Positions 1 to 64,000 of a stretch of DNA of 64,000 nucleotides are shown in pieces (the first letter of the stretch is position 1; every line of letters starts with the position of its first letter). The DNA is from an uncultured Muribaculaceae bacterium. Lineage in GTDB: Bacteria > Bacteroidota > Bacteroidia > Bacteroidales > Muribaculaceae. Where the stretch lies: the NCBI GenBank assembly GCA_947629175.1, contig CANRCT010000005.1, positions 1 to 64,000 of the forward strand, read 5' to 3'. The notes beneath the pieces are model-generated. The model made no database searches. It worked only from the letters and a program-made list of their open reading frames with translations, and was not told where the DNA came from. A program made the position numbers and the translations under genes.

Positions 1-72
1 CAGCACTATAAATTTAATACTTTTATCGCTAATCACCAATTTTTCAATCACTTAATTTTCGTCGAACTCACG

Positions 73-867
73 TTAATAATAGGTGGAACTGTTATATATC
101 ATTCCTTCAAATCCATTGACTTTCAGGTTTATTCCGTCTTTGCTGCCGAAAAGTTCTGTGGATGTGAGCTCTATGTCAGCCTTCCCGTTATTGTCAACGA
201 ATTGCATCGTGGCCTTAACGCTTGCTTTGGTGTTTTTATCGCTTCCTAATTTATCTATTATCCTAAGGTTGCTTGCCATTTTATGCTGGTTGAAAAATGG
301 CGAATTTTTCGGAGAAGCGGGCTGTATAGTAGGAAGACCAGTGTGAATAGTGACTTTTTTAATGCGTTTTCCCGGAACGCTGAATTTGATATCAACTCCA
401 GGATAAATGTTCATCCAACTTTGGGACGGCAATATATTTGATGTGTATTTCCATGTTTTTGACCATTCTGTGCGATCGTCTTGCACTGAAGAGGTCCAGT
501 AAGTTGCCTTATTGTTGTTATTGCATGAATATGCTGCGTTCGAGTAATCCATTTCCATCTGTACTTCTCCCCAGTTGATCTGTCCTTGAGCATAAGGGAG
601 CGGATCACTCCAAGCTGAAGACGGTAAAGGTTGTGGTGTCAGACTTTCGTCTAATGACGCATCATATTTGGTCTGACTAATTGCAGTGGTAGTTTGTTCG
701 TGAGCAAACTTCATTTGTCGGGAGTAGCGAAATTCCGGATTCTGGTCGTGCCATCCTTGGAAAGTCACTGTCTTTTTCTGTAACTCCAGGTTTTGGGCTT
801 GGGCGGGGTGCGGCGAGAGGCCACACAGGGCCGCGGCCCCGAGTAGGGTGAGTAGAAGTCGTTTCAT
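73..867 (-). CDS. Hypothetical exported protein
   Basis: I do not recognise the family. The protein (264 aa) begins with a clear Sec signal peptide: a Lys-Arg pair, a Leu-rich core and a cleavage-type end at AQAQ around residues 21-25. The mature part is rich in Asn, Ser, Thr, Trp and Tyr and has no membrane segment, which suggests a periplasmic or surface beta-sheet protein. I chose the ATG at 867; the frame can be opened two codons earlier at a GTG, but that gives a worse signal peptide. It is monocistronic here, and its base composition is more AT-rich than the efflux genes to the right. Function unknown. Confidence 0.7.
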   Translation of the reverse strand: MKRLLLTLLGAAALCGLSPHPAQAQNLELQKKTVTFQGWHDQNPEFRYSRQMKFAHEQTTTAISQTKYDASLDESLTPQPLPSSAWSDPLPYAQGQINWGEVQMEMDYSNAAYSCNNNNKATYWTSSVQDDRTEWSKTWKYTSNILPSQSWMNIYPGVDIKFSVPGKRIKKVTIHTGLPTIQPASPKNSPFFNQHKMASNLRIIDKLGSDKNTKASVKATMQFVDNNGKADIELTSTELFGSKDGINLKVNGFEGMIYNSSTYY

Positions 868-1176
868 AATCACGTTCCTGTTTTTTTGTTGGTGAATACT
901 ACTAATGTATAAAATTGGAATATTTTCCTGAATCCCTGTAAATAGATAGATCGGTCTCGAAAACCATGGGTGAAATTAAACTTTTGAGATTATTGCGAAT
1001 GCTTTGGTCGAAAAGTTTAACAGGATTGTAAAGGTGTGTCAGGGGGGGTACAAACGTGTATACAAAAGGTGACACGAGGCGCTTTGTGCGCCGAAGTGTT
1101 GTTTTTGACAGGACTGTATTAATAATGTATGAAAAATGATTATAAAATGTGGGGATTATTGGGGTGATTGGAGATG

Positions 1177-1248
1177 TCGGACGGGTCGGACGGGTCGGAG
1201 ATGTCGGAGATGTCGGACGGGTCCGACGGGTCTGACGAGTCGGACCCG
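1177..1248. repeat. 9-bp tandem repeat, eight units
   Basis: Eight consecutive 9-base units, most reading TCGGACGGG or TCGGAGATG. The last three units are slightly degenerate (TCCGACGGG, TCTGACGAG, TCGGACCCG). A looser continuation of GTCGG/GTCAGG/CTCGGG motifs runs to about 1320. The period is a multiple of three, so both strands stay open (Ser-Asp-Gly/Ser-Glu-Met on plus, Ser-Asp-Pro/Ser-Asp-Ile on minus), but no signal peptide, domain or fitting start site goes with either frame. Confidence 0.8.
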
Positions 1249-1496
1249 CGAGTGAAGCCTTCAGGGAGGCGTCGGAGAGGTGTCGGGGAGATGTCAGGGA
1301 GGCCTCGGGAGGGCGCAGTACGGATGGCGGCGGGATTGGCCGGAATGGCGTGAAAGGGATTGTGTGAACGCCAACGGCAGTGGATGATATGGGCGATTTG
1401 TCGTAATAATTGGGATAAATGTCGAATCGTGTTAAGGATGCTTAAAGAGCGGCGAAATAATTTGCGGCGACGTTTCCGCAGGTGCAAATAGTTGAG

Positions 1497-1504
1497 TATC
1501 TTTG
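1497..1504 (+). promoter_or_regulatory. Promoter -7 element of the RND efflux operon
   Basis: TATCTTTG matches the Bacteroidota -7 consensus TAnnTTTG. No clean -33 TTTG is seen at the usual distance. Transcription would begin near 1510, leaving a leader of roughly 75 bases. This rules out the in-frame start at 1482 and supports the ATG at 1587 for the adaptor gene. Confidence 0.6.
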
Positions 1505-1586
1505 CACGCGGATTTTCCGGACGGCCTGTCGGCGAGGGAACGCGGCGTCCGGAGTGTTAGCAGAAAAAGGAAAAAGAGTAATTTAC

Positions 1587-2783
1587 ATGATAAAAAGTAA
1601 ACGTATGAATTTAACCATGTTGAATCTGGCCGGCCTGGTGCTGGCCGGAGCAGCGGCAACAGTGGCCGCCGGATGCAGCGGCGGCAATCAGCAGCAGATG
1701 CAGCAGATGGCTCCGAGCATCGCCACGATGACTCTGACCGAGGGCTCCTCCGACCTGGAGAGCAGCTATCCGGCCGTGATAAAGGGTAAAAGCGACGTAG
1801 CGATACGTCCGCAGGTGACAGGTTTCATCACCAAGGTGTGTGTCGACGAAGGCCAGCAGGTCAGCAAGGGCCAGACGCTCTTCATCCTCGACCAGGTGCA
1901 GTTTCAGGCAGCTGTCGACCAGGCCCAGGCCGCTGTCAACGCCGCGCAGACTTCGGTGGCAACCGCCCAGATGACGGCCGACACGAAGAAGAAGCTCTAC
2001 GACAAGAATATCATAAGCCAGTATGAATACCAGCTTGCCGACAATCAGCTCCAGACAGCCAAGGCCCAGCTCTCGCAGGCCCAGGCGCAGCTGATCAACG
2101 CCCGCAAGAATCTGGCCTACACGGTGGTGACCTCGCCGTCGAACGGCGTGGTGGGCACCATCCCCAACCGTGAGGGCTCGCTCGCCTCTCCCTCGTCGGC
2201 CCAGCCGCTGACCACCGTGAGCGACAACAACGAGGTGTATGCCTACTTCTCGCTGACCGAGCGCGACCTGCTGACGCTGACCGACAACGGACAGCGCTCC
2301 GTCAAGCAGGCCATTGCCGCCATGCCCAAGGTGAGATTCCGCATGGCCGACGGCCAGCTCTATCCCCTTGAAGGCACCGTGGCCACCGTAAGCGGCGTGA
2401 TCGACAACTCCACCGGCGCTTCGAGCGTGCGCGCCCTCTTCGACAATCCTGCCGGAGTGCTCCGCAGCGGCGGCACGGGCCAGGTGCTGATCCCCAACCG
2501 CCAGGACAGCGTGATCATCATCCCGCAGAAAGCCACCTTCGAGCTTCAGGACAAGCGCTTCGTATACGTGGTCAACGATTCCAACAAGGTAGTGTCGACC
2601 CCGATCACTATCGAGGCCTCCAACGACGGCAAGAACTTCATCGTCACCTCGGGCCTCAAGGCCGGAGAGCGCATAGCCATAGAGGGCGTGGGCACGCGTC
2701 TGCAGGACGGCATGACCATCACTCCCGTCGATCCCGCCCAGCAGGCCGCCCAGCAGGCCGCCGAGGGAGCCGCCGCCAACTGA
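1587..2783 (+). CDS. RND efflux periplasmic adaptor (MexA/AcrA family)
   Basis: Membrane-fusion protein that links the inner-membrane RND pump to the outer-membrane channel. The product is 398 aa. It starts with a hydrophobic segment ending in a lipobox-like AAGC, so Cys30 is the probable lipid anchor. It then shows the lipoyl/biotinyl half-motifs (IRPQVTGFITKVCVDEGQQV and the GVVGTIP region), a long Ala/Gln-rich alpha-hairpin between them (QAAVDQAQAAVNAAQ...), and beta-barrel and membrane-proximal domains. The C-terminus is a low-complexity Gln/Ala tail. I used the ATG at 1587 because the upstream in-frame start precedes the promoter. It is first in an operon with the pump 47 bases downstream. 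Confidence 0.93.
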   Translation: MIKSKRMNLTMLNLAGLVLAGAAATVAAGCSGGNQQQMQQMAPSIATMTLTEGSSDLESSYPAVIKGKSDVAIRPQVTGFITKVCVDEGQQVSKGQTLFILDQVQFQAAVDQAQAAVNAAQTSVATAQMTADTKKKLYDKNIISQYEYQLADNQLQTAKAQLSQAQAQLINARKNLAYTVVTSPSNGVVGTIPNREGSLASPSSAQPLTTVSDNNEVYAYFSLTERDLLTLTDNGQRSVKQAIAAMPKVRFRMADGQLYPLEGTVATVSGVIDNSTGASSVRALFDNPAGVLRSGGTGQVLIPNRQDSVIIIPQKATFELQDKRFVYVVNDSNKVVSTPITIEASNDGKNFIVTSGLKAGERIAIEGVGTRLQDGMTITPVDPAQQAAQQAAEGAAAN

Positions 2784-2830
2784 TCTCCCCCATCAACATC
2801 AAAGAACATCCTTTTATACTGAAATAAGAG

Positions 2831-5800
2831 ATGAAATTAGATACGTTCATTAACCGCCCGGTGCTGTCGACGGTAATCTCGATATTCATCGTGCTGCTGG
2901 GTCTGATCGGCCTCACATCGCTGCCGGTCACCCAATTCCCCGACATCGCGCCTCCTACGATACTCGTGTCGACCACCTATCAGGGCGCCAACGCCCAGGC
3001 CGTGCTCAACTCCGTCATAGCCCCGCTTGAGGAGTCGATCAACGGCGCCGAGGGCATGACCCACATGGAGTCGACAGCCACCAACACCGGTTCGGCCGAC
3101 ATCACAGTGTACTTCAAACAGGGCTTCAACCCCGACATGGCTGCCGTCGACGTGCAGAACCGCGTGTCGAAGGCCCTCAACCTGCTCCCCGCCGAGGTGA
3201 CCCAGGTGGGCGTGCAGACGGCCAAGCGCCAGACCTCCATGCTTCTGATGGTGGCCCTCTATGACGAGTCGGGCAACTATTCCATGGAGTTTATCGACAA
3301 CTATGCCAAGATCAACATGATCCCTCAGCTGCAGCGCGTGTCGGGCGTGGGCGACGTCATGTCGTTCGGCGCCGACTATTCGATGCGCATATGGCTGAAG
3401 CCCGAGGTGATGGCCCAGTACGGCCTTATGCCCTCGGACATCACCGGAGTGCTGGCCGAGCAGAACATCGAGGCCGCTCCCGGCGCATTCGGCGAGCAGG
3501 GCGACCAGAGCTTCCAGTACACGATGAAGTACAAGGGACGCCTGACCACTCCCGAGCAGTTCGAGGACATAGTGATATCGGCCAAGCCCACCGGCGAGAT
3601 ACTGCGCCTGGGCGATGTGGCCGAAGTGGAGTTGGGCCGACTGACCTACGGCTTCTCCAACTCTCTCAACGGCAAGGTATCGACATCGTGCATCGTGTTC
3701 CAGACCGCGGGCTCCAACGCCACCCAGATCATCAACGACTGTCTGAAGGTGGCCAAGGATATGGAGAAGGATCTCCCCGCCGGCCTGAAGATAGCGATCC
3801 CGATGAACAACAACGACTTCCTCAACGCCTCGATCCATGAGGTGATCAAGACCCTCATCGAGGCGTTCATCCTGGTGTTCTTCGTGGTATACGTGTTCCT
3901 GCAGGACATCCGCTCCACGATCATCCCGGCCATCGCCATCCCGGTGGCCCTCATAGGCACATTCTTCTTTATGAACCTGATCGGATTCTCGATCAACCTC
4001 ATCACTCTGTCGGCTCTCGTGCTTGCGATCGCGATTGTGGTCGACGACGCGATAGTGGTGGTCGAGGCGGTGCACGCCAAGCTCGACGTGGGCTACAAGA
4101 ACTCCCGCCGTGCGGCCATCGACGCCATGGGCGAGATCGGCGGCGCCATCATCTCGATCACCCTGGTGATGATGCTTGTGTTCATCCCGGTGTCGTTCAT
4201 GACCGGCACCACGGGCGTGTTCTACCGCCAGTTCGGTCTGACCATGGCGATCGCCATCGGCATCTCGGCGCTCAACGCCCTGACGCTGTCGCCGGCCCTC
4301 TGCGCCGTGTTCCTCAAAGCCCACGGCGACGACTCCTCGCTCAAGGAGCGCATGGGTAAGGCCTACGGCGCTGCCGCCGAGGCAGTGGTCGGACAGGCCA
4401 AGCGCCGTTTCACCCTCGACCTGCCCCCGCTGATCACGTTCGCTTTCCTGGCCGCCACGATCACCTTCATGGTGCTCGGATGGTATAATCTGGCTCACCC
4501 GGTGAAGCTCGTCATCGCCTCCGTCTGCGCCGTGGTGACCATCCTCGGCATCTTCGGCAAGCGCTTTCACAAGGGCTTCGAGATCGGCTTCGGCCGCATC
4601 ATGAAATATTACAAGAAGGGCACTACGTGGTTTATCAACCACAAGATCACGTCGTTCTCTCTCGTGGGCGTGGCAGTGGCCATCCTTGTGTGGCTCATGA
4701 GCGTCACCACCTCCACCCTTGTGCCCAACGAGGATACGGGTGTGCTCTTCTGCATGCTCGACATGCCTCCCGGCACGTCGCAGGAACGCACCGAGGCCGT
4801 TCTCAATCAGGTGGACGGCATCATCGGTTCGGTGCCCGAAGTGGAATACCGCCAGAAGATCATGGGCTACAGCTTCATGGCCGGCCAGGGATCGACCTAC
4901 GGCACGATCATCATCAAGCTGAAGAACTGGGAGGAGCGCAAGCGCGCCGACCAGTCGTCCGACGCTATACTGCGCAAGCTCTACGGCATGACTTCGGTAG
5001 TCAAGGACGGCCGCGTGGTGCTCTTCGCTCCGCCTATGATCACCGGCTACTCGCTGACCAACGGCTTCGAGATCAAGATGCAGGACAAGACCGGCGGCTC
5101 GGTGGAGGACTTCTTCGCCGTCGTCCAGGGATTCCTCGCCCAGCTCAACCAGCAGCCTGAGGTGCAGGTGGCCATGACTACGTTCAACCCCACCTTCCCG
5201 CAGTATCTCGTCGACATCGACGCCGCCAAGGCCAAGCAGGCCGGCCTGTCGCCCCGCGAGATCCTGAGCACGCTGCAGGGATATTACGGCGGCATGTACG
5301 TCAGCAACTTCAACCGTTTCGGCAAGATCTACCGCGTAATGATGCAGGCGTCGCCCGAATCGCGCGTCAGCCCCGAGACCCTCTCGCTCATAAAGATACG
5401 CAACGGCGGCGAAATGGCGTCGCTCTCCAATTTCGTGACCATGCAGAAGGTCTACGGCCCCGACCTGCTCAACCGCTTCAACATGTTCCAGTCGATCTCC
5501 GTCACCGGCAACCCGGCCCCGGGCTACACCTCCGGCGACTGTCTGGCCGCCATCACCCGCGTGGCGCAGGAGACTCTGCCCCCGGGCTACGGCTACGAAT
5601 ATTCGGGCATGACCCGCGAGGAGGCCTCAAGCGGCGCCGGCAGCACCACGGCCATCATCTTCGGCCTCTGCCTGCTCTTCGTCTACCTGCTTCTCTCGGC
5701 TCAGTATGAGAGCTACATCCTGCCCTGGTCGGTGATCTTCTCGATACCGTTCGGACTGATGGGCACCTTCATCTTCGCCCAGATATTCGGAGTGTCCAAC

Positions 5801-6205
5801 AACATCTACCTGCAGATCGCGCTCATCATGCTTATCGGTCTTCTGGCCAAGAACGCCATCCTTATCGTCGAGTTCGCCATCGAGCGCCGCCGCACAGGCA
5901 TGTCGATCGTCAACGCCGCCATCCAGGGAGCCTCGGCACGTCTGCGCCCGATCCTGATGACCTCCATGGCCATGATCATAGGTCTGCTCCCCATGATGTT
6001 CGCCTCAGGCGCCGGCGCCAACGGCAACCGCGCTCTCGGCACCGGTTCGATCGGCGGCATGCTCATCGGCATGCTTCTGCAGATCTTCATCGTGCCGGCT
6101 CTCTTCGTGATCTTCCAGAAGATCCAGGAGAAGATCACCCCGCTCAAGTGGGAGGATACCGACAACGAGGGCATCGAGAACGAAATCGAGCAGTATTCAC
6201 GCTAA
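2831..6205 (+). CDS. RND multidrug efflux pump, AcrB/HAE1 family, with an enlarged central loop
   Basis: Proton-driven inner-membrane drug exporter, 1124 aa. The N-terminus (MKLDTFINRPVLSTVISIFI) is typical of the family. The proton-relay aspartates are Asp405 and Asp406 in VVDDAIVVVE, against 407/408 in E. coli AcrB. The relay lysine is Lys1007 in GLLAKNAILIVEFA, against 940 in AcrB. About 69 extra residues therefore lie between TM4 and TM10. They map to the central cytoplasmic loop, where two additional hydrophobic stretches (about 531-552 and 558-576) precede the helix equivalent to TM7. The pump sits between adaptor and channel genes, so the tripartite system is complete. Substrate cannot be read from the sequence. 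Confidence 0.95.
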   Translation: MKLDTFINRPVLSTVISIFIVLLGLIGLTSLPVTQFPDIAPPTILVSTTYQGANAQAVLNSVIAPLEESINGAEGMTHMESTATNTGSADITVYFKQGFNPDMAAVDVQNRVSKALNLLPAEVTQVGVQTAKRQTSMLLMVALYDESGNYSMEFIDNYAKINMIPQLQRVSGVGDVMSFGADYSMRIWLKPEVMAQYGLMPSDITGVLAEQNIEAAPGAFGEQGDQSFQYTMKYKGRLTTPEQFEDIVISAKPTGEILRLGDVAEVELGRLTYGFSNSLNGKVSTSCIVFQTAGSNATQIINDCLKVAKDMEKDLPAGLKIAIPMNNNDFLNASIHEVIKTLIEAFILVFFVVYVFLQDIRSTIIPAIAIPVALIGTFFFMNLIGFSINLITLSALVLAIAIVVDDAIVVVEAVHAKLDVGYKNSRRAAIDAMGEIGGAIISITLVMMLVFIPVSFMTGTTGVFYRQFGLTMAIAIGISALNALTLSPALCAVFLKAHGDDSSLKERMGKAYGAAAEAVVGQAKRRFTLDLPPLITFAFLAATITFMVLGWYNLAHPVKLVIASVCAVVTILGIFGKRFHKGFEIGFGRIMKYYKKGTTWFINHKITSFSLVGVAVAILVWLMSVTTSTLVPNEDTGVLFCMLDMPPGTSQERTEAVLNQVDGIIGSVPEVEYRQKIMGYSFMAGQGSTYGTIIIKLKNWEERKRADQSSDAILRKLYGMTSVVKDGRVVLFAPPMITGYSLTNGFEIKMQDKTGGSVEDFFAVVQGFLAQLNQQPEVQVAMTTFNPTFPQYLVDIDAAKAKQAGLSPREILSTLQGYYGGMYVSNFNRFGKIYRVMMQASPESRVSPETLSLIKIRNGGEMASLSNFVTMQKVYGPDLLNRFNMFQSISVTGNPAPGYTSGDCLAAITRVAQETLPPGYGYEYSGMTREEASSGAGSTTAIIFGLCLLFVYLLLSAQYESYILPWSVIFSIPFGLMGTFIFAQIFGVSNNIYLQIALIMLIGLLAKNAILIVEFAIERRRTGMSIVNAAIQGASARLRPILMTSMAMIIGLLPMMFASGAGANGNRALGTGSIGGMLIGMLLQIFIVPALFVIFQKIQEKITPLKWEDTDNEGIENEIEQYSR

Positions 6206-6220
6206 GAGACTATCAATACA

Positions 6221-7609
6221 ATGAAAATCAATCGCATCATAATATCGTCGGCAGCCGCCCTGGCCCTCACGGGCCTGGCGGGCTGCAACATGTACGGCAA
6301 GTTCAAGATGCCGGAGGACTCGCAGCTCGGACAAGCCTATGCAGAGGCCAAGCAGGCTCCTGTCGACAGCGCGGCGTTCGGCAACCTGCGCTGGCAGGAG
6401 GTGTTCACCGATCCGGTGCTCACCGACCTTATCTATCAGGCCCTCGACAACAACAAGGATCTGCGCAACGCCAAGCTCAATGTGGATATCGCGGCAGCTA
6501 ACCGTCTTGGCGCCCGTCTGGCCTATCTCCCCTCGCTGGCCCTGACCCCCAACGGCGCCGGCGCGAAATATTTCGACGTCACCGACATGACCTGGACCTA
6601 CCAGATCCCTGCCGCCGCAAGCTGGGAGGTGGACATCTTCGGACGCCTGCTCAACTCCAAGCGCGGCGCCGAGGCATCCTTCCGCCAGAGCGAGGCCTAC
6701 CGTCAGGCCGTGCGCTCGCAGATCATCGGCGGAGTGGCCAACTGCTACTACACCATAGCCATGCTCCAGCAGCAGCTCGACCTGAGCCGCCGCACGGCAG
6801 AGCTCTGGGCTGAGAACGTCACCACCATGAAAGACCTCAAGGAGGCCGGACGCGTCAACGAGGCCGCCGTGGTGCAGAGCGAGGCGCAGTATCTGAGCAT
6901 CCTCGGCTCCATCAAGGATCTTGAGGACAATCTCCACAAGGCCAACAACTCCATGTCGCTGCTCATGAACACCATGCCCATGGAGTGGGTGACCTCTGAA
7001 AACGCCGCCCTGAAAGCACCCGAGATACTCCGCGAGGAGATACCGATGCGCGAGCTCGCCGCACGCCCCGACATACGCGCCGCCGAGGAGACCCTCGCGG
7101 CAGCCTACTATGCCACCGCCGGCGCCCGCTCGGCATTCTATCCGTCGCTCAACATCACCGCCAACGGCGGCTTCACCGACCTCGTGGGAGGCATGGTGAT
7201 GAATCCGGGCAAATGGTTCATACAGCTTGCCGGACAGCTCACGGCTCCGCTCTTCGCCCGCGGACAGAACATAGCCCGCCTCAAGGGCGCCAAGGCCCAG
7301 CAGGAGCAGGCGATGAACAACTTCGAGTACGCCCTGCTCTCAGCCTCGGCCGAAGTGTCAAACGCCATGACTCTCTACCAGAAGAGCACCGAGAAGTCGA
7401 CCCTGCTTCAGCAGCAGGTGGCCAAGCTCGCCACATCGGTGGAGATCACCGAAGAGCTTCTGAAGCTCGGAGGCACCTCCACCACCTATCTCGAAGTGCT
7501 GACAGCCCAGCAGCAGCTGCTGTCGGCCCAGATGTCGGAGCTCTCCTGCAACCTGACGACCGCCCAGGCAGTGATCAATCTCTACCAGTCGCTCGGCGGC
7601 GGCCGGTGA
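6221..7609 (+). CDS. Outer-membrane efflux channel, TolC/OprM (NodT) family lipoprotein
   Basis: Outer-membrane factor of the tripartite pump, 462 aa. The signal peptide ends in LAGC with Cys22 as the predicted lipid-modified residue. Two repeats of the outer-membrane-efflux fold follow, each with long Ala/Gln/Glu-rich coiled-coil helices (for example the QSEAQYLSILGSIKDLEDN region and the TAQQQLLSAQMSEL region). The family norm is 450-490 aa, so it is full length. It starts 15 bases after the pump stop, consistent with one transcript. Confidence 0.94.
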   Translation: MKINRIIISSAAALALTGLAGCNMYGKFKMPEDSQLGQAYAEAKQAPVDSAAFGNLRWQEVFTDPVLTDLIYQALDNNKDLRNAKLNVDIAAANRLGARLAYLPSLALTPNGAGAKYFDVTDMTWTYQIPAAASWEVDIFGRLLNSKRGAEASFRQSEAYRQAVRSQIIGGVANCYYTIAMLQQQLDLSRRTAELWAENVTTMKDLKEAGRVNEAAVVQSEAQYLSILGSIKDLEDNLHKANNSMSLLMNTMPMEWVTSENAALKAPEILREEIPMRELAARPDIRAAEETLAAAYYATAGARSAFYPSLNITANGGFTDLVGGMVMNPGKWFIQLAGQLTAPLFARGQNIARLKGAKAQQEQAMNNFEYALLSASAEVSNAMTLYQKSTEKSTLLQQQVAKLATSVEITEELLKLGGTSTTYLEVLTAQQQLLSAQMSELSCNLTTAQAVINLYQSLGGGR

Positions 7610-7641
7610 ACACCTAACGTCAAACCTTAAACAATTTCATC

Positions 7642-8436
7642 ATGGCAAGCAACATCAGTCCACTGGCCCACGTCGATCCGACAGCCAAGCTCGGCGACAA
7701 CGTCACAATACATCCCTTCGCGTTTATCGACGCTGACACGGAGATCGGCGAAGGCTGCGAGATAATGTCGTACACCTCCATAATACGCGGCACCCGCATG
7801 GGCGCCAACAACAAGGTGTACCAGGGCACGATCATCGGCGCCGACCCGCAGGATTTCCGCTGGAAAGGCGAGAAGACCTACTGCTTCGTGGGCGACAACA
7901 ACGTCATACGCGAGCATGTGATCATCAACCGCGGCATCAATCCCGACGGGGGCACGCGGATAGGCAACGATACGTTCATCATGGCCGACACCCATATCGG
8001 ACATGACTCTGTCATCAAGGGCCGCTCCGTGCTCGGCAACGGCGTGACCATCGCCGGCGACGCCGAGGTGGGAGAGTGCACGATCCTGTCATCCGGAGTG
8101 ATGCTCCACGAAAATTCGCGCGTGGGCGACTGGGTGCTCATCAAGGGCGGCTGCCGCATCACCGGCAACGTGCCTCCCTACGTCATCATGGCCCACAATC
8201 CCGCGAGCTACTTCGGCGTCAACGCCGTGGTGATGCGCAAGCACGGATTTACGGAGGATCAGATCGACGACGTGGCCAAGGCTTACCGTCATGTTTACCA
8301 AACCGGCACGTCGGTGTTCAACGCCCTGCGCCGCATCGAGGCCGACGTGACCCCCTCGGAGGTGCGCGACAACATTACAGGCTTCATCAACGACTGCAAG
8401 CTCCGCATCGTCGCGATCCCCCGCGACCTGGAGTAA
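7642..8436 (+). CDS. lpxA: LpxA-like UDP-GlcNAc O-acyltransferase, divergent
   Basis: Left-handed beta-helix acyltransferase, 264 aa, of the family that puts the first hydroxyacyl chain on UDP-GlcNAc in lipid A synthesis. Hexapeptide repeats fill residues 1-185 and a helical LpxA-type C-terminus follows. His118 and His121 (THIGHD) align with E. coli His122 and catalytic His125, and His156 aligns with His160. The position of E. coli His144 is an Asp (Asp140). GNVPPYV matches the conserved loop after the acyl-chain ruler. It begins 32 bases after the channel gene and lacks the usual lpxD/lpxC/fabZ neighbours, so it may be a second paralogue co-expressed with the pump. Symbol by family; specificity is not proven. 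Confidence 0.85.
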   Translation: MASNISPLAHVDPTAKLGDNVTIHPFAFIDADTEIGEGCEIMSYTSIIRGTRMGANNKVYQGTIIGADPQDFRWKGEKTYCFVGDNNVIREHVIINRGINPDGGTRIGNDTFIMADTHIGHDSVIKGRSVLGNGVTIAGDAEVGECTILSSGVMLHENSRVGDWVLIKGGCRITGNVPPYVIMAHNPASYFGVNAVVMRKHGFTEDQIDDVAKAYRHVYQTGTSVFNALRRIEADVTPSEVRDNITGFINDCKLRIVAIPRDLE

Positions 8437-8459
8437 GCGACATATAATCCTGAATTACG

Positions 8460-8502
8460 GCGGCGCGTCAGCCCCCTCGCGGGCCCTGGCGCGCCGCTTT
8501 TT
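8460..8502 (+). terminator. Intrinsic terminator of the efflux-lpxA operon
   Basis: GCGGCGCG (8460-8467) pairs with CGCGCCGC (8490-8497) and is followed by five T. It ends the long rightward efflux transcript before the riboflavin synthase promoter. Confidence 0.8.
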
Positions 8503-8523
8503 CACCGTGCTGCGGCGATAAGG

Positions 8524-8555
8524 TTTGGGCGAACGGAAAAAAATGAGTATTTTCG
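8524..8555 (+). promoter_or_regulatory. Promoter of riboflavin synthase
   Basis: TTTG at 8524-8527, a 20-base spacer, then TATTTTCG at 8548-8555, a one-mismatch TAnnTTTG. The predicted leader is about 30 bases. Confidence 0.65.
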
Positions 8556-8588
8556 TGGCGTAAATACGAATTTAAGCCCCTAAGCAAT

Positions 8589-9203
8589 ATGTTTTCAGGA
8601 ATAGTAGAAGGGACAGCCCGGGTGGTGTCGGCGGTGGCCGACGATGGCAATGTGCATCTTACCCTACAGTGGGACCGCGCCGACGAGCTGCGCATTGACC
8701 AGTCGCTGGCCCACAACGGAGTGTGTCTCACGGTTGTGGCCATACCCGGCGACGGAACCTATACCGTCACGGCCATAAGCGAGACTCTTCGCCGCTCAAA
8801 TCTCGGCGACCTCCGCGAGGGATCGCTCGTCAATCTGGAGCGCAGCATGCCGGTCAACGGACGGCTCGACGGACATATCGTGCAGGGCCACGTTGACACC
8901 ACGGCCGTATGCACCGACATAGAGGATGCCGACGGCAGCCGCTATTTCAAGTTTGAATACGATATCGACCCGGCCATGGCCGCAAGAGGATACATGACAG
9001 TGGAGAAAGGCTCGGTGACGGTCAACGGCGTCAGTCTGACGGTGTGCGACTCCGAGGCACGCTCGTTCCGTGTGGCCATCATTCCCTACACGATGGACAA
9101 TACCAATTTCCGCGAGATCGCTGTCGGAACCCGTGTGAATATAGAGTTTGACATTATCGGCAAATATCTGGCGCGTCTGGCCGGATTCGCCGACAGAAAA
9201 TAA
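8589..9203 (+). CDS. ribE: Riboflavin synthase alpha chain
   Basis: Dismutates two 6,7-dimethyl-8-ribityllumazine into riboflavin and a pyrimidinedione, the last step of riboflavin synthesis. The 204-aa protein has the two tandem lumazine-binding barrels of the family: the first opens with MFSGIVEGTARV and contains AHNGVCLTVV, the second repeats the pattern with VNGVSLTVCD. LDGHIVQGHVDT is the conserved interdomain signature. Length is normal. No other riboflavin gene is adjacent. A transporter gene follows 28 bases downstream on the same strand. Confidence 0.95.
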   Translation: MFSGIVEGTARVVSAVADDGNVHLTLQWDRADELRIDQSLAHNGVCLTVVAIPGDGTYTVTAISETLRRSNLGDLREGSLVNLERSMPVNGRLDGHIVQGHVDTTAVCTDIEDADGSRYFKFEYDIDPAMAARGYMTVEKGSVTVNGVSLTVCDSEARSFRVAIIPYTMDNTNFREIAVGTRVNIEFDIIGKYLARLAGFADRK

Positions 9204-9231
9204 TTATACATTACCGTCGTCCTGAATAATC

Positions 9232-10899
9232 ATGGAATGGCTTGAAGGCGCGATATTCCAGCATTCGGCCCTGCAGGCAGTGATAGTGCTCTCGCTGATT
9301 GTTTCGGTGGGTCTCGGTCTGGGCAAGATCAAGATCTGCGGCATCACTCTGGGCGTCACCTGGGTGTTTTTCGCCGGTATTCTCGCCGGACACTTCGGTC
9401 TGTCGATCGACCATCAGATGCTGCTCTATGCCGAGAGCTTCGGCCTGGTGCTTTTCGTCTACGAGCTTGGCCTGAAAGTGGGCCCGGGCTTCTTCAGTTC
9501 GTTCCGCACGGGCGGGGTGAAGCTCAACGTGCTCGGCCTTACTCTCGTGGCGCTCGGCACTCTGCTGGCCGTGGCCATGACTTTCGGATTCAGCATTCCG
9601 ATGGCCGACATGGTGGGCATCATAGCGGGCGCCACCACCAATACCCCCTCGCTCGGCGCGGCCCAGCAGGCCCTGCAGCAGCTCGGCCTGTCGGCCAACG
9701 GAGCGGCGCTGTCGTGCGCCGTCACCTATCCGCTCGGCGTCGTAGGCGTCATTTTGGCCATCATCGTGGCCCGCAAGACCTTCGTCAGGCCCTCCGACAT
9801 GAAGCGAGCCGTCAGCGAGGAGACCAACCAGACCTATATAGCCGCCTATCAGGTGCATAATCCGGCGGTCTATGGCAAGACCGTCAGGGAGGCTGCCGAG
9901 CTGATCAACCATCACTTCGTCATATCGCGTCTGTGGCGTTCGGGCCACGTCAGCATACCCACGTCCGACACCGAGCTGATCGAGGGTGACCGTCTGCTTG
10001 TCATCACCACCGAACACGACGCTCCGGCGCTGACCATACTCTTCGGCGAGCAGGAGAAGACCGACTGGAACGCCGACGACATCGACTGGGACGCAATCGA
10101 CTCCTCGCTCATATCGAAGCACATCATCGTCACCCGCCCCGAGATCAACGGCAAGCGGCTCGGCTCGCTGCGTCTGCGCAACAGCTACGGCATCAACATA
10201 TCGCGAGTGCTCCGCTCGGGAGTGAAGCTTCTCGCCACCCCCGAACTGGTGCTCCAGATGGGCGACCGTCTGACCGTTGTCGGCGAGGCCAAGGCTGTGG
10301 AGAACGTCGAGAAAGTGCTCGGCAACACCGCCACGGCCCTGCGCGATCCCAATATGGCGGCCATATTCATCGGCCTGACCCTCGGGCTGCTGCTCGGTTC
10401 GGTGCCCATAGCCCTTCCGGGCGTATCCACTCCGGTGAAGCTCGGCCTGGCAGGCGGCCCGATAGTGATAGGCATCATCATTGGCCGGTTCGGTCCGCGG
10501 TTCGGCCTGGTGACCTATACCACCCGTTCGGCCAATCTGATGCTCCGCGGCATAGGCCTGTCGCTCTATCTTGCCTGTCTGGGCCTCGACGCCGGAGCGC
10601 AGTTCCTGGCCACCATAATGCGTGCCGAGGGGCTTATCTGGGTGTCGGCCGGTCTGGCCATCACCTTCCTGCCCACGCTGCTCATGGCTTTCGTAGCCGT
10701 GCGCTGGGCCAGGGTCGACTTCCCGACAGCCTGCGGCATGCTGAGCGGCGCCATGGCCAATCCGATGGCGCTCGACTACTCCAACTCCACCATGGAGGGC
10801 GACGCTCCCTCCGTGGGCTACGCCACAGCCTATCCGCTGGCCATGTTCTCCCGCGTGGTGATAGCCCAGATCCTGGTACTGATATTCTGCATAAGCTAA
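9232..10899 (+). CDS. YidE/AspT-type transporter with two TrkA-C domains
   Basis: Predicted inner-membrane antiporter of the AspT/YidE/YbjL class, 555 aa. The N-terminal membrane half contains LVLFVYELGLKVGPGFFSSF and GATTNTPSLGAAQQ, both signatures of the duplicated family domain. Two cytosolic RCK-C (TrkA-C) ligand-binding domains follow at about residues 205-370. The second membrane half contains GGPIVIGIIIGRFGP and GAMANPMALDYSN. The substrate of YidE-type members is not established; AspT itself exchanges aspartate and alanine. It is followed 9 bases later by the cytidylate-kinase-like gene, probably in the same transcript. Confidence 0.85.
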   Translation: MEWLEGAIFQHSALQAVIVLSLIVSVGLGLGKIKICGITLGVTWVFFAGILAGHFGLSIDHQMLLYAESFGLVLFVYELGLKVGPGFFSSFRTGGVKLNVLGLTLVALGTLLAVAMTFGFSIPMADMVGIIAGATTNTPSLGAAQQALQQLGLSANGAALSCAVTYPLGVVGVILAIIVARKTFVRPSDMKRAVSEETNQTYIAAYQVHNPAVYGKTVREAAELINHHFVISRLWRSGHVSIPTSDTELIEGDRLLVITTEHDAPALTILFGEQEKTDWNADDIDWDAIDSSLISKHIIVTRPEINGKRLGSLRLRNSYGINISRVLRSGVKLLATPELVLQMGDRLTVVGEAKAVENVEKVLGNTATALRDPNMAAIFIGLTLGLLLGSVPIALPGVSTPVKLGLAGGPIVIGIIIGRFGPRFGLVTYTTRSANLMLRGIGLSLYLACLGLDAGAQFLATIMRAEGLIWVSAGLAITFLPTLLMAFVAVRWARVDFPTACGMLSGAMANPMALDYSNSTMEGDAPSVGYATAYPLAMFSRVVIAQILVLIFCIS

Positions 10900-10908
10900 A
10901 CTAACGAT

Positions 10909-11589
10909 ATGACTCCCATGAAAGACTCCGAAAAGACTGATAACAGACATGTCACCATCACCGTAGGCCGTCAGTTCGGCAGCGGAGGGCGCGAGATCGG
11001 CCGCCGGATCGCCGAGGCGTTCGGATTCAGGTATTACGACAAAGAGCTGCTCCACGAGGCGGCGCGCCGCGCCGGAGTGAGCACGGAGTTTTTCGAGAAA
11101 AACGACGAGCGTTTCCCGTCGTTTCTCAACGGCATATTCTCCTTTGCCTTCGGCATGTCGCCCACCAATATCTATGCCGGCTCCACGTCGATAAGCGACG
11201 ACTCGCTCTACCGGGCGCAGAGCGACTTCATCCGCTCGCTCGCCGACACCGATTCGTGCGTCATCGTAGGCCGTTCGTCCGACTACGTGCTGCGCGATCA
11301 TCCGCGCACGGTCGACCTGTTTGTCCACGCTCCGATGGAGCGGTGCGTCGACCGCATCGTGGCCAGGGATCCGTCGCTTACCCGCGAGAAGGCCCGCGCC
11401 CGCGCCGAGAAGATCAACCGCCTGCGTGCCAACTACTACAATTTCTACACAGACAAGACCTGGGGCGCCGCTTCGAGCTATGATCTGACGCTCGACACGT
11501 CGCTGCTGACCGTCGACCAGATCGTCGATCTGGTGCGCCGCTACGTCGTCATGCGCTTCCCCGACGCTCTGCTTGCTGTTCCCCGCTGA
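10909..11589 (+). CDS. Cytidylate kinase-like family protein
   Basis: Small P-loop kinase-like protein, 226 aa. The Walker A-type loop is GRQFGSGGREIG near the N-terminus, followed by FGFRYYDKELL and the mid-protein motif CVIVGRSSDYVLRD, which mark the cytidylate-kinase-like family common in Bacteroidota and Firmicutes. It is not the canonical CMP kinase, and its substrate is unknown. An ATG four codons downstream (MKDSEKTD) is an alternative start. Its tight spacing to the transporter suggests co-transcription, but a functional link is only inferred. Confidence 0.8.
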   Translation: MTPMKDSEKTDNRHVTITVGRQFGSGGREIGRRIAEAFGFRYYDKELLHEAARRAGVSTEFFEKNDERFPSFLNGIFSFAFGMSPTNIYAGSTSISDDSLYRAQSDFIRSLADTDSCVIVGRSSDYVLRDHPRTVDLFVHAPMERCVDRIVARDPSLTREKARARAEKINRLRANYYNFYTDKTWGAASSYDLTLDTSLLTVDQIVDLVRRYVVMRFPDALLAVPR

Positions 11590-11612
11590 CGACTATTTGT
11601 CAGTTGGCAGTG

Positions 11613-12506
11613 TCATTGAAGACCCTGTTGAATCCTCCTTATTTCTGTTTCTGAGGGCATGTTGATTATTGTGGTGCCATCTTGTGGTATCAGTTGAAAA
11701 TATGCCTTTACAAGCCTTGCAGGGTCGTTAAGTATTTTCTCTGATAGTGTCATGGAAATCTTGTTGCCGGTGAGCTGGTAAGGAACATAATCATAACCTA
11801 ATTTATCCTCATTTACCGTTGTATAACCGTTGTTCATAATCCAAACCACATGACCGATCATGAGACATGGAGTGATATAAGGGATTTCTCCAACGAGAGA
11901 TTTATTAGAGCAGATTCTGACAGATATTAATTTCTTTACATTTTGAGATAGGGTCGTAATGCTATCCGGCAGTGCTACAAGGTCGGGGTTTTTCTCTACT
12001 GTGAATAGTTCTATATCCCTCATCATCATTTTGCAGGCTAAAGATACAAGTGAGGTATTAGTGACAGAAAATTTTTGGAGTTTCATGTCGGAACCGAAAT
12101 CGGCAGGCATTTCACCTTCCCAACTCTTCCCGTCTATTGCAAAGGATCTCAAGTGAGTAAGCTTATTGAATGATTCGGATACACGACCCTTGATCCTGCA
12201 GTCAGTATAATAGATCGTAGGGCTGAAGGAGGCTGAAAATTCCGTTATATGTAGTTTTCCGTCCTCTGCCATATCCCAACTGATTTTCCATCCCTTAGGC
12301 AGGGTGTGGATTTTTTTAGGATCCCACTTATAGACATACTCATAATATTCCGGAGCCTCTGCCATTATTTCGCAAAGGGCTATGGAATCGGCTTCACTGT
12401 ATAGACGAGGTGTGGAAGGACCGTCGTCACAGCCCGAAAGGGTTAGCACGTACCCAGTCAATGTCAGAGCCGATACAATCGCTATCGCAGTTCTAAATTT
12501 TCTCAT
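11613..12506 (-). CDS. Hypothetical lipoprotein with weak leucine-rich-repeat character
   Basis: I do not recognise a named family. The protein (297 aa from the chosen ATG) has a signal peptide ending in LSGC, with Cys26 as the likely lipid anchor. The middle section has short irregular leucine-rich-like units (LTHLRSFAIDG, MKLQKFSVTNTSLVSL, NPDLVALPDSITTL, VRICSNKSLVGEIP), as in surface LRR lipoproteins. An ATG five codons upstream at 12521 is also possible. It lies 72 bases after a second, larger unknown lipoprotein on the same strand. Both are visibly AT-rich compared with their neighbours, which hints at horizontal acquisition. Confidence 0.7.
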   Translation of the reverse strand: MRKFRTAIAIVSALTLTGYVLTLSGCDDGPSTPRLYSEADSIALCEIMAEAPEYYEYVYKWDPKKIHTLPKGWKISWDMAEDGKLHITEFSASFSPTIYYTDCRIKGRVSESFNKLTHLRSFAIDGKSWEGEMPADFGSDMKLQKFSVTNTSLVSLACKMMMRDIELFTVEKNPDLVALPDSITTLSQNVKKLISVRICSNKSLVGEIPYITPCLMIGHVVWIMNNGYTTVNEDKLGYDYVPYQLTGNKISMTLSEKILNDPARLVKAYFQLIPQDGTTIINMPSETEIRRIQQGLQ

Positions 12507-12593
12507 AATATAGATCTTCATATATGCGTTCTTTTAATTATAGGGTTAGGCCCTTGAGCAGTATGATCAAAGACCTAACTCAATTAGATGTTT

Positions 12594-14438
12594 TTATTTG
12601 GTATCCTTTTTGGATTCATTCGAGATTTCCTTATCAGAGTCAGAGTCTATCTTTTTAGTTTCATTGACAGATAGAATTCCACCCTGAGAAGGATAGGTGA
12701 ATCCTCTTAGTTTATCTAATCGGGTGTCACATTCGGCCGCTTGATACAGTCCGGATAAATCATAGCCTGTATAATATTTTACAAGAGTGGGGTCAAGTTC
12801 TATTTTGGGGATGTAAGTTCTCGTGGATACGCATGTTACATCTTCGCCGCCAAAGTTGGCCGTTATTGTTACGGTTACTTTCAGTCGATAGTGATTTTTG
12901 TAATATTTGAGCTCTCCTCTTTGGTATATTTTATGTTCAGGTGCAAAAACGTATTTACTATATGGCCATTCCGCTTTCGTCGTTGGGTCATTGTTTTCTA
13001 TTCCATAATATGTCAAACTTGCTCTCATCATATCCTCGCAAATGATAAGTTTTCCCCCAGCTTTATCGGTGGTTTCGATAAGCTTATTGCGATTTGTCAT
13101 CAAATGTTGAGTTATACCATTTACCCCATTTGACGTCAGACTGCCGCGATCTGTGATATCGTCCGTATGGTGACCGGGGATCAAATCCAATGTAGATCCA
13201 ATATAACTAACAGGCGTTAGTTCAACTTTCTGGTTCTTTATATATTGCTTAAGTTCAGGATTGATTGATAGATTATATTTATAGTTTCCGCTTGCCGTGA
13301 ATCCATAAGTTAACTGATCGGGTGAGCCAGTTGCTGCTCCAATCATTATACCAACAGGATGAATATATATGGTAGGATTCTCTTTAAGATTCCAGTTTCC
13401 TAAAAGCTTTGCCCTATCAATAGGAAGAGTTACAGTTCCTATTGATGGTATTGAAGTTACTTCACCTTCCATCGTTCCGCTTATAGTTCCTGTAGTATGT
13501 GTGGTAAATTGTAGATCCTGTACGTTTTGCTGAGTTGAATTATCTCGACGGCTTACGAAAGATTTGAATATTTTATTCAATCCCTTTTTTAGTATTTTTT
13601 CTAAAATCGGACTAATTCCTCCGCGACTGTCATTCAAACCATATCTTTCATTTAAGATGCTTTCAGCTGATTCACCATATGCCGAAAACATTTTATTGGT
13701 TTGTTTAGTCATTGCACTATTTTGTACATAAGAAGTCAAGGTTCCATGGGCTGTTGAGTTCATCTCGCAGTCAAGATTGACATTAAATCCTAAAGACGCT
13801 TTCGAAGTAATGTTTAATGTACAAACTCCATTATAATCGGGATTGTAGGAGACATTAAAAAGTATCATTTCCCATCCTGATGTGAATAATCCGTTGTTGT
13901 TACTTATATTCGATACTATGGCCTGTTTATTATCGTCTAAAGAAGCCGGGAGGTTGATGTCTGATAGGTCATTCAATAGTCCAGGGTATGTCCCATTTTC
14001 CAATGTAATTATCCAATATCCGCTAGAAGCGGTGCCTATATTATTGACATATAGAAAAACTTTCATTTGGGAGGAAAGCTGGTTATATAAAATTATATAG
14101 TCAGCGGCATCGTCACTCTCAACGTCTCCACCAGCTAAAGAATGATGGAGTAATGTCCAGCCGTCCTCTTTTTTTATATCATCAAGGAAATCTTTTCTGA
14201 CGGAGGTCTGTACATGATTAGAATTCCAAGGAAGTCCAATCACAGAACCGTTGCGGAAGTTCCATGTTTGGTAATTCTCCCAATTGGATGAAAATGCATC
14301 TCCAGAACGGCTTAAGAGCAGATCAGAGTTTGCAGCTTTTTTTTGTGGCATCACGGGGTCGTCGGAACAACTCCCGAAAACAATTGCAGACACCGTTATG
14401 ACGGCGATCATGCATAAAGTAAAAATGTTTTTAAGCAT
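12594..14438 (-). CDS. Hypothetical large lipoprotein
   Basis: No recognised family. The 614-aa protein carries a lipoprotein signal peptide with Cys24 in FGSC followed by Ser-Asp-Asp. The mature protein is Asn-, Ser-, Thr- and Tyr-rich, without further membrane spans, as expected of a surface-exposed beta-sheet protein. The C-terminal 25 residues are strongly charged (Lys, Asp, Ser, Glu). It is the promoter-proximal gene of a two-gene leftward unit with the LRR-like lipoprotein. Base composition is AT-rich relative to the surrounding housekeeping genes. Confidence 0.7.
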   Translation of the reverse strand: MLKNIFTLCMIAVITVSAIVFGSCSDDPVMPQKKAANSDLLLSRSGDAFSSNWENYQTWNFRNGSVIGLPWNSNHVQTSVRKDFLDDIKKEDGWTLLHHSLAGGDVESDDAADYIILYNQLSSQMKVFLYVNNIGTASSGYWIITLENGTYPGLLNDLSDINLPASLDDNKQAIVSNISNNNGLFTSGWEMILFNVSYNPDYNGVCTLNITSKASLGFNVNLDCEMNSTAHGTLTSYVQNSAMTKQTNKMFSAYGESAESILNERYGLNDSRGGISPILEKILKKGLNKIFKSFVSRRDNSTQQNVQDLQFTTHTTGTISGTMEGEVTSIPSIGTVTLPIDRAKLLGNWNLKENPTIYIHPVGIMIGAATGSPDQLTYGFTASGNYKYNLSINPELKQYIKNQKVELTPVSYIGSTLDLIPGHHTDDITDRGSLTSNGVNGITQHLMTNRNKLIETTDKAGGKLIICEDMMRASLTYYGIENNDPTTKAEWPYSKYVFAPEHKIYQRGELKYYKNHYRLKVTVTITANFGGEDVTCVSTRTYIPKIELDPTLVKYYTGYDLSGLYQAAECDTRLDKLRGFTYPSQGGILSVNETKKIDSDSDKEISNESKKDTK

Positions 14439-14901
14439 GGTTTTGAATGATTTTGTTTAGGTAGATAATACACTGTGGCTGTCTGTAATCTTTGGCAGAT
14501 TCTGGGAATGAGAATACGGATCAATTCTATGACCGCTTATCGGTTCGGTGAATGTTTTGCAAGTTAATAATCATAATTATATTTTGCAAGGTGTCTTTGT
14601 CTTTTTTTTGTTAAAACGGTCTGATTTATCCTATTTTACGACACATCTGTTGTGACCGGGGAGACAATATGGGGGATGGAGAATGTTGAGTGTAATGACC
14701 GAGTTGTATATGATTCTGAAAAAATGCTTTTAGTGGATTGTGAACGGAATTTCGCCACAAGGTTGCTTTGGGGGTGCCGACAGTAGTTGGTGTGATCAAA
14801 ACCTGATCAAAAATTCCTGTCTGACCAAATCTTAATGAATAAATAGGGGGAATGTGCGCGATATTTTGTAATTTTGCAGCTCATTTCGCACCAAATACAA
14901 G
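14439..14901. other. Divergent intergenic region
   Basis: About 460 AT-rich bases between a leftward lipoprotein gene and the rightward polyprenyl synthase gene. Apart from a -7 element for the rightward gene at 14869-14876, I see no gene, strong hairpin or repeat. The leftward promoter could not be placed with confidence. Confidence 0.6.
14869..14876 (+). promoter_or_regulatory. -7 element of the polyprenyl synthase gene
   Basis: TAATTTTG fits TAnnTTTG and lies 25 bases before the ATG. The -33 element is not clear. Confidence 0.55.
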
Positions 14902-15879
14902 ATGACCCTCGAAGCAATCAGAGACACCATAGCTCCCGAACTTGAAGCTCTTACCCGACGTATCGACGATGCGCTCGGGTCGAGCAATCCGCTGATGAAC
15001 AGCGTGGTGTCGGGCTACCTGAAGTCGAAGGGCAAGATGATACGTCCCATCCTGGTGATACTGACGGCCAAACTTCTGGGCGAGGTCAACGGCCGGGTGA
15101 TGGCGGGTGCGGCGGCTGTGGAGCTGCTCCACAACGCTTCGCTGATCCACGATGACGTGATAGACGAGTCGAAGCTCCGTCGCGGCCGGCCCACCGTCAA
15201 CAGCCGCTGGGACAACCATATCGCAGTGCTGGTGGGCGACTTTTTCGTCAGCTCGTCGCTGCAGCAGGCTCTTTCGACCGACGATATCCGCGTGGTCAGC
15301 TCGATAGCCAATCTGGGCCGTCTGCTCTCGCTCGGCGAGATCGACCAGATATACAATGCCCGCTACCACTGTCTCGATGAAGCGGCCTATCTCGAAGTGA
15401 TTCGACGCAAAACGGCGTCGCTCTTCGTGTCGTGCATCGAGATCGGAGGCTATGCCGTGGGCGCCTCGGAGCAGCAGCTCGCGCCGATGCGTCGCTATGC
15501 CGAGCTTTTAGGCCTCTGCTTCCAGATAAAGGATGACATCTTCGACTATTTCGACGATGCCGACGTCATCGGCAAGCCGACTGGCAACGATCTGCGCGAG
15601 GGAAAGATCACTCTGCCGCTGCTTTGGGCTCTCAACCGCGACGATCTGCCCGAAGGAGCTGAAATGAGGGAACTCGTCGGCAAGGAGGAGCTTGCGGAGG
15701 ATGAGATCGCGCGGCTGATAGGCTTCGCCCGCCGCGCGGGAGGCATCGACTACGCTTACTCCCGCATGGAGCAGCTTGCCGCCGAGGGCATCGCCGAGCT
15801 TGAGCGCACGGCCGCTCCCGGCCCGACCGCGACGGCTCTGGCCGACATATTCCGCTTCATAATAGAGCGCGACCGCTGA
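14902..15879 (+). CDS. Polyprenyl diphosphate synthase (IspA/IspB family)
   Basis: Trans-prenyltransferase that chains isopentenyl diphosphate onto an allylic primer, giving the long tail of menaquinone or a related isoprenoid. The 325-aa protein shows the first aspartate-rich motif at 84-88 (DDVID in LIHDDVIDES) and the second at 211-215 (DDIFD), plus GKMIRPILV for primer binding and GNDLREGKITLP downstream of the second motif. Length fits long-chain synthases such as octaprenyl diphosphate synthase, but chain length cannot be read reliably. The gene has its own promoter and no pathway neighbours. Confidence 0.9.
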   Translation: MTLEAIRDTIAPELEALTRRIDDALGSSNPLMNSVVSGYLKSKGKMIRPILVILTAKLLGEVNGRVMAGAAAVELLHNASLIHDDVIDESKLRRGRPTVNSRWDNHIAVLVGDFFVSSSLQQALSTDDIRVVSSIANLGRLLSLGEIDQIYNARYHCLDEAAYLEVIRRKTASLFVSCIEIGGYAVGASEQQLAPMRRYAELLGLCFQIKDDIFDYFDDADVIGKPTGNDLREGKITLPLLWALNRDDLPEGAEMRELVGKEELAEDEIARLIGFARRAGGIDYAYSRMEQLAAEGIAELERTAAPGPTATALADIFRFIIERDR

Positions 15880-15919
15880 CCGCCCCCGGCGCTGTGAGCG
15901 CACTCTTTGCCGCGCCGGC

Positions 15920-15950
15920 TTGCAAATGCTGGCGTGAATCGTTAACTTTG
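15920..15950 (+). promoter_or_regulatory. Promoter of the XRE-cupin gene
   Basis: TTG at 15920-15922, a 20-base spacer, then TAACTTTG at 15943-15950. The ATG follows only 16 bases later, so the leader is very short. Confidence 0.65.
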
Positions 15951-15966
15951 CGGTAAATTAACCACT

Positions 15967-16521
15967 ATGGATCATCTTCTACAGATAGCGCAGCGGCTCA
16001 AAGGGCTGCGCGAGGCGATGGATATCACAGTCGAGGCGATGGCCGCGATGTGTGATGTCGACGCGGATAAATACGCCCTTATGGAGCGGGGCGAGGCCGA
16101 CATAGCGATGAGCACTCTGCAGCGCATCGCCTCGAAATGCGGCGTAGAGCTGCCGGCGCTCCTGTTTGGCGACGAGCCGCGCATGAGCAGCTATTTCGTC
16201 ACACGCCGCGGCCAGGGAGCCGTCGTGGAGCGGTCGAAGGCCTACCGCTACCGGTCGCTTGCCGCCGGTTTTGCCGGACGCAAGGCCGATCCGTTCATCG
16301 TCACCGTGCATCCGCTTCCGGCCGGAGCGCCACTGCCTCCCGAGACGAGCCATGCCGGACAGGAATTCAACCTCGTGCTCGAAGGCTCGCTGCGGCTCCA
16401 GGTGGGCGGCCGCACGGTAGAGCTCGCCGCCGGCGACAGCATATACTTCAACGCCGAGCTGGCACATCGCGCGATCGCCACGGGCGACGCACCGGTGAAA
16501 TTCCTCGCTATAATCTTCTGA
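15967..16521 (+). CDS. XRE-family regulator with C-terminal cupin
   Basis: Predicted transcription factor of 184 aa. Residues 1-65 form a helix-turn-helix of the XRE/Cro type. Residues about 110-184 form a cupin barrel (HAGQEFNLVLEGSLRLQVGG, then AAGDSIYFNAELAHRAI) that could sense a small ligand. This architecture is frequently encoded beside an AMP-forming acyl-CoA synthetase in Bacteroidales, as it is here 35 bases downstream. The likely role, by inference, is control of that enzyme in response to a carboxylic acid or acyl-CoA. Confidence 0.88.
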   Translation: MDHLLQIAQRLKGLREAMDITVEAMAAMCDVDADKYALMERGEADIAMSTLQRIASKCGVELPALLFGDEPRMSSYFVTRRGQGAVVERSKAYRYRSLAAGFAGRKADPFIVTVHPLPAGAPLPPETSHAGQEFNLVLEGSLRLQVGGRTVELAAGDSIYFNAELAHRAIATGDAPVKFLAIIF

Positions 16522-16556
16522 AATATCCCTCAGCATAACCACTGCAACAAAGCATC

Positions 16557-18230
16557 ATGATAGAACGTTTCACCGAACGTATCCGCTTCTCCTCCCAACA
16601 GGATTTCATCGACAATTTCAGGATAAAGATACCGGAGCATTTCAATTTCGCCTACGACGTGGTAGATGCCTGGGCCGCCGAGCAGCCCGACAAGCGCGCC
16701 CTGCTCTGGACCGACGACAAGGGACACGAACGCTCCTACACATTCGCCGAGCTGAAGGATCTGACCGACCGCACGGCAGCGTGGCTCAGCTCTCTCGGCA
16801 TAGGACGCGGCGACATGGTGATGCTCATACTGCGCCGGCGCGTGGAGTTCTGGCTCTCGATCATCGCGCTTCACAAGATAGGCGCCGTGGCGATTCCCGC
16901 TACCCATCTGCTGACGGCAGGCGATATCGTCTACCGCTGCAATGCCGCCACTATAAAGGCGATAGTGTGCGTGGGCGACGAAAACGTATTGCCCCACGTG
17001 ATCGAGGCGATGCCTGAGTCGCCCTCGGTCGAGACGCTGATAAGCGTAGGCCCGGAAGTGCCCGAAGGGTTCCTCAGCTTCGCCGAGGGGATAGCCTCCG
17101 CCGGCGATTGGAAGCGCCCCGAGCCGCTCAACGACAACGGCGACACGATGCTGATGTATTTCACCTCAGGGACTACGGGCGAGCCGAAGATGGTGGCCCA
17201 CGACTTCACATATCCCCTCGGACATATCGCCACCGGCTCGCTGTGGCACGATCTCGGTCCCGACGACCTGCACCTGACCATAGCCGATACCGGCTGGGGC
17301 AAAGCCGTGTGGGGCAAGCTCTACGGGCAGTGGATCGCCGGAGCCACGGTGTTTGTCTACGAGCATGAGAAATTCACTCCAGCCGACATGCTCCGCATGA
17401 TAGAGCGCCACCGCATCACCACTCTCTGCGCACCTCCCACGATATTCCGCTTCCTCATACGCGAGGATCTGAGCAAATATGACCTCTCGTCGCTCCGCCA
17501 CTGCACGATCGCCGGCGAGGCGCTCAATCCGGCCGTGTTCGACGCTTTCCTGCAACAGACAGGCATAAAGCTGATGGAGGGCTTCGGTCAGACAGAGACC
17601 ACGCTGACCATCGCCACCATGCCGTGGCTCGAACCGCGTCCCGGAGCGATGGGCGTGCCCAATCCGAGCTACGACGTCAGTCTGCTGCTCCCCGACGGCA
17701 CCCCCGCCGAGGACGGCGAGCAGGGCGAGATCGTGGTGAAGCTGCCGGCCGACGGAAGCCGTCCGGCCGGACTCTTCAAGGAGTATTACCGCGATCCGGA
17801 ACTGACGGCCTACGCCACCCGCGGAGGCTACTACCATACGGGCGACCTGGCCTGGCGCGACGAGGACGGCTATCTGTGGTATGTGGGCCGTGTCGACGAC
17901 GTCATCAAGAGCTCCGGCTACCGCATAGGCCCGTTTGAGGTAGAGAGCGCGCTGATGACCCATCCGGCGGTGGTGGAGTGCGCCATAACGGGCGTGCCCG
18001 ACGAGATCCGCGGCCAGGTGGTGAAAGCCACCGTGGTGCTTGCGGCCGGCTGGAAGGACCGTGCCGGCGACGACCTCGTCCGAGAGCTGCAGGACCACGT
18101 GAAGCACACCACGGCTCCATATAAGTATCCGCGTGTCATCGAGTTTGTCGAAGAGCTCCCCAAGACCATCTCCGGCAAGATCCGCCGCGTGGAGATCCGC
18201 CGCCGCGACGCCGCCTCCGGGAAAAAATAG
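16557..18230 (+). CDS. AMP-forming acyl-CoA synthetase
   Basis: Adenylates a carboxylate with ATP and transfers it to coenzyme A; 557 aa, ANL superfamily. The P-loop-like motif YFTSGTTGEPK lies near residue 200, the GFGQTETT motif in the middle, YHTGDLAWRDEDGYLWYVGR and DDVIKSSGYRIGPFEVES in the hinge, and the catalytic-lysine region KTISGKIRRVE near the C-terminus. The set is complete, so the enzyme should be active. Similarity is to acetyl- or medium-chain acyl-CoA synthetases, but the acid cannot be assigned. Its partner XRE-cupin gene lies just upstream in the same transcript. Confidence 0.9.
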   Translation: MIERFTERIRFSSQQDFIDNFRIKIPEHFNFAYDVVDAWAAEQPDKRALLWTDDKGHERSYTFAELKDLTDRTAAWLSSLGIGRGDMVMLILRRRVEFWLSIIALHKIGAVAIPATHLLTAGDIVYRCNAATIKAIVCVGDENVLPHVIEAMPESPSVETLISVGPEVPEGFLSFAEGIASAGDWKRPEPLNDNGDTMLMYFTSGTTGEPKMVAHDFTYPLGHIATGSLWHDLGPDDLHLTIADTGWGKAVWGKLYGQWIAGATVFVYEHEKFTPADMLRMIERHRITTLCAPPTIFRFLIREDLSKYDLSSLRHCTIAGEALNPAVFDAFLQQTGIKLMEGFGQTETTLTIATMPWLEPRPGAMGVPNPSYDVSLLLPDGTPAEDGEQGEIVVKLPADGSRPAGLFKEYYRDPELTAYATRGGYYHTGDLAWRDEDGYLWYVGRVDDVIKSSGYRIGPFEVESALMTHPAVVECAITGVPDEIRGQVVKATVVLAAGWKDRAGDDLVRELQDHVKHTTAPYKYPRVIEFVEELPKTISGKIRRVEIRRRDAASGKK

Positions 18231-18365
18231 ATTCAGGCCTTTAGGTGTTTGGTTAATATGAACTTAATAGATAGAATGATCTTATTTCTTGTGTGGAGGT
18301 TTTTAATGGAGACGATTATTAACTATGATTAACTAATATTAGTTCTCTAGTAGTGGTTAATTGTA

Positions 18366-18373
18366 TATTTTTG
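18366..18373 (+). promoter_or_regulatory. -7 element of the thioredoxin/NVEALA operon
   Basis: TATTTTTG matches TAnnTTTG. Transcription from here gives a leader of about 25 bases to the ATG at 18404 and excludes the longer in-frame start at 18353, which lies upstream of it. Confidence 0.55.
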
Positions 18374-18403
18374 CATAGAGATACAATTGCAAAAACGATA
18401 ATA

Positions 18404-19261
18404 ATGATAAAATATATTGTTCGTATCATTATAATTATGTGTTGTTCGCTTGTTTCTTGCAATGGAATAAGGGAACAACAAGAAACATTTGTATCATTAA
18501 TAGGTCAAGAAATTCATGTCCCTTCTAATTTGGATGTGAGAATTCAACAAGCGGTTTTAGATTACATTCCTCGAGGACGTGATTATACAATGATTGCATA
18601 TATTGATTCTTCAGGTTGCACGTCATGTCGCATGAAGTTGCCGATTTGGAATTCGGTAATCAATGAGTTGAAATCTTATGAAAATGTTGATGTAGACTTT
18701 ATAATGATATTGAATACCACTGAAAAAAGAGAAATAGATTATATGTTAAAGAGGGATAGTTTCCTTTATCCCGTAGTGTTGGATCCAGACGGATCGTTCA
18801 GAGATGAAAATCTATTGCCAAAGGATAATTCATTACACACATTCTTGCTTGATTGTGAAAATAAGATAGTCGCAGTAGGAAATCCTGCTTTTAATCCTAA
18901 AATCAGGGATGTCTATCGGAAAATTATCTCCTCTGGAGCAAAATCCATGGATGCTCGCCCCGGACTGTATTGTGAAGCATCTGTACCAATAGGTGTCGTC
19001 TGTGCGGAAGATACTATAGAGCAAATCGTCTCGCTTCAAAATAAAGGAGATCGGATAATGACCATCCGAGAGATTATTCCTTCAAGTAATAGCTTGAATG
19101 TTGTATGGAAAGACGATACGATAGCACCTTACGATGATCTAACCATGATTTTACAAATCACTTCTGATTCTCGCCAAGGTTCGTTCGTGAGTTATGCTGA
19201 CATTTTTTATAATGAGTGTGATATTCCAGATCGGATAGCGATAAATGGATACACTAAATAA
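18404..19261 (+). CDS. Thioredoxin-fold lipoprotein with DUF1573-like C-terminus
   Basis: Predicted exported thiol-redox protein, 285 aa from the chosen ATG. The signal peptide ends in LVSC with Cys19 as lipid anchor. Residues about 60-180 look like a thioredoxin domain: a strand TMIAYIDSS, then the redox motif Cys72-Thr-Ser-Cys75, then the later strand FLYPVVLDPDG. From about 190 the sequence resembles DUF1573 (VPIGVVCAEDTIEQIVSLQN, then IAPYDDLTMILQITSD and the ending IAINGY). The gene is very AT-rich compared with both neighbours. It is followed after 30 bases by an NVEALA peptide gene and then by a propeller lipoprotein. A role in disulfide handling of the peptide is inference. Confidence 0.78.
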   Translation: MIKYIVRIIIIMCCSLVSCNGIREQQETFVSLIGQEIHVPSNLDVRIQQAVLDYIPRGRDYTMIAYIDSSGCTSCRMKLPIWNSVINELKSYENVDVDFIMILNTTEKREIDYMLKRDSFLYPVVLDPDGSFRDENLLPKDNSLHTFLLDCENKIVAVGNPAFNPKIRDVYRKIISSGAKSMDARPGLYCEASVPIGVVCAEDTIEQIVSLQNKGDRIMTIREIIPSSNSLNVVWKDDTIAPYDDLTMILQITSDSRQGSFVSYADIFYNECDIPDRIAINGYTK

Positions 19262-19291
19262 ATCTATTCAATAAAAAAAAAATCAATCAAG

Positions 19292-19570
19292 ATGAAAAAG
19301 ACAATCATCTCGGCAGCGATAGCTGCCGTGGCAATCACGGGGTTGATAACCGTCAACAGACAGGCATCATCTGAAGCCCAGTTAAACGAAATTCAACTGG
19401 CGAATCTCGAGGCTCTTGCCGAAGAAGAGGAAACGACTGATCCATCAAAATGCTTCGGATGCGGAACCAGTGAGAAAGGGGCTTATTGCTGCACAGTGAA
19501 ATTTATTGGAGCCGGAGGCGTCGTACAGTATTTTACATTGTATAAACCGGCAACGCTGATAAAGCCATGA
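19292..19570 (+). CDS. NVEALA-family small exported Cys-rich peptide
   Basis: A 92-aa protein of the uncharacterised NVEALA family. It begins with a signal/anchor segment (residues 1-21), followed by LNEIQLA and the family motif as Asn38-Leu-Glu-Ala-Leu-Ala43. An acidic run comes next, then a Cys-rich tail with Cys54, Cys57, Cys66 and Cys67, and a short hydrophobic end. The layout (export segment, conserved motif, acidic linker, four-Cys core) resembles a precursor whose C-terminal part may be released, but no processing has been shown. It lies in the middle of a three-gene unit, and its stop overlaps the ATG of the next gene. Confidence 0.82.
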   Translation: MKKTIISAAIAAVAITGLITVNRQASSEAQLNEIQLANLEALAEEEETTDPSKCFGCGTSEKGAYCCTVKFIGAGGVVQYFTLYKPATLIKP

Positions 19571-20640
19571 AGAAATCATCCATCCTGCTTGTTGTCGGGA
19601 TGGGACTGCTCTGCGCATGTTGCAGCATGGAAAAACATGAGACATATGCCGGAAAAGTAGAACTGAAACCTCTTAAAGGCGAAAGATACCTCCCGGAAGA
19701 GGAGTTTACATATCCGCAAAGTCTGCTTTTTGCCGACGATTGTCTTGTTGTCGAAGATTCACGCGATGAGCGCGGAATGCTTGCAATAGTGAATCTCGAC
19801 GGTGCTGACAGTACTACACGGGCATGCCGTATGGGGATCGGTCCCGGTGAATTCATGAACATTCGTGAAGTCAGGTACTCTCCTACAGATTCCACACTGT
19901 CGATATATGACGGTGCGATGGGGAGAGTGCGCCTTTATCATTTTGACAAGGGCAACAGGTCGTTATTGCCTGAAAATATGATATCTGAGATCAGTACGTA
20001 TGATTTCAAGCCGGTGCCTCGCGATATTCTGTCGCTTTCCGGTGGTTTCGCTAGCGATGTGGTGTCGGGTGGAAAGATGTTTGTGCGCTACGACGCCGAT
20101 GGCAAGATGCAGGAGTGTTTCGGCGATTATCCCGGCGACAGGAGCGGAATGGCTGACTCTTTGGCGTTTGCCATGGGTCATCAGGTGATGATGGCGGCCA
20201 ACCCATTGGGTGACAGGATGGTGGTGGCCGGAAGAATGAGCGACTGGCTCGCATTCTATCATATGACGCCCGACGGAATGAAGCTCGAAAAGGAATATTT
20301 CAGCTTTGAGACGGTGCCGGAAGTCAGCACGACAGTCAACGGTAATACGGAGCTGGTGTCGTGCGAAGACAAGCCTGACACCCGCACATGCTTTACCTCT
20401 CTGGCCGCGACCGACAGTCATGTCTACTGTTTCTATCACGGATCTACGGCGCAGGAGCGTGCCGACCGGACTGCCGCTCAAGTATCGATAATGAAATTTA
20501 CCTGGACGGGCGATTTTGTCGAAGCCTACACGGTCGGCGACTGGGTAGTGTCAATCGCGGTCAGCCCTGATGAAAAGTATATGATTGCGATAGTGGTCGA
20601 AGATAACGACGAACTGTCACTGATGCGTTATGAGCTGTAA
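19567..20640 (+). CDS. TolB-like six-bladed propeller lipoprotein (BF3164-like)
   Basis: Predicted lipoprotein of 357 aa with a signal peptide ending in a Cys-rich stretch (LLCACCS, residues 14-20), one Cys of which is the likely lipid anchor. The mature part has the repeating beta-strand pattern of a six-bladed TolB-like propeller (QSLLFADDCLVVEDS, GPGEFMNIREVRYSP, ISIAVSPDEKYMIAI-type blades). This family recurs beside NVEALA genes in Bacteroidales. The ATG overlaps the NVEALA stop by four bases (ATGA), so translation is probably coupled. Ligand or partner unknown; the neighbouring peptide is the obvious candidate. Confidence 0.82.
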   Translation: MKKSSILLVVGMGLLCACCSMEKHETYAGKVELKPLKGERYLPEEEFTYPQSLLFADDCLVVEDSRDERGMLAIVNLDGADSTTRACRMGIGPGEFMNIREVRYSPTDSTLSIYDGAMGRVRLYHFDKGNRSLLPENMISEISTYDFKPVPRDILSLSGGFASDVVSGGKMFVRYDADGKMQECFGDYPGDRSGMADSLAFAMGHQVMMAANPLGDRMVVAGRMSDWLAFYHMTPDGMKLEKEYFSFETVPEVSTTVNGNTELVSCEDKPDTRTCFTSLAATDSHVYCFYHGSTAQERADRTAAQVSIMKFTWTGDFVEAYTVGDWVVSIAVSPDEKYMIAIVVEDNDELSLMRYEL

Positions 20641-20667
20641 CAATCCGGGATGATATACTATAGATTT

Positions 20668-20697
20668 GCCCTTCGGATGCAATGGCTTCCGGAGGGC
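20668..20697 (+). terminator. Hairpin ending the NVEALA operon
   Basis: GCCCTTCGGA (20668-20677) pairs with TCCGGAGGGC (20688-20697), one G-T pair allowed. No strong T run follows, so termination may be partial. Confidence 0.5.
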
Positions 20698-20745
20698 ATT
20701 CAGTTAAAAAAAACAAACATATACGACGGGGCGCGGTATTTTGAG

Positions 20746-20753
20746 TAATTTTG
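20746..20753 (+). promoter_or_regulatory. -7 element of the LolD-like ATPase gene
   Basis: TAATTTTG ends only eight bases before the ATG at 20762, which predicts an almost leaderless mRNA. It also rules out the in-frame TTG at 20741 as the start. Confidence 0.6.
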
Positions 20754-20761
20754 CGGGAGTC

Positions 20762-21427
20762 ATGATAGAGGTGCAGGGCATAAGGAAGAGCTTCGACGGT
20801 CTGCAGGTGCTCAAGGGCATTGACCTGAGGGTGGATGCGGGCGAGATCGTGTCGATAGTCGGTCCGAGCGGGGCCGGCAAGACGACTCTGCTCCAGATCA
20901 TGGGTACGCTCGACCGTCCGGACAGCGGGCGCGTCAGTTTCGACGGCGAGGAGCCGCTCCTGATGAACGACTCGCAGCTGGCGCGGTTCCGCAACCGCAA
21001 TGTGGGCTTCGTGTTTCAGTTTCATCAGCTGCTGCCGGAGTTCACTCTTCTCGAAAACGTGGCCATGCCCGCGCTGATAGGGGGCCGGCGGCGCCCGGAG
21101 GCTTTCGCCGCCGCACGCCGGCTGATAGACTATCTCGGCCTGACGCCGCGGAGCGACCATCGTCCGGCGGAGCTCTCGGGCGGAGAGCGGCAGCGGGCGG
21201 CCGTGGCCCGTGCTTTGGTCAACGACCCGAAGGCCGTGCTGGCCGACGAGCCGTCGGGGAGCCTCGACTCGCGCAACCGCGCGGAGCTCCACCGCCTCTT
21301 CTTCGACCTGAGCCGCGACTTCGGCCAGACGTTCGTGATCGTCACCCACGACGAGCATCTGGCCGCCGACACCGACCGGCGCGTCATGATGGCCGACGGA
21401 ATGATAACATCTATAGAAACCAAATAA
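20762..21427 (+). CDS. ABC transporter ATPase, LolD/MacB type
   Basis: ATP-binding subunit of an ABC system, 221 aa. Walker A is GPSGAGKTT at residues 34-42, the Q-loop sits in [21 protein letters not shown], the signature is [15 protein letters not shown], Walker B is [13 protein letters not shown], and the switch His is in IVTHDEHLA. Sequence and length match the LolD group that powers lipoprotein release from the inner membrane, but MacB-type ATPases are very similar. No membrane subunit is adjacent, which is common for lolD in Bacteroidota. The -7 element directly upstream supports the ATG at 20762. Confidence 0.85.
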
Positions 21428-21448
21428 ACACAGACAAACCAAAAGACT

Positions 21449-22165
21449 ATGAAACTAACAAAGCTCATGGCGATCGTCGCCATCCTGACGGCAACGCTCG
21501 GCTTCACCGCCTGCAACGACAACGGCGGAGACAGCAACATGCTGTATTTCTCCAACGTGGTTACATACGAGGGAAATTCAGGGGGCTACGTCAACTTCTC
21601 GTTTCAGGAGATGAACGACGCGCAGCCCATCATCATCCGCGCACAGGGCCAGATGCCCGCCGACGTCACTATCGGCCGACGCGTGTTCATCTCGTTCTCT
21701 TCAACCTCCACGAATCTTACCGACGGCATGGTGGTGTCGCTCACCCAGTGTGTGTCGATCCCCAATGTGAAGGCTTCGATCAACGAACCGGTTCCCTCCG
21801 ACTGGAAGGATATCAGCTCGATATACCTGCAGACGATATTCCGCAGCGGCAACTGGATCAATCTGGCTGCGCTTGTGCCCAACAATCCCGACAAGACCGT
21901 CACTCCGAAGCTGATGTTCGATCCGGCCACCATCGACGCCGAGTATCCTGAGGCCTATATGATATTCGAGGGGCTCAAGCCGGAGATGGGAGCTGTCAAC
22001 AACGCTACGTATATAGCCACTTATGACATAGCCGATGTGTGGGGGCTTCCCGGCTGCCGCGGCATCAAGATCCATGTCAACAACACCAACAACAGCGTCA
22101 ACGGCGGATCGTCGCAGAGCTGCGAGGTGAGCGAGGGCGGCGAACTTATCACCATCAAGAAATGA
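21449..22165 (+). CDS. NigD-like lipoprotein
   Basis: Exported lipoprotein of 238 aa with a signal peptide ending in FTAC, Cys22 being the predicted anchor. The body resembles the NigD-like family of Bacteroidales: an N-terminal small beta-barrel followed by a C-terminal beta-sandwich (NWINLAALVP, PEAYMIFEGLKPEMG). Function of the family is unknown; the name comes from nig gene clusters linked to bacteriocin-like activity. It starts 21 bases after the LolD-like ATPase. Its stop codon overlaps the next start by four bases (ATGA), so the three genes probably share one transcript. Confidence 0.72.
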   Translation: MKLTKLMAIVAILTATLGFTACNDNGGDSNMLYFSNVVTYEGNSGGYVNFSFQEMNDAQPIIIRAQGQMPADVTIGRRVFISFSSTSTNLTDGMVVSLTQCVSIPNVKASINEPVPSDWKDISSIYLQTIFRSGNWINLAALVPNNPDKTVTPKLMFDPATIDAEYPEAYMIFEGLKPEMGAVNNATYIATYDIADVWGLPGCRGIKIHVNNTNNSVNGGSSQSCEVSEGGELITIKK

Positions 22166-22521
22166 ACCGCGACCCTAAAAACCCGTCGGGCCCGCAGGAA
22201 CTGAAGATAGATTTTCCGCCAGAGACTGCCGACGGCCGCTATGCCAACCTGGCTATAGTGAGCCATGCGCCGACGGAGTTTTTCATCGATTTCATCGCGG
22301 TGACGCCCAATATGCCCCAGGCGCGTGTGCAGAGCCGTATCGTCATGGCTCCGGAGCATGCCAAGGGACTCCTCTTCGCGCTGAGCGACGCCGTGCGCAA
22401 GTATGAGGATGCCTTCGGCGAGATACGCCCCAAGGTGCCCAAAGGCAAGAACGGGGGAGGCGGCGCCCCTTCCGACGGGGGCGGCATCCCCAATCCATTC
22501 ATACAGGGAGGCATGGCCTGA
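22162..22521 (+). CDS. DUF3467 family protein
   Basis: Small soluble protein of 119 aa matching the DUF3467 pattern: GRYANLAIVSHAPTEFFIDF, then MPQARVQSRIVMAPEHAKGLL and a final helix. The C-terminal 25 residues are Gly- and Pro-rich. I placed the start at the ATG overlapping the NigD-like stop, because the longer frame upstream lies entirely inside that gene. Function unknown. A short perfect hairpin spans its stop codon. Confidence 0.8.
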   Translation: MNRDPKNPSGPQELKIDFPPETADGRYANLAIVSHAPTEFFIDFIAVTPNMPQARVQSRIVMAPEHAKGLLFALSDAVRKYEDAFGEIRPKVPKGKNGGGGAPSDGGGIPNPFIQGGMA

Positions 22522-22545
22522 GGCCATGTCCCCCTCTCTCTTTTT
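22512..22545 (+). terminator. Hairpin and pyrimidine tract after the DUF3467 gene
   Basis: CATGGCC (22512-22518) pairs with GGCCATG (22522-22528); the loop is the TGA stop codon itself. A C/T tract ending in five T follows. It probably separates this unit from cysS. Confidence 0.55.
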
Positions 22546-22569
22546 ACGTACCATTCACCAGTCATCCAT

Positions 22570-24057
22570 ATGAAGCAAAACAATCTGGCCCTCTATAACT
22601 CTCTGACACGCACGAAGCAGCTTTTCGTGCCGGTGCATCCGGGAAGAGTGGGCATGTATGTCTGCGGGCCGACGGTCTACGGCGACGGACATCTGGGACA
22701 CGCACGTCCGGCAATAACATTCGACGTGCTCTACCGTTATCTGACCCATCTTGGCTACAAGGTGCGCTACGTGCGCAATATCACCGACGTGGGCCATCTG
22801 GAGCACGACGCCGATTCGGGCGAGGACAAGATAGCCAAGAAGGCGCGGCTGGAGCAGCTTGAGCCTATGGAGGTGGTGCAGCATTATCTCAACCGCTACC
22901 ACGACGCCATGGCACGGCTCAATGTGCTTCCTCCCTCGATCGAGCCCCATGCCTCGGGCCATATCATAGAGCAGATCGACTATATAAAGAAGATACTCGA
23001 CAGCGGCTATGCCTACGAGAGCCAGGGATCGGTGTATTTCGACGTGCCCAAATACAACCGCGACCATGCCTACGGCAAGCTCTCTGGCCGAAATGTCGAC
23101 GAGCTGCTCGCCACGACCCGCGAGCTCGACGGTCAGGACGAGAAGCGCAATCCGGCTGATTTCGCCCTGTGGAAGAAAGCCGCTCCGGAGCATATCATGC
23201 GCTGGCCGTCGCCGTGGAGCGACGGTTTCCCGGGCTGGCATCTGGAGTGCTCCGTGATGAGCGAGAAGTATCTGGGCGAGCCGTTCGACATACACGGAGG
23301 CGGCATGGATCTGAAATTTCCCCACCACGAGTGCGAGATAGCCCAGTCGGTGGCCCATAACGGCCACGACGCGGTGCGCTACTGGATGCACAACAATATG
23401 ATCACCATCAACGGCCAGAAGATGGGCAAGTCGCTGGGCAACTTCATAACGCTCGACGAATTCTTCACAGGCTCACATCCGCTGCTGACGCAGGCCTACT
23501 CGCCGATGACCATACGCTTCTTCATCCTGCAGGCCCATTACCGCGGCACTGTCGACTTCAGCAACGAGGCTCTCCAGGCCTCAGAGAAAGCGCTCCAGCG
23601 CATGCTTGAGGGTCGCCGTCGCCTGCAGCAGCTGAAACCGTCGGAGGAGTCGACTGTCGACGTGGCGGAAATCGAACGCCGATGCTATGAGGCTCTCGAC
23701 GACGACCTCAACACCCCGATGGTGATAGCCGCTCTCTTCGATGCATGCGGGGTGGTCAACCGTGTGAATGACGGCCACGACAAGGCCACGCAGGCCGATA
23801 TCGACGCTCTGACGGCGCTGTTCAACACATTCCTCGGCGATATACTCGGTGTGACCGATGAGCTGTCGGCTTCCGGACAGGGCGCTCAGGCTTCGCTCAA
23901 GCCGTTTGAGGATGCCGTGGAGCTTCTTCTGCAGATCAGGGCCGAGGCCAAGGCTAAGAAGGACTGGGCTACGAGCGACCTTATTCGCGATCGGCTGAAG
24001 GAGATCGGATTCAATGTGAAGGACACCCGCGACGGGTGGGAATGGAGTCTTGCCTGA
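22570..24057 (+). CDS. cysS: Cysteinyl-tRNA synthetase
   Basis: Charges tRNA-Cys with cysteine; 495 aa class I synthetase. The zinc/HIGH region is at Cys32 to His44 ([13 protein letters not shown]), and the second catalytic loop is KMGKS at residues 284-288 followed by LGNFITL. The zinc-site motif HLECSVM and [18 protein letters not shown] are also in place. The C-terminal helical domain contains the usual [19 protein letters not shown] ending. Length is within the normal range, so the gene is intact. The next gene starts 68 bases downstream with no clear terminator between. Confidence 0.97.
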
Positions 24058-24125
24058 ACCGACGTGACGGCGAACAATGCCCGCTCTGCGGACGTTAGTC
24101 AGTAAAACGTTTCAATAGAGGATTC

Positions 24126-25286
24126 ATGGATGCAATAAGTGAAGCTATAAGATATGTTGGGGTGGATGATACAGGCCGACCGACGTTCGAGAACCAGTAT
24201 CCGCTCCCGGCAGGAATGTCATACGACAGCTACGTCGTGGCCGGCACGCGGCGCACGGCCATACTCGACACTGTCGAGGCCGACCGTGGCGACGAATGGA
24301 TGGCCAACCTGGAGGCATCTCTGGAGGGGAGACAGCCCGACTATCTTGTGACGCTGCATATGGAACCCGACCACTCGGCCAACATAGTCAGAGCGCTTGT
24401 GAAATGGCCCGGCCTTAAAGTCGTGGCCGGGCGCCAGGCGCTCCAGATGCTGCCGCAGTTTTTTCCCGGAGTGGATTTCGACGGGCGGACGTATGAGGTG
24501 AAGGAGGGCGACACACTCGACCTCGGCGACCATACGCTCAGGTTTTTTGCCGCTCCGATGGTGCACTGGCCCGAGGTGATGGTAGTGTTTGACGAAGAGG
24601 ATCATGTGCTTTTCTCGGCCGATGCATTCGGCAAGTTCGGCGCTGTGGGTCTCGGCGGCGGCTGGGATGACGAAGCACGGCGCTACTATGCCAATATCGT
24701 AGGAAAGTACGGCAATCAGGTGCAGTCGCTCCTGCGCAAGCTCTCAAAGCTTTCGGTCGATATCATCGCCCCGCTCCACGGCCCGGTGCTGAAATCGGAT
24801 ATAGGGCATTATCTTGGACTATACGACAAATGGAGCCGCTATGAGCCCGAATGTCGTGGCGTGGTAGTGGCCTACGCATCGGTTTACGGGGGTACGGCTG
24901 ATGCCGCGCTGGCTCTCGCAGGCATGCTGCGTGCTTCAGGCAATGAGGTGGTGGCGGTGGATCTGACCGCCACGGATGTGTCGGAGGCAGTCAGTCTGGC
25001 GTTCAAATATGATTCGATGGTGCTCTGTTCGGTGACTTATGATGCCGGGCTTTTCCCCGCCATGCACCGTTTTCTCCACCATCTGCAGACGAAGGGACTG
25101 CGGCGCCGCCGCGTAGGACTTGTGGAGAACGGCACCTGGGCTCCCGTGGCCGCTCGTAAGATGGCCGAAATGCTCGGCGAGATGACCGACATGACTGTCG
25201 TGGGCGATCCGGTGACGATACGCAGCCGTCTCTCCGACAATTCACTGCGTGCGCTCCGCGATCTCGCCACACTCTTCGACAGCTGA
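24126..25286 (+). CDS. Flavodiiron protein (FprA family A-type flavoprotein)
   Basis: Cytosolic O2 and/or NO reductase, 386 aa. The metallo-beta-lactamase-like domain carries all expected diiron ligands: His78, Glu80, Asp82, His83, His147, Asp166 and His218. From about residue 243 a flavodoxin domain binds FMN (VVVAYASVYGGTADAA, then VGLVENGTWAPVAARKM). There is no extra rubredoxin domain, so electrons must come from a separate partner. It faces reverse rubrerythrin across a shared hairpin, making a compact oxygen and peroxide defence locus typical of strict anaerobes. Confidence 0.92.
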   Translation: MDAISEAIRYVGVDDTGRPTFENQYPLPAGMSYDSYVVAGTRRTAILDTVEADRGDEWMANLEASLEGRQPDYLVTLHMEPDHSANIVRALVKWPGLKVVAGRQALQMLPQFFPGVDFDGRTYEVKEGDTLDLGDHTLRFFAAPMVHWPEVMVVFDEEDHVLFSADAFGKFGAVGLGGGWDDEARRYYANIVGKYGNQVQSLLRKLSKLSVDIIAPLHGPVLKSDIGHYLGLYDKWSRYEPECRGVVVAYASVYGGTADAALALAGMLRASGNEVVAVDLTATDVSEAVSLAFKYDSMVLCSVTYDAGLFPAMHRFLHHLQTKGLRRRRVGLVENGTWAPVAARKMAEMLGEMTDMTVVGDPVTIRSRLSDNSLRALRDLATLFDS

Positions 25287-25324
25287 AGATCAGGCTGATT
25301 TGACAAATAAGTTAATAACAGTCA

Positions 25325-25353
25325 GGGGCGCTGCGGATTGTCCGCGGCGCCCC
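25325..25353. terminator. Shared hairpin between convergent genes
   Basis: GGGGCGCTGCGGA pairs with TCCGCGGCGCCCC around a three-base loop, one G-T pair. It sits between the flavodiiron gene (rightward) and rubrerythrin (leftward) and probably ends both transcripts. T tracts are poor on both sides. Confidence 0.65.
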
Positions 25354-25377
25354 TGCTGTAGGGAAGAGTCAGATGGA

Positions 25378-25929
25378 TTACTTCTTGAAGAAGCGGTTGT
25401 AGAGACCCTGGAAGCCCTGTCCGTGACGGGCCTCGTCCTTTGCCATCTCATGGACGGTGTCGTGGATGGCGTCGAGGTTGAGCTGTTTTGCACGAGCGGC
25501 GATACGCATCTTGTCCTCGTTGGCGCCGGCTTCGGCAGCCATACGCTTCTCAAGGTTGGTCTTGGTGTCCCAAACCACATCGCCAAGGAGCTCGGCGAAT
25601 TTGGCAGCGTGCTCTGCTTCCTCGAAAGCGTAGCGCTTGAAAGCCTCGGCGATTTCAGGATAGCCCTCGCGGTCGGCTTGGCGCGACATGGCGAGATACA
25701 TGCCCACTTCCGAACATTCGCCGTTGAAGTGTGCGTTGAGGTCAGCTATCATCTGGTCATCAGTACCCTTGGCTACGCCGATCTGATGCTCGGTGACAAA
25801 TTTGAGAGCCTCGTCGGGGGTCAGTTCCTTGAACTTGCTCTTGGGGGCTCCGCAGAGGGGGCACTTTTCGGGTGCTTCATCGCCTTCGTGAACATAACCG
25901 CAGACGGTGCAGATAAATTTCTTTTTCAT
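25378..25929 (-). CDS. rbr: Reverse rubrerythrin
   Basis: Peroxide-scavenging non-haem iron protein, 183 aa. The rubredoxin domain is at the N-terminus (Cys7, Cys10, Cys23, Cys26), and the four-helix ferritin-like diiron domain follows, with glutamate ligands in [21 protein letters not shown] and DEARHGQGF. This order is the reverse of classical rubrerythrin. I used the ATG at 25929, because the longer frame to 25974 runs through the -7 element at 25962-25969. It is paired convergently with the flavodiiron gene. Confidence 0.93.
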
Positions 25930-25961
25930 TTCTTTACTCTGATATTTTGGTTTGTTTCTCG

Positions 25962-25969
25962 CAAAGATA
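25962..25969 (-). promoter_or_regulatory. -7 element of the rubrerythrin gene
   Basis: On the minus strand this reads TATCTTTG, an exact TAnnTTTG. It lies about 33 bases before the start chosen at 25929; no clear -33 element. Confidence 0.6.
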
Positions 25970-26062
25970 ATCATAAATCACCCGCTATTGTTCTCCTGTC
26001 GTCCTATTTTATGTTTTTTTTGCGATTGTCATCTTTCGGCAGGTCTTTTTGAGAAAAAGCAC

Positions 26063-26070
26063 TAACTTTG
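26063..26070 (+). promoter_or_regulatory. -7 element of the rhodanese gene
   Basis: TAACTTTG, an exact TAnnTTTG match, divergent from the rubrerythrin promoter about 95 bases away. The -33 element is not clear. Confidence 0.55.
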
Positions 26071-26155
26071 CCTTATCGGAAAAAGGAGCGTTGCTCCGGT
26101 CTGTCACGAAATAATCTTAAATATGAAGACAAGATCCATTATAAATACAATACCT

Positions 26156-26551
26156 ATGATAAGAAAGCTTATTTTCGCAGCTGTTGTCACCGCGGGCACA
26201 TGCTCTTCATGCGCTGCCGGCTCGGTCGATGACATACCGTCGCTTCCTCCGGCAGAGTTCGCGAAACAGGCTGTCGCCGACACGTCGGCGGTGATTATAG
26301 ATGTCAGGACTCCGGAGGAGTTTGCTTCCGGACATCTTAAGGATGCCCGGCTGATTGACTACAAGGATACGGCGACGTTTGAAGAGGATATCGCCCGCCT
26401 GCCGAAGGATAAGACGTACTATGTGTACTGCAGGAGCGGCCGCCGGAGCATGATGGCGGCGGAGCGGATGAAGCGACTCGGACTGAAGACCATCGATATG
26501 TCGGGCGGCATTATCGCATGGGAAAAGGATGATCTTCCTGTGGTAAGATAA
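26156..26551 (+). CDS. Exported rhodanese-like protein
   Basis: Single rhodanese domain of 131 aa behind a signal peptide with a Cys at position 16 or 19 that could be lipidated. The conserved DVRTPEEFASGHLKDA motif and the active-site loop Cys92-Arg-Ser-Gly-Arg-Arg-Ser are intact, so sulfur transfer or thiol chemistry in the envelope is plausible. I preferred the ATG at 26156 over an in-frame ATG 11 codons earlier, because it starts right at the signal peptide. The histidine kinase gene follows 44 bases downstream. Confidence 0.85.
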   Translation: MIRKLIFAAVVTAGTCSSCAAGSVDDIPSLPPAEFAKQAVADTSAVIIDVRTPEEFASGHLKDARLIDYKDTATFEEDIARLPKDKTYYVYCRSGRRSMMAAERMKRLGLKTIDMSGGIIAWEKDDLPVVR

Positions 26552-26595
26552 GCCCGGAGCGCATAATATTCCGGCGATTCCGGCGTTAGAGGGGT

Positions 26596-27777
26596 GTGGA
26601 ACTTTACTCTTTATATCGCTCCGGCAGATTTGCGCTCGTCATCGCGGCAATAGCGGTGATAGGCTTTTTCCTGCTGTTCTCGTCGTGGCTTGTCAGGGAT
26701 CTGGAGGAGCAGGAGCGTGAGCGCATGGAGCTCTGGGCGGAGGCTACTCGCCGGCTTGCCAATGACAGGCCGGGCGCCGACGACGGGGTGGACTTCATGC
26801 TGTCGGTCATAGAGGCCAATCGTTCGATACCTGTAATTCTGGCCGATTCGGCGGGCAACATACTTCTTCACCGCAATTTTGATCTCCCTGATGCGGCCGA
26901 CAGCATGGGGGCGGGAACGGCGAACATGGCTTTCCTCTCGCAGCGTCTGGAAAGCATGCGCCATGCCGGGCGCGTCATCCCGGTGGATGTGTCGGCCGGC
27001 GAGCCGCAGTATTTGTATTATGAGGATTCCAGACTTCTGCGCTGGCTCAATTATTATCCGTATCTTCAGATTCTGCTGACTGTCACATTCGTGGGTATGG
27101 TCTATTTTGCTGTGATCACGACTAAAAGGGCCGAGCAGAACAAGGTGTGGGTGGGCCTGTCGAAGGAGACGGCCCATCAGCTCGGCACCCCTATCTCGTC
27201 GCTGATGGCATGGAACGAGATACTGCGCGACCGCGGTGTCTCGCCCGACGCAGTGGAGCAGATAGATGCCGACGTAAGGCGTTTGGCCGATATCGCGGCC
27301 CGCTTCTCCAAGATCGGTTCGAAACCGCGGCTTCAGCCGTCGACAGTTGGGGCGGTAGTAGGAAGCACCGTGGAGTATATGCGTGGGCGGGTGTCGCGGG
27401 GAGTTGAATGTGTGTTCGACGACCGCTCGGAGGGCGCTGTGGCGATGATATGTCCGCCTTTGCTCGAATGGGTGATGGAATGCCTTATAAAGAATGCTGT
27501 GGATGCGATGGAAGGGCGCGGCTCGCTTGAGATATGTGTTGACTCCAGACCCGACGGAGGCACGGCGATAGAGGTGACGGATTCTGGCCACGGACTGCCG
27601 CGCAATCGGTTCCGCACAGTGTTCCGTCCCGGCTATACCACCAAGGAACGCGGATGGGGGCTGGGCCTGACACTCGCCCGGCGTATCATCGACGATTACC
27701 ACGGCGGACGGATATACGTAAAAAGTTCCGTACCCGGCCGTGCCACGACTTTCCGCATCGAGCTTCCCCGTCCGTAA
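26596..27777 (+). CDS. Membrane sensor histidine kinase
   Basis: Two-component sensor of 393 aa. TM1 is at about 11-33, a short periplasmic domain of about 120 residues follows, and TM2 is at about 155-175. The H-box is ETAHQLGTPISSL with His194 as the phospho-acceptor. The ATPase domain shows the N-box KNAVDAM, DSGHGLP, and GWGLGLTLARRI. There is no HAMP domain and no response regulator nearby, so its partner is elsewhere. The start is a GTG; no earlier alternative fits better. It converges on metH with only 12 bases between the stops. Confidence 0.88.
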   Translation: MELYSLYRSGRFALVIAAIAVIGFFLLFSSWLVRDLEEQERERMELWAEATRRLANDRPGADDGVDFMLSVIEANRSIPVILADSAGNILLHRNFDLPDAADSMGAGTANMAFLSQRLESMRHAGRVIPVDVSAGEPQYLYYEDSRLLRWLNYYPYLQILLTVTFVGMVYFAVITTKRAEQNKVWVGLSKETAHQLGTPISSLMAWNEILRDRGVSPDAVEQIDADVRRLADIAARFSKIGSKPRLQPSTVGAVVGSTVEYMRGRVSRGVECVFDDRSEGAVAMICPPLLEWVMECLIKNAVDAMEGRGSLEICVDSRPDGGTAIEVTDSGHGLPRNRFRTVFRPGYTTKERGWGLGLTLARRIIDDYHGGRIYVKSSVPGRATTFRIELPRP

Positions 27778-27789
27778 GGCTTCCGGAGG

Positions 27790-30700
27790 TCAGCGGGGCA
27801 GGAAGCGGGCAAGTTGCGCGTCGGTAAACCCGCGGCGCCGTGCGTAGTCGGCACGCGCTTCGTCCGACAGCTGTCCGATCGTGAAATAGCGGGCCTGCGG
27901 CGCAGCGATGATGAGTCCGCTGACGGTGGCCGACGGGGCCATGGCTCCGTTTTCGGTCACTTCCACTCCGATATCATTATAGTGAATCATTCGGTCGAGC
28001 AGATGTATCAGGCTCTGGTCGGGCAGCGAGGGATAGCCGACGGCCGGGCGGATGCCAGGGGCCGAAAGATCGGGTGAGTATCCCCAGAGTGTCTGTGCTG
28101 TCAGGCGGTGAAGCCACTCGGCGGCTGCCTCGACAAGTCGGTCGGCTACCAGCTGGGCGGTGATGGCCGCATAAGGGTCGTCGCTTTCGCGCATGGCAGC
28201 CACATAGTCGGCCACATCGCCCGCTGTAGTGACAGCAAAGAGTCCAGTCCAGTCGTCGGCCGGGGCAATGAAATCGGCCAGGGCCGGACGTGATGCACCG
28301 GCGTCGCCGTCCGTTGCCTTGCGGATAGTAGGGATCGTGATGCCGGCGTCGCCGGAGCTGACATGTATGTCGAGACCCTCGGAATGGGCCGGACAGAGCA
28401 GCAGTCGTGCCGTAAGCCGTGCGCCGCGTTCTTCGAGCCGGTCGAGAATACTTTCAGCGTCATCTTTGAGATGCGTGGCCTCTGCCGAGCATGAGGATGT
28501 GCGCCAGGCGGCCATGAATGCTCTCCAATTGATAAGGGGGCGCAGTTCGCTGACTGCCGGATGGATGGTGTGCATGCCCGGCTTTGCCGGAGCCGGGGCC
28601 GCGCTGACAGCCACGGCCGGCGTGTCGGGCGCGGGGGCCGCTGCCGGCTGTTGCTGTCGGGCCGTATACCCGTCGCGCAGCCGCTGCTGGTCGATGGCAT
28701 TGAGGCGGATAGTCTCCGGCGCCTGCCGGGGATCGATCAGCCGGGCGGCAAGCCCCGGGAGCGAAGCCGCATCGTGGGTATAGAACGTCGGGCCCGAGTA
28801 GCAGGGAGCTAAGCGCAGGGCCGTGTGGAGCGCCGAGGCGGCTGCTCCGCCTACCAGCAGCGGCGTGCGCATGCCGCGCTCCTCCATGAGCCTGGCTACG
28901 TCGGCCATTTCGGCCAGCGACGGGGTGATGAGGCCGCTCAGCCCTATGAGGTCGGCGTTGAGTCTCAGCGCCTCGCTGACGATCCGCCCGCCATCGACCA
29001 TCACGCCGAGATCGGTTACGTCGAATCCGTTGCAGCGCATCACTACGGCCACTATGTTTTTGCCTATGTCGTGGACGTCGCCGCGCACAGTGGCTATCAC
29101 CATCTTCGGACTGCGGGCCGCGCCGCCGGCCGGAGATGCCGCTTTCTCGGCTTCGATGGCGGGCGTGAGAAGTTCGACGGCCCTCTGCATTATGCGCGCG
29201 CTCTTGACCACCTGAGGAAGGAACATGCGTCCGTCGCCGAAGAGGCGCCCCACGCGGTCCATTCCCTGCATGAGCGGGCCCTCCACGATCGCGAACGCCG
29301 ACCCTGCTTCGGCTCGCGCCTCTTCGAGCAGCGTCTCCAGGTTGTCAAGCCGCCCTTTTACCACTGCGTCGGCGAGCCGCGAGGCGGCGGTAGACGCGGT
29401 TTCAGGCTGAATCTCCTGCACGGGGGCTTTGCGTCCGGGGGCGGAGGTTTCGGCCGCGATCGCGATGAGCCGCTCGTCGGCATCGGGGCGTCGGCAGAGC
29501 AAAGTGTCTTTGATGGCCTCGGAGAGTGCAGAGGGTATGGCGGAGGGATCAAGGAGAGTCGATGGGTTGACGATAGCCAGATTCATTCCGTCGCGGCCGG
29601 ACGCATTGGCAAGAAACTCGGCATGAATGGCTTCTCTGACGTAATTGTTGCCACGGAACGAGAACGACAGGTTGCTCAAGCCGCCGCTGACGTTGGCTCC
29701 GGGCAGATTGCGCCTGATCCAGCGGGCGGCGAGGATGAAGTCGAGCCCGTAGCGTGCGTGCCCTTCGATGCCGGTAGCCACGGCGAGTATATTGGGGTCG
29801 AATATGATGTCGGAAGGAGCTATTCCGGCATCGGTCAGCAGCCGGTAGGCCCGGGCGCAGACTTCGGTCTTGCGCTCCAGGGTGTCGGCCTGTCCTTGTT
29901 CGTCGAAAGCCATGACTACCATGGCGGCTCCCATCGAGCTGATATGTCGGGCCCGTCGCAGCATCTCTTCCTCGCCCTCTTTGAGGCTTATGGAGTTGAC
30001 TACCGGTTTGCCCTGCACGAGTTTGAGAGTGCGTTCAACTACCTCCCACTGCGATGAGTCGATCATGAACGGCACGCGGGCCACGTCGGGCTCGGCCGAC
30101 GCCAGACGCACGAAGCGCTCCATCTCGCGCGGGGCGTCGAGCAGCGCATCGTCCATGTTGATGTCGATTATGCGGGCTCCGGCGTCGGTCTGTGCGGCCG
30201 CGATGGCCATGGCCTCGCTGATATTTCCCTCCTTTATCAGCCGGAGGAATTTGCGGCTTCCGGCTACATTGCACCGTTCGCCTACAGGAGTGAGTCCGTC
30301 GGGCTCTACCGTCATGGCTTCCAGGCCGGCAAGCCGCAGAGGAGCCGTAGGATTATATTCGGGTATGGGTCGTGGCTGCGCTTTGGATGCTTCGGCAGCG
30401 ATAGCGCGGATGTGGGCCGGGGTTGTGCCGCAGCATCCTCCCACGATGTTGAGCATCCCCTCCGAAAGGGGAGCGCGAAGCGCCTCGGCCATGTCTGACG
30501 GCGAAGAGGTATAGCATCCCATCGCGTCGGGCAGTCCGGCATTGGGGTGGAGGCTGACGGCGAAGGGAAGATGCTGGAGCGCAGGAAGGAATTCGATGGC
30601 CTGCTCGGCTCCGAATCCGCAGTTGAGCCCGACCGAGAGCGGCTGACCGTGGGCTATGCTGACGGTGAAGGCCTCAAGCGTCTGGCCCGACAGCAGGCGT

Positions 30701-31272
30701 CCGCTTTCGGTGAGGGTGGCCGACACCATCAGCGGCAGTTCGAGTCCGGTAGAGGCCCTGACCTCAAGCAGTGCCGATATGGCCGCCTTGGCGTTGAGAG
30801 TGTCGAATATGGTTTCAAGCAATATGAGGTCAGCGCCCGCTTCGGCGAGGGCTCCGATCTGCTCCCGGTATGCGCGTCGCAGGGTGTCGAAGTCGACATC
30901 GCTCTCCTCGGCCGTCATCGACAGCGATATGCCGGTAGGCCCTACGTCGCCGGCTATCCATGCCTGGCGTCCGCTTCGGCCGATCGCTCTCCGCGCTGCC
31001 CCCACTGCCTCGCGGCAGATGTCGGGCACGAGGTGGGCGGCGCCGTAGCGGGCCAGCGAAATGGCGTTGGCGTTGAATGTGTCGGTGGTGATGATGTCGG
31101 CGCCGGCCTGGAGATACTGCATATGTATATTTTCGACAGTCTCGGGAGAGGAGAGACAGAGAAGGTCGATACATCCGGTCTCGGAGCGGGCTTTCTGCAG
31201 CATTGTCCCCATGGCCCCGTCGAGCGTGAGCACGCGCTGCCGGAGCGCTTTGTTTATATCGTTTAGGATCAT
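27790..31272 (-). CDS. metH: Cobalamin-dependent methionine synthase
   Basis: Transfers methyl from 5-methyltetrahydrofolate via cobalamin to homocysteine; 1160 aa, slightly shorter than the 1227 aa of E. coli. Modules are in canonical order: the homocysteine domain with zinc ligands Cys218, Cys280 and Cys281; the pterin domain (VGERCNVAGSRKFLRLIKEG); the cobalamin cap and Rossmann domain with the cobalt-ligand His734 in DVHDIGKN; and a C-terminal AdoMet reactivation domain (RPAVGYPSLPDQ). An Ala/Pro-rich linker precedes the last module. It lies 41 bases downstream of an amino-acid symporter gene on the same strand. No cobalamin riboswitch is seen in the upstream gap. Confidence 0.97.
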   Translation of the reverse strand: MILNDINKALRQRVLTLDGAMGTMLQKARSETGCIDLLCLSSPETVENIHMQYLQAGADIITTDTFNANAISLARYGAAHLVPDICREAVGAARRAIGRSGRQAWIAGDVGPTGISLSMTAEESDVDFDTLRRAYREQIGALAEAGADLILLETIFDTLNAKAAISALLEVRASTGLELPLMVSATLTESGRLLSGQTLEAFTVSIAHGQPLSVGLNCGFGAEQAIEFLPALQHLPFAVSLHPNAGLPDAMGCYTSSPSDMAEALRAPLSEGMLNIVGGCCGTTPAHIRAIAAEASKAQPRPIPEYNPTAPLRLAGLEAMTVEPDGLTPVGERCNVAGSRKFLRLIKEGNISEAMAIAAAQTDAGARIIDINMDDALLDAPREMERFVRLASAEPDVARVPFMIDSSQWEVVERTLKLVQGKPVVNSISLKEGEEEMLRRARHISSMGAAMVVMAFDEQGQADTLERKTEVCARAYRLLTDAGIAPSDIIFDPNILAVATGIEGHARYGLDFILAARWIRRNLPGANVSGGLSNLSFSFRGNNYVREAIHAEFLANASGRDGMNLAIVNPSTLLDPSAIPSALSEAIKDTLLCRRPDADERLIAIAAETSAPGRKAPVQEIQPETASTAASRLADAVVKGRLDNLETLLEEARAEAGSAFAIVEGPLMQGMDRVGRLFGDGRMFLPQVVKSARIMQRAVELLTPAIEAEKAASPAGGAARSPKMVIATVRGDVHDIGKNIVAVVMRCNGFDVTDLGVMVDGGRIVSEALRLNADLIGLSGLITPSLAEMADVARLMEERGMRTPLLVGGAAASALHTALRLAPCYSGPTFYTHDAASLPGLAARLIDPRQAPETIRLNAIDQQRLRDGYTARQQQPAAAPAPDTPAVAVSAAPAPAKPGMHTIHPAVSELRPLINWRAFMAAWRTSSCSAEATHLKDDAESILDRLEERGARLTARLLLCPAHSEGLDIHVSSGDAGITIPTIRKATDGDAGASRPALADFIAPADDWTGLFAVTTAGDVADYVAAMRESDDPYAAITAQLVADRLVEAAAEWLHRLTAQTLWGYSPDLSAPGIRPAVGYPSLPDQSLIHLLDRMIHYNDIGVEVTENGAMAPSATVSGLIIAAPQARYFTIGQLSDEARADYARRRGFTDAQLARFLPR

Positions 31273-31313
31273 TGTCTAATTGTCTTTTTTGTGGAATGTG
31301 AGATGTGTGTGGA

Positions 31314-32726
31314 TCATGGCCAGCACTCCGTGCGGTCAGCTATAGCGGGGATGGTCGATGAGTGATACACAGGGTCGAGTCCCCGGCGCAGCTGGCTGCG
31401 GTAGTCGTGGAGCAGCGTTATGGCCTGACGTCCGAGCAGGGTGATGGCCGCGAGATTGCATAGCGTCATCAGTGCCATGGTGATGTCGGCGAATCCCCAC
31501 ACGAGGTCGAGCGACATGACCGCTCCGAGATATACCATAGTCCCTACCGCCAGTCGATATGCGTTGACGAGGAGGCTGTTGTCGCGGATGAAGCGGAGAT
31601 TGGTCTCGCCGTAGTAGTAATTGGCGATGATACTCGTGAAGGCGAAAAACAATATCGCTATGCTGACGAAAACCGATCCGAAGCGGTAGCCCCCTCCGAG
31701 CTGGGAGTCAATGGCTTTCTGAGTGAGAACGATGCCGTCGTGTCCCTCGATGAACAGTCCGCTGCACAGGATTATGAACGCCGTTGCCGAGCAGATGAGC
31801 AGTGTGTCGGTATAGACGCCGAGCGTCTGTATGAGTCCCTGTTTTACCGGGTGGGACACGGCTGCCGTAGCTGCGGCGTTGGGCGTGGAGCCTTCGCCGG
31901 CCTCGTTGCTGAATAGCCCGCGCTTGATGCCCAGAGCCATTGCCATACCGACCGTTCCGCCCGCGGCCTGGTGGAAGCCGAAAGCATTCTCTACGATCAG
32001 GCAAAGTATCTCCGGTACGCGGCCTATGTTGATGACTATGATCACAAAGGCCAGCGCCACATAAGCCACGGCCATAACAGGCACCACGAGTTGGCTGAAG
32101 CGCGCGATGCTGCGTATCCCTCCGAACACGATGGCCAGAGTCAGGACAGTCAGCGCTATGCCCGTCAGCTGGCGCGGAACGGCGAAGCATTCATCGAAAG
32201 CGCTCGCGATGGTGTTGGACTGCACGGTATTGAACGCGAAGCCGAACGTCAGGATGAGAAGCACGGCAAATGTCACGGCCCACCACCGGCTGCCGATCCC
32301 TTTGGCTATATAGTAGGCCGGCCCTCCGCGGAAGGAGCTTTCGCCACGTATCTTATAGAGCTGTGCGAGCGTCGACTCGATGAAGGCGCTCGACGATCCG
32401 AGCAAAGCTATCACCCACATCCAGAATACGGCTCCCGGGCCTCCGAGAGCTATCGCCGTGGCCACTCCGGCAAGGTTGCCGGTGCCTACACGCGAGGCAA
32501 TGGATATGGCGAAGGCCTGAAACGAACTGACCGACGAGTGACCGCCGCCATGATGGGCGCCGGAGGGCCGCCGGCCGGAGCGTACGAGCTGCCTGAACAT
32601 TTCGCCGATCATGCGGAACTGCACTCCCCGCGTGGCCACGGTGAAGTATAGCGCCGCTGCCAGGAGCGCTGTCACCATTACGTAATCGGTCAGAATGCGG
32701 CTGACCGCCTGAACTGTCTCTTCCAC
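31314..32726 (-). CDS. Sodium:alanine symporter family (AGCS) transporter
   Basis: Inner-membrane amino-acid carrier of 470 aa with about ten hydrophobic helices. AGCS signatures are present: SSFQAFAISIASRVGTGNLAGVA near residue 65, FWMWVIALLGSSSAFIESTLAQL, and the SNEAGEGSTPNAAATA motif. Substrates in the family are usually alanine, glycine or glutamine with Na+ or H+. It is promoter-proximal to metH, which makes co-expression likely; a metabolic reason is not obvious from sequence. Confidence 0.92.
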   Translation of the reverse strand: MEETVQAVSRILTDYVMVTALLAAALYFTVATRGVQFRMIGEMFRQLVRSGRRPSGAHHGGGHSSVSSFQAFAISIASRVGTGNLAGVATAIALGGPGAVFWMWVIALLGSSSAFIESTLAQLYKIRGESSFRGGPAYYIAKGIGSRWWAVTFAVLLILTFGFAFNTVQSNTIASAFDECFAVPRQLTGIALTVLTLAIVFGGIRSIARFSQLVVPVMAVAYVALAFVIIVINIGRVPEILCLIVENAFGFHQAAGGTVGMAMALGIKRGLFSNEAGEGSTPNAAATAAVSHPVKQGLIQTLGVYTDTLLICSATAFIILCSGLFIEGHDGIVLTQKAIDSQLGGGYRFGSVFVSIAILFFAFTSIIANYYYGETNLRFIRDNSLLVNAYRLAVGTMVYLGAVMSLDLVWGFADITMALMTLCNLAAITLLGRQAITLLHDYRSQLRRGLDPVYHSSTIPAIADRTECWP

Positions 32727-32796
32727 TCTCGTCGGGTATGTGTAAGGTGTGACTGATGTAACTTATGTGTAGGATGTATGTCGGATAAGCGTAATG

Positions 32797-32804
32797 CAAA
32801 GTTA
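32797..32804 (-). promoter_or_regulatory. -7 element of the symporter-metH operon
   Basis: Minus-strand TAACTTTG. The leader to the symporter ATG is about 65 bases, contains no recognisable riboswitch, and is mostly short irregular repeats of TATGTGTAGG type. Confidence 0.55.
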
Positions 32805-32921
32805 GTAAAATTATTCGTAAAAGGATGCGCGGCTAATGCCTTTCAACCGGTCGGAATGTTTTCCAATTCTTTCACCAATGCTTCCCAAAGCGGGTCGTGG
32901 TTGAATTTTTGTGGAAAAGTT

Positions 32922-32952
32922 TTTGTAATGTAAAAAAATGTCAGTAATTTTG
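32922..32952 (+). promoter_or_regulatory. Promoter of rpsU
   Basis: TTTG at 32922-32925, 19 bases, TAATTTTG at 32945-32952. This is a near-ideal Bacteroidota promoter. The leader is about 50 bases. Confidence 0.75.
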
Positions 32953-33009
32953 CCGCGCATTTGAAGCGAATTATATACAAATCAAAAAAATATAACAACA
33001 CCAAAGACA

Positions 33010-33201
33010 ATGATTATCGTACAAGTCAAAGAAGGCGAGAACATCGAAAGAGCCCTCAAGAAATTCAAACGTAAATTCGAGAAGACCGGCGTCGTCAAGG
33101 AGCTCCGCAGCCGTCAGGCCTTTGAGAAGCCTTCGGTAAGCAACCGCAAAAAGATGATGAAGGCCGTTTACGTTCAGAAGCTCCGCGCAGTCGAGGAATA
33201 A
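33010..33201 (+). CDS. rpsU: 30S ribosomal protein S21
   Basis: Small basic ribosomal protein of 63 aa (MIIVQVKEGENIERALKKFK...), full length for Bacteroidota S21. It helps the small subunit engage mRNA at initiation. The gene is monocistronic: it has a strong promoter and its own terminator directly downstream. Confidence 0.96.
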   Translation: MIIVQVKEGENIERALKKFKRKFEKTGVVKELRSRQAFEKPSVSNRKKMMKAVYVQKLRAVEE

Positions 33202-33243
33202 GCCTTTGCCTGACGTAATCACCAGATAGCAATCACGCATCAC

Positions 33244-33284
33244 CCCGCCCGTAAGCTCGCAACAAGGCTTCCGAGGCGGGTTTT
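33244..33284 (+). terminator. Intrinsic terminator of rpsU
   Basis: CCCGCC (33244-33249) pairs with GGCGGG (33275-33280), followed by four T. The inner arms GTAAGC and GCTTCC can extend pairing partly. Confidence 0.65.
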
Positions 33285-33298
33285 ATGATTTTATACCC

Positions 33299-34108
33299 AT
33301 GGATCTACGTACACCTCCCGAAGTAATAGAGGCCACTCTGAAGGCTGCGGAGGCCAAGGTGGCCACAGGCCGGTCGCTGCCGCGCCTTCTGACCCTTTCG
33401 GTGCTTGCGGGCGCCTATATAGCCCTCGGCGGAATCCTTTCGGTAATCGTCGGATATGGTTTCCCCGGTCTGACGGAGTCAAATCCGGCTCTGCAGAGGT
33501 TGCTGTCGGGAGCGATGTTCCCGATCGGACTGATTCTTGTGGTGGTGCTTGGAGCCGAACTGTTTACCGGCAACAACGCTCTGCTGATCCCCGCTTTCAT
33601 GAGCCGCCGCTGCACGGCGGCCGACGTGGCCCGCAACTGGACGCTCGTCTATCTGGGCAACTTTGTCGGCGCGATACTTTTTACGTGGCTGATGGTCTAC
33701 GCCGCAGGGCTTACGGCCTCCGAGCCATGGCATGGAGCGGTGCAGCGCATCGCCGTGGCCAAGGTGTCGATGCCGTGGCTGACGGTATTCATCAAGGGAA
33801 TAGGTGCCAACTGGTGTGTATGCCTGGCCGTATGGCTTGCGCTGTCGGGGCGCACCCTGCTGGCCAAGATGGCCGGATGCTGGCTCCCGGTGATGGCATT
33901 CGTGGCCCTCGGCTACGAGCACTCGATAGCCAACATGTTCTTCATCCCGCTCGGTATGATGGAGGGAGCTCCTGTGGGCGCATGGCAGGCTGTTACGGCC
34001 AATATTATCCCGGCTACGCTCGGCAATATAGCGGGCGGCGCGCTGCTTGTGGGCTGTGTCCACGCGGCCCTTCATCTGCAAAGAACTGCGGAGAGTAAAA
34101 AATCTTGA
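33299..34108 (+). CDS. Formate/nitrite transporter family protein
   Basis: Pentameric FNT-type channel subunit of 269 aa with six hydrophobic helices. Family motifs are GAELFTGNN in the second helix region, KGIGANWCVCLAVWLAL, and the selectivity histidine in GYEHSIANMFFIPLG. FocA-like formate export or NirC-like nitrite uptake, or hydrosulfide transport, are all possible. No formate-lyase or nitrite-reductase gene is next to it, so substrate is unassigned. It starts 15 bases after the rpsU terminator, and no promoter of its own was clearly seen. Confidence 0.92.
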   Translation: MDLRTPPEVIEATLKAAEAKVATGRSLPRLLTLSVLAGAYIALGGILSVIVGYGFPGLTESNPALQRLLSGAMFPIGLILVVVLGAELFTGNNALLIPAFMSRRCTAADVARNWTLVYLGNFVGAILFTWLMVYAAGLTASEPWHGAVQRIAVAKVSMPWLTVFIKGIGANWCVCLAVWLALSGRTLLAKMAGCWLPVMAFVALGYEHSIANMFFIPLGMMEGAPVGAWQAVTANIIPATLGNIAGGALLVGCVHAALHLQRTAESKKS

Positions 34109-34135
34109 CAATTTGCGGATAATTAGTTACCTTTG
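34105..34135 (+). promoter_or_regulatory. Promoter of class II aldolase
   Basis: TTG at 34105-34107 overlaps the end of the upstream gene. A 20-base spacer and TACCTTTG at 34128-34135 follow. The leader is about 40 bases. Confidence 0.65.
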
Positions 34136-34181
34136 CGGAAACGAAACGTACAATACGTCTAATAACTCTAAATAACAACCA

Positions 34182-35180
34182 ATGGTAAGTTACAAAGAAT
34201 TAGGCCTGGTCAACACCCGCGAGATGTTTGCCAAGGCAATCAAGGGAGGCTATGCCATCCCGGCTTTCAACTTCAACAATATGGAGCAGCTGCAGGCCAT
34301 CATCAAGGCTGCCGCCGAGGAGAAGTCGCCGGTGATCCTTCAGGTATCGAAGGGCGCCCGCAACTATGCCAACGCCACTCTTCTCCGCTATATGGCCCAG
34401 GGCGCAGTGGCTTATGCCAAGGAACTCGGCTGGGAGCATCCCCAGATCGTGCTGCATCTTGACCATGGCGACAGCTTCGAGCTCTGCAAGAGCTGCATCG
34501 ACAGCGGCTTCTCGTCGGTGATGATCGACGGCTCTCACCTCCCCTATGAGGAGAACGTGGCCCTGACCAAGAAGGTTGTCGATTATGCCCACCAGTTCGA
34601 CGTTACCGTTGAGGGCGAGCTCGGCGTTCTCGCCGGCGTGGAGGATGAGGTTTCGGCCGACCACCACACCTACACCGACCCCGAAGAGGTGATTGACTTC
34701 GCTACCCGCACAGGCTGCGACAGCCTCGCTATCTCGATCGGCACATCGCACGGCGCATACAAATTCACCCCCGAGCAGTGCACACGCAACGCCGAGGGCC
34801 GTCTCGTGCCGCCGCCCCTGGCATTCGACGTGCTCGACGCAGTCATGGAGAAACTCCCCGGATTCCCCATCGTGCTCCACGGATCTTCGTCGGTGCCTCA
34901 GGAATATGTCGACATCATCAACAAATACGGCGGCAAGCTGCCCGATGCCATCGGTATTCCCGAAGAGGAGCTCCGCAAGGCTGCCAAGAGCGCAGTATGC
35001 AAGATCAACATCGACTCCGACAGCCGTCTGGCCATGACAGCCGCTGTGCGTGAGGTGTTCGCCACCAAGCCCGGTGAGTTCGACCCGCGCAAGTACCTCG
35101 GCCCGGCCCGCGACGAGATGGAGAAGCTCTACAAGCATAAGATCGTCAATGTGCTTGGCAGCAACGGCAAAGCCGAGTAA
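34182..35180 (+). CDS. fba: Class II fructose-bisphosphate aldolase
   Basis: Zinc-dependent glycolytic aldolase, 332 aa. Zinc-site elements are LHLDHGDSFE (His95), then GTSHGAYKF and VLHGSSS; the active-site glutamate region GELGVLAGVEDEV is also present. The longer form with the VEDEVSADHHTYTDPEE loop is typical of many anaerobic bacteria. It carries its own promoter and a strong terminator, so it is probably a single-gene transcript with high expression; its codon use is biased as in housekeeping genes. Confidence 0.96.
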   Translation: MVSYKELGLVNTREMFAKAIKGGYAIPAFNFNNMEQLQAIIKAAAEEKSPVILQVSKGARNYANATLLRYMAQGAVAYAKELGWEHPQIVLHLDHGDSFELCKSCIDSGFSSVMIDGSHLPYEENVALTKKVVDYAHQFDVTVEGELGVLAGVEDEVSADHHTYTDPEEVIDFATRTGCDSLAISIGTSHGAYKFTPEQCTRNAEGRLVPPPLAFDVLDAVMEKLPGFPIVLHGSSSVPQEYVDIINKYGGKLPDAIGIPEEELRKAAKSAVCKINIDSDSRLAMTAAVREVFATKPGEFDPRKYLGPARDEMEKLYKHKIVNVLGSNGKAE

Positions 35181-35209
35181 GCTCAGAACTGAAATAATTT
35201 GATAAAACG

Positions 35210-35258
35210 GGGCGCTGTGTCATAAGGTTGGATCCTGACACAGCGCCCTGTTTTTTTT
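35210..35258 (+). terminator. Strong intrinsic terminator of fba
   Basis: GGGCGCTGTGTCA pairs perfectly with TGACACAGCGCCC over 13 bases and is followed by eight T. This is the best terminator in the window. Confidence 0.92.
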
Positions 35259-35273
35259 GTACAGGACAGTGAT

Positions 35274-35318
35274 GGCGGCGTCATGACGGTGCGGACTGAC
35301 CGTGGTCATGACGCCGCC
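35274..35318 (-). terminator. Hairpin downstream of the TPR histidine kinase
   Basis: GGCGGCGTCATGAC (35274-35287) pairs perfectly with GTCATGACGCCGCC (35305-35318). It lies 11 bases beyond the kinase stop on the minus strand; there is no T tract, so it may stabilise the RNA end or act as a backstop. Confidence 0.55.
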
Positions 35319-35329
35319 CTCTTGCTGTA

Positions 35330-37501
35330 TTATTTGCTGCAGCTGTCCGTCTTCAGCGCGGCCGCCTGCGCCGTCCGGCAGTCAAGGGGGATGGTGAAGA
35401 TGAAGCGGGCTCCGCAGGTGTAGGCGGTGTCGAGCCTGACATCTCCTCCGAGGAGGCGCGCCACCTGGCGGCTGATGCTCAGTCCGAGTCCCCATCCTTG
35501 GGTCGACGGATTGGCCTTTTCGTAGCGCTCGAATATTTTCTCCTCCATTCCGTCGGGCACTCCCGTGCCGGTGTCGGTGACGGCGATCGAAAGGGTCGAT
35601 GATTCGGCATCGATGTCAGTCGACAGCGTGATGCTTCCCCGGGCCGTGAATTTTATGGCATTCTGGAGCAGGTTGACGATCACCTGCTCTACGCGCCGCG
35701 GGTCGGTGTCGACGATGAGGTCGGCCGGACAATTGCCCTGGTCGAAGGAGAGAGTGACCGCAGGATTCACTTTGCGCCTTACGCACTCGAGGGCGGTATG
35801 ACACGAGGCCTCGATCCTGACCGGCCGGCGGTTTATGCTCAGACGTGAATTGTCGGCTTCCGACAGATCGAGCACGTCGTTGATGAGCGTCTGTATCAGC
35901 TCCGTGTTGAGCGACACGATGTCAACGTAGGTCTGCAGATACCGGCGCTTGCTGTCGTCGATGTTGTCGGCGATAAGCTGCGTGTAGCCCGAAATGGCAT
36001 CGAGAGGATCGCGCACCTCATGGCTCATGTTGGCGATGAATTCGTTGCGCGCCCGGCCTGCTTTTCGTGCCCGGTCCTGCGCTTCCACGAGATCGCGCTG
36101 CGCAGTGGCGAGCGAATCGCGCTGTGCTTCGAGTTTAGTGTTGGATGCCTTGAGTTTTCGCGATAATCCGCGGGCATGAGTGTAGAGCCTGTAGAGCGCG
36201 ATGGTGACGATGGCGAGGATGGCCAGTGCGGCTGCCGTGATGATCAGACGGGTCTGGTGAGATGAGATGATGCTTTCGCGCGCTTCGAGTTCGGCGCTGT
36301 TGCGCTCTGATTTGAGTTTGTCCACCTCGTAAAGCACGTTCAGCTCGCGATAGCGTTCTTCGCTTTTTGATGCGAGCAGCTGTTCGAGCAGCTTGTTGCG
36401 CAGTCGCGCCGTAGCCAGCAGTGTAGTGCTGTCGCCTGTAGCCTCTGCGGCTTCTTCCAGAAATCTGAATATCTTGTGGCGGTTGAAGCTTTTGACCGGT
36501 TCGGTGGCCGGATCAAGATATGGCTTCAGCAGGGGCAGCGCTTCGGCATAGCGTCCAGTGGCCATGTCATAATATATGTCGGCGAGGTGATTTTTGCTGA
36601 TGTCGGCTGCTACGTCGGCATCTTCCCTGGCGAGATTCCTGATCGAGTCGGCGTAAGCCTTGATCTCGCGGTCGCTCAGCGCCGGATAGTTGCTGAGCAT
36701 GCGTCGGTAGCAGATGTATTTATACGTGCGGTAATTGCGGTTGGTGCGTCCCTGGCTGTGGTAGCGCTTCTGGAGTTCGTCGATGAGCAGCAGCAGTCTT
36801 TTGTCGCTCTGCACCGCGCGGCCGTATAGTTCGGCTTCGGTATAAATGATGCCTGCGTGGGTATAGTACATGTTGGGCACGGCCTGGCTCTGCCAGTCGC
36901 GCTCCCTGATGATTTTTTCGGCCTGCGACATGTATTCGCCCAGCACCTCCCCGCGGCTCATCTGGCTCAGATAGATGCACAGACTATAGTAGAGTTCGAG
37001 CTGCTGGAGCTGATCCGCGGGCATATCCTTGGTGAGCCGCTGGATGATGTCGCTTATGGCTTTGTCGCGCTGATCGTCGGTGATGTCATGGGCTCTCGTA
37101 TAGATGATAAGAAGTCGTATGAACAGTTCGGATTCATGGCGGTCGGGAGACTCGGGATGGCGCATGACCTCATCCAGCACGATCCGCTGTATCGAATCGT
37201 CGCCGTTGTAGCAGTTGGCGATCTGCCTCAGAAGATCAAGCTGCACGCTCTCCGGAGCGTTCGCCCGCTTTGCGAGGGGATAGATCGTATGGTTGAGGCT
37301 GTTTTTTCCGGCTCTGTCGGCCGCGTCGTAGAGGTTGAGGAGGATCGGAAGGCTGTCGGCTGCTGTAGTGACTTGTGAGAGATGGCGCAAGAGACTGTCG
37401 GCGGGTTGCGACAACCGGGCCGCATGACCGCAGGGTGCTGATAGGAGCAGGCTTGCAAGGATGACTGCGAGTGATAGAATAGATAGTCTGTATCGTTTCA
37501 T
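35330..37501 (-). CDS. TPR-containing membrane histidine kinase
   Basis: Sensor kinase of 723 aa. A signal peptide is followed by a long helical periplasmic region (about 30-400) with TPR-like helix pairs, one membrane span (about 415-440), a coiled coil, then a HisKA domain with His494 in NMSHEVRDP. The HATPase domain has the N-box LLQNAIKFT, DTGTGVPDG, and GWGLGLSISR. This is the Bacteroidota type of TPR sensor kinase. No response regulator or receiver domain is attached or adjacent, so the output partner is elsewhere. The gene has a very good promoter directly upstream. Confidence 0.88.
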   Translation of the reverse strand: MKRYRLSILSLAVILASLLLSAPCGHAARLSQPADSLLRHLSQVTTAADSLPILLNLYDAADRAGKNSLNHTIYPLAKRANAPESVQLDLLRQIANCYNGDDSIQRIVLDEVMRHPESPDRHESELFIRLLIIYTRAHDITDDQRDKAISDIIQRLTKDMPADQLQQLELYYSLCIYLSQMSRGEVLGEYMSQAEKIIRERDWQSQAVPNMYYTHAGIIYTEAELYGRAVQSDKRLLLLIDELQKRYHSQGRTNRNYRTYKYICYRRMLSNYPALSDREIKAYADSIRNLAREDADVAADISKNHLADIYYDMATGRYAEALPLLKPYLDPATEPVKSFNRHKIFRFLEEAAEATGDSTTLLATARLRNKLLEQLLASKSEERYRELNVLYEVDKLKSERNSAELEARESIISSHQTRLIITAAALAILAIVTIALYRLYTHARGLSRKLKASNTKLEAQRDSLATAQRDLVEAQDRARKAGRARNEFIANMSHEVRDPLDAISGYTQLIADNIDDSKRRYLQTYVDIVSLNTELIQTLINDVLDLSEADNSRLSINRRPVRIEASCHTALECVRRKVNPAVTLSFDQGNCPADLIVDTDPRRVEQVIVNLLQNAIKFTARGSITLSTDIDAESSTLSIAVTDTGTGVPDGMEEKIFERYEKANPSTQGWGLGLSISRQVARLLGGDVRLDTAYTCGARFIFTIPLDCRTAQAAALKTDSCSK

Positions 37502-37534
37502 GTTGTTGAGGTAAGGCTACAGTAGTGTTGTCTG

Positions 37535-37566
37535 CAAAGCTACAAAAATAAACCCGCTGATGCAAA
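37535..37566 (-). promoter_or_regulatory. Promoter of the TPR histidine kinase
   Basis: On the minus strand: TTTG (37566-37563), 20 bases, TAGCTTTG (37542-37535). The leader is about 30 bases. Confidence 0.72.
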
Positions 37567-37693
37567 TCTATACTTGAATTTTTTTTCGTTTTTTTGATTG
37601 TGACCGAACTTTCGGGAAGCACCGTTTGTTGTCATTCAAAAGGCCGTCACGGGCCTGTCGAATAATCCAACCATCACAAGCTTACAATAGCGC

Positions 37694-38440
37694 ATGAAAA
37701 CTGTTAAAGATACTCTTCTCCAGCGACGCAGCGTGCGCCGCTATGAGCGTGAGCCTATACCGGCCGAGACTATGGATTTCATTTATGAGGCCATACGCAA
37801 TACCCCTACCAGTTACAACGGACAGCAATTTTCGGTGATAGATGTGACCGATCAGGAGGTCAAGGAAAAGATCTACGGGCTGACCGGGCAGAAGCAGGCA
37901 AAGACATGCGCCCATTTCATGCTCTTCTGTGCCGACTATCATAAGATCCGTGTCATTGCCAATGAGAAGGATCTGGATATGCCCGATTTCGAGCATACGC
38001 TCGACGGGGTGATCGTTGGAGTGGTCGACGCTACTCTGGCGATGATGAGCGCTCTTACGGCGGCCGAATCGTCGGGTCTCGGCACCTGCTGCATAGGATA
38101 TGCGCGCACAGCATCGCCCGAGGCAATATCAAGGCTGCTCTGTCTTCCGAAGGGGGTGTTTGTGGTGTGCGGGCTTGCACTCGGAGTGCCTCGCGAGCAT
38201 CCTGATCTGAAACCGAAGCAGCCGGTGGAGCTAACGATCCATTCCGACAGATACCGGGAGGAGGGAATAGCAGAGAATCTGATGGCTTACGACAGCGTAG
38301 TCAGCGAATACAACCAGACCCGTGAGGGGACGAAGACCGACAACGACTGGGCTTCTCATATTATCGACTATTACCGTCAGGCAATGTCGTACCGCATGCT
38401 CGACGCCATACGCCGCCGCGGTTTCGATATCGACAGCTGA
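37694..38440 (+). CDS. Nitroreductase family protein
   Basis: FMN-dependent oxidoreductase of 248 aa, NfsA-like group. N-terminal RRSVRRYEREPIPAE is the phosphate-binding signature, TPTSYNGQQFSVIDV the conserved second motif, and SGLGTCCIGYAR and GVFVVCGLALGVP line the flavin site. The physiological substrate is unknown; relatives reduce nitro compounds, quinones or flavins. It is a single gene, convergent with the ChaN-type gene. Confidence 0.9.
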   Translation: MKTVKDTLLQRRSVRRYEREPIPAETMDFIYEAIRNTPTSYNGQQFSVIDVTDQEVKEKIYGLTGQKQAKTCAHFMLFCADYHKIRVIANEKDLDMPDFEHTLDGVIVGVVDATLAMMSALTAAESSGLGTCCIGYARTASPEAISRLLCLPKGVFVVCGLALGVPREHPDLKPKQPVELTIHSDRYREEGIAENLMAYDSVVSEYNQTREGTKTDNDWASHIIDYYRQAMSYRMLDAIRRRGFDIDS

Positions 38441-38468
38441 CGCTTCCATAAGCAGATTTATAGCAGAA

Positions 38469-38507
38469 CGACAAGGGCTTGCCGCGTTATGTGGCAAGCC
38501 CTTGTCG
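38469..38507. terminator. Shared hairpin between nitroreductase and the ChaN gene
   Basis: CGACAAGGGCTTGCC pairs perfectly with GGCAAGCCCTTGTCG (15 bp, nine-base loop) between two convergent stops. T tracts are weak on both sides. Confidence 0.65.
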
Positions 38508-38534
38508 GCTGTATGGTGAGATTTCCGCCAGTGT

Positions 38535-39413
38535 TCAGTATGACGTGGGGAAATCCGTCGGCACCACGATGTAGAAATCGGCGGCTCTGAGAAAGTCGGG
38601 GTCGAGGGCGTCGATTTCGTCCTGCCGGCGCGAAGTGACGGTGGCTATGCGTGTGGCAGGCCGATACTTCAGGAGATACGGTATGATGCCGTCGCGGTTG
38701 TCGGAGTGCATGGATCCGTTGATGTGCAGGAATTTTGTCGACGGCTTCATATGCGACGCTATGAACCATCCCATGGTGGCGTCTTTCAGCGCCTGTGCTT
38801 CGGCCAGTCGCTGCATCTCCTCGGGCGAGCGGCGGCTCAGCATCATCATGGCTCCGAACTTCTCGCCTGCGGCTTCTTTGTCGTAGGCAAATGGTATCGG
38901 GAGGGGAGGCATATAGCGTCGGGCTTCGTCGCTGAACCGGCCCAGAGCCTCCAGGCCGCCATTGCTGACAGCCGCGGCATACCGGCGCGGCACGTTTGTG
39001 GCCACCATCGGGATACCGTTCTCCTTGGCGAAATAGACGGTAGGGTAATAATCGGTGGAATAGTTGTCCCAGAGGCGTGCCTCCGCCTCGAAACGGTCGT
39101 AGCTGGTGATTCCGGCCAGATACTCGTCGAGTATAAGCTGGTTGTCGGCCTCCATCATTTCCTGGCCTATGACCAGGCCGGAGCCGTGGCGCCCGAACAG
39201 AGCCCGGCTGATTTCAAGCTCCATCCAGTGGGATATGGGGCAGTTGTGGTTTTCACCGAAAAACACTACGTCGGCTCTTCCGAGAGAGTCGGCCATCGCA
39301 GTGAAGTCGACCTCGGAGCCTTTGGCGTCGAAGATGCGGTAGGCCACCGGACTCACGGCCTGCAGGGCGATGGCCGGCAGCAGAAATAACAGATTGATTA
39401 TTGTTCGCTTCAT
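38535..39413 (-). CDS. ChaN-like (Tiki superfamily) haem-binding protein
   Basis: Exported protein of 292 aa with a signal peptide but no clear lipobox. It carries the ChaN family motifs FGENHNCPISHWMELEISR near residue 52, GLVIGQEMMEADNQLILDEYL, a mid-protein YYPTVYFAKENGIPMVATNVPRRY, and a late HINGSMHSDNRDGI. Some ChaN proteins bind haem and are linked to iron acquisition; others of the Tiki fold are metalloproteases. It is the last gene of the leftward susC operon and overlaps the M16 protease stop by four bases, so the two are translationally coupled. Confidence 0.82.
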   Translation of the reverse strand: MKRTIINLLFLLPAIALQAVSPVAYRIFDAKGSEVDFTAMADSLGRADVVFFGENHNCPISHWMELEISRALFGRHGSGLVIGQEMMEADNQLILDEYLAGITSYDRFEAEARLWDNYSTDYYPTVYFAKENGIPMVATNVPRRYAAAVSNGGLEALGRFSDEARRYMPPLPIPFAYDKEAAGEKFGAMMMLSRRSPEEMQRLAEAQALKDATMGWFIASHMKPSTKFLHINGSMHSDNRDGIIPYLLKYRPATRIATVTSRRQDEIDALDPDFLRAADFYIVVPTDFPTSY

Positions 39414-42289
39414 ATGATAGTTTCGTCGCTCATGTAGAGCATTACGTAAAGATCAGGGTTAATGTGTCGTTTGAAAGCTTCCTGCACTTCTTTGGGGGTG
39501 ATCGACATGATTATTTCCTCATACCTGTCGAAATCTTCAATCGACTCGCCGTTTTTGAGCAGACTGAGCAGCGTAGTGCGCCATGCCGAAGGAGAGTATG
39601 GCGTCAGGGCCTCGCGCCGTGCGATGATGCATGACCGCTTGATGGCGTCGAGCTCCGCATTGCTTACCTGATGATGGCGTAAGTCATAGAGGACGTAGAG
39701 CAGCGCTTCCCTGACGTCGGGCATATTGGCGTTGTCCGACGACGAATTTATGTCGAAATAGAAATAGCCTCGCGGCAGCCCCTCATAGTTGAGAGTGACG
39801 TAGGGAGAATAGACCAGCGCGCGCGATTCGCGTAGCTCGGCTATCACATGATTGCGCAGGAGGTTGCTCATGAGTTTGAGCACCAGCGAATTTCGCAGGC
39901 CAGGCTCAAAGCGTCCGAAATAGACATAGTCGAATTCGGTCTGTGATTTGTTCTCGTTGGGGAAACGCTCGGTAACCGTCGTGTCGGGCAGCTCCAGCCG
40001 GGTGAATCCGAGCGGAGTCTGCGACGTGGCTTTAAGACGGCTGAATACGGAAACGAACGAGCTGGTCAACTTGTCGGCATCGAAATTGCCGCTGAGGATG
40101 AACACGCAGCTGTCGGGGCGGGTATACAGCGACCGGTAGAAACCGGCGATGCTGTCGAGATTGAGCCTCTCGATGTCGCGGCGGCGGGAGCTCCTGACGT
40201 CGTCGGCACCGGCATAGGCTGAATCGAAGTCGAGCACATTGCACATCAGCTGGTCCATTCTTGCCATAAGCTGCCTGTCGGGAGCGCGGTTGAGCATCTT
40301 TTCGAGTATTGACTCTTCCTTGTCGTCGGCCTCGGAGAGCATCGACTGTTTGATCTCATCGAAGTCGGCATAGCGCAGCTCGGGGTCGGTGATTTTCTCA
40401 TATACGAGGTTGAAATACTCATTTGCCTTGTCGGCCACGAACGATCCGAGAAATCCGTGCCAGTCGTTTTCGAGCGCCATTCCGAGCGCCATTCCGTTCT
40501 GATACATGTATTCTCCGAGCTTCTCCGGCATTTTGCGGATGCCTCCCATGTCGATGTAGCTGGCAGTCGATCCGTAGAGCGGCAGGTCTTTTGCCGGGAG
40601 AGTGCCGAGGCCGCCGGGAGCGAGCATGGCGAAATATACATCGCTGTCGTCGAGCGTAGGCCGCAGTATCAGGCGCATGCCGTTTGCAAGCCTGATGTCT
40701 TTGATGCCCAGCGATGGGTATTCGCGTGTGCTTGCGATGTCGGCCGGATCAACAGGATGGGTCTGCATAAGCACGGCCGGAGTGGGGATGGTGTCAACGG
40801 CTGGACGGTATGGTTCGCTGAAGCGGTAATCCGTCCGCGGAGATGCCAGGCCTCTGGCCCAGTCGCCGAGCAGGGATGCGAGAGTGCGCCGCGGAGCGTT
40901 GACCGGCGAGGTGCTTACGGCTATCAGCATCGTGTCGGAATGCTGTGTCCATTCGCGCAGCAGGTCGGTGGCCTCCTCGGCCCGTATGGCCCTGACCGCT
41001 TCCTGTAGTTGCGCAGTCTGCCGGGGATCTGTGATATATCTGTCGCCGGTGAGCGCATAGTCGGCAAAGTCGTCACACCACATGGCCGATGTATAGCCCG
41101 AATGGGAGGCTTTGCCTATACGGCGCGCCACCCTGTCGGCATGGTATTTTATCTCGTTGTCGGCAAATCCTCCGGTGAGCACACCGGCAATCTCCGAAGC
41201 TATCGCGGCCACGCAGGAGTCGAGGCTGACGTCGCGGCTCTCCATGGCTTTGAGCACGAAGTGATTGCTGGAACCGAGATACCAGTTGTCGGAAATCTCT
41301 GCCGATACTCCTTTGTCGGCGAGCCGGTAGCCGAGCGCATCCACCACCACGCGTCCGAGAGCCTTGAGCCGGGCATCGCCGACAGTGCGGGTCACTACCG
41401 TCGGATGCGGTATGATGATCTCGGCTTCCTCGCGGTTGTTGAGCGAGTCGATGTCGAGCATGATCTGGCGTGCCGGCGAATATTCGAGCGGATAGGTGCG
41501 GAATCCCGGATCACGCTGTTTCTTCAGAAACGAGAACTGGCGGCGTATGGCTTTCTCTACCTCGCGCGGCTCTACATCTCCCACCACGACGATCGTGGCG
41601 AACTGCGGCAGATACCATTTGCGGTAGAATGATTCGAGCACGTCGGAAGTCACACGGCGCACTTCGTCGGGGGTGCCGAGGGGCATGCGTGAGCTGAAAC
41701 GGTTCTGGCCGATCTTGAGGTTATAGAATTTGTCGTCCTGAAAGGAGCTGCGGAGCTCTTCGAGTATGATGCCCTTCTCGGTCTCCACCCGCTGCGGGTT
41801 GATAGTCAGGCGCGCCATCCAGTCGGCTATGATGGTCAGCGGCTTTTTATAGCCTGAGGCGCCGAGCGAGTCGGTAGGAAGACCGAACATATATATCGTC
41901 CGGTCGTGTCCCGTAAAGGCATTGATGTCGACGCCATATTTCATGCCGAGCGATTCCAGATAGGCCACGGCCCCGCGGTTGGGGAAGTGTTTGGAGCCAC
42001 CGAAGGCCATGTGTTCGAGGAAATGGGCGCAGCCGCCCTGTGAATCGTCCTGCTGCACGGCTCCCACCTGCCAGATAAGCCTGAATTCGGCTCTCTTGGC
42101 GGGAACGTCGTTATGGAGTATTATGTATCTGAGTCCGTTGGGCAGATGTCCTTCTACGGTACCCTCCGGGAGCGTAATGGCAGGGGAAGTGGTTGCGGCA
42201 CTACCGTCAGGCGTACACACAACGCTTGCCGTCCCGAGAAGGACGGCAAGCGTGATTGCCTGTTTCAGATTGCTTAAAATCCGTGTCAC
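39410..42289 (-). CDS. M16-family zinc metalloprotease, two-domain
   Basis: Periplasmic peptidase of 959 aa. After a signal peptide, the N-terminal M16 unit carries the inverted zinc motif His89-Phe-Leu-Glu92-His93 and the downstream ligand near Glu169 in VETEKGIILEELR. A second, catalytically inactive M16-like half follows at about 480-959, giving the usual clam-shell that degrades short peptides. It sits between a DUF4929-like lipoprotein and ChaN in a SusCD operon, which fits degradation of imported peptides or of haem-carrying proteins. That role is inference. Confidence 0.92.
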   Translation of the reverse strand: MTRILSNLKQAITLAVLLGTASVVCTPDGSAATTSPAITLPEGTVEGHLPNGLRYIILHNDVPAKRAEFRLIWQVGAVQQDDSQGGCAHFLEHMAFGGSKHFPNRGAVAYLESLGMKYGVDINAFTGHDRTIYMFGLPTDSLGASGYKKPLTIIADWMARLTINPQRVETEKGIILEELRSSFQDDKFYNLKIGQNRFSSRMPLGTPDEVRRVTSDVLESFYRKWYLPQFATIVVVGDVEPREVEKAIRRQFSFLKKQRDPGFRTYPLEYSPARQIMLDIDSLNNREEAEIIIPHPTVVTRTVGDARLKALGRVVVDALGYRLADKGVSAEISDNWYLGSSNHFVLKAMESRDVSLDSCVAAIASEIAGVLTGGFADNEIKYHADRVARRIGKASHSGYTSAMWCDDFADYALTGDRYITDPRQTAQLQEAVRAIRAEEATDLLREWTQHSDTMLIAVSTSPVNAPRRTLASLLGDWARGLASPRTDYRFSEPYRPAVDTIPTPAVLMQTHPVDPADIASTREYPSLGIKDIRLANGMRLILRPTLDDSDVYFAMLAPGGLGTLPAKDLPLYGSTASYIDMGGIRKMPEKLGEYMYQNGMALGMALENDWHGFLGSFVADKANEYFNLVYEKITDPELRYADFDEIKQSMLSEADDKEESILEKMLNRAPDRQLMARMDQLMCNVLDFDSAYAGADDVRSSRRRDIERLNLDSIAGFYRSLYTRPDSCVFILSGNFDADKLTSSFVSVFSRLKATSQTPLGFTRLELPDTTVTERFPNENKSQTEFDYVYFGRFEPGLRNSLVLKLMSNLLRNHVIAELRESRALVYSPYVTLNYEGLPRGYFYFDINSSSDNANMPDVREALLYVLYDLRHHQVSNAELDAIKRSCIIARREALTPYSPSAWRTTLLSLLKNGESIEDFDRYEEIIMSITPKEVQEAFKRHINPDLYVMLYMSDETII

Positions 42290-42310
42290 AGAATATGTTG
42301 TGTTGGATGT

Positions 42311-43603
42311 TTACTTCTTGATTGTGTAGGTCACTTTGATTCGTGAATATCCGTTCTGGTCGGCGTTGTCGAAGGGGAACTCAAACGTCATGGTTCCGGC
42401 AGTGAAGTCGATCTCGGCGTGAGGCGTTACATAGAGATTTGACACGCCATCCTCTTCCTCGTCGATCTCCCATTCGTCCTCAAGCACGCTGGAGATGCCG
42501 AGATAGCATGCGGGTGCGGCGGTGACGCCATACGACTGGAGCTCCATGGCTATGGCGTCGTCCTCCTCGAGAAGCGCGAGCTGACGGCTCCATGCGGTGA
42601 AGTCGTACTGGAAGGGGATCCAGCTCGAATGGTAGCTGTAGACGAGATTCTCTTCGGAGATTGAGCTGTAGATCGGCTCGCCCTGAGCGTTGAGGATATA
42701 ATCGTCGCCTTCGGCCACGAATTCTATCGTTGCCACGCCGTCCTTGATATCCTTGATCTTCAGGCCGGGGAGCATAGCGGTGAACGACTCTTCGGATTTG
42801 GCGTTCCATCTGATAAGCTCCATGAGTTCCAGTCCGCTGCCGTCATCTTCAAGTGCGAAGTATTCGCTGTCGTCGACTGTCAGCTGTCGCAGAGTCTTGT
42901 AGAGATATTCGGTCATGCCCATCGGGTTTTCAAGCATGTCGAGCACGGGTGTCTGGTCGGTAGCTTCCTTGCTGATGCCGAACACGGTGTTGCCCGCGAG
43001 CTGCAGAGTCTGGGGCTGTATGAAGGGAGCGCGGTTGCCTCCGCCGGGGAATTCGATGGTGCCTTCAAGGGCGATGGCGCCGATCCAGGGGGTGAGATCC
43101 ACGCCATAGGCTTCCTTCCATTTCTTTACGAGAGCCTTCTCCTCGTCGGTCAGAGGAGAATCGTCGACCGGAGGCAGAAGAGTTACGGTAACGTTCTGGG
43201 CTATGTCGAACTTTTTCGGATCGAGATCGCGTATGGCGAAAGTGAAGGTCTTCTGCTCTGTCACGTTGCCGGAGTTGGCCGGCTTGACGGTGAACGTGCC
43301 GGAGTTGGTGCCGGCGGCGATGGTGACGGGGTTGCCACCGAGAGTGACGAGGCCGGCCTCTATGCCCGACACTTCGACAGTGAGCGACGTGGCTTCCTTG
43401 ACGGGCGAGCTCAGGCGAATGGCCAGGGTGAGAGTCTCGTCAGTGCCTTCGGTGATAGAAGTGGGGGTGCCGTCGGGGAGGCTGATGTAGATGTGGTTGA
43501 CTACTTCGGGTTCCGGTTCGTCATTGTTGCTGTCGGAGCACGATACCGCCGTGAAGGCAAAAAGCAGCGCGGCCGCCGATGCCAGATAGTTGAATGGTTT
43601 CAT
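42311..43603 (-). CDS. Surface lipoprotein, DUF4929-like
   Basis: Lipoprotein of 430 aa; the signal peptide ends in AVSC, followed by Ser-Asp and an acidic stretch, as in Bacteroidota surface lipoproteins. Residues about 35-145 form a Calx-beta-like sandwich (ITEGTDETLTLAIRLSSPV...KTFTFAIRD). The remainder resembles the DUF4929 family, with an acidic segment near the end (EWEIDEEEDGVSN). No catalytic motif is visible. Its place directly after susD suggests a surface glycan- or peptide-binding accessory. The DUF assignment is from memory of the family pattern and should be confirmed. Confidence 0.72.
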   Translation of the reverse strand: MKPFNYLASAAALLFAFTAVSCSDSNNDEPEPEVVNHIYISLPDGTPTSITEGTDETLTLAIRLSSPVKEATSLTVEVSGIEAGLVTLGGNPVTIAAGTNSGTFTVKPANSGNVTEQKTFTFAIRDLDPKKFDIAQNVTVTLLPPVDDSPLTDEEKALVKKWKEAYGVDLTPWIGAIALEGTIEFPGGGNRAPFIQPQTLQLAGNTVFGISKEATDQTPVLDMLENPMGMTEYLYKTLRQLTVDDSEYFALEDDGSGLELMELIRWNAKSEESFTAMLPGLKIKDIKDGVATIEFVAEGDDYILNAQGEPIYSSISEENLVYSYHSSWIPFQYDFTAWSRQLALLEEDDAIAMELQSYGVTAAPACYLGISSVLEDEWEIDEEEDGVSNLYVTPHAEIDFTAGTMTFEFPFDNADQNGYSRIKVTYTIKK

Positions 43604-43640
43604 TTGTCTGTTGGTGTATTATGTATAGTTGTTTTGATTG

Positions 43641-45026
43641 TCAGTCGTTGAACGAGTCTTTGGGCCAGCCGGGATTCTGGGTCATATTCTCATTGTAGAG
43701 ATATTCGTCCTTCGGTATCGGCCATAGCCAGCGGTAGTCGTCGGGCGCCGGTATGCGGCCCGAAGTGGCAAGCAGCCGTGAGTAGTGCTTTAGGTCAAAA
43801 TACCGCTCTCCCTCTCCGAGAAATTCTTTGTGCTTCTGGTGGAGGATCTCCCGGAGCAGGGCGTCGCCGGTCAGCGACATGCTTATGGTCGACGATCCGC
43901 GTGCGGTGAGGAAACGGTTGAGCGCATCCTTGGCCTGGGACTCGCCGTCGCCTCCCGCCTGGCACCAGGCCTCGGCGGCTGTGAACAGGGCGGCCGACAT
44001 GCGGAGCTCGTTGATGAACATTATCTCGCGCTTCTCGCGGCGCAGCAGGTTGTATTTGCCGATAAACGACTGATCGCCGAGAGCCGTGCTGCTGAACGGG
44101 CATATGGTCCACTCCGTGCGGCAGTCGGATGCCTCGAATTCTGCCGCCAGCGAGGGGCTGACGCTGTAGTAGTCGCCCGTATTGGTGTCGTATACAATCC
44201 CCTGGTAATACGACTGCGACAGGTCGGGATCGTCGTAGATGAATATCTGCTCTTCGCACGATGAGCTGTCCCAGAGCGTGCGGTACACCGAGGCGTCGAA
44301 GCATCCGTAGCCACGCTTGTCGAGCAGCGACGAGGCCAGCGCGGCGGCGCGCTGATAGTTACCGGCATAGAGCTCGATCTGTGCCAGCAGCAGGGTGGTG
44401 GCATCTGTTGTCAGCCACGACGGCGAAGTGCCCTCGTGTCCGGTAAGGAGCGCCTCTTCAAGCAGCCGGCGGATCTCGTCGATAGTGGCTCCGACAGTGG
44501 ATCGCGGCAGATTTTCCATAGGCACCTGGTCTTTCAGCACGATGCCCTCGCTCTGGAGGCCGTAAGCCGGATCAGCGGCAAACAATCTCAGGAGCTGGAA
44601 GTAGCAGTAGGCCTTGAGCGTATAGGCTTCGGCCGTCAGATCGGCTACTTCGCGGCGGTCGGCGTCGCTTGACACGTTGATGTCGGGCACGCGTTCCAGA
44701 AGGGCGTTGACTGTGGCTATGACTGAGTAATACTGCGGCCACACCGAGAGCGACAGGTCGTGGAGCGCCGAAGGCTGCCAGTTGTATTGGTTGGAGAGCG
44801 AAGGATTGCGCGACGCCCAGTAGGTAGGCGTGAAGTCGTCGCTCAGCAGTGCCAGGTCGAATCCCAGCGAAGGGAGCGAGCTGTAGCCCGAGGCAAGCAG
44901 TTCACGTCCGTTTTCCGGAGTGGCGATGGCGTCGGGATCGGAGAACTGGTTGTCATAAGGTATGTCGAGCGAACACCCCGTGAGGATCAACGCTGCTGCA
45001 AGGTATGTAAGGATATGGCGTTTCAT
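43641..45026 (-). CDS. RagB/SusD-family surface lipoprotein
   Basis: Substrate-binding lid of a SusCD importer, 461 aa. Signal peptide with lipobox LTGC (Cys18). The body is TPR-like helical, with the SusD signatures LTAEAYTLKAYCYFQLLRLFA near 130-150 and the C-terminal LHQKHKEFLGEGERYFDLKHY and WPIPKDEYLYNENMTQNPGW. It starts two bases after the susC stop, and the DUF4929-like gene follows 37 bases later. Length is shorter than the ~500-550 aa of classical polysaccharide SusD proteins and close to RagB-type peptide-binding members. Confidence 0.93.
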   Translation of the reverse strand: MKRHILTYLAAALILTGCSLDIPYDNQFSDPDAIATPENGRELLASGYSSLPSLGFDLALLSDDFTPTYWASRNPSLSNQYNWQPSALHDLSLSVWPQYYSVIATVNALLERVPDINVSSDADRREVADLTAEAYTLKAYCYFQLLRLFAADPAYGLQSEGIVLKDQVPMENLPRSTVGATIDEIRRLLEEALLTGHEGTSPSWLTTDATTLLLAQIELYAGNYQRAAALASSLLDKRGYGCFDASVYRTLWDSSSCEEQIFIYDDPDLSQSYYQGIVYDTNTGDYYSVSPSLAAEFEASDCRTEWTICPFSSTALGDQSFIGKYNLLRREKREIMFINELRMSAALFTAAEAWCQAGGDGESQAKDALNRFLTARGSSTISMSLTGDALLREILHQKHKEFLGEGERYFDLKHYSRLLATSGRIPAPDDYRWLWPIPKDEYLYNENMTQNPGWPKDSFND

Positions 45027-45028
45027 TT

Positions 45029-48000
45029 TCAGAATGTCAGGCTGAGATTAAAAGTGATGACAGGCTGCACTGCCGCTCCGAGCATTCCCGTCTCCGGGTC
45101 TGACTCGCTGTAGGGGGTCAGGGTGAACAGATTCGATGCCTGCAGCGATGCGGTGGCGTACTTGATGATGCGCGTCGACTTCAGCACGCTCTGCGGCACA
45201 CGGTAACGGAGCGAGAGCATCGACAGTCGCAGATAGTCGCTGCTGCCAGTGTTGGAGGTGTTGGCATACTGAAGGGTCTCGATGGCGGCCGATGAATAGA
45301 AGGGGGAGTAATAGATCTTATTGATGTCGCCTTCGTGGAACCACATGGTCTTGGTCAGACCGCGCAGGGCGTTGAAATTGACGTTGTCGCGGTTGCGCAC
45401 ATAAGTGTAGTTGTACTGCTTTATGCCTCCGGCCACCCAGTAGAAGTCGGCGTCGAGCTCAAGGTTTTTCCATGTAACCCCGAGATTGATGGTGCCCGAA
45501 TAGGGAGGGGTGAGATGTCCGAGACTGATGAAGTCGTCGCGGGTAAGCTGTGTCTGTCCGGGCACTATCTCACGGCCGTCCTTGCCCACGAAGATCGGCA
45601 GTCCGGTCACGGAGTTGATGCCGGTCTGCCGCAGTCCGTAGAGAGTGTCGTACGGCTTGCCGATCTGGAAGTCGGGGATGAGGGAGTAGTCGCTGGTGTA
45701 GAGCTTGTCGGTATAGTACAGGTCGATGACTTTGTTTTTGTTGTAGGCCACGCTCGTGCTGAATCTCAGGCCCCAGTCGGGGGTGATGTCGGGGATGGCT
45801 ATGCTGAAGCCGGCTTCGATACCCTCGTTTCGGAGCACTCCGATGTTGCGCTTCATCATGTTGAATCCGTTGCTGGCGGCGATAGGCACGTCGAGCAGGG
45901 CGTCGGCTGTCTGGCGGCTGTACCAGCGCAGATCAACGCTCAGGCGGTCGAAGAGTCCGGCCTGTATGCCTGCGTCGATTGAAGTGGTGTGTTCCGGTTT
46001 GAGATCACGGTTGTAGAGCGCCAGAAGCTGGAGTATGCGTGCGGTGGCGTATGCGTCTTCAAGATATGAGAATGTCGCTATGGTCTGCGACGCCGACACT
46101 CCGGCGAGCGATGCCGTGTTGCCGTAACTGCCCTTGAGGTTGAGCCGTGTCAGTACCCGGTTGCCCTTGAGGAATGAGTATTCCGACGGTGTCCATCCGA
46201 GTCCGACTGCCCAGGCCGAGTTCCAGCGTTTGTCGGAGGGGAGCACCGACGATCCGTCGAGCTTGTAGGTGGCGAAGAGGTCGTAGGTGCTGGCGTAGGT
46301 ATATCCCGCTACGGCTCCGTAGCCTATCTGGGCCACTTTCTCCTTGAAGCTCGATACGGCCGGTTTGCGGGCGCCGGTCAGTGACTGATTGATCAGCGAC
46401 GCCGATGCGTGGTTGCCTACTCCGTAGCCTGTGATGCCGAGATTGTCGGTCGATGTCAGATAATAGTCGTGGTTGAGGCTGAGAGTGAGATTATGCACGT
46501 CGTTGAATACCTTTGTATAGAGCGCGCGGACGTTGTAGCTGAAGTTGAGCAGCGTGTTCTTGTCCTTGTTGAGTTTTCCGAGCGCCTCCGGGCCGAAGCC
46601 GCTCTGCTGCTCGGAGTATGACGATGCCGGAGTCAGCTGCGTGCCCTCCGTGATCAGGTAGTCAAGGCCGGCAACGGCCGAAATCTCAAGATCCTCTATG
46701 GGCTTGAGGTTGACACTCGCCGAAGCTCCGCCACGCTTGTCGGTGGTGTTGCTGCGATACTGATACATGAGGTCGTCATACGTTCTGTTGGGGTACGACC
46801 AGAGTTTGTTGCCGCTCTTGGTCTCGTAGGGGTTGAGGTTGTAGATCAGCGAAGCCGGGGAGAAACTGCTGCCGTTGGGGGTCTTGTTTTCGGTATATGC
46901 TCCGTCCATCGTCATGGTGAAGTAGCCGATCTTACCGAGAGCCACATCGATGCCCATGCGAAGAGTGCCTCTGAGCGTGCTGTTGCCCTTGACCTGTCCG
47001 CCCTGCGTGGCTATGTTGGCGCTTACGAAATACGATGATTTCTCGCTGCCTCCGCGCACCGACAGATTATGGTTCTGATACATCGCTACGCGCATGAGCT
47101 CGTTGAACCAGTCGGTGTTGATGCCGCGCAGCGAGTCGAGCACGGCCTGTCCCGAAGCGATCATCGCGGGCAGGTCGGGACTGTTGGGGTAGCGGCGGCG
47201 GTAGTAGTCTTCGCTGTAACGGTAGCCGGGAGTGGCTTCGTTCATCATCAGTCTCTCGAGTTCGAGCTTTTCGTCCGACCGCATCACTTTCACTCCCCGC
47301 CGCCCTTTGAGCGTGGCGCCCATGCCAAGCGAGTAGGTGACGTCGACGCTGCCGAAGTAGCTGCCTCGCTTCGAAGAGATCTCTATGACGCCGTTGGCTG
47401 CCTTGATGCCGTAGAGCGCGCAGGCTGCCGCGTCTTTAAGCACCTTGATCTCCTTTATGTCCTGAGGATTGAGAGTGCGGAAAGCGTCGGAGGATATCAC
47501 TTTGCCGTCGAGCACGAAAAGCGGCTCGTTGGCGGAGTCGCCGACGCGCAGCGACTGGTTGCCGCGGATTCTTATCTGCGGTTTCGAGCCGAGCTCGCCG
47601 GTGTTGGTCACGATCAGTCCGGGCACAGCTCCCTGCAGGGCGAGGCTGATGTCGGTCATAGGCTTCTCGTTGAGTCGCTTCATGTCGACTGTCTGGACTA
47701 CGCCCGACCGGGCTCGTATGTCGATGTTGTTGATGTTTGGCTCGGCGGTCACCACCACCTCGTCGAGCTTGTTGCCGGCGGGGGCGAGGGTGAAGTCGAG
47801 TTTAGGCTGAAAGTCGTAGATCACTTCGAGAGGCTCCATGCCTATGTAGGTGACTTTGATGAGAGATCCTTTCTGCAGGCGCGCTCTCAGAACGTACTTT
47901 CCGTCGACGTTGGCAGAGCATGCGTAGGAGGTGCCTTCCACACGCACTACAGCTCCCGGCAGAGGCTCACCGTCGACATCGGTGATGAATCCGCTCAGTG

Positions 48001-48109
48001 TAGTTGTTTCGTCGGTCTGGCTTGTCGCTGCGATCCCGTTGTTATGGTCGATAGCATGAATCGGGCCTATCGCGGCAAGTACACACAGCAAAATCTGAAA
48101 AATCCGCAT
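45029..48109 (-). CDS. SusC/RagA-family TonB-dependent transporter
   Basis: Outer-membrane importer of 1026 aa. A signal peptide is followed by a carboxypeptidase-D-like N-terminal extension (SGFITDVDGEPLPGAVVRVEG), the TonB-linked plug (ISLALQGAVPGLIVTNTGELG, IRIRGNQSLRVG, EIKVLKDAAACALYG) and a large beta-barrel ending in the aromatic-type LTF. No sigma/anti-sigma pair, hybrid two-component sensor or glycoside hydrolase is adjacent, so this is not a standard polysaccharide locus. With M16 and ChaN in the same operon, the more likely cargo is peptide or a haem/iron source; RagAB of Porphyromonas is a known oligopeptide importer. Confidence 0.95.
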   Translation of the reverse strand: MRIFQILLCVLAAIGPIHAIDHNNGIAATSQTDETTTLSGFITDVDGEPLPGAVVRVEGTSYACSANVDGKYVLRARLQKGSLIKVTYIGMEPLEVIYDFQPKLDFTLAPAGNKLDEVVVTAEPNINNIDIRARSGVVQTVDMKRLNEKPMTDISLALQGAVPGLIVTNTGELGSKPQIRIRGNQSLRVGDSANEPLFVLDGKVISSDAFRTLNPQDIKEIKVLKDAAACALYGIKAANGVIEISSKRGSYFGSVDVTYSLGMGATLKGRRGVKVMRSDEKLELERLMMNEATPGYRYSEDYYRRRYPNSPDLPAMIASGQAVLDSLRGINTDWFNELMRVAMYQNHNLSVRGGSEKSSYFVSANIATQGGQVKGNSTLRGTLRMGIDVALGKIGYFTMTMDGAYTENKTPNGSSFSPASLIYNLNPYETKSGNKLWSYPNRTYDDLMYQYRSNTTDKRGGASASVNLKPIEDLEISAVAGLDYLITEGTQLTPASSYSEQQSGFGPEALGKLNKDKNTLLNFSYNVRALYTKVFNDVHNLTLSLNHDYYLTSTDNLGITGYGVGNHASASLINQSLTGARKPAVSSFKEKVAQIGYGAVAGYTYASTYDLFATYKLDGSSVLPSDKRWNSAWAVGLGWTPSEYSFLKGNRVLTRLNLKGSYGNTASLAGVSASQTIATFSYLEDAYATARILQLLALYNRDLKPEHTTSIDAGIQAGLFDRLSVDLRWYSRQTADALLDVPIAASNGFNMMKRNIGVLRNEGIEAGFSIAIPDITPDWGLRFSTSVAYNKNKVIDLYYTDKLYTSDYSLIPDFQIGKPYDTLYGLRQTGINSVTGLPIFVGKDGREIVPGQTQLTRDDFISLGHLTPPYSGTINLGVTWKNLELDADFYWVAGGIKQYNYTYVRNRDNVNFNALRGLTKTMWFHEGDINKIYYSPFYSSAAIETLQYANTSNTGSSDYLRLSMLSLRYRVPQSVLKSTRIIKYATASLQASNLFTLTPYSESDPETGMLGAAVQPVITFNLSLTF

Positions 48110-48147
48110 TCGTTAAGTATTGTGTCTCAATATTTGTTAATTTCTCG

Positions 48148-48178
48148 CAAAAGTAGTTATAAAACAGCTCTCCTGCAA
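48148..48178 (-). promoter_or_regulatory. Promoter of the susC operon
   Basis: Minus strand: TTG (48178-48176), 20 bases, TACTTTTG (48155-48148). The -33 TTG lies inside the left arm of the inverted repeat at 48170-48220. The leader is about 35 bases. Confidence 0.65.
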
Positions 48179-48220
48179 TACCTGATTTTAAGTATTTTGC
48201 AAAATCAGGTATTGCAGGAG
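48170..48220. repeat. Perfect 20-bp inverted repeat over the susC promoter
   Basis: Arms at 48170-48189 and 48201-48220 are exact reverse complements over 20 bases, with an 11-base AT-rich spacer. It lies between the fucP stop and susC. The left arm covers the -33 element of susC, so it may be an operator. It could also form a hairpin at the end of the fucP message, but no T run follows it directly in that direction. Confidence 0.85.
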
Positions 48221-48290
48221 CGTTTTTAACTATTTTGCGGCCGATTTTTTAACAATCTGTGACCGAAAAGCCGACTTTAATGCAGGATTA

Positions 48291-49607
48291 TTATTGTCGG
48301 GAGCGCATGGTGCGGAGCCCATAGCAGGTGACCACTATGAAGCATATCAGCGGCAGGCAGAAGCTTGCGTTGACGGCCGCCATCGGGCCGATATGGCCCA
48401 GATCGATGATGCTGCCCTGAAGAGGCGGCATGAGCGCGCCGCCTACGATAGCCATCACAAGGAATGCCGCTCCGAGCGATGTGTCCTCGTGGTCGACCTT
48501 GCCGAGAGCTATGCCGTAGATGCTCGGGAACATGATCGACATGAAGGCGGATATCGCCACAAGGCATACAAGTCCGGCAAATCCTTCTATGAGGATGGCT
48601 CCGAGTGTGCAGACGCTTGCTCCCACACCGAATATGGCGAGCAGCTTGGCGGGACGTATGTATCGCATGACGAATGTGCCCACGAAGCGGAATGTCAGCG
48701 CAAGACCCATGGCGAGGATGTTGTAGTTCTGCGCCGTGGCTTTGTCGATGCCGAGATTGTCGGCATACTGGATGATGAATGTCCACACCATTATCTGGGC
48801 GGCTACGTAGAACACCTGGGTGATGACTCCCAGCCGGTAGTCGACGTTTTTCCACAGCTTCATCAGGGTGTGACGGAAGGCAAGCGGAGTGCGGTCGTCG
48901 TTTTTGCCGGGCATCTTCACACATGCGATGATGATGAACATCACGAGCACCAACAGGCCGATGGCCACATACGGATCGCGTATGACGGCGAGGTCGTGGG
49001 TGCGAATGGCGGCTTTTTCGGCCGCGTCGAGCGTGGGGAAGATGATCTGCCCGGCGGCGTCGCGGCGGTCGGAGATCAGGTTGGGGAGCACGATGAGCGA
49101 CGCCACCGCCATGCCCGACAGGGATCCTACGGGATTGAACGCCTGAGCGAGATTGAGGCGCCGCGTGGCGTTTGACTGGTCGCCGAGCGACAGGATATAG
49201 GGATTGGCTGTGGTCTCAAGGAAAGCCAGTCCGAAAGTCAGCACGTAGAGCGAAATGCAGAAAAACGAGAATTCCTGAAAGTCGGCTGCCGGAATGAACA
49301 GGAAAGCGCCGACGGCATACAGTCCCAGCCCGATCAGTATGCCGGTCTTGTAGCTGTAGCGGCGGATGAAGAGAGCTGCTGGGATGGCCATGGTGGCATA
49401 TCCGCCGTAGAAGGCGAACTGCACCATAGAGGCCTTGGCAGCCGACAGCTCCATGACCGTCTGGAATGCGGCCACCATGGGATTCGTTATGTCATTGGCA
49501 AATCCCCATAGTGCGAATAGGAAAGTGATGAGAATGAAAGTCAGCAGGTAGCGTCGCGGTACGAGCGGCGGTCGGGGCATTGCTGCCGACGTGTGGTCGT
49601 TGTTCAT
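48291..49607 (-). CDS. fucP: L-fucose:H+ symporter (MFS)
   Basis: Major facilitator permease of 438 aa with twelve hydrophobic helices, of the FucP/FGHS group. The N-terminal WGFANDITNPMVAAFQTVM and the FLETTANPYILSLGD motif after TM4 are diagnostic of this sugar-proton symporter family. Related members carry glucose or galactose, but the operon context with isomerase, aldolase and kinase fixes L-fucose as the most likely substrate. It is the last gene of the fuc operon, 37 bases after fucK. Confidence 0.92.
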   Translation of the reverse strand: MNNDHTSAAMPRPPLVPRRYLLTFILITFLFALWGFANDITNPMVAAFQTVMELSAAKASMVQFAFYGGYATMAIPAALFIRRYSYKTGILIGLGLYAVGAFLFIPAADFQEFSFFCISLYVLTFGLAFLETTANPYILSLGDQSNATRRLNLAQAFNPVGSLSGMAVASLIVLPNLISDRRDAAGQIIFPTLDAAEKAAIRTHDLAVIRDPYVAIGLLVLVMFIIIACVKMPGKNDDRTPLAFRHTLMKLWKNVDYRLGVITQVFYVAAQIMVWTFIIQYADNLGIDKATAQNYNILAMGLALTFRFVGTFVMRYIRPAKLLAIFGVGASVCTLGAILIEGFAGLVCLVAISAFMSIMFPSIYGIALGKVDHEDTSLGAAFLVMAIVGGALMPPLQGSIIDLGHIGPMAAVNASFCLPLICFIVVTCYGLRTMRSRQ

Positions 49608-49644
49608 GGGTTGAAGTGGTAAGAAAATAGGTGTAGACGGTTGA

Positions 49645-51051
49645 TTAGAGCTGCCGGACGGCGGTGACCTCCTGTTTGGTCTTTATCTGGCCGGCCGTGA
49701 TGGCCTGAAGCATGATATTGCCTATGGCAGTGGCTTCGGACGGCCCGGCATAGACTTTCAGACCGGTGGCTTCGGCTGTCATCGCGTTGAGAAGCCTGTT
49801 GTTGGATCCTCCTCCGATGATCTGAAGGGCTTCGAGCGGGTGGGGCAACAGCGGATTGACCTGTTCCACGGCCTTGCGGTAGCGTTCGGCAAGGGAGCGG
49901 CATACGCACCTCACATACTCGCCGCGTGTGGATGGCACGCTCTGTCCGGTCGCGCGGCAGTAGTCGGCGATAGTGCGTTCCATGGCGTCGGGACGTGAGA
50001 AGCGGGGGTCGTCCACATCGATCATGGCAGTGTCGGCGGCCGCTTCGGCTTCGTCGGTCAGACGCGCCCATCCCGGATCCTCTCCGCGCTCGCGCCATTC
50101 AGCGGCCAGACGCTGGAGTATCCATAGTCCGGTGATGTTCTGCAGCAGGAGTGTCTTGCCTCCGACTCCTCCTTCGTTGGAGAATCCGGCTTTGCGGGCC
50201 TCCTCGGTGAGAACAGGCTCGTCAAGCTCCACTCCGAGCAGCGACCATGTGCCGGAACTCAGGAAGGCGGCGCGGTCGGAAGAATAATTGCGCGGCGACG
50301 CGAACGCGGCGCTGGCGGTGTCGTGAGATCCTACGGCCACGACCTTTACCTCGCTGCTTAATCCTGTCGCTTCGGCCACACGGGGAGTTATAGGGCCAAC
50401 GACGGTGCCGGGCATTGTGATCGGGCAGAAGAGCTCGGGGCGCAGACCCATGCGGCGTATCAGCGGTTCGTTCCATCGGCGTGTTCGGGCGTCGATAAGC
50501 TCTGAGGTCGATGCGATTGTATACTCGTTGATCTCCCTGCCGGTGAGGAAATAAGTGAGAAGGTCGGGGGTGAAGAGCAGCCGGCGCGCGATGTCGAGTT
50601 TCGGGTCGTCAGCGCGCTTCATCGACATCAGACGGTAGATGGTATTGATGGGGAGCACCTGTATGCCTGCCTCGGAATAGTGGGCCTCGGGCGATTCTTC
50701 ATGCGCGAAGATCTCGGGCAGTCCTTCGGTGTGGGTGTCGCGGTAGCATACCGGCATGCCGGTCAGCTGTCCGGTGGAGTCGATCAGGCCGAAGTCGACT
50801 CCCCAGGTGTCGATGCCCACCGACACCACGTCGAGCCCTTCGCGGGCAGCCTTGGCGAGCCCTTCGATCATGTCGGCGTAGAGCGACGGAAAATCCCATA
50901 CGAAATAGTCGCCCAGCTGCACCGGGCGGTTGGCGAACCGGTGGATCTCTCTGAACTCAAGGCAATAGCCGGAGCCTTCCGGCCGGAGGGTGCCGGCGAT
51001 GACGCGCCCGCTCCCTCCGCCGAAGTCGGCTGCTAAATATGTCGGATTCAT
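49645..51051 (-). CDS. fucK: L-fuculokinase / rhamnulokinase-family FGGY kinase
   Basis: FGGY carbohydrate kinase of 468 aa. The N-terminal phosphate loop AADFGGGSGRVIAG, GIDTWGVDFGLID in the first domain, GSHDTASAAFA for ATP binding, and LQIIGGGSNNRLLNAM near the end are rhamnulokinase-like, as is normal for Bacteroidales FucK. The neighbours fucA and fucI indicate that L-fuculose is phosphorylated at O1. Its ATG overlaps the fucA stop by four bases, so translation is coupled. The symbol is by context; the sequence alone would not exclude L-rhamnulose. Confidence 0.88.
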   Translation of the reverse strand: MNPTYLAADFGGGSGRVIAGTLRPEGSGYCLEFREIHRFANRPVQLGDYFVWDFPSLYADMIEGLAKAAREGLDVVSVGIDTWGVDFGLIDSTGQLTGMPVCYRDTHTEGLPEIFAHEESPEAHYSEAGIQVLPINTIYRLMSMKRADDPKLDIARRLLFTPDLLTYFLTGREINEYTIASTSELIDARTRRWNEPLIRRMGLRPELFCPITMPGTVVGPITPRVAEATGLSSEVKVVAVGSHDTASAAFASPRNYSSDRAAFLSSGTWSLLGVELDEPVLTEEARKAGFSNEGGVGGKTLLLQNITGLWILQRLAAEWRERGEDPGWARLTDEAEAAADTAMIDVDDPRFSRPDAMERTIADYCRATGQSVPSTRGEYVRCVCRSLAERYRKAVEQVNPLLPHPLEALQIIGGGSNNRLLNAMTAEATGLKVYAGPSEATAIGNIMLQAITAGQIKTKQEVTAVRQL

Positions 51052-51689
51052 TTCGTGATCTTTCCGAGGATGTACGTGTCGAGGTCGCCAATTTCCTCAG
51101 CTGTCAGAGGATCGACATTGTCACCGTTGAGTACGGCTATGCGGCATGCCATCTCGAAGAACATGGCGCGCTCGAAGGCCTGGTTGAAGTCCTTGCCGCA
51201 CACTACCTGGCCATGCTTGAGGAGCATGACTGAATCATGGTCTTTCATCTCTTTTATGACGTGCGAGGCCAGCTCGGGCGAGCCGGGACGGAAATACGGT
51301 ATCATCGGTATCTCGCGGCCTACATGTATCGGACACTCGGCTGTGAAGTTGAAGTTGGCCGGACGGTGCTTCATGCAGGCTACGGCTGTGGCGTAGGGCG
51401 ACTGGAAATGGAGCACGCAGCCCACCTCGGGACGCTCGCGCATCACTCCCATGTGGAAAACGCTCTCCATGGAGGGCTTGATGCCATTGAGCACTTCGCC
51501 TGTCGACAGGCGGCATACCGAAACTTTGTCGGGCGTCAGGGCGGGCACCCATGAGCCGGTGCCTGAAATCAGCACTTCGTCGTTGTCGAGTCGCACGGAG
51601 AGATTGCCGCTGGAGCATACTGTCAGGCCGGCCTGACCTACGCGGTGGGCCAGTTCTACGAATTCCTGGATCTGTTGTATTGTTGCCAT
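51048..51689 (-). CDS. fucA: L-fuculose-phosphate aldolase
   Basis: Class II aldolase of 213 aa that splits L-fuculose 1-phosphate into dihydroxyacetone phosphate and L-lactaldehyde. Family motifs: TVCSSGNLSVRLDNDEVLISGTG, the acidic catalytic region SMESVFHMGVM, and the zinc-site FQSPYATAVA and LLKHGQVVCG. The full-length enzyme lies between an intrinsic terminator upstream and fucK, which it overlaps by four bases. Confidence 0.92.
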   Translation of the reverse strand: MATIQQIQEFVELAHRVGQAGLTVCSSGNLSVRLDNDEVLISGTGSWVPALTPDKVSVCRLSTGEVLNGIKPSMESVFHMGVMRERPEVGCVLHFQSPYATAVACMKHRPANFNFTAECPIHVGREIPMIPYFRPGSPELASHVIKEMKDHDSVMLLKHGQVVCGKDFNQAFERAMFFEMACRIAVLNGDNVDPLTAEEIGDLDTYILGKITK

Positions 51690-51725
51690 TTTGCGTGGAG
51701 TTGTATTTTTTTGTGGAATGTTATG

Positions 51726-51770
51726 AAAAAAGGCATCGGGAAGATGTCAGGGCCGACCTCCTCCCGACGC
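51726..51770 (-). terminator. Intrinsic terminator inside the fuc operon
   Basis: On the minus strand a 16-bp stem (one mismatch, two G-T pairs) forms between 51770-51755 and 51748-51733 with a six-base loop. It is followed one base later by six T. It stands 25 bases after the fucI stop and about 45 bases before fucA. No -7 element is seen between it and fucA. Confidence 0.78.
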
Positions 51771-51795
51771 TTTGCTTGCGGATATAGTCCTCGGC

Positions 51796-53577
51796 TTATT
51801 TGTAAATCGGGCCGTAGTTCTTGCAGGCGCGGAAATCAGCTCCCTCCTTGTCCATGCCGAAGGAGTTCCATGCCGACGGGCGGAAGATCTCTACATCGGG
51901 CACATTGTGCATGCACACCGGTATGCGGAGTATCGACGCCATGGTGATGAGGTCGGCTCCGATATGTCCGTAGGAGATGGCTCCGTGGTTGGCTCCCCAG
52001 TTGTTCATCACCGAATATACGTCCTTGAAAGCGTCGGTGCGGGGGTCGAGACGGGGCACGAACCATGTGGTAGGCCACGACGGGTCGGTGCGCTTGTCGA
52101 GGATGGCGTTGATCTCCGGATCGACGTCGGCTGTCCAGCCTTCAGCGAGCTGCAGCACGGGGCCGAGGCCCTTGACGAGGTTGACGCGAGCCATGGTGAC
52201 GGGCATGCCGCCCTTGCTGAGGAAGTTGCTGGAGAAGCCTCCTCCACGGAAGTAGTCGCGGTTGGCCGGATACCAGGTGGTGGCCTTGAGCATGTTGTCA
52301 ACGTCGGCCTCGGTGAGGTTCCAGTGCTCCTTCATGGTGGGGTTGCCCTGGGCGTCGACAGCCTGTCCGGTGCCGTCGAGAGTGGTGGCGCCGGAGTTGA
52401 TGAGGTGGATCATGCCGTTCTTTGCCAGGCCGGTGAGCTCTTTGCCGGTGACGCGTTTCACGGCTTCGGGGCTCCAGTAGGTGCGTACGTCGGAGAAGAT
52501 GGCGGCGCGGTTGGTCAGCAGGTGGCCGAAGAGCATTGCCACGCCGTTGAGGGCGTCGTTCTCGGTGGCCACGGTGATCGGCTCGCGGAGACCGTTCCAG
52601 TCAAACGATGTGTTGAGGATGGCCTCGGGGAAGTCGCCGTTGGGGTAGAAGTCGGTCCACTGGCGCTGTCCCTGGAAGCCGCCTGCGATGGCATTGTGTC
52701 CCATGGCCTCCTCCTTGAATCCCATTTCGAGCAGTTTGGGATTGCCGTGCATGAGATCGCGCATGATGATGGCTTGCTTGACGGTGAATTCCCAGTCCTT
52801 GTCCTTGCCGGCGCGGTCTTTGGCTTTGCCGTTGGTGGCGTTGCAGATATCCTTGCCTTCGTTGGGCTTGCAGTGCTTCTCGGCCCATGCCATGGCTTTG
52901 GCGTATTCCTCGGGATCATAGATGCCTTCCGACATGCGGCGGATGATCTCGGTCATGTCGACCGACTCATTGCGCATGCCCAGATATTCCTGGAAGAAGT
53001 TGGGATCGACCATCGATCCGGCGATACCCATGGCCACGCTGCCCATCGACAGGTATGACTTGCCTCGCATGGTGGCTACGGCCTGTGCGGCGCGGGCGAA
53101 GCGGAGTATCTTCTCGGCTACGTCGGCGGGTATGGTGTTGTCGTCGAGATCCTGAACGTCGTGTCCGTAGATGCCGAATGCCGGAAGGCCCTTCTGCGAG
53201 TGTGCGGCAAGTACGGATGCGAGATATACGGCTCCGGGACGCTCTGTGCCGTTGAATCCCCATACGGCCTTAGGCCAGTGGGGGTTCATGTCCATGGTCT
53301 CTCCGCCGTAGCACCAGCATGAGGTGACGGTGATGGTGCTTCCCACGCCTTCACGCTCGAACTTTTCGGCGCAGGCTGCCGTTTCGGCCACACGGCCTAT
53401 CGTCGAGTCGGCTATCACGCACTCCACGGGCGAGCCGTCGCCGTTGCGGAGATTGGAGGTGATCAGATCGGCAACAGCATGGGCCAGAGCCATTGTTTTC
53501 TCTTCGAGGCTTTCGCGCACGCCACCCTGACGGCCGTCGATGGTGGGGCGGATGCCGATTTTCGGATAATTGCTCAT
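51796..53577 (-). CDS. fucI: L-fucose isomerase
   Basis: Manganese-dependent aldose-ketose isomerase turning L-fucose into L-fuculose, 593 aa, matching the E. coli enzyme in length. The N-terminal [20 protein letters not shown] is diagnostic; metal-ligand regions [17 protein letters not shown] and [15 protein letters not shown] are present in the C-terminal half. It lies 42 bases after the GH92 gene on the same strand and is followed by an intrinsic terminator before fucA. D-arabinose can be a side substrate in this family. Confidence 0.96.
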
Positions 53578-53619
53578 CGTGTTATCTTTTTTGTTGTATG
53601 TTGTTTTGTAAATGAATTC

Positions 53620-55839
53620 TTATTCGGCTGCTGCCGGACGATCGGTCATCTTGAACACCAGCTCGCCGCCGCGGGTGATGTCGTCGTGAGTCAGTATGGG
53701 CGACGTATGCGGCTTGCCGTTGAGCGTGACGCTCTCCACGTAAAGATTCTCTTTGGAGAGGCCTTCGGCGCGGATGGTGAACGTCTTGCCTCCGGCCAGA
53801 TGGAGGGTGAATCCCGGCATCTGCGGCGCTCCGATCACGTATGTGGCGCTGACCGGATCGACGGGGTAGAAACCCATGCAGGAGAACATATACCATGCCG
53901 ACATCTGGCCGCAGTCGTCGTTGCCCGACAGTCCGTCGGGTTCGGGGCGGTATTGCGTGTCGACGATCTCGCGTATCAGTTCCTGCGTGCGCCAGGGGCG
54001 TCCGGCCAGGGCATACAGATAGGTGACGTGGTGGGATGGCTCGTTGCCGTGGGCATACTGGCCGATGAGACCGGTGACGTCGGCCTGCGACGTGACGAGC
54101 TCGGTGGTGAACATCGAGTCGAGCTTGGCCAGGAACGCCTCGTTGCCTCCCATGAGGGATATGAGGCCCGGTACGTCGTGCTGCACGTGCCATGAGTATT
54201 GCCATGCGTTACCCTCCGTATAGTCGCCGCCCACGCTCTCGGAGTGGCCTACGGATGCCGGATCGAACGGCGTCCGCCAGGATCCGTCGGTGAGCCTCGG
54301 ACGCATGAAGCCGGTCTCTTTGTCAAAGAGATTCTTGTAGTAGTCGGCCCTCTCGCGGAAGATCTTCTCGTCATCCTTGCGTCCGAGCAGCGAGGCCATG
54401 TCGGCGGCGGCATAGTCGTCGTAGGTGGTCTCAAGTGTCGACGATACTGATTCGGCGCGTGTGGAGTCGGTCGGGAAATAGCCGTAGCGCGTATAGAGCT
54501 CCCAGTCGCTCTTCTGCGGATGGCTGACGGTCTGGGTGCGTTTGATGGCCTCGAACGCGCGGTCGGCGTCAAAGCCCCTGAATCCCTTGCGGTAGGCCTC
54601 GGCTATGACGGGCACGCCGTGGTTGGCTACCATGGTGTAGGTCTCCTTGCCCCAGAGGCCCCATATCGGCAGGAATCCCTGCGCCTCGGCCTGCTCTACG
54701 AGCGAGTTGACGAAGCCGTCCACTCGCTCCGGCACCATCAGCGTGTAGAACGGATGGGCGGCGCGGTAGGTGTCCCACAGCGAGAAAGTGGAGTAGAACT
54801 GGCCTCCGGTGGCTTTCACCACGGAGTCGGCGGCGTTGCGGTAGGATCCGTCGACGTCGGCGATCATGTTGGGCTGTATGAGCGAGTGGTAATAGGCGGT
54901 GTAGAAGTTGGTCTTCTCGGTGTCGGTGCCGTCCACGTCGATGCGGCCGAGATAATTGTTCCAGTCGGAGCGTGCCTTAGTGCGGACAGCCTCGAAATCC
55001 CATCCCGGCAGCTCTGCCTCCATATTGCGGCGTGCGCCGTCGACCGATGTGGTGGAGAGCGCCACTTTCATCTGGAGCTGTTCGCCGGGCTTCATGTCGA
55101 ATCCGGCCACGATGCGCTGTCCGCGCTCTGTGGGAGCGGCTGCGGCAAGGGTAAGCGTGTCGGTGACGGGGCGGTCGAATTTCATCACGAAGAAGTAGTC
55201 CTGGCTGGCCCATACGGAATTGCGCACATGGCCGGTGAGCGTCACCGAATCCTCCCATTGCGTCGAGCATTCGCGCACATGGCTGTGGTATTGCGCGTCG
55301 CTCCATGCCGGCCCGTGCTGCAGGTCGATCAGCAGGGCGGAGGAGTCGGCTTTATTGTAGGTGTAACGGTGCAGCGCGGCATGCGGAGTGGCCGTAAGCT
55401 CGGCTTTGACGTCGGGGGCGGAAAGAGTGACTGCATAATATCCCGGCGATGCGCTTTCAGTGGATTTGTCGAATGCTGAGCGGTACTGATCCCACTCGCG
55501 CCGGCGTTCGCCGTTGGAGGGCATGACGAGTATGTCGCCCAGATCCATGCACCCTGTGCCGTTGAGATGAGTCTGGGAGAATCCCCATATGACGGAGTCG
55601 GAGTAGACGTATTCCGAACAGTAGCGCCAGCCTACAGCGCCTGTCACCGGACTGGTCTGTATCATACCGAAAGGAGTGGTGGCTCCCGGAAAGGTATGGC
55701 CATTGTCGGCGGCTCCAATGAATGTGTTGACATATGCCGCATAATCGGTGGTTGGTGCGGTCGTATCGTGACCCGCCGAGCAGGCTGCCGCGGCGGTGAT
55801 GACGCCGGCTGCTGCGGCGACTGTCAGAAGTTTGTTCAT
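53620..55839 (-). CDS. GH92 family alpha-mannosidase
   Basis: Calcium-dependent exo-alpha-mannosidase of glycoside hydrolase family 92, 739 aa. A lipoprotein-type signal peptide ends in AAAC. The GH92 start motif YVNTFIGAADNGHTFPGATTPFGMIQ is split by none of the usual gaps, and late active-site motifs GNDDCGQMSAWYMFSCMGFYPVDP and GEPSHHVTYLYA-like sequence (HGNEPSHHVTYLYAL) are intact. I trimmed the frame to the ATG at 55839, since the upstream part has no signal peptide and crosses the promoter. It heads the fuc operon, linking mannose trimming of host N-glycans to fucose use. Confidence 0.93.
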   Translation of the reverse strand: MNKLLTVAAAAGVITAAAACSAGHDTTAPTTDYAAYVNTFIGAADNGHTFPGATTPFGMIQTSPVTGAVGWRYCSEYVYSDSVIWGFSQTHLNGTGCMDLGDILVMPSNGERRREWDQYRSAFDKSTESASPGYYAVTLSAPDVKAELTATPHAALHRYTYNKADSSALLIDLQHGPAWSDAQYHSHVRECSTQWEDSVTLTGHVRNSVWASQDYFFVMKFDRPVTDTLTLAAAAPTERGQRIVAGFDMKPGEQLQMKVALSTTSVDGARRNMEAELPGWDFEAVRTKARSDWNNYLGRIDVDGTDTEKTNFYTAYYHSLIQPNMIADVDGSYRNAADSVVKATGGQFYSTFSLWDTYRAAHPFYTLMVPERVDGFVNSLVEQAEAQGFLPIWGLWGKETYTMVANHGVPVIAEAYRKGFRGFDADRAFEAIKRTQTVSHPQKSDWELYTRYGYFPTDSTRAESVSSTLETTYDDYAAADMASLLGRKDDEKIFRERADYYKNLFDKETGFMRPRLTDGSWRTPFDPASVGHSESVGGDYTEGNAWQYSWHVQHDVPGLISLMGGNEAFLAKLDSMFTTELVTSQADVTGLIGQYAHGNEPSHHVTYLYALAGRPWRTQELIREIVDTQYRPEPDGLSGNDDCGQMSAWYMFSCMGFYPVDPVSATYVIGAPQMPGFTLHLAGGKTFTIRAEGLSKENLYVESVTLNGKPHTSPILTHDDITRGGELVFKMTDRPAAAE

Positions 55840-56258
55840 GACACTTTTATAAGGTAATTTTTTTCGTGGCCCTAAATTACAAAAATTGCACCAATTACAA
55901 AAATAAAAAAATGTTGTCGGCCAGCAATGCCCGCGTGATCTCCGTGAGTCAGGGACTTGCCGTGGATTGTGCGAGGGAATGCGGGCGCCGTGGGCGATGC
56001 CTGCGCGAATGCTGCCGTAAGGCCGGCATGACAATTTTTAGCGGTTGATTAACCGGCTGGATGCAAAAAGATTATAACCGGGGATGAATCGGTGGCAAAA
56101 AAATGACGGTCATTAATCGAACAAAAAAAAGTGAGGCTATGTTATAAAATCAAAACGCCGACGAAGCGGCTCCTTCCGGAGGGAAGATCACCGCTGCTGC
56201 GAAGGCTGCAACGAGATTATTCAATTACAATAAATGTTTCATTAAATTTACGAGAGAA
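55840..56258. other. Divergent intergenic region between GH92 and OmpA genes
   Basis: About 420 bases. The left part holds the GH92 promoter. The right part, before ompA, contains a short CTCC-TTCC-GGAG hairpin near 56170-56182 and an AT-rich segment, but no clear TAnnTTTG for the rightward gene. No tRNA, ORF or repeat was recognised. Confidence 0.6.
55898..55927 (-). promoter_or_regulatory. Promoter of the GH92-fuc operon
   Basis: Minus strand: TTG (55927-55925), 19 bases, TATTTTTG (55905-55898). The leader to the GH92 ATG is about 50 bases. Confidence 0.62.
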
Positions 56259-57458
56259 ATGAAAAAGAATCTTCTTTTAGCGATTGTCGGCTGCGGCGGC
56301 TTGCTGCTTTCGGCAAACACAGCCAAGGCTCAGGAGGCCGTAGTGGTGGAAGAGTCTGTTGTGACAGAGGTGCCTGTAGAATGCAAGACCAACTACTCCA
56401 CTTCGTGGAAGGACAACTGGTATATCCAGGCCGGCGCCGGCATGATGGTGCCCTATGTCGACCACTACAATGTGGCAGGTCACGCAAAACGTCACATCAC
56501 GGCAATCTATAACGTAGGCGTAGGCCACTGGTTCAGCCCTTATCTGGGAGTGCGCGCCACAGGTTTCTTCGGAAAGCTCCACACTGACTGGGGTCACTAC
56601 AACAAGGCCACGATGTTCAACGGCAACGTTGATCTCCAGTGGGATATGCTCAACTCCCTCTGCGGCCCGAAGGCCGACCGTGCTTTCAGCATCATTCCTT
56701 ATGTAGGTCTGGGCGTGGCTTATACTCATGGATTCCGTGGCGATCTCGCCATGATACCCACCGACGGCGGTCGCAAACTGAAGACCAAAGAGGTGACTCT
56801 CCCCGTGGCAGCAGGCCTGCAGCTCCGTCTGCGTCTGTGCGACTATGTCGACTTCTTCGCTGAGGCACGCGCAAACTTCTACGGCGACAACTTCGACAAC
56901 GTATCGTCGGGCAAGCCTATCGAATCCACTCTGATGGTCTACGGCGGTCTGAGCTTCAATCTCGGCAAGCGCAACTACAAGGCCTACAACCCCTGCGAAT
57001 ATGTCGACTACATCAATTCGCTCAACAATCAGGTCAACGATCTGCGCGGCGCTCTCGCCACTACTTCCGCAGCCCTCGCAGCAGCCGAGGCACAGCTTCC
57101 CTGCCCCGAAGTGCAGGCTCCCGCACCCGCAGCAGCTCCTCTGCTCGCTACTGTAAGATTCAAGATCAACTCGGCCGTGATCACTGACGAAGAAGCTGTC
57201 AACGTATACAACGTGGCACAGTGGATGAAGGCCAACCCCGAGGCTAAGGTTTACGTTCAGGGCTACGCCGACAAGGACACCGGCACAGCAGCCTACAACA
57301 TGGAGCTCTCGCAGCGCCGCGGACAGTCGGTTGTCGACGCTCTCGTCAACCAGTACGGCATCGATCCGAGCCGCCTCACCATCCAAGCCAACGGCAGCGA
57401 CGTACAGCCTTACGAGACCAACGACTGGAACCGTATCGTGATCTTCACTCAGCCGTAA
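56259..57458 (+). CDS. OmpA-family outer-membrane protein
   Basis: Major outer-membrane protein of 399 aa. A signal peptide (cleavage near AKAQ, about residue 24) is followed by an eight-strand-type beta-barrel (about 45-240), a coiled helix of Leu/Ala heptads with an Ala/Pro-rich linker (about 250-290), and an OmpA-C peptidoglycan-binding domain (ELSQRRGQSVVDALVNQYGI, then NRIVIF). Barrel strands such as NWYIQAGAGMMVPYVDHYN are typical of Bacteroidota OmpA. Codon use is strongly biased, as expected for an abundant protein. A hairpin follows about 75 bases downstream. Confidence 0.93.
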   Translation: MKKNLLLAIVGCGGLLLSANTAKAQEAVVVEESVVTEVPVECKTNYSTSWKDNWYIQAGAGMMVPYVDHYNVAGHAKRHITAIYNVGVGHWFSPYLGVRATGFFGKLHTDWGHYNKATMFNGNVDLQWDMLNSLCGPKADRAFSIIPYVGLGVAYTHGFRGDLAMIPTDGGRKLKTKEVTLPVAAGLQLRLRLCDYVDFFAEARANFYGDNFDNVSSGKPIESTLMVYGGLSFNLGKRNYKAYNPCEYVDYINSLNNQVNDLRGALATTSAALAAAEAQLPCPEVQAPAPAAAPLLATVRFKINSAVITDEEAVNVYNVAQWMKANPEAKVYVQGYADKDTGTAAYNMELSQRRGQSVVDALVNQYGIDPSRLTIQANGSDVQPYETNDWNRIVIFTQP

Positions 57459-57532
57459 ACAGGGCTTGAGACAGGATCATCCCCGAAAATATCCAGGGAT
57501 ACATTGACAAGGGTATATAACTGACCGCAATG

Positions 57533-57568
57533 AGCTCCCCGCGCCTCGCAAAGGCCCGGGGAGCTTTC
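57533..57568 (+). terminator. Terminator of the ompA gene
   Basis: AGCTCCCCG (57533-57541) pairs perfectly with CGGGGAGCT (57557-57565), followed by TTC. Confidence 0.65.
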
Positions 57569-57604
57569 GTCGTCGGACGGCTGATGAATTTTGGGCGGCT
57601 GAAA

Positions 57605-57636
57605 TTTGGATGCTTGGAGCGAATTGATTAATTTTG
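57605..57636 (+). promoter_or_regulatory. Promoter of phosphoglucomutase
   Basis: TTTG at 57605-57608, 20 bases, TAATTTTG at 57629-57636. The leader is about 75 bases. Confidence 0.72.
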
Positions 57637-57717
57637 ACGTGTCGACCCTCCGCCGTCATGCTGAGGAGGGTGGCCGACGCATCATAATCAGCATTCTTAC
57701 CAAAAAACTGAATACAT

Positions 57718-59469
57718 ATGGAAAATCCCGAACTGCTCAAGCAGGTTGAAGCCAAAGCTCAGGTATGGCTCGGCGAGGCTTACGACGAAGCCACGCGCAA
57801 GGAAGTGAAACGCATGCTCGAAGCCGACGACAAGACCGAACTGATCGATGCATTCTACCGCGATCTCGAATTCGGTACCGGCGGACTGCGAGGCATCATG
57901 GGAGCCGGCAGCAACCGCATGAACATCTACACCGTGGGCGCCGCTACCCAGGGCCTGGCCAACTATCTCAAGGAGAACTTCAAGGATCTCCCGGAAATCA
58001 AGGTTGCCGTAGGTCACGACGTGCGCAACAACTCGCGCCTCTTCGCCGAGATCGTGGCCGACATCTTCTCGGCCAACGGCATCAAGGTGTATCTCTTCGA
58101 CTCGTTCCGTCCCACGCCGGAGCTTTCGTTCGCCATCCGTCATCTCGGATGCCAGAGCGGCGTAAACATCACCGCCTCCCACAATCCCAAGGAATACAAC
58201 GGCTACAAGGCCTACTGGGAGGACGGAGCGCAGATCATCGCTCCCCACGACGTCAACATCATCGACCACGTTGGTCGCATCAAGGGAGTGGAGAGCATCC
58301 GCTTCGAGGGCGACAAATCCAAGATCGAGATCATCGGCAAGGAGGTCGACGAGGCATATCTGACAGCCATCAAGGGCCTGCAGCTCAGCCCCGACGTAGT
58401 GAAGCGTCATCACGACATGAAGATCGTCTATACTCCGATACACGGCACAGGCGTATATCTTATCCCCGAATCGCTCAAGCGCTTCGGATTCACCGACATA
58501 ATCCATGTCCCCGAGCAGGATGTGACCGACGGCAACTTCCCCACTGTGGTATCGCCCAACCCCGAAGTGCCCTCCGCCATGGCCATGGCTATCGCCAAAG
58601 CCAAGGAGGTAGGAGCCGATCTGGTGATGGCTTCCGATCCCGATGCCGATCGTGTGGGCGCTGTCATCCGCGACCACAAGGGAGAGTACGTGCTTCTCAA
58701 CGGCAACCAGATAGTCATGATACTTCTCAACTATATCATGACCCGCAACGCCGAGCTCGGCATGCTCAAGGGCGACGAATACATCGTAAAGACCATCGTC
58801 ACCACTGAGACCATCAAGTCGATAGCTGAGAAGAACAACATCAGGATGTATGACTGCTATACGGGCTTCAAATGGATAGCAGCCGTGATCCGCGACAATG
58901 AGGGCGTGGCCCGCTATCTCGGAGGCGGCGAGGAGAGCTATGGATTCCTGGCCGAAGACTTCGTGCGCGACAAGGATGCCGTTTCGGCCGTATCGCTCAT
59001 GGCCGAGGCTGCCGCCTGGGCCAAGGAGAAGGGCATGAACTTCCTCCAGATGCTTCAGGATATCTACATGAAGTATGGCTTCTCGCGCGAGGCCGGCATC
59101 TCGCTCGTGCGTCAGGGCAAGAAGGGCGCCGAGGAGATCCAGGAGATCATGAAGCAGTATCGTGTGAATCCTCCCAAGCAGATCGGCGGCAGCCCCGTGA
59201 GCGTGATCAAGGACTACGAGTCGCTCACCGAGACACATCCTCTCGACGGCACTTCGGTGAAGCTCGACATGCCCGTGACAAGCAACGTGCTCCAGTATTT
59301 CACCGAGGATCACACAAAGATCTCCGTACGTCCCTCGGGAACGGAGCCGAAGATCAAGTTCTATGTGGAAGTGCACGGCACCATGGCGTCGCCCGACGAG
59401 TACGACAAGGCCATAGCCGCAGCCGACGCCAAGATCCAGCAGATCAAAGCCGATCTCGGCATCGACTGA
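57718..59469 (+). CDS. Phosphoglucomutase/phosphomannomutase
   Basis: Alpha-D-phosphohexomutase of 583 aa. The N-terminal EFGTGGLRGIMGAGSNRMN is the family start, phospho-serine Ser154 is in TASHNPKEYNG, the metal loop is DPDADRVG, the sugar-binding loop is GGGEESYGF, and the phosphate loop RPSGTEPKIKFY is near the end. Size and pattern match the long PGM2-like branch, which interconverts glucose 1- and 6-phosphate and sometimes other sugar phosphates. Own promoter and strong terminator indicate a single-gene transcript. Confidence 0.94.
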   Translation: MENPELLKQVEAKAQVWLGEAYDEATRKEVKRMLEADDKTELIDAFYRDLEFGTGGLRGIMGAGSNRMNIYTVGAATQGLANYLKENFKDLPEIKVAVGHDVRNNSRLFAEIVADIFSANGIKVYLFDSFRPTPELSFAIRHLGCQSGVNITASHNPKEYNGYKAYWEDGAQIIAPHDVNIIDHVGRIKGVESIRFEGDKSKIEIIGKEVDEAYLTAIKGLQLSPDVVKRHHDMKIVYTPIHGTGVYLIPESLKRFGFTDIIHVPEQDVTDGNFPTVVSPNPEVPSAMAMAIAKAKEVGADLVMASDPDADRVGAVIRDHKGEYVLLNGNQIVMILLNYIMTRNAELGMLKGDEYIVKTIVTTETIKSIAEKNNIRMYDCYTGFKWIAAVIRDNEGVARYLGGGEESYGFLAEDFVRDKDAVSAVSLMAEAAAWAKEKGMNFLQMLQDIYMKYGFSREAGISLVRQGKKGAEEIQEIMKQYRVNPPKQIGGSPVSVIKDYESLTETHPLDGTSVKLDMPVTSNVLQYFTEDHTKISVRPSGTEPKIKFYVEVHGTMASPDEYDKAIAAADAKIQQIKADLGID

Positions 59470-59492
59470 TCCCCCGTCTGAAAACATAATCC

Positions 59493-59531
59493 AAGCGACA
59501 TCGCGCCCCGCGGCCCGGTGTCGCTTTTTTT
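59493..59531 (+). terminator. Intrinsic terminator of phosphoglucomutase
   Basis: AAGCGACA (59493-59500) pairs with TGTCGCTT (59519-59526), overlapping and followed by a run of seven T. Confidence 0.8.
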
Positions 59532-59568
59532 GGTCGCACTAAAACAATGAAATATCAATTAATTGTCG

Positions 59569-59576
59569 TATCTTTG
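59569..59576 (+). promoter_or_regulatory. -7 element of the Panacea toxin-antitoxin pair
   Basis: TATCTTTG, an exact TAnnTTTG, 30 bases before the ATG. No clear -33. Confidence 0.58.
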
Positions 59577-59606
59577 CGAAGTGCCGTATAATGCACATGC
59601 AGTCAA

Positions 59607-60179
59607 ATGAAAACTCTTGAGCAAATTAAGAAAATAGAGTCGGTGGTATTGTATATACTCCGCAAATTTCCTGATGGCGTAGACTACATCAAACTTTTCA
59701 AGATAATATATTTCGCCCAGAAGGAATATCTGGTGAACTATGGCAAGGTTCTGTGCCCGGATACTTTCAAGGCACGTGTCTACGGCCCTGTGCCGGCCTT
59801 GTCCGACAAAGTCATAAAACTTGTTGAATTAGACGAAGAAGAGATCAGCTCATATCCTGATTTGAGAAATTTCTGCAATTCCATCCGCATACAGGATCAG
59901 AAGGTTTTTGCTCTCGCTGAGCCCGACATGGATTATCTGTCGCGTAAGGAATGCGAATATCTCGACAAATGGTATGATTATTGTAAGGACAAGCATTCGA
60001 TGAAAACGCTTTCGCCCGAGTCGCACGACGAGGCCTATCTCAGGGCCTACGAAAGATATAAGGATGATCCGCAGTTGGGCACGCTCACCAACATAGAGAT
60101 AGCACGCGCCGGAGGGGCTACACCAAAGATGGTGGCCTATATCCGCGAGAAAGAATTGTTGGCTACTGAACTCTCGTGA
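59607..60179 (+). CDS. Panacea-domain (DUF4065) antitoxin-like protein
   Basis: Protein of 190 aa with the Panacea/SocA-like (DUF4065) fold: VVLYILRKFPDGVDYIKLFKIIYFAQKEYL, then a conserved FKARVYGPVP motif, and a C-terminal helical part. Panacea proteins are established as antitoxins paired with many unrelated toxins. Here the domain fills about residues 10-150 and there is an extra C-terminal tail of about 40 residues. Its stop overlaps the next ATG by one base (TGATG), the usual layout for a two-gene toxin-antitoxin operon with the antitoxin first. Confidence 0.85.
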   Translation: MKTLEQIKKIESVVLYILRKFPDGVDYIKLFKIIYFAQKEYLVNYGKVLCPDTFKARVYGPVPALSDKVIKLVELDEEEISSYPDLRNFCNSIRIQDQKVFALAEPDMDYLSRKECEYLDKWYDYCKDKHSMKTLSPESHDEAYLRAYERYKDDPQLGTLTNIEIARAGGATPKMVAYIREKELLATELS

Positions 60180-60676
60180 TGGATACCCGGGAGTCTGTGC
60201 TGGCCCGTCTCCGCGAAAAACTGAGACAAGAGTCGCTCGTAAAGGGCATAGAGGATCTTCAGGTGGGCGATATCGTCTATTACGACATGGATCGTGACGA
60301 TGGTATCGTGCCTGAGACGGGGTATGACTCAAGGCTTAAATATGTGATAGTTGCAGGAGCAAAATCCAACTCAAAAGAGGTTTGCGCGGTATTGATCAAC
60401 ACGGATAATGATTTCTCTTCTGCCCCTGACTGGCTCGCCGAGCAATATCTTGTCAGGCAGACCGATTATCCGGAGATTCTTGACCATGACAGCTGGATCG
60501 ACTGCACTGATCCCAAAGAACTCCTCGTGTCAAAAATCAAGGCTAAGGGAGCCGAGAAGAAAGGCAGACTCAATCCGCGCGATCTTTCCAATGTCATGCG
60601 GCATCTTAAGGAAAATGACTTCATAGATGCTCGTACCCGCAGGATATATAGGATAGACAAATATTCTGTCGAATAG
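60179..60676 (+). CDS. Putative toxin partner of the Panacea antitoxin, MazF/PemK-like barrel suspected
   Basis: Unassigned protein of 165 aa, translationally coupled to the DUF4065 gene. After a charged helix, residues about 25-75 (LQVGDIVYYDMD, then RLKYVIVAG and EVCAVLINTD) look like the SH3-type barrel of MazF/PemK and related proteins, where GDIV starts the first strand. The C-terminal half (KGRLNPRDLSNVMRHLKEND, then RRIYRID) is basic and helical. I started at the ATG at 60179; a GTG one codon earlier is possible. The toxin role rests on position and a weak fold resemblance, so it is a hypothesis. Confidence 0.6.
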   Translation: MDTRESVLARLREKLRQESLVKGIEDLQVGDIVYYDMDRDDGIVPETGYDSRLKYVIVAGAKSNSKEVCAVLINTDNDFSSAPDWLAEQYLVRQTDYPEILDHDSWIDCTDPKELLVSKIKAKGAEKKGRLNPRDLSNVMRHLKENDFIDARTRRIYRIDKYSVE

Positions 60677-60759
60677 ATCGTTGTTTATCAATATTTATCC
60701 GAGGGAGGTAACCGGCAATAATTCGACGATTTACGTTGTGGATTACCAGCGAATTGCAG

Positions 60760-60779
60760 GGATGCACCATGGTGCATCC
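60760..60779. repeat. Palindrome copy 1
   Basis: GGATGCACC-AT-GGTGCATCC, perfectly self-complementary over 20 bases. A second copy begins 51 bases later with only the central two bases changed. Confidence 0.88.
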
Positions 60780-60810
60780 GCTGATTTGATGGCCTAAAAA
60801 TCGTGTTTTC

Positions 60811-60830
60811 GGATGCACCGGGGTGCATCC
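60811..60830. repeat. Palindrome copy 2
   Basis: GGATGCACC-GG-GGTGCATCC: the nine-base arms equal those of copy 1, the centre is GG. The pair resembles REP-type extragenic palindromes and could help end the two convergent transcripts. Confidence 0.85.
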
Positions 60831-60886
60831 CTACTCTCTTATAGTGGCAATATGCGCTGCATAGTGGGCTGTCGCCGGCAGGCGGG

Positions 60887-61573
60887 TCAGAGGTAGGCGG
60901 CGGTCTGGACAGCGAGGCGGTCGTCGGTGGTCAGCACCCAGGGTTTTCCTGTGGGGATCTCCAGCGAGGTGACTTCGGAGGCGGTCATGTGGAGCAGCAG
61001 CATGGCGAGGCCGCGCAGCGAGTTGCCGTGGGCGGCGATCAGCACGCAGTCGACGTCGTGGAGCCGCGGCACGATGTTTTCTTCCCAGCATGAGCGCACG
61101 CGCGCTATGGTGTCGCGCAGCGATTCGGTCAGGGGCAGCTCGTCGTCGGTCAGGGCGGCGTAGCGCGGATCGTGACCCGGGAAGCGCGGATCGTCGGGTG
61201 TCAGCAGCGGGGGCTGCTCGTCGAAGCTGCGGCGCCAGAGATGCACCTGCTCGGCGCCATATTTCTCCGCTGTGGCGCTCTTGTCGAGTCCCTGAAGGGC
61301 TCCGTAGAAGCGCTCGTTGAGGTGCCAGTCTTTCATTACCGGCACCCAGTCGAGTTCCATTTCGGCGGCAGCGATCTGAAGCGTGTGGATAGCCCGGCGC
61401 AGCACTGACGTGAACATATATCGCGGCTGCAGGCCGGCGCGCAGCATGGCCTGTCCGGCCTGCCGGGCTTCCTCGCGCCCTGCGTCGGTCAGGTCAACGT
61501 CGGTCCATCCCGTGAACCGGTTCTCGAGATTCCACTGGCTCTGGCCGTGGCGAAGCAATATTATCTGTTTCAT
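60887..61573 (-). CDS. gpmA: 2,3-bisphosphoglycerate-dependent phosphoglycerate mutase
   Basis: Glycolytic enzyme interconverting 3- and 2-phosphoglycerate; 228 aa. The phospho-histidine is His9 in LLRHGQSQWN; NRFTGWTDVDLTDAGREEA, HLNERFYGALQGLDK and AAHGNSLRGLAM are all in place. It is about 20 residues shorter than E. coli GpmA at the C-terminus. I used the ATG at 61573: the longer frame to 61621 runs through a hairpin and gives an unusual N-terminus before the conserved KQIILLRHG. Confidence 0.94.
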   Translation of the reverse strand: MKQIILLRHGQSQWNLENRFTGWTDVDLTDAGREEARQAGQAMLRAGLQPRYMFTSVLRRAIHTLQIAAAEMELDWVPVMKDWHLNERFYGALQGLDKSATAEKYGAEQVHLWRRSFDEQPPLLTPDDPRFPGHDPRYAALTDDELPLTESLRDTIARVRSCWEENIVPRLHDVDCVLIAAHGNSLRGLAMLLLHMTASEVTSLEIPTGKPWVLTTDDRLAVQTAAYL

Positions 61574-61577
61574 GACG

Positions 61578-61621
61578 ATGAAGGTGGCGGTTTCTATATA
61601 TGTAGAAAACACCACCTTCAT
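61578..61621 (-). other. Long hairpin immediately upstream of gpmA
   Basis: ATGAAGGTGG (61578-61587) pairs with CCACCTTCAT (61612-61621), and pairing continues inward through most of GGTTTCTA/TAGAAAAC with two mismatches. On the minus strand it ends four bases before the gpmA ATG. There is no T tract, so it is not a simple terminator; it could affect translation or protect the mRNA end. Confidence 0.6.
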
Positions 61622-61670
61622 GCGGTTTGTTTTGTAGCCTCGGCGTTTAGAGCGCCTGAGGCGCCGACGG

Positions 61671-63059
61671 TCAGTCGACGAGCAGTTTCACGGGCTTGCC
61701 CGAGGGGAGCACCACTATATATATCCCCTTGCGGAGCCGGGCGTCGATCCGGAGCTGACGTCCGGCCATATCGTAGAGCCGCGAGCCTTCAGGGGCGCTG
61801 ACGGCGCCGTCGGGAGTGCAGCTCACCTGACTGTCGCTGTCAGTGTCGGCGCCCGGAGCCGCAATGCCGGTGACGACGCGTATGGCCATCGAGGCCACTT
61901 CGCCGGGAAGCATCCCGTTCTGAAGCAGAATCGCTTTGATGGTGCATGGTTCGCGGAACATCAGAGCGCTGCCGTCATATTCAAGCGCCGGGTCGACGTA
62001 AGGCTCGGTGCCGTCGGTGGTATAGTAGATGGTGAAGGAACCCTGCGGGATGACGTAGAACGGCGTGATGATCACAGCCGTGATGCCGTCGCCCTCCTTG
62101 ACATGGATCTTCGTGGCTCCGCTGACCGCCTGCGGCACGATTACCTGGCAGGCGTTGACTGCGCCCGGGCGCTTTCCTTCTTCCACCATCAGGGCCTTGA
62201 CCGTGACTGTGGAGCGCAGGCGCATTGCGCCCTTGTAGCGGTGCGACGTCTTGACCTCGGGCTCCGAGCCGTCGGTGGTGCAGTAGATGCGGTAATCGCC
62301 CTCCACTGGTTCCTCGGGGAGGATCTCCACGTCGATATATCCGTTGCCTGTGGCGGTGGGTTCGATTGTCACGCCCCCGCTGACATACTCACGGGTGAAG
62401 TCGAGACTGACGGTCTGCGAGTCGGAGAGTCCGGGGAGTTGGGCATAGACGCTCACTGTGCACGTACGGTCGACGGTCACCGGCGCGTCGGGATATTCCT
62501 GCCATGTGGCGCCCCCGTCGGTCGACCACCAGACGTAGGCTCCCAGCTCGCTGTCGACGGTGAACGTCGTGGAGCCTACGAACACCGTCTCCGGCGCCAC
62601 GATCACAGGGTCGTAGGTGTGGCGCACGGCGTCGATGCGTATCGGCCATAGTTCCGGCTTCCCATCCGGGCCCGACATGACGTATGACGTTATGACGAAC
62701 ACCTCGCCGTCCGGATCGGCCATCCAGTCGAGGAGGCCGAGCGGGGCCGGATTAAGGCTGTAGACCTTTGAATGGTCGGCTTCGGGGCTTATGGTGTAGG
62801 TCTGCGTGTCGGTGGATATCTCGCTGCTCTGCATTGCCACAAGCGAGCCTATGTCGGAGTCGGAGATCAGTTCTCTGACTGTGGCGCGCGGCACTCTCAG
62901 ATGTTCGGCTTCCGGATCTGTCACCTTTACCGGCATGTAGTCGGGATCGATGGTGTAGAAGCGTGTGCGGTCGTCGGGACAGTCGACTACAAAGTCGATG
63001 ATGTTGTCGCCGCGGGAGTAGGCGTCGCCCCATCCGGCCGGATTCCAGAGCGCTATCCA
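61671..63059 (-). pseudogene. C-terminal part of a frame-disrupted large secreted protein (chitobiase-C and sorting-domain-like modules)
   Basis: Open frame of about 460 codons continuing the protein encoded from 63053 to the right end, but in the -1 frame. Translated from 63059 it opens with WIALWNPAGWGDAYSRGDNI, directly continuing the upstream sequence. It contains repeated chitobiase/hexosaminidase C-terminal-like modules (YRIYCTTDGSEPEV, FTIYYTTDGTEPYVDP) and a C-terminal tail RLYDMAGRQLRIDARLRKGI resembling type IX secretion sorting domains. The downstream stop is followed by the hairpin before gpmA. Either a one-base error in the assembly or a real frameshift splits the gene. Confidence 0.72.
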
Positions 63060-64000
63060 CCTCCGGAGGCGTCGGCTGCCATCATCACGTTGTCGACAGT
63101 TTCGGCCACCACCATGGGCTTCATCATATGGTGCTTGCGGTCGGAGGCTGTGGTGCCTGTGAGGTCGGCTACCGAGCGGACTGATATCGAGGTCTTGACG
63201 AACCGGCGCACTGTCGACGGACTCTGAGCCATGCCGGGGCGGCAGGAGTAAGACTCGATCATGACCGATTCGTCCAGAGCTATAGGCTTAGCCGGGTCGT
63301 AAAGCATGTAGTCGCCGCTCTCCGTGCGGTAATAGATGTCGACGTTCTCCTCGTCGGTCGATATGGCGGCCGTGGCGTAGGTGGTGAAGCGGCCCTCGGC
63401 GTCATCGCCCCCCGACGTCATGCTGATCACTGTCGGGCGCAGGGCGGAGGCCGCGACGGCTCTCTCGAGTTCGAGCATCCACTTCCCGTCGGGGCCTTTA
63501 AGCATCATGCCGTCGAGGTTGAAGCGGGTCTTGGGGTCGCTCAGCAGAGCCTCGGCTATCATGTCGCGGCTGCCTCCCATTATGTGGAATCCGAGAGGCA
63601 GATCCCCGGCGAGCTCCGCGATGTAATCGCCGCTCTCTTTCTCCACTCTGACTCCTACGTTGCGCAGGCTCAGGAAGTCGAAGGTTTTGAGCGTCGTCGG
63701 CAGGAGCGCCTCGCGGGCATACGACGCATGGCCTTCATGGGCGCAGAGCGCCATAGTGTGGCGTGTGGTCAGGCTGTTGAGCTCCTCGGCCGGAAGCCTG
63801 ACGGGCTGTTGCTGCTCGTTCACTTCTCTGACGGCCAGAGTCTCCAGTCCGCTGATGTCGGCCACCACGTTGTCGCCCTCGCGCTTGGGCAGCAGAGTGA
63901 GCTGCGTGAATATGTCGCCCGGCTCGAATGCGTCGAGATTGTCGCCGCGCACGATGAAGTATTCCGAATCGTCGTCGGCCGAGAGGTCGCGCACCGAAAG
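63053..64000 (-). pseudogene. N-terminal/middle part of the same frame-disrupted protein, running off the window
   Basis: Open frame to the right edge of the window with no start visible; the GTG at 63994 is most likely internal. It encodes at least 315 residues with one chitobiase-C-like module (NVDIYYRTESGDYMLYDP) near its end and, before that, unrecognised beta-rich sequence. It ends with ADASGGG and a TAG at 63055-63053, where the homologous reading continues in the -1 frame as WIALWNP. Large multi-module surface protein; function unknown. Confidence 0.7.

Follow-up and report, generated by a model that had tools for sequence, protein, structure and literature searches.

Bacteroidetocins (class IIf) are short exported Cys peptides of the Bacteroidales with a 42-aa mature form (PMC6671954). 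Their loci encode a 15-16-aa double-glycine leader, an ABC transporter/peptidase, a multi-TM protein, and a linked thiol oxidoreductase thought to make the disulfides, while no immunity protein is evident (PMC6671954). The NVEALA trio described here resembles them in joining a Cys peptide to a thiol oxidoreductase, but its leader is 43 aa long, contains a hydrophobic segment, and ends in NLEALA rather than a double glycine, and NVEALA loci include a propeller partner. No ABC transporter/peptidase was found beside the trio or among the recurrent same-direction neighbor families of NVEALA loci. Lacking both the double-glycine leader and the ABC exporter, these loci are therefore not members of the bacteroidetocins; by analogy, the two systems may work similarly.

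Polymorphic toxin-immunity systems (e.g., CDI) share with NVEALA loci a constant N-terminus, an exchangeable C-terminus, a cognate downstream gene moved as a module, and extra copies of the partner. Here, however, a short leader takes the place of a large export protein, the cores measure 30-50 aa, and the partner is a 350-aa propeller lipoprotein; the likeness is one of genetic layout only. Plantaricin-type class II bacteriocin loci encode peptides with one common leader, one of which is tied to a signaling gene; each variable peptide has its own partner gene, and a common enzyme processes them by way of a double-glycine leader and an ABC peptidase. NVEALA loci likewise have a common leader, a signaling-linked peptide, a partner for each peptide, and a probable shared processing enzyme, but they have a Sec-type leader and a signal peptidase I paralog in a Gram-negative periplasm, and their regulator is a ToxR-like one-component regulator or a kinase.

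The TIGR04149 rSAM-modified RiPPs of Bacteroidetes are also leader-core peptides and occur beside DUF5128-type propellers in the same genome as the trio (contig C51), but they carry a double-glycine leader and a radical SAM maturase. NVEALA peptides gave no TIGR04149 hit, and no radical SAM maturase is among the recurrent neighbors of NVEALA loci. On C51 (locus L081, G000:C51:1-12000), DUF5128-type propellers adjoin double-glycine-leader peptides at 3113-3379 and 7233-7499, and this TIGR04149 RiPP locus also encodes the radical SAM maturase TIGR04148 and the pseudo-rSAM TIGR04150; a further such propeller stands beside a double-glycine-leader peptide in locus L040 (C72). Propeller lipoproteins may thus partner more than one kind of peptide.

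Searches of the open-licence literature found one iron-response table but no study of NVEALA, PF14055, PF15869, PF17170, or DUF5128, nor any Bacteroidales peptide paired with a cognate protein in this way. In B. thetaiotaomicron BT0662-BT0667, genes for an O-antigen ligase, a propeller, and a signal peptidase I are near neighbors, and they appear in the iron-response table with opposite directions of change (PMC10434189). BT0662-BT0667 is possibly a system of the NVEALA-peptide kind.

The window is a 64,000-nt stretch of an uncultured Muribaculaceae bacterium (contig CANRCT010000005.1, positions 1 to 64,000). Its forward strand carries the three genes at 18404-20640, where a sequence-only reading had placed them, and the coordinates and the ATGA overlap agree with that description. 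Gene A (18404..19261, +) encodes a redoxin lipoprotein with a DUF1573-like C-terminal domain, gene B (19292..19570, +) an NVEALA precursor peptide, and gene C (19567..20640, +) a TolB-like β-propeller lipoprotein whose start overlaps the end of gene B through ATGA, a translational overlap. GC content is ~30-40% in gene A, which had been singled out as AT-rich, and ~60% around it; the region as a whole is AT-rich, gene A most strongly. The trio lies within an AT-rich accessory segment (18224..20698, no strand assigned) delimited by blastn of the window against two congeners, G306 and G299, in which the segment is absent and a short spacer connects its two flanks. Window positions 16478-18223 and 20699-24487 form contiguous homology in both, with flanking genes ~79-86% identical. 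Because the segment is missing from these two congeners, the trio is accessory, through insertion or loss. Elsewhere in the window, an AT-rich gene at 12594-14438 (-) encodes a 614-aa exported lipobox protein with no Pfam family above cut-off, and a gene at 21449-22165 (+) encodes a lipoprotein with a weak match to the NigD1/NigD2 family (NF051862, E 2e-4, under cut-off).

The gene A product has a VSC lipobox (Cys19) and a C72-T-S-C75 motif (nt 18617-18628, +; residues 72-75). It scores under cut-off against both Pfam Redoxin (15.3 bits, cut-off 26.6) and DUF1573 PF07610 (25.4 bits, cut-off 26.1), but the predicted folds agree: the AlphaFold2 model contains a ResA/TlpA-type domain, with matches to ResA and StoA, and a PapD/ASH-like domain, bearing out the thioredoxin fold and DUF1573-like tail first proposed. 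CxxC is kept in 54/54 homologs. The cis-Pro that lies opposite CxxC in TlpA/ResA is absent from all 54, which have [FL]-[QH]-[TC]-F-L-L-D at the aligned place; with an invariant CxxC and no cis-Pro, this redoxin is no textbook TlpA. It probably makes or shuffles the disulfides of the peptide core. In loci L119, L124, and L127 of genome G221, DNA homology restarts ~320 nt into the redoxin gene, and the 5′ part of that gene varies with the core and propeller.

Gene B encodes, as initially read, an exported-type NVEALA peptide of 92 aa with four Cys (PF14055, 28.7 bits, cut-off 27). Its leader (19292..19420, +) is of the constant type found on comparison of 189 peptides, with a hydrophobic N-terminus and a linker, and closes in the NLEALA motif (nt 19403-19420, +) whose last residue is Ala43. 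The variable core (19421..19567, +) holds Cys residues 54, 57, 66, and 67.

Gene C matches TolB_like PF15869 (37.8 bits, cut-off 29.2), and its model (pLDDT 90.8) adopts a propeller fold, so the initial call of a TolB-like propeller lipoprotein holds. Its structural matches include NHL-type propellers (Z ~20). The fold is shared with two solved Bacteroides propellers, 3s9j (BVU_1028, DUF4221; Z 17.7, rmsd 4.0, 306 aligned) and 4raa (BF0058; Z 17.4, rmsd 4.0, 289 aligned), but these are only 12-13% identical to gene C, and animal NHL propellers score slightly higher. A sequence search of the PDB with the gene C propeller gave no match. A surface-export-type signal (at least two acidic residues after the Cys) is present in 15/196 propellers; most are without one. 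By whole-genome search, the closest relative of the window's propeller (38%) is in a genome of the same genus (G307; L151 / L232, 9144-11736), where it lies downstream of a different peptide-propeller pair and is itself peptide-less.

The genome of the window has ~17 NVEALA genes: 14 reach E 1e-3, and profile searches add at least three that are more divergent. Some stand in tandem arrays (L068, L069). The genome also gives 13 TolB_like and 28 DUF5128 hits, whose places are partly the same, and the NVEALA genes stand beside members of these families. With 14 + 3 NVEALA genes, nearly all adjoining a propeller, the trio is not a chance arrangement. Across the order, NVEALA was detected at E 1e-3 in 17/295 genomes. 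Among 60 NVEALA genes whose neighborhoods were fetched, 57 are followed within 1.5 kb by a propeller of the same orientation, and of the three outside this count one overlaps its propeller and one lies at a contig end. A redoxin gene lies within 3 kb of 34/60. The propeller and redoxin profiles behind these counts were trained on NVEALA-linked copies, and Pfam hits agree with them in the window's genome. A further scan of GTDB genomes, which made no use of NVEALA and relied on an alignment of a closer redoxin subset because the first set was too divergent, returned 80 loci with NVEALA within 3 kb in 78 and a propeller within 3 kb in 75. Co-occurrence of the three families thus has strong support from both sides. 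The refuting pattern named in the sequence-only reading, NVEALA genes mostly standing without their partners, is not what is seen for the propeller, which is nearly always present; a redoxin is near only 34/60 of them.

Other families recur in the 80 redoxin loci: a signal peptidase I paralog (40/80), a 650-aa protein that ends in an F5/8-type domain and weakly matches transglutaminase (51/80), and a Wzy_C membrane protein with TPRs (24/80). The trio, the signal peptidase, the regulator described below, and the 650-aa protein gave no PADLOC model match. Two rearranged stretches were also seen. Locus L074 (G000:C32, ~1500-1900) has a leader copy and a redoxin 3′ end between two propellers, with a PF14055 match but no recognized full gene, and looks like a remnant or a rearranged unit; in L118 (G110:C39), a second leader copy, 96% identical, lies ahead of the next propeller, and no peptide gene is called there.

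The NVEALA motif coincides with a boundary in DNA homology. In within-genome paralog pairs, identity reaches 98-99% across the upstream DNA and leader, whereas core and propeller resemble each other no more than unrelated pairs do. In 76 such pairs from 21 genomes, the median distance between the end of homology and the final base of the motif is 0 nt (IQR -1 to +10), and in 86% it is within 20 nt; pairs from one genome are not independent, and the pattern recurs genome by genome. Most exceptions are young duplicates whose propellers are related. B. fragilis provides a direct case: in strain S82 two NVEALA genes lie in tandem, and Q1F2 has a single gene whose leader is that of the first and whose core is that of the second, with the two homologies overlapping by 17 nt within the NVEALA codons, which places the crossover in the motif. 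A boundary at the motif at the DNA level requires recombination. These comparisons show a peptide gene built of a constant leader ending in N-[VI]-E-A-L-A and an exchangeable core, with NVEALA marking the module joint; the leader is common to the copies and exchanged independently of the core-propeller pair. Leader/core modularity, the linked signal peptidase, and the divergent regulator are additions to the sequence-only reading.

Cores and propellers are correlated in a way that leaders and propellers are not. Among 278 cross-genome pairs with similar propellers, the cores fall in the top 5% of core similarity in 91%, and the leaders in the top 5% of leader similarity in 4%; without the largest class, the values are 92% and 12%. 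Many separate propeller clusters span at least two genomes, each with its own core Cys pattern. When every core/propeller pair was included, a rank Mantel test was only weakly positive (p 0.03; 0.06 with cross-genome pairs alone), as the majority of pairs do not rise above noise. It was replaced, by a choice made after its outcome was seen, with a permutation test on the similar tail. In the first set, 12/13 propeller-similar pairs rank among the top 21 by core similarity (permutation mean 0.24, p ~1/5001).

The window's own trio follows the same pattern. In the compared set, its propeller is closest to one from Parabacteroides goldsteinii (L166; 120 bits, next 67). The peptide before that propeller has the core KCGGCSTSYSYFCCT, compared with KCFGCGTSEKGAYCCT in the window; it is the best of 175 matches for the window's core, a match reached by 3/2000 shuffles, while its leader ranks 135th. 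Sequence comparison of this kind shows the variable core to be matched to the propeller gene after it, the two traveling together across genomes. The propeller is probably a specific periplasmic partner that binds its cognate core; such binding, proposed in the sequence-only reading, gains indirect support from the cross-genome pairing. Orphan peptides, in which NVEALA is followed directly by a redoxin gene, were considered as a case against an obligate partner and set aside, given that 15/15 genomes checked keep a propeller of the conserved class described below.

The motif varies little across the 189 distinct peptides: it ends in Ala, rarely Gly or Thr, and the residue two before the end is Ala, rarely Met, Leu, or Thr. 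Most of these residues are tolerated at the corresponding positions of signal peptidase I sites (A-x-A rule), and the precursor is probably cut after EALA. The distance of ~23 residues from the hydrophobic segment to the EALA site is unusual for this enzyme. A signal peptidase I paralog scoring >140 bits is found in 11/17 NVEALA-positive genomes versus 0/23 NVEALA-negative genomes, in which the score is at most 98 bits; 6/17 positive genomes have no paralog above 140. The paralogs keep the Ser motif in 46/48 and the Lys motif in 47/48. In the window's genome, one lies beside a Wzy_C gene on another contig and a second adjoins a divergent NVEALA peptide, so that many peptides may depend on a single processing set. 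The Cys count of variable cores is even in 101/127 cases (expected 64 ± 6). These cores are acidic and hydrophilic: their median net charge is -2 and their hydropathy is low (GRAVY ~-0.6).

A candidate regulator accompanies a subset of loci. Divergent genes next to NVEALA genes belong to one homology group in 42/44 cases, a ToxR-like membrane protein that combines a periplasmic domain with OmpR-type DNA binding, or in some loci a histidine kinase. The peptides beside this regulator are of one conserved class (C-x3-G-x-[ILV]-x-C) in 34/35 cases versus 31/154 elsewhere, an arrangement that looks like an inducer peptide next to its regulator. Regulator-linked loci are of the Bacteroides/Parabacteroides type and contain the linked signal-transducing regulator expected of a peptide pheromone. 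The window's genome contains no close homolog of the regulator, near its NVEALA loci or elsewhere, and no member of the conserved peptide class.

The trio is read, with moderate confidence, as one member of a multi-copy, modular exported-peptide system whose likeliest use is lineage-specific peptide recognition or signaling. Sec would export the precursor, whose hydrophobic N-terminal segment would keep it anchored until a signal peptidase I paralog, from within the locus or from another part of the genome, cleaves after E-A-L-A at an A-x-A site. The periplasmic redoxin lipoprotein would form or shuffle the core disulfides, and the released acidic, hydrophilic core would bind its cognate propeller lipoprotein with high specificity. 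Strain- or lineage-specific recognition would be the most likely use; in Bacteroides and Parabacteroides, the one conserved peptide class would be read out through the divergently encoded membrane regulator, with the variable peptide-propeller pairs adding further specificities. Against this stand the spacing before EALA, the six genomes without a paralog, the few surface-export signals, and the absence of both regulator and conserved class from the window's genome. A fuller version is put forward tentatively: an undescribed intercellular peptide system of Gram-negative gut bacteria in which the NVEALA leader serves as both processing signal and recombination joint, disulfide peptides are each read by a dedicated propeller, and a conserved Bacteroides/Parabacteroides pheromone controls its locus through the ToxR-like regulator.

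The strongest competitor, though itself somewhat unlikely, is bacteriocin-like antagonism, with the cores as toxins against relatives and the propeller lipoprotein as cognate periplasmic immunity. It draws on the polymorphic toxin-immunity layout of constant leader, variable core, and cognate downstream gene, on the joint movement of core and propeller while leaders are swapped, on arrays in which propellers outnumber peptides (L114, L115), on the retention of the conserved-class propeller, and on the bacteroidetocins, Cys peptides with a linked thiol oxidoreductase that are toxins. The charge and hydropathy of the cores are nevertheless unlike those of membrane-active peptides, signaling-type regulators adjoin the conserved class, and known toxin or immunity models gave no match. 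The genetic layout suits either reading; recognition or signaling is favored over toxin-immunity on the nature of the cores and the presence of regulators.

An envelope redox or stress sensor is improbable. In such a scheme, the Cys state of a periplasmic peptide, set by the redoxin, would be read by the propeller and relayed to the membrane regulator, which would fit the predicted export or lipid anchoring of all parts and the linkage of redoxin and regulator to the conserved class; extreme core diversity and module exchange would be unexpected in a housekeeping sensor, and the window's NVEALA loci have no such regulator nearby. Still less probable is a propeller enzyme in which the peptide would be a structural or cofactor subunit, like the small Cys-rich subunit of methylamine dehydrogenase, which has a comparable outline of parts (propeller MauB, thioredoxin-like MauD, and MauE). 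A MauE-family protein occurs in a single locus (L142), on which ground this was rejected as the main reading; beyond Cys, no core residue is conserved for a cofactor, and cores differ between copies in one genome. Divergence of core and propeller by rapid point mutation, with the leader kept by selection, is hardly credible and was ruled out. In its favor, selection on the leader alone would preserve its protein sequence, but near-identical leader and upstream DNA precede a gene at unrelated-propeller level and the junctions, including the B. fragilis crossover, fall in the motif at the DNA level.

The trio is one copy of a widespread, unstudied system of gut Bacteroidales in which small disulfide-type peptides are interchangeable behind a constant export leader, each kind with a matching propeller; it looks like a system for recognition, signaling, or antagonism. 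Pfam families of unknown function (NVEALA, TolB_like, and part of DUF5128) gain a joint, testable role, and the NVEALA motif is defined as a module joint and probable cleavage site. Matched peptide/propeller pairs are available in culturable B. fragilis, P. vulgatus, and P. goldsteinii. If the signaling reading is true, the system would be a communication route among dominant gut bacteria; if antagonism is true, it would be a large reservoir of narrow-spectrum peptides.
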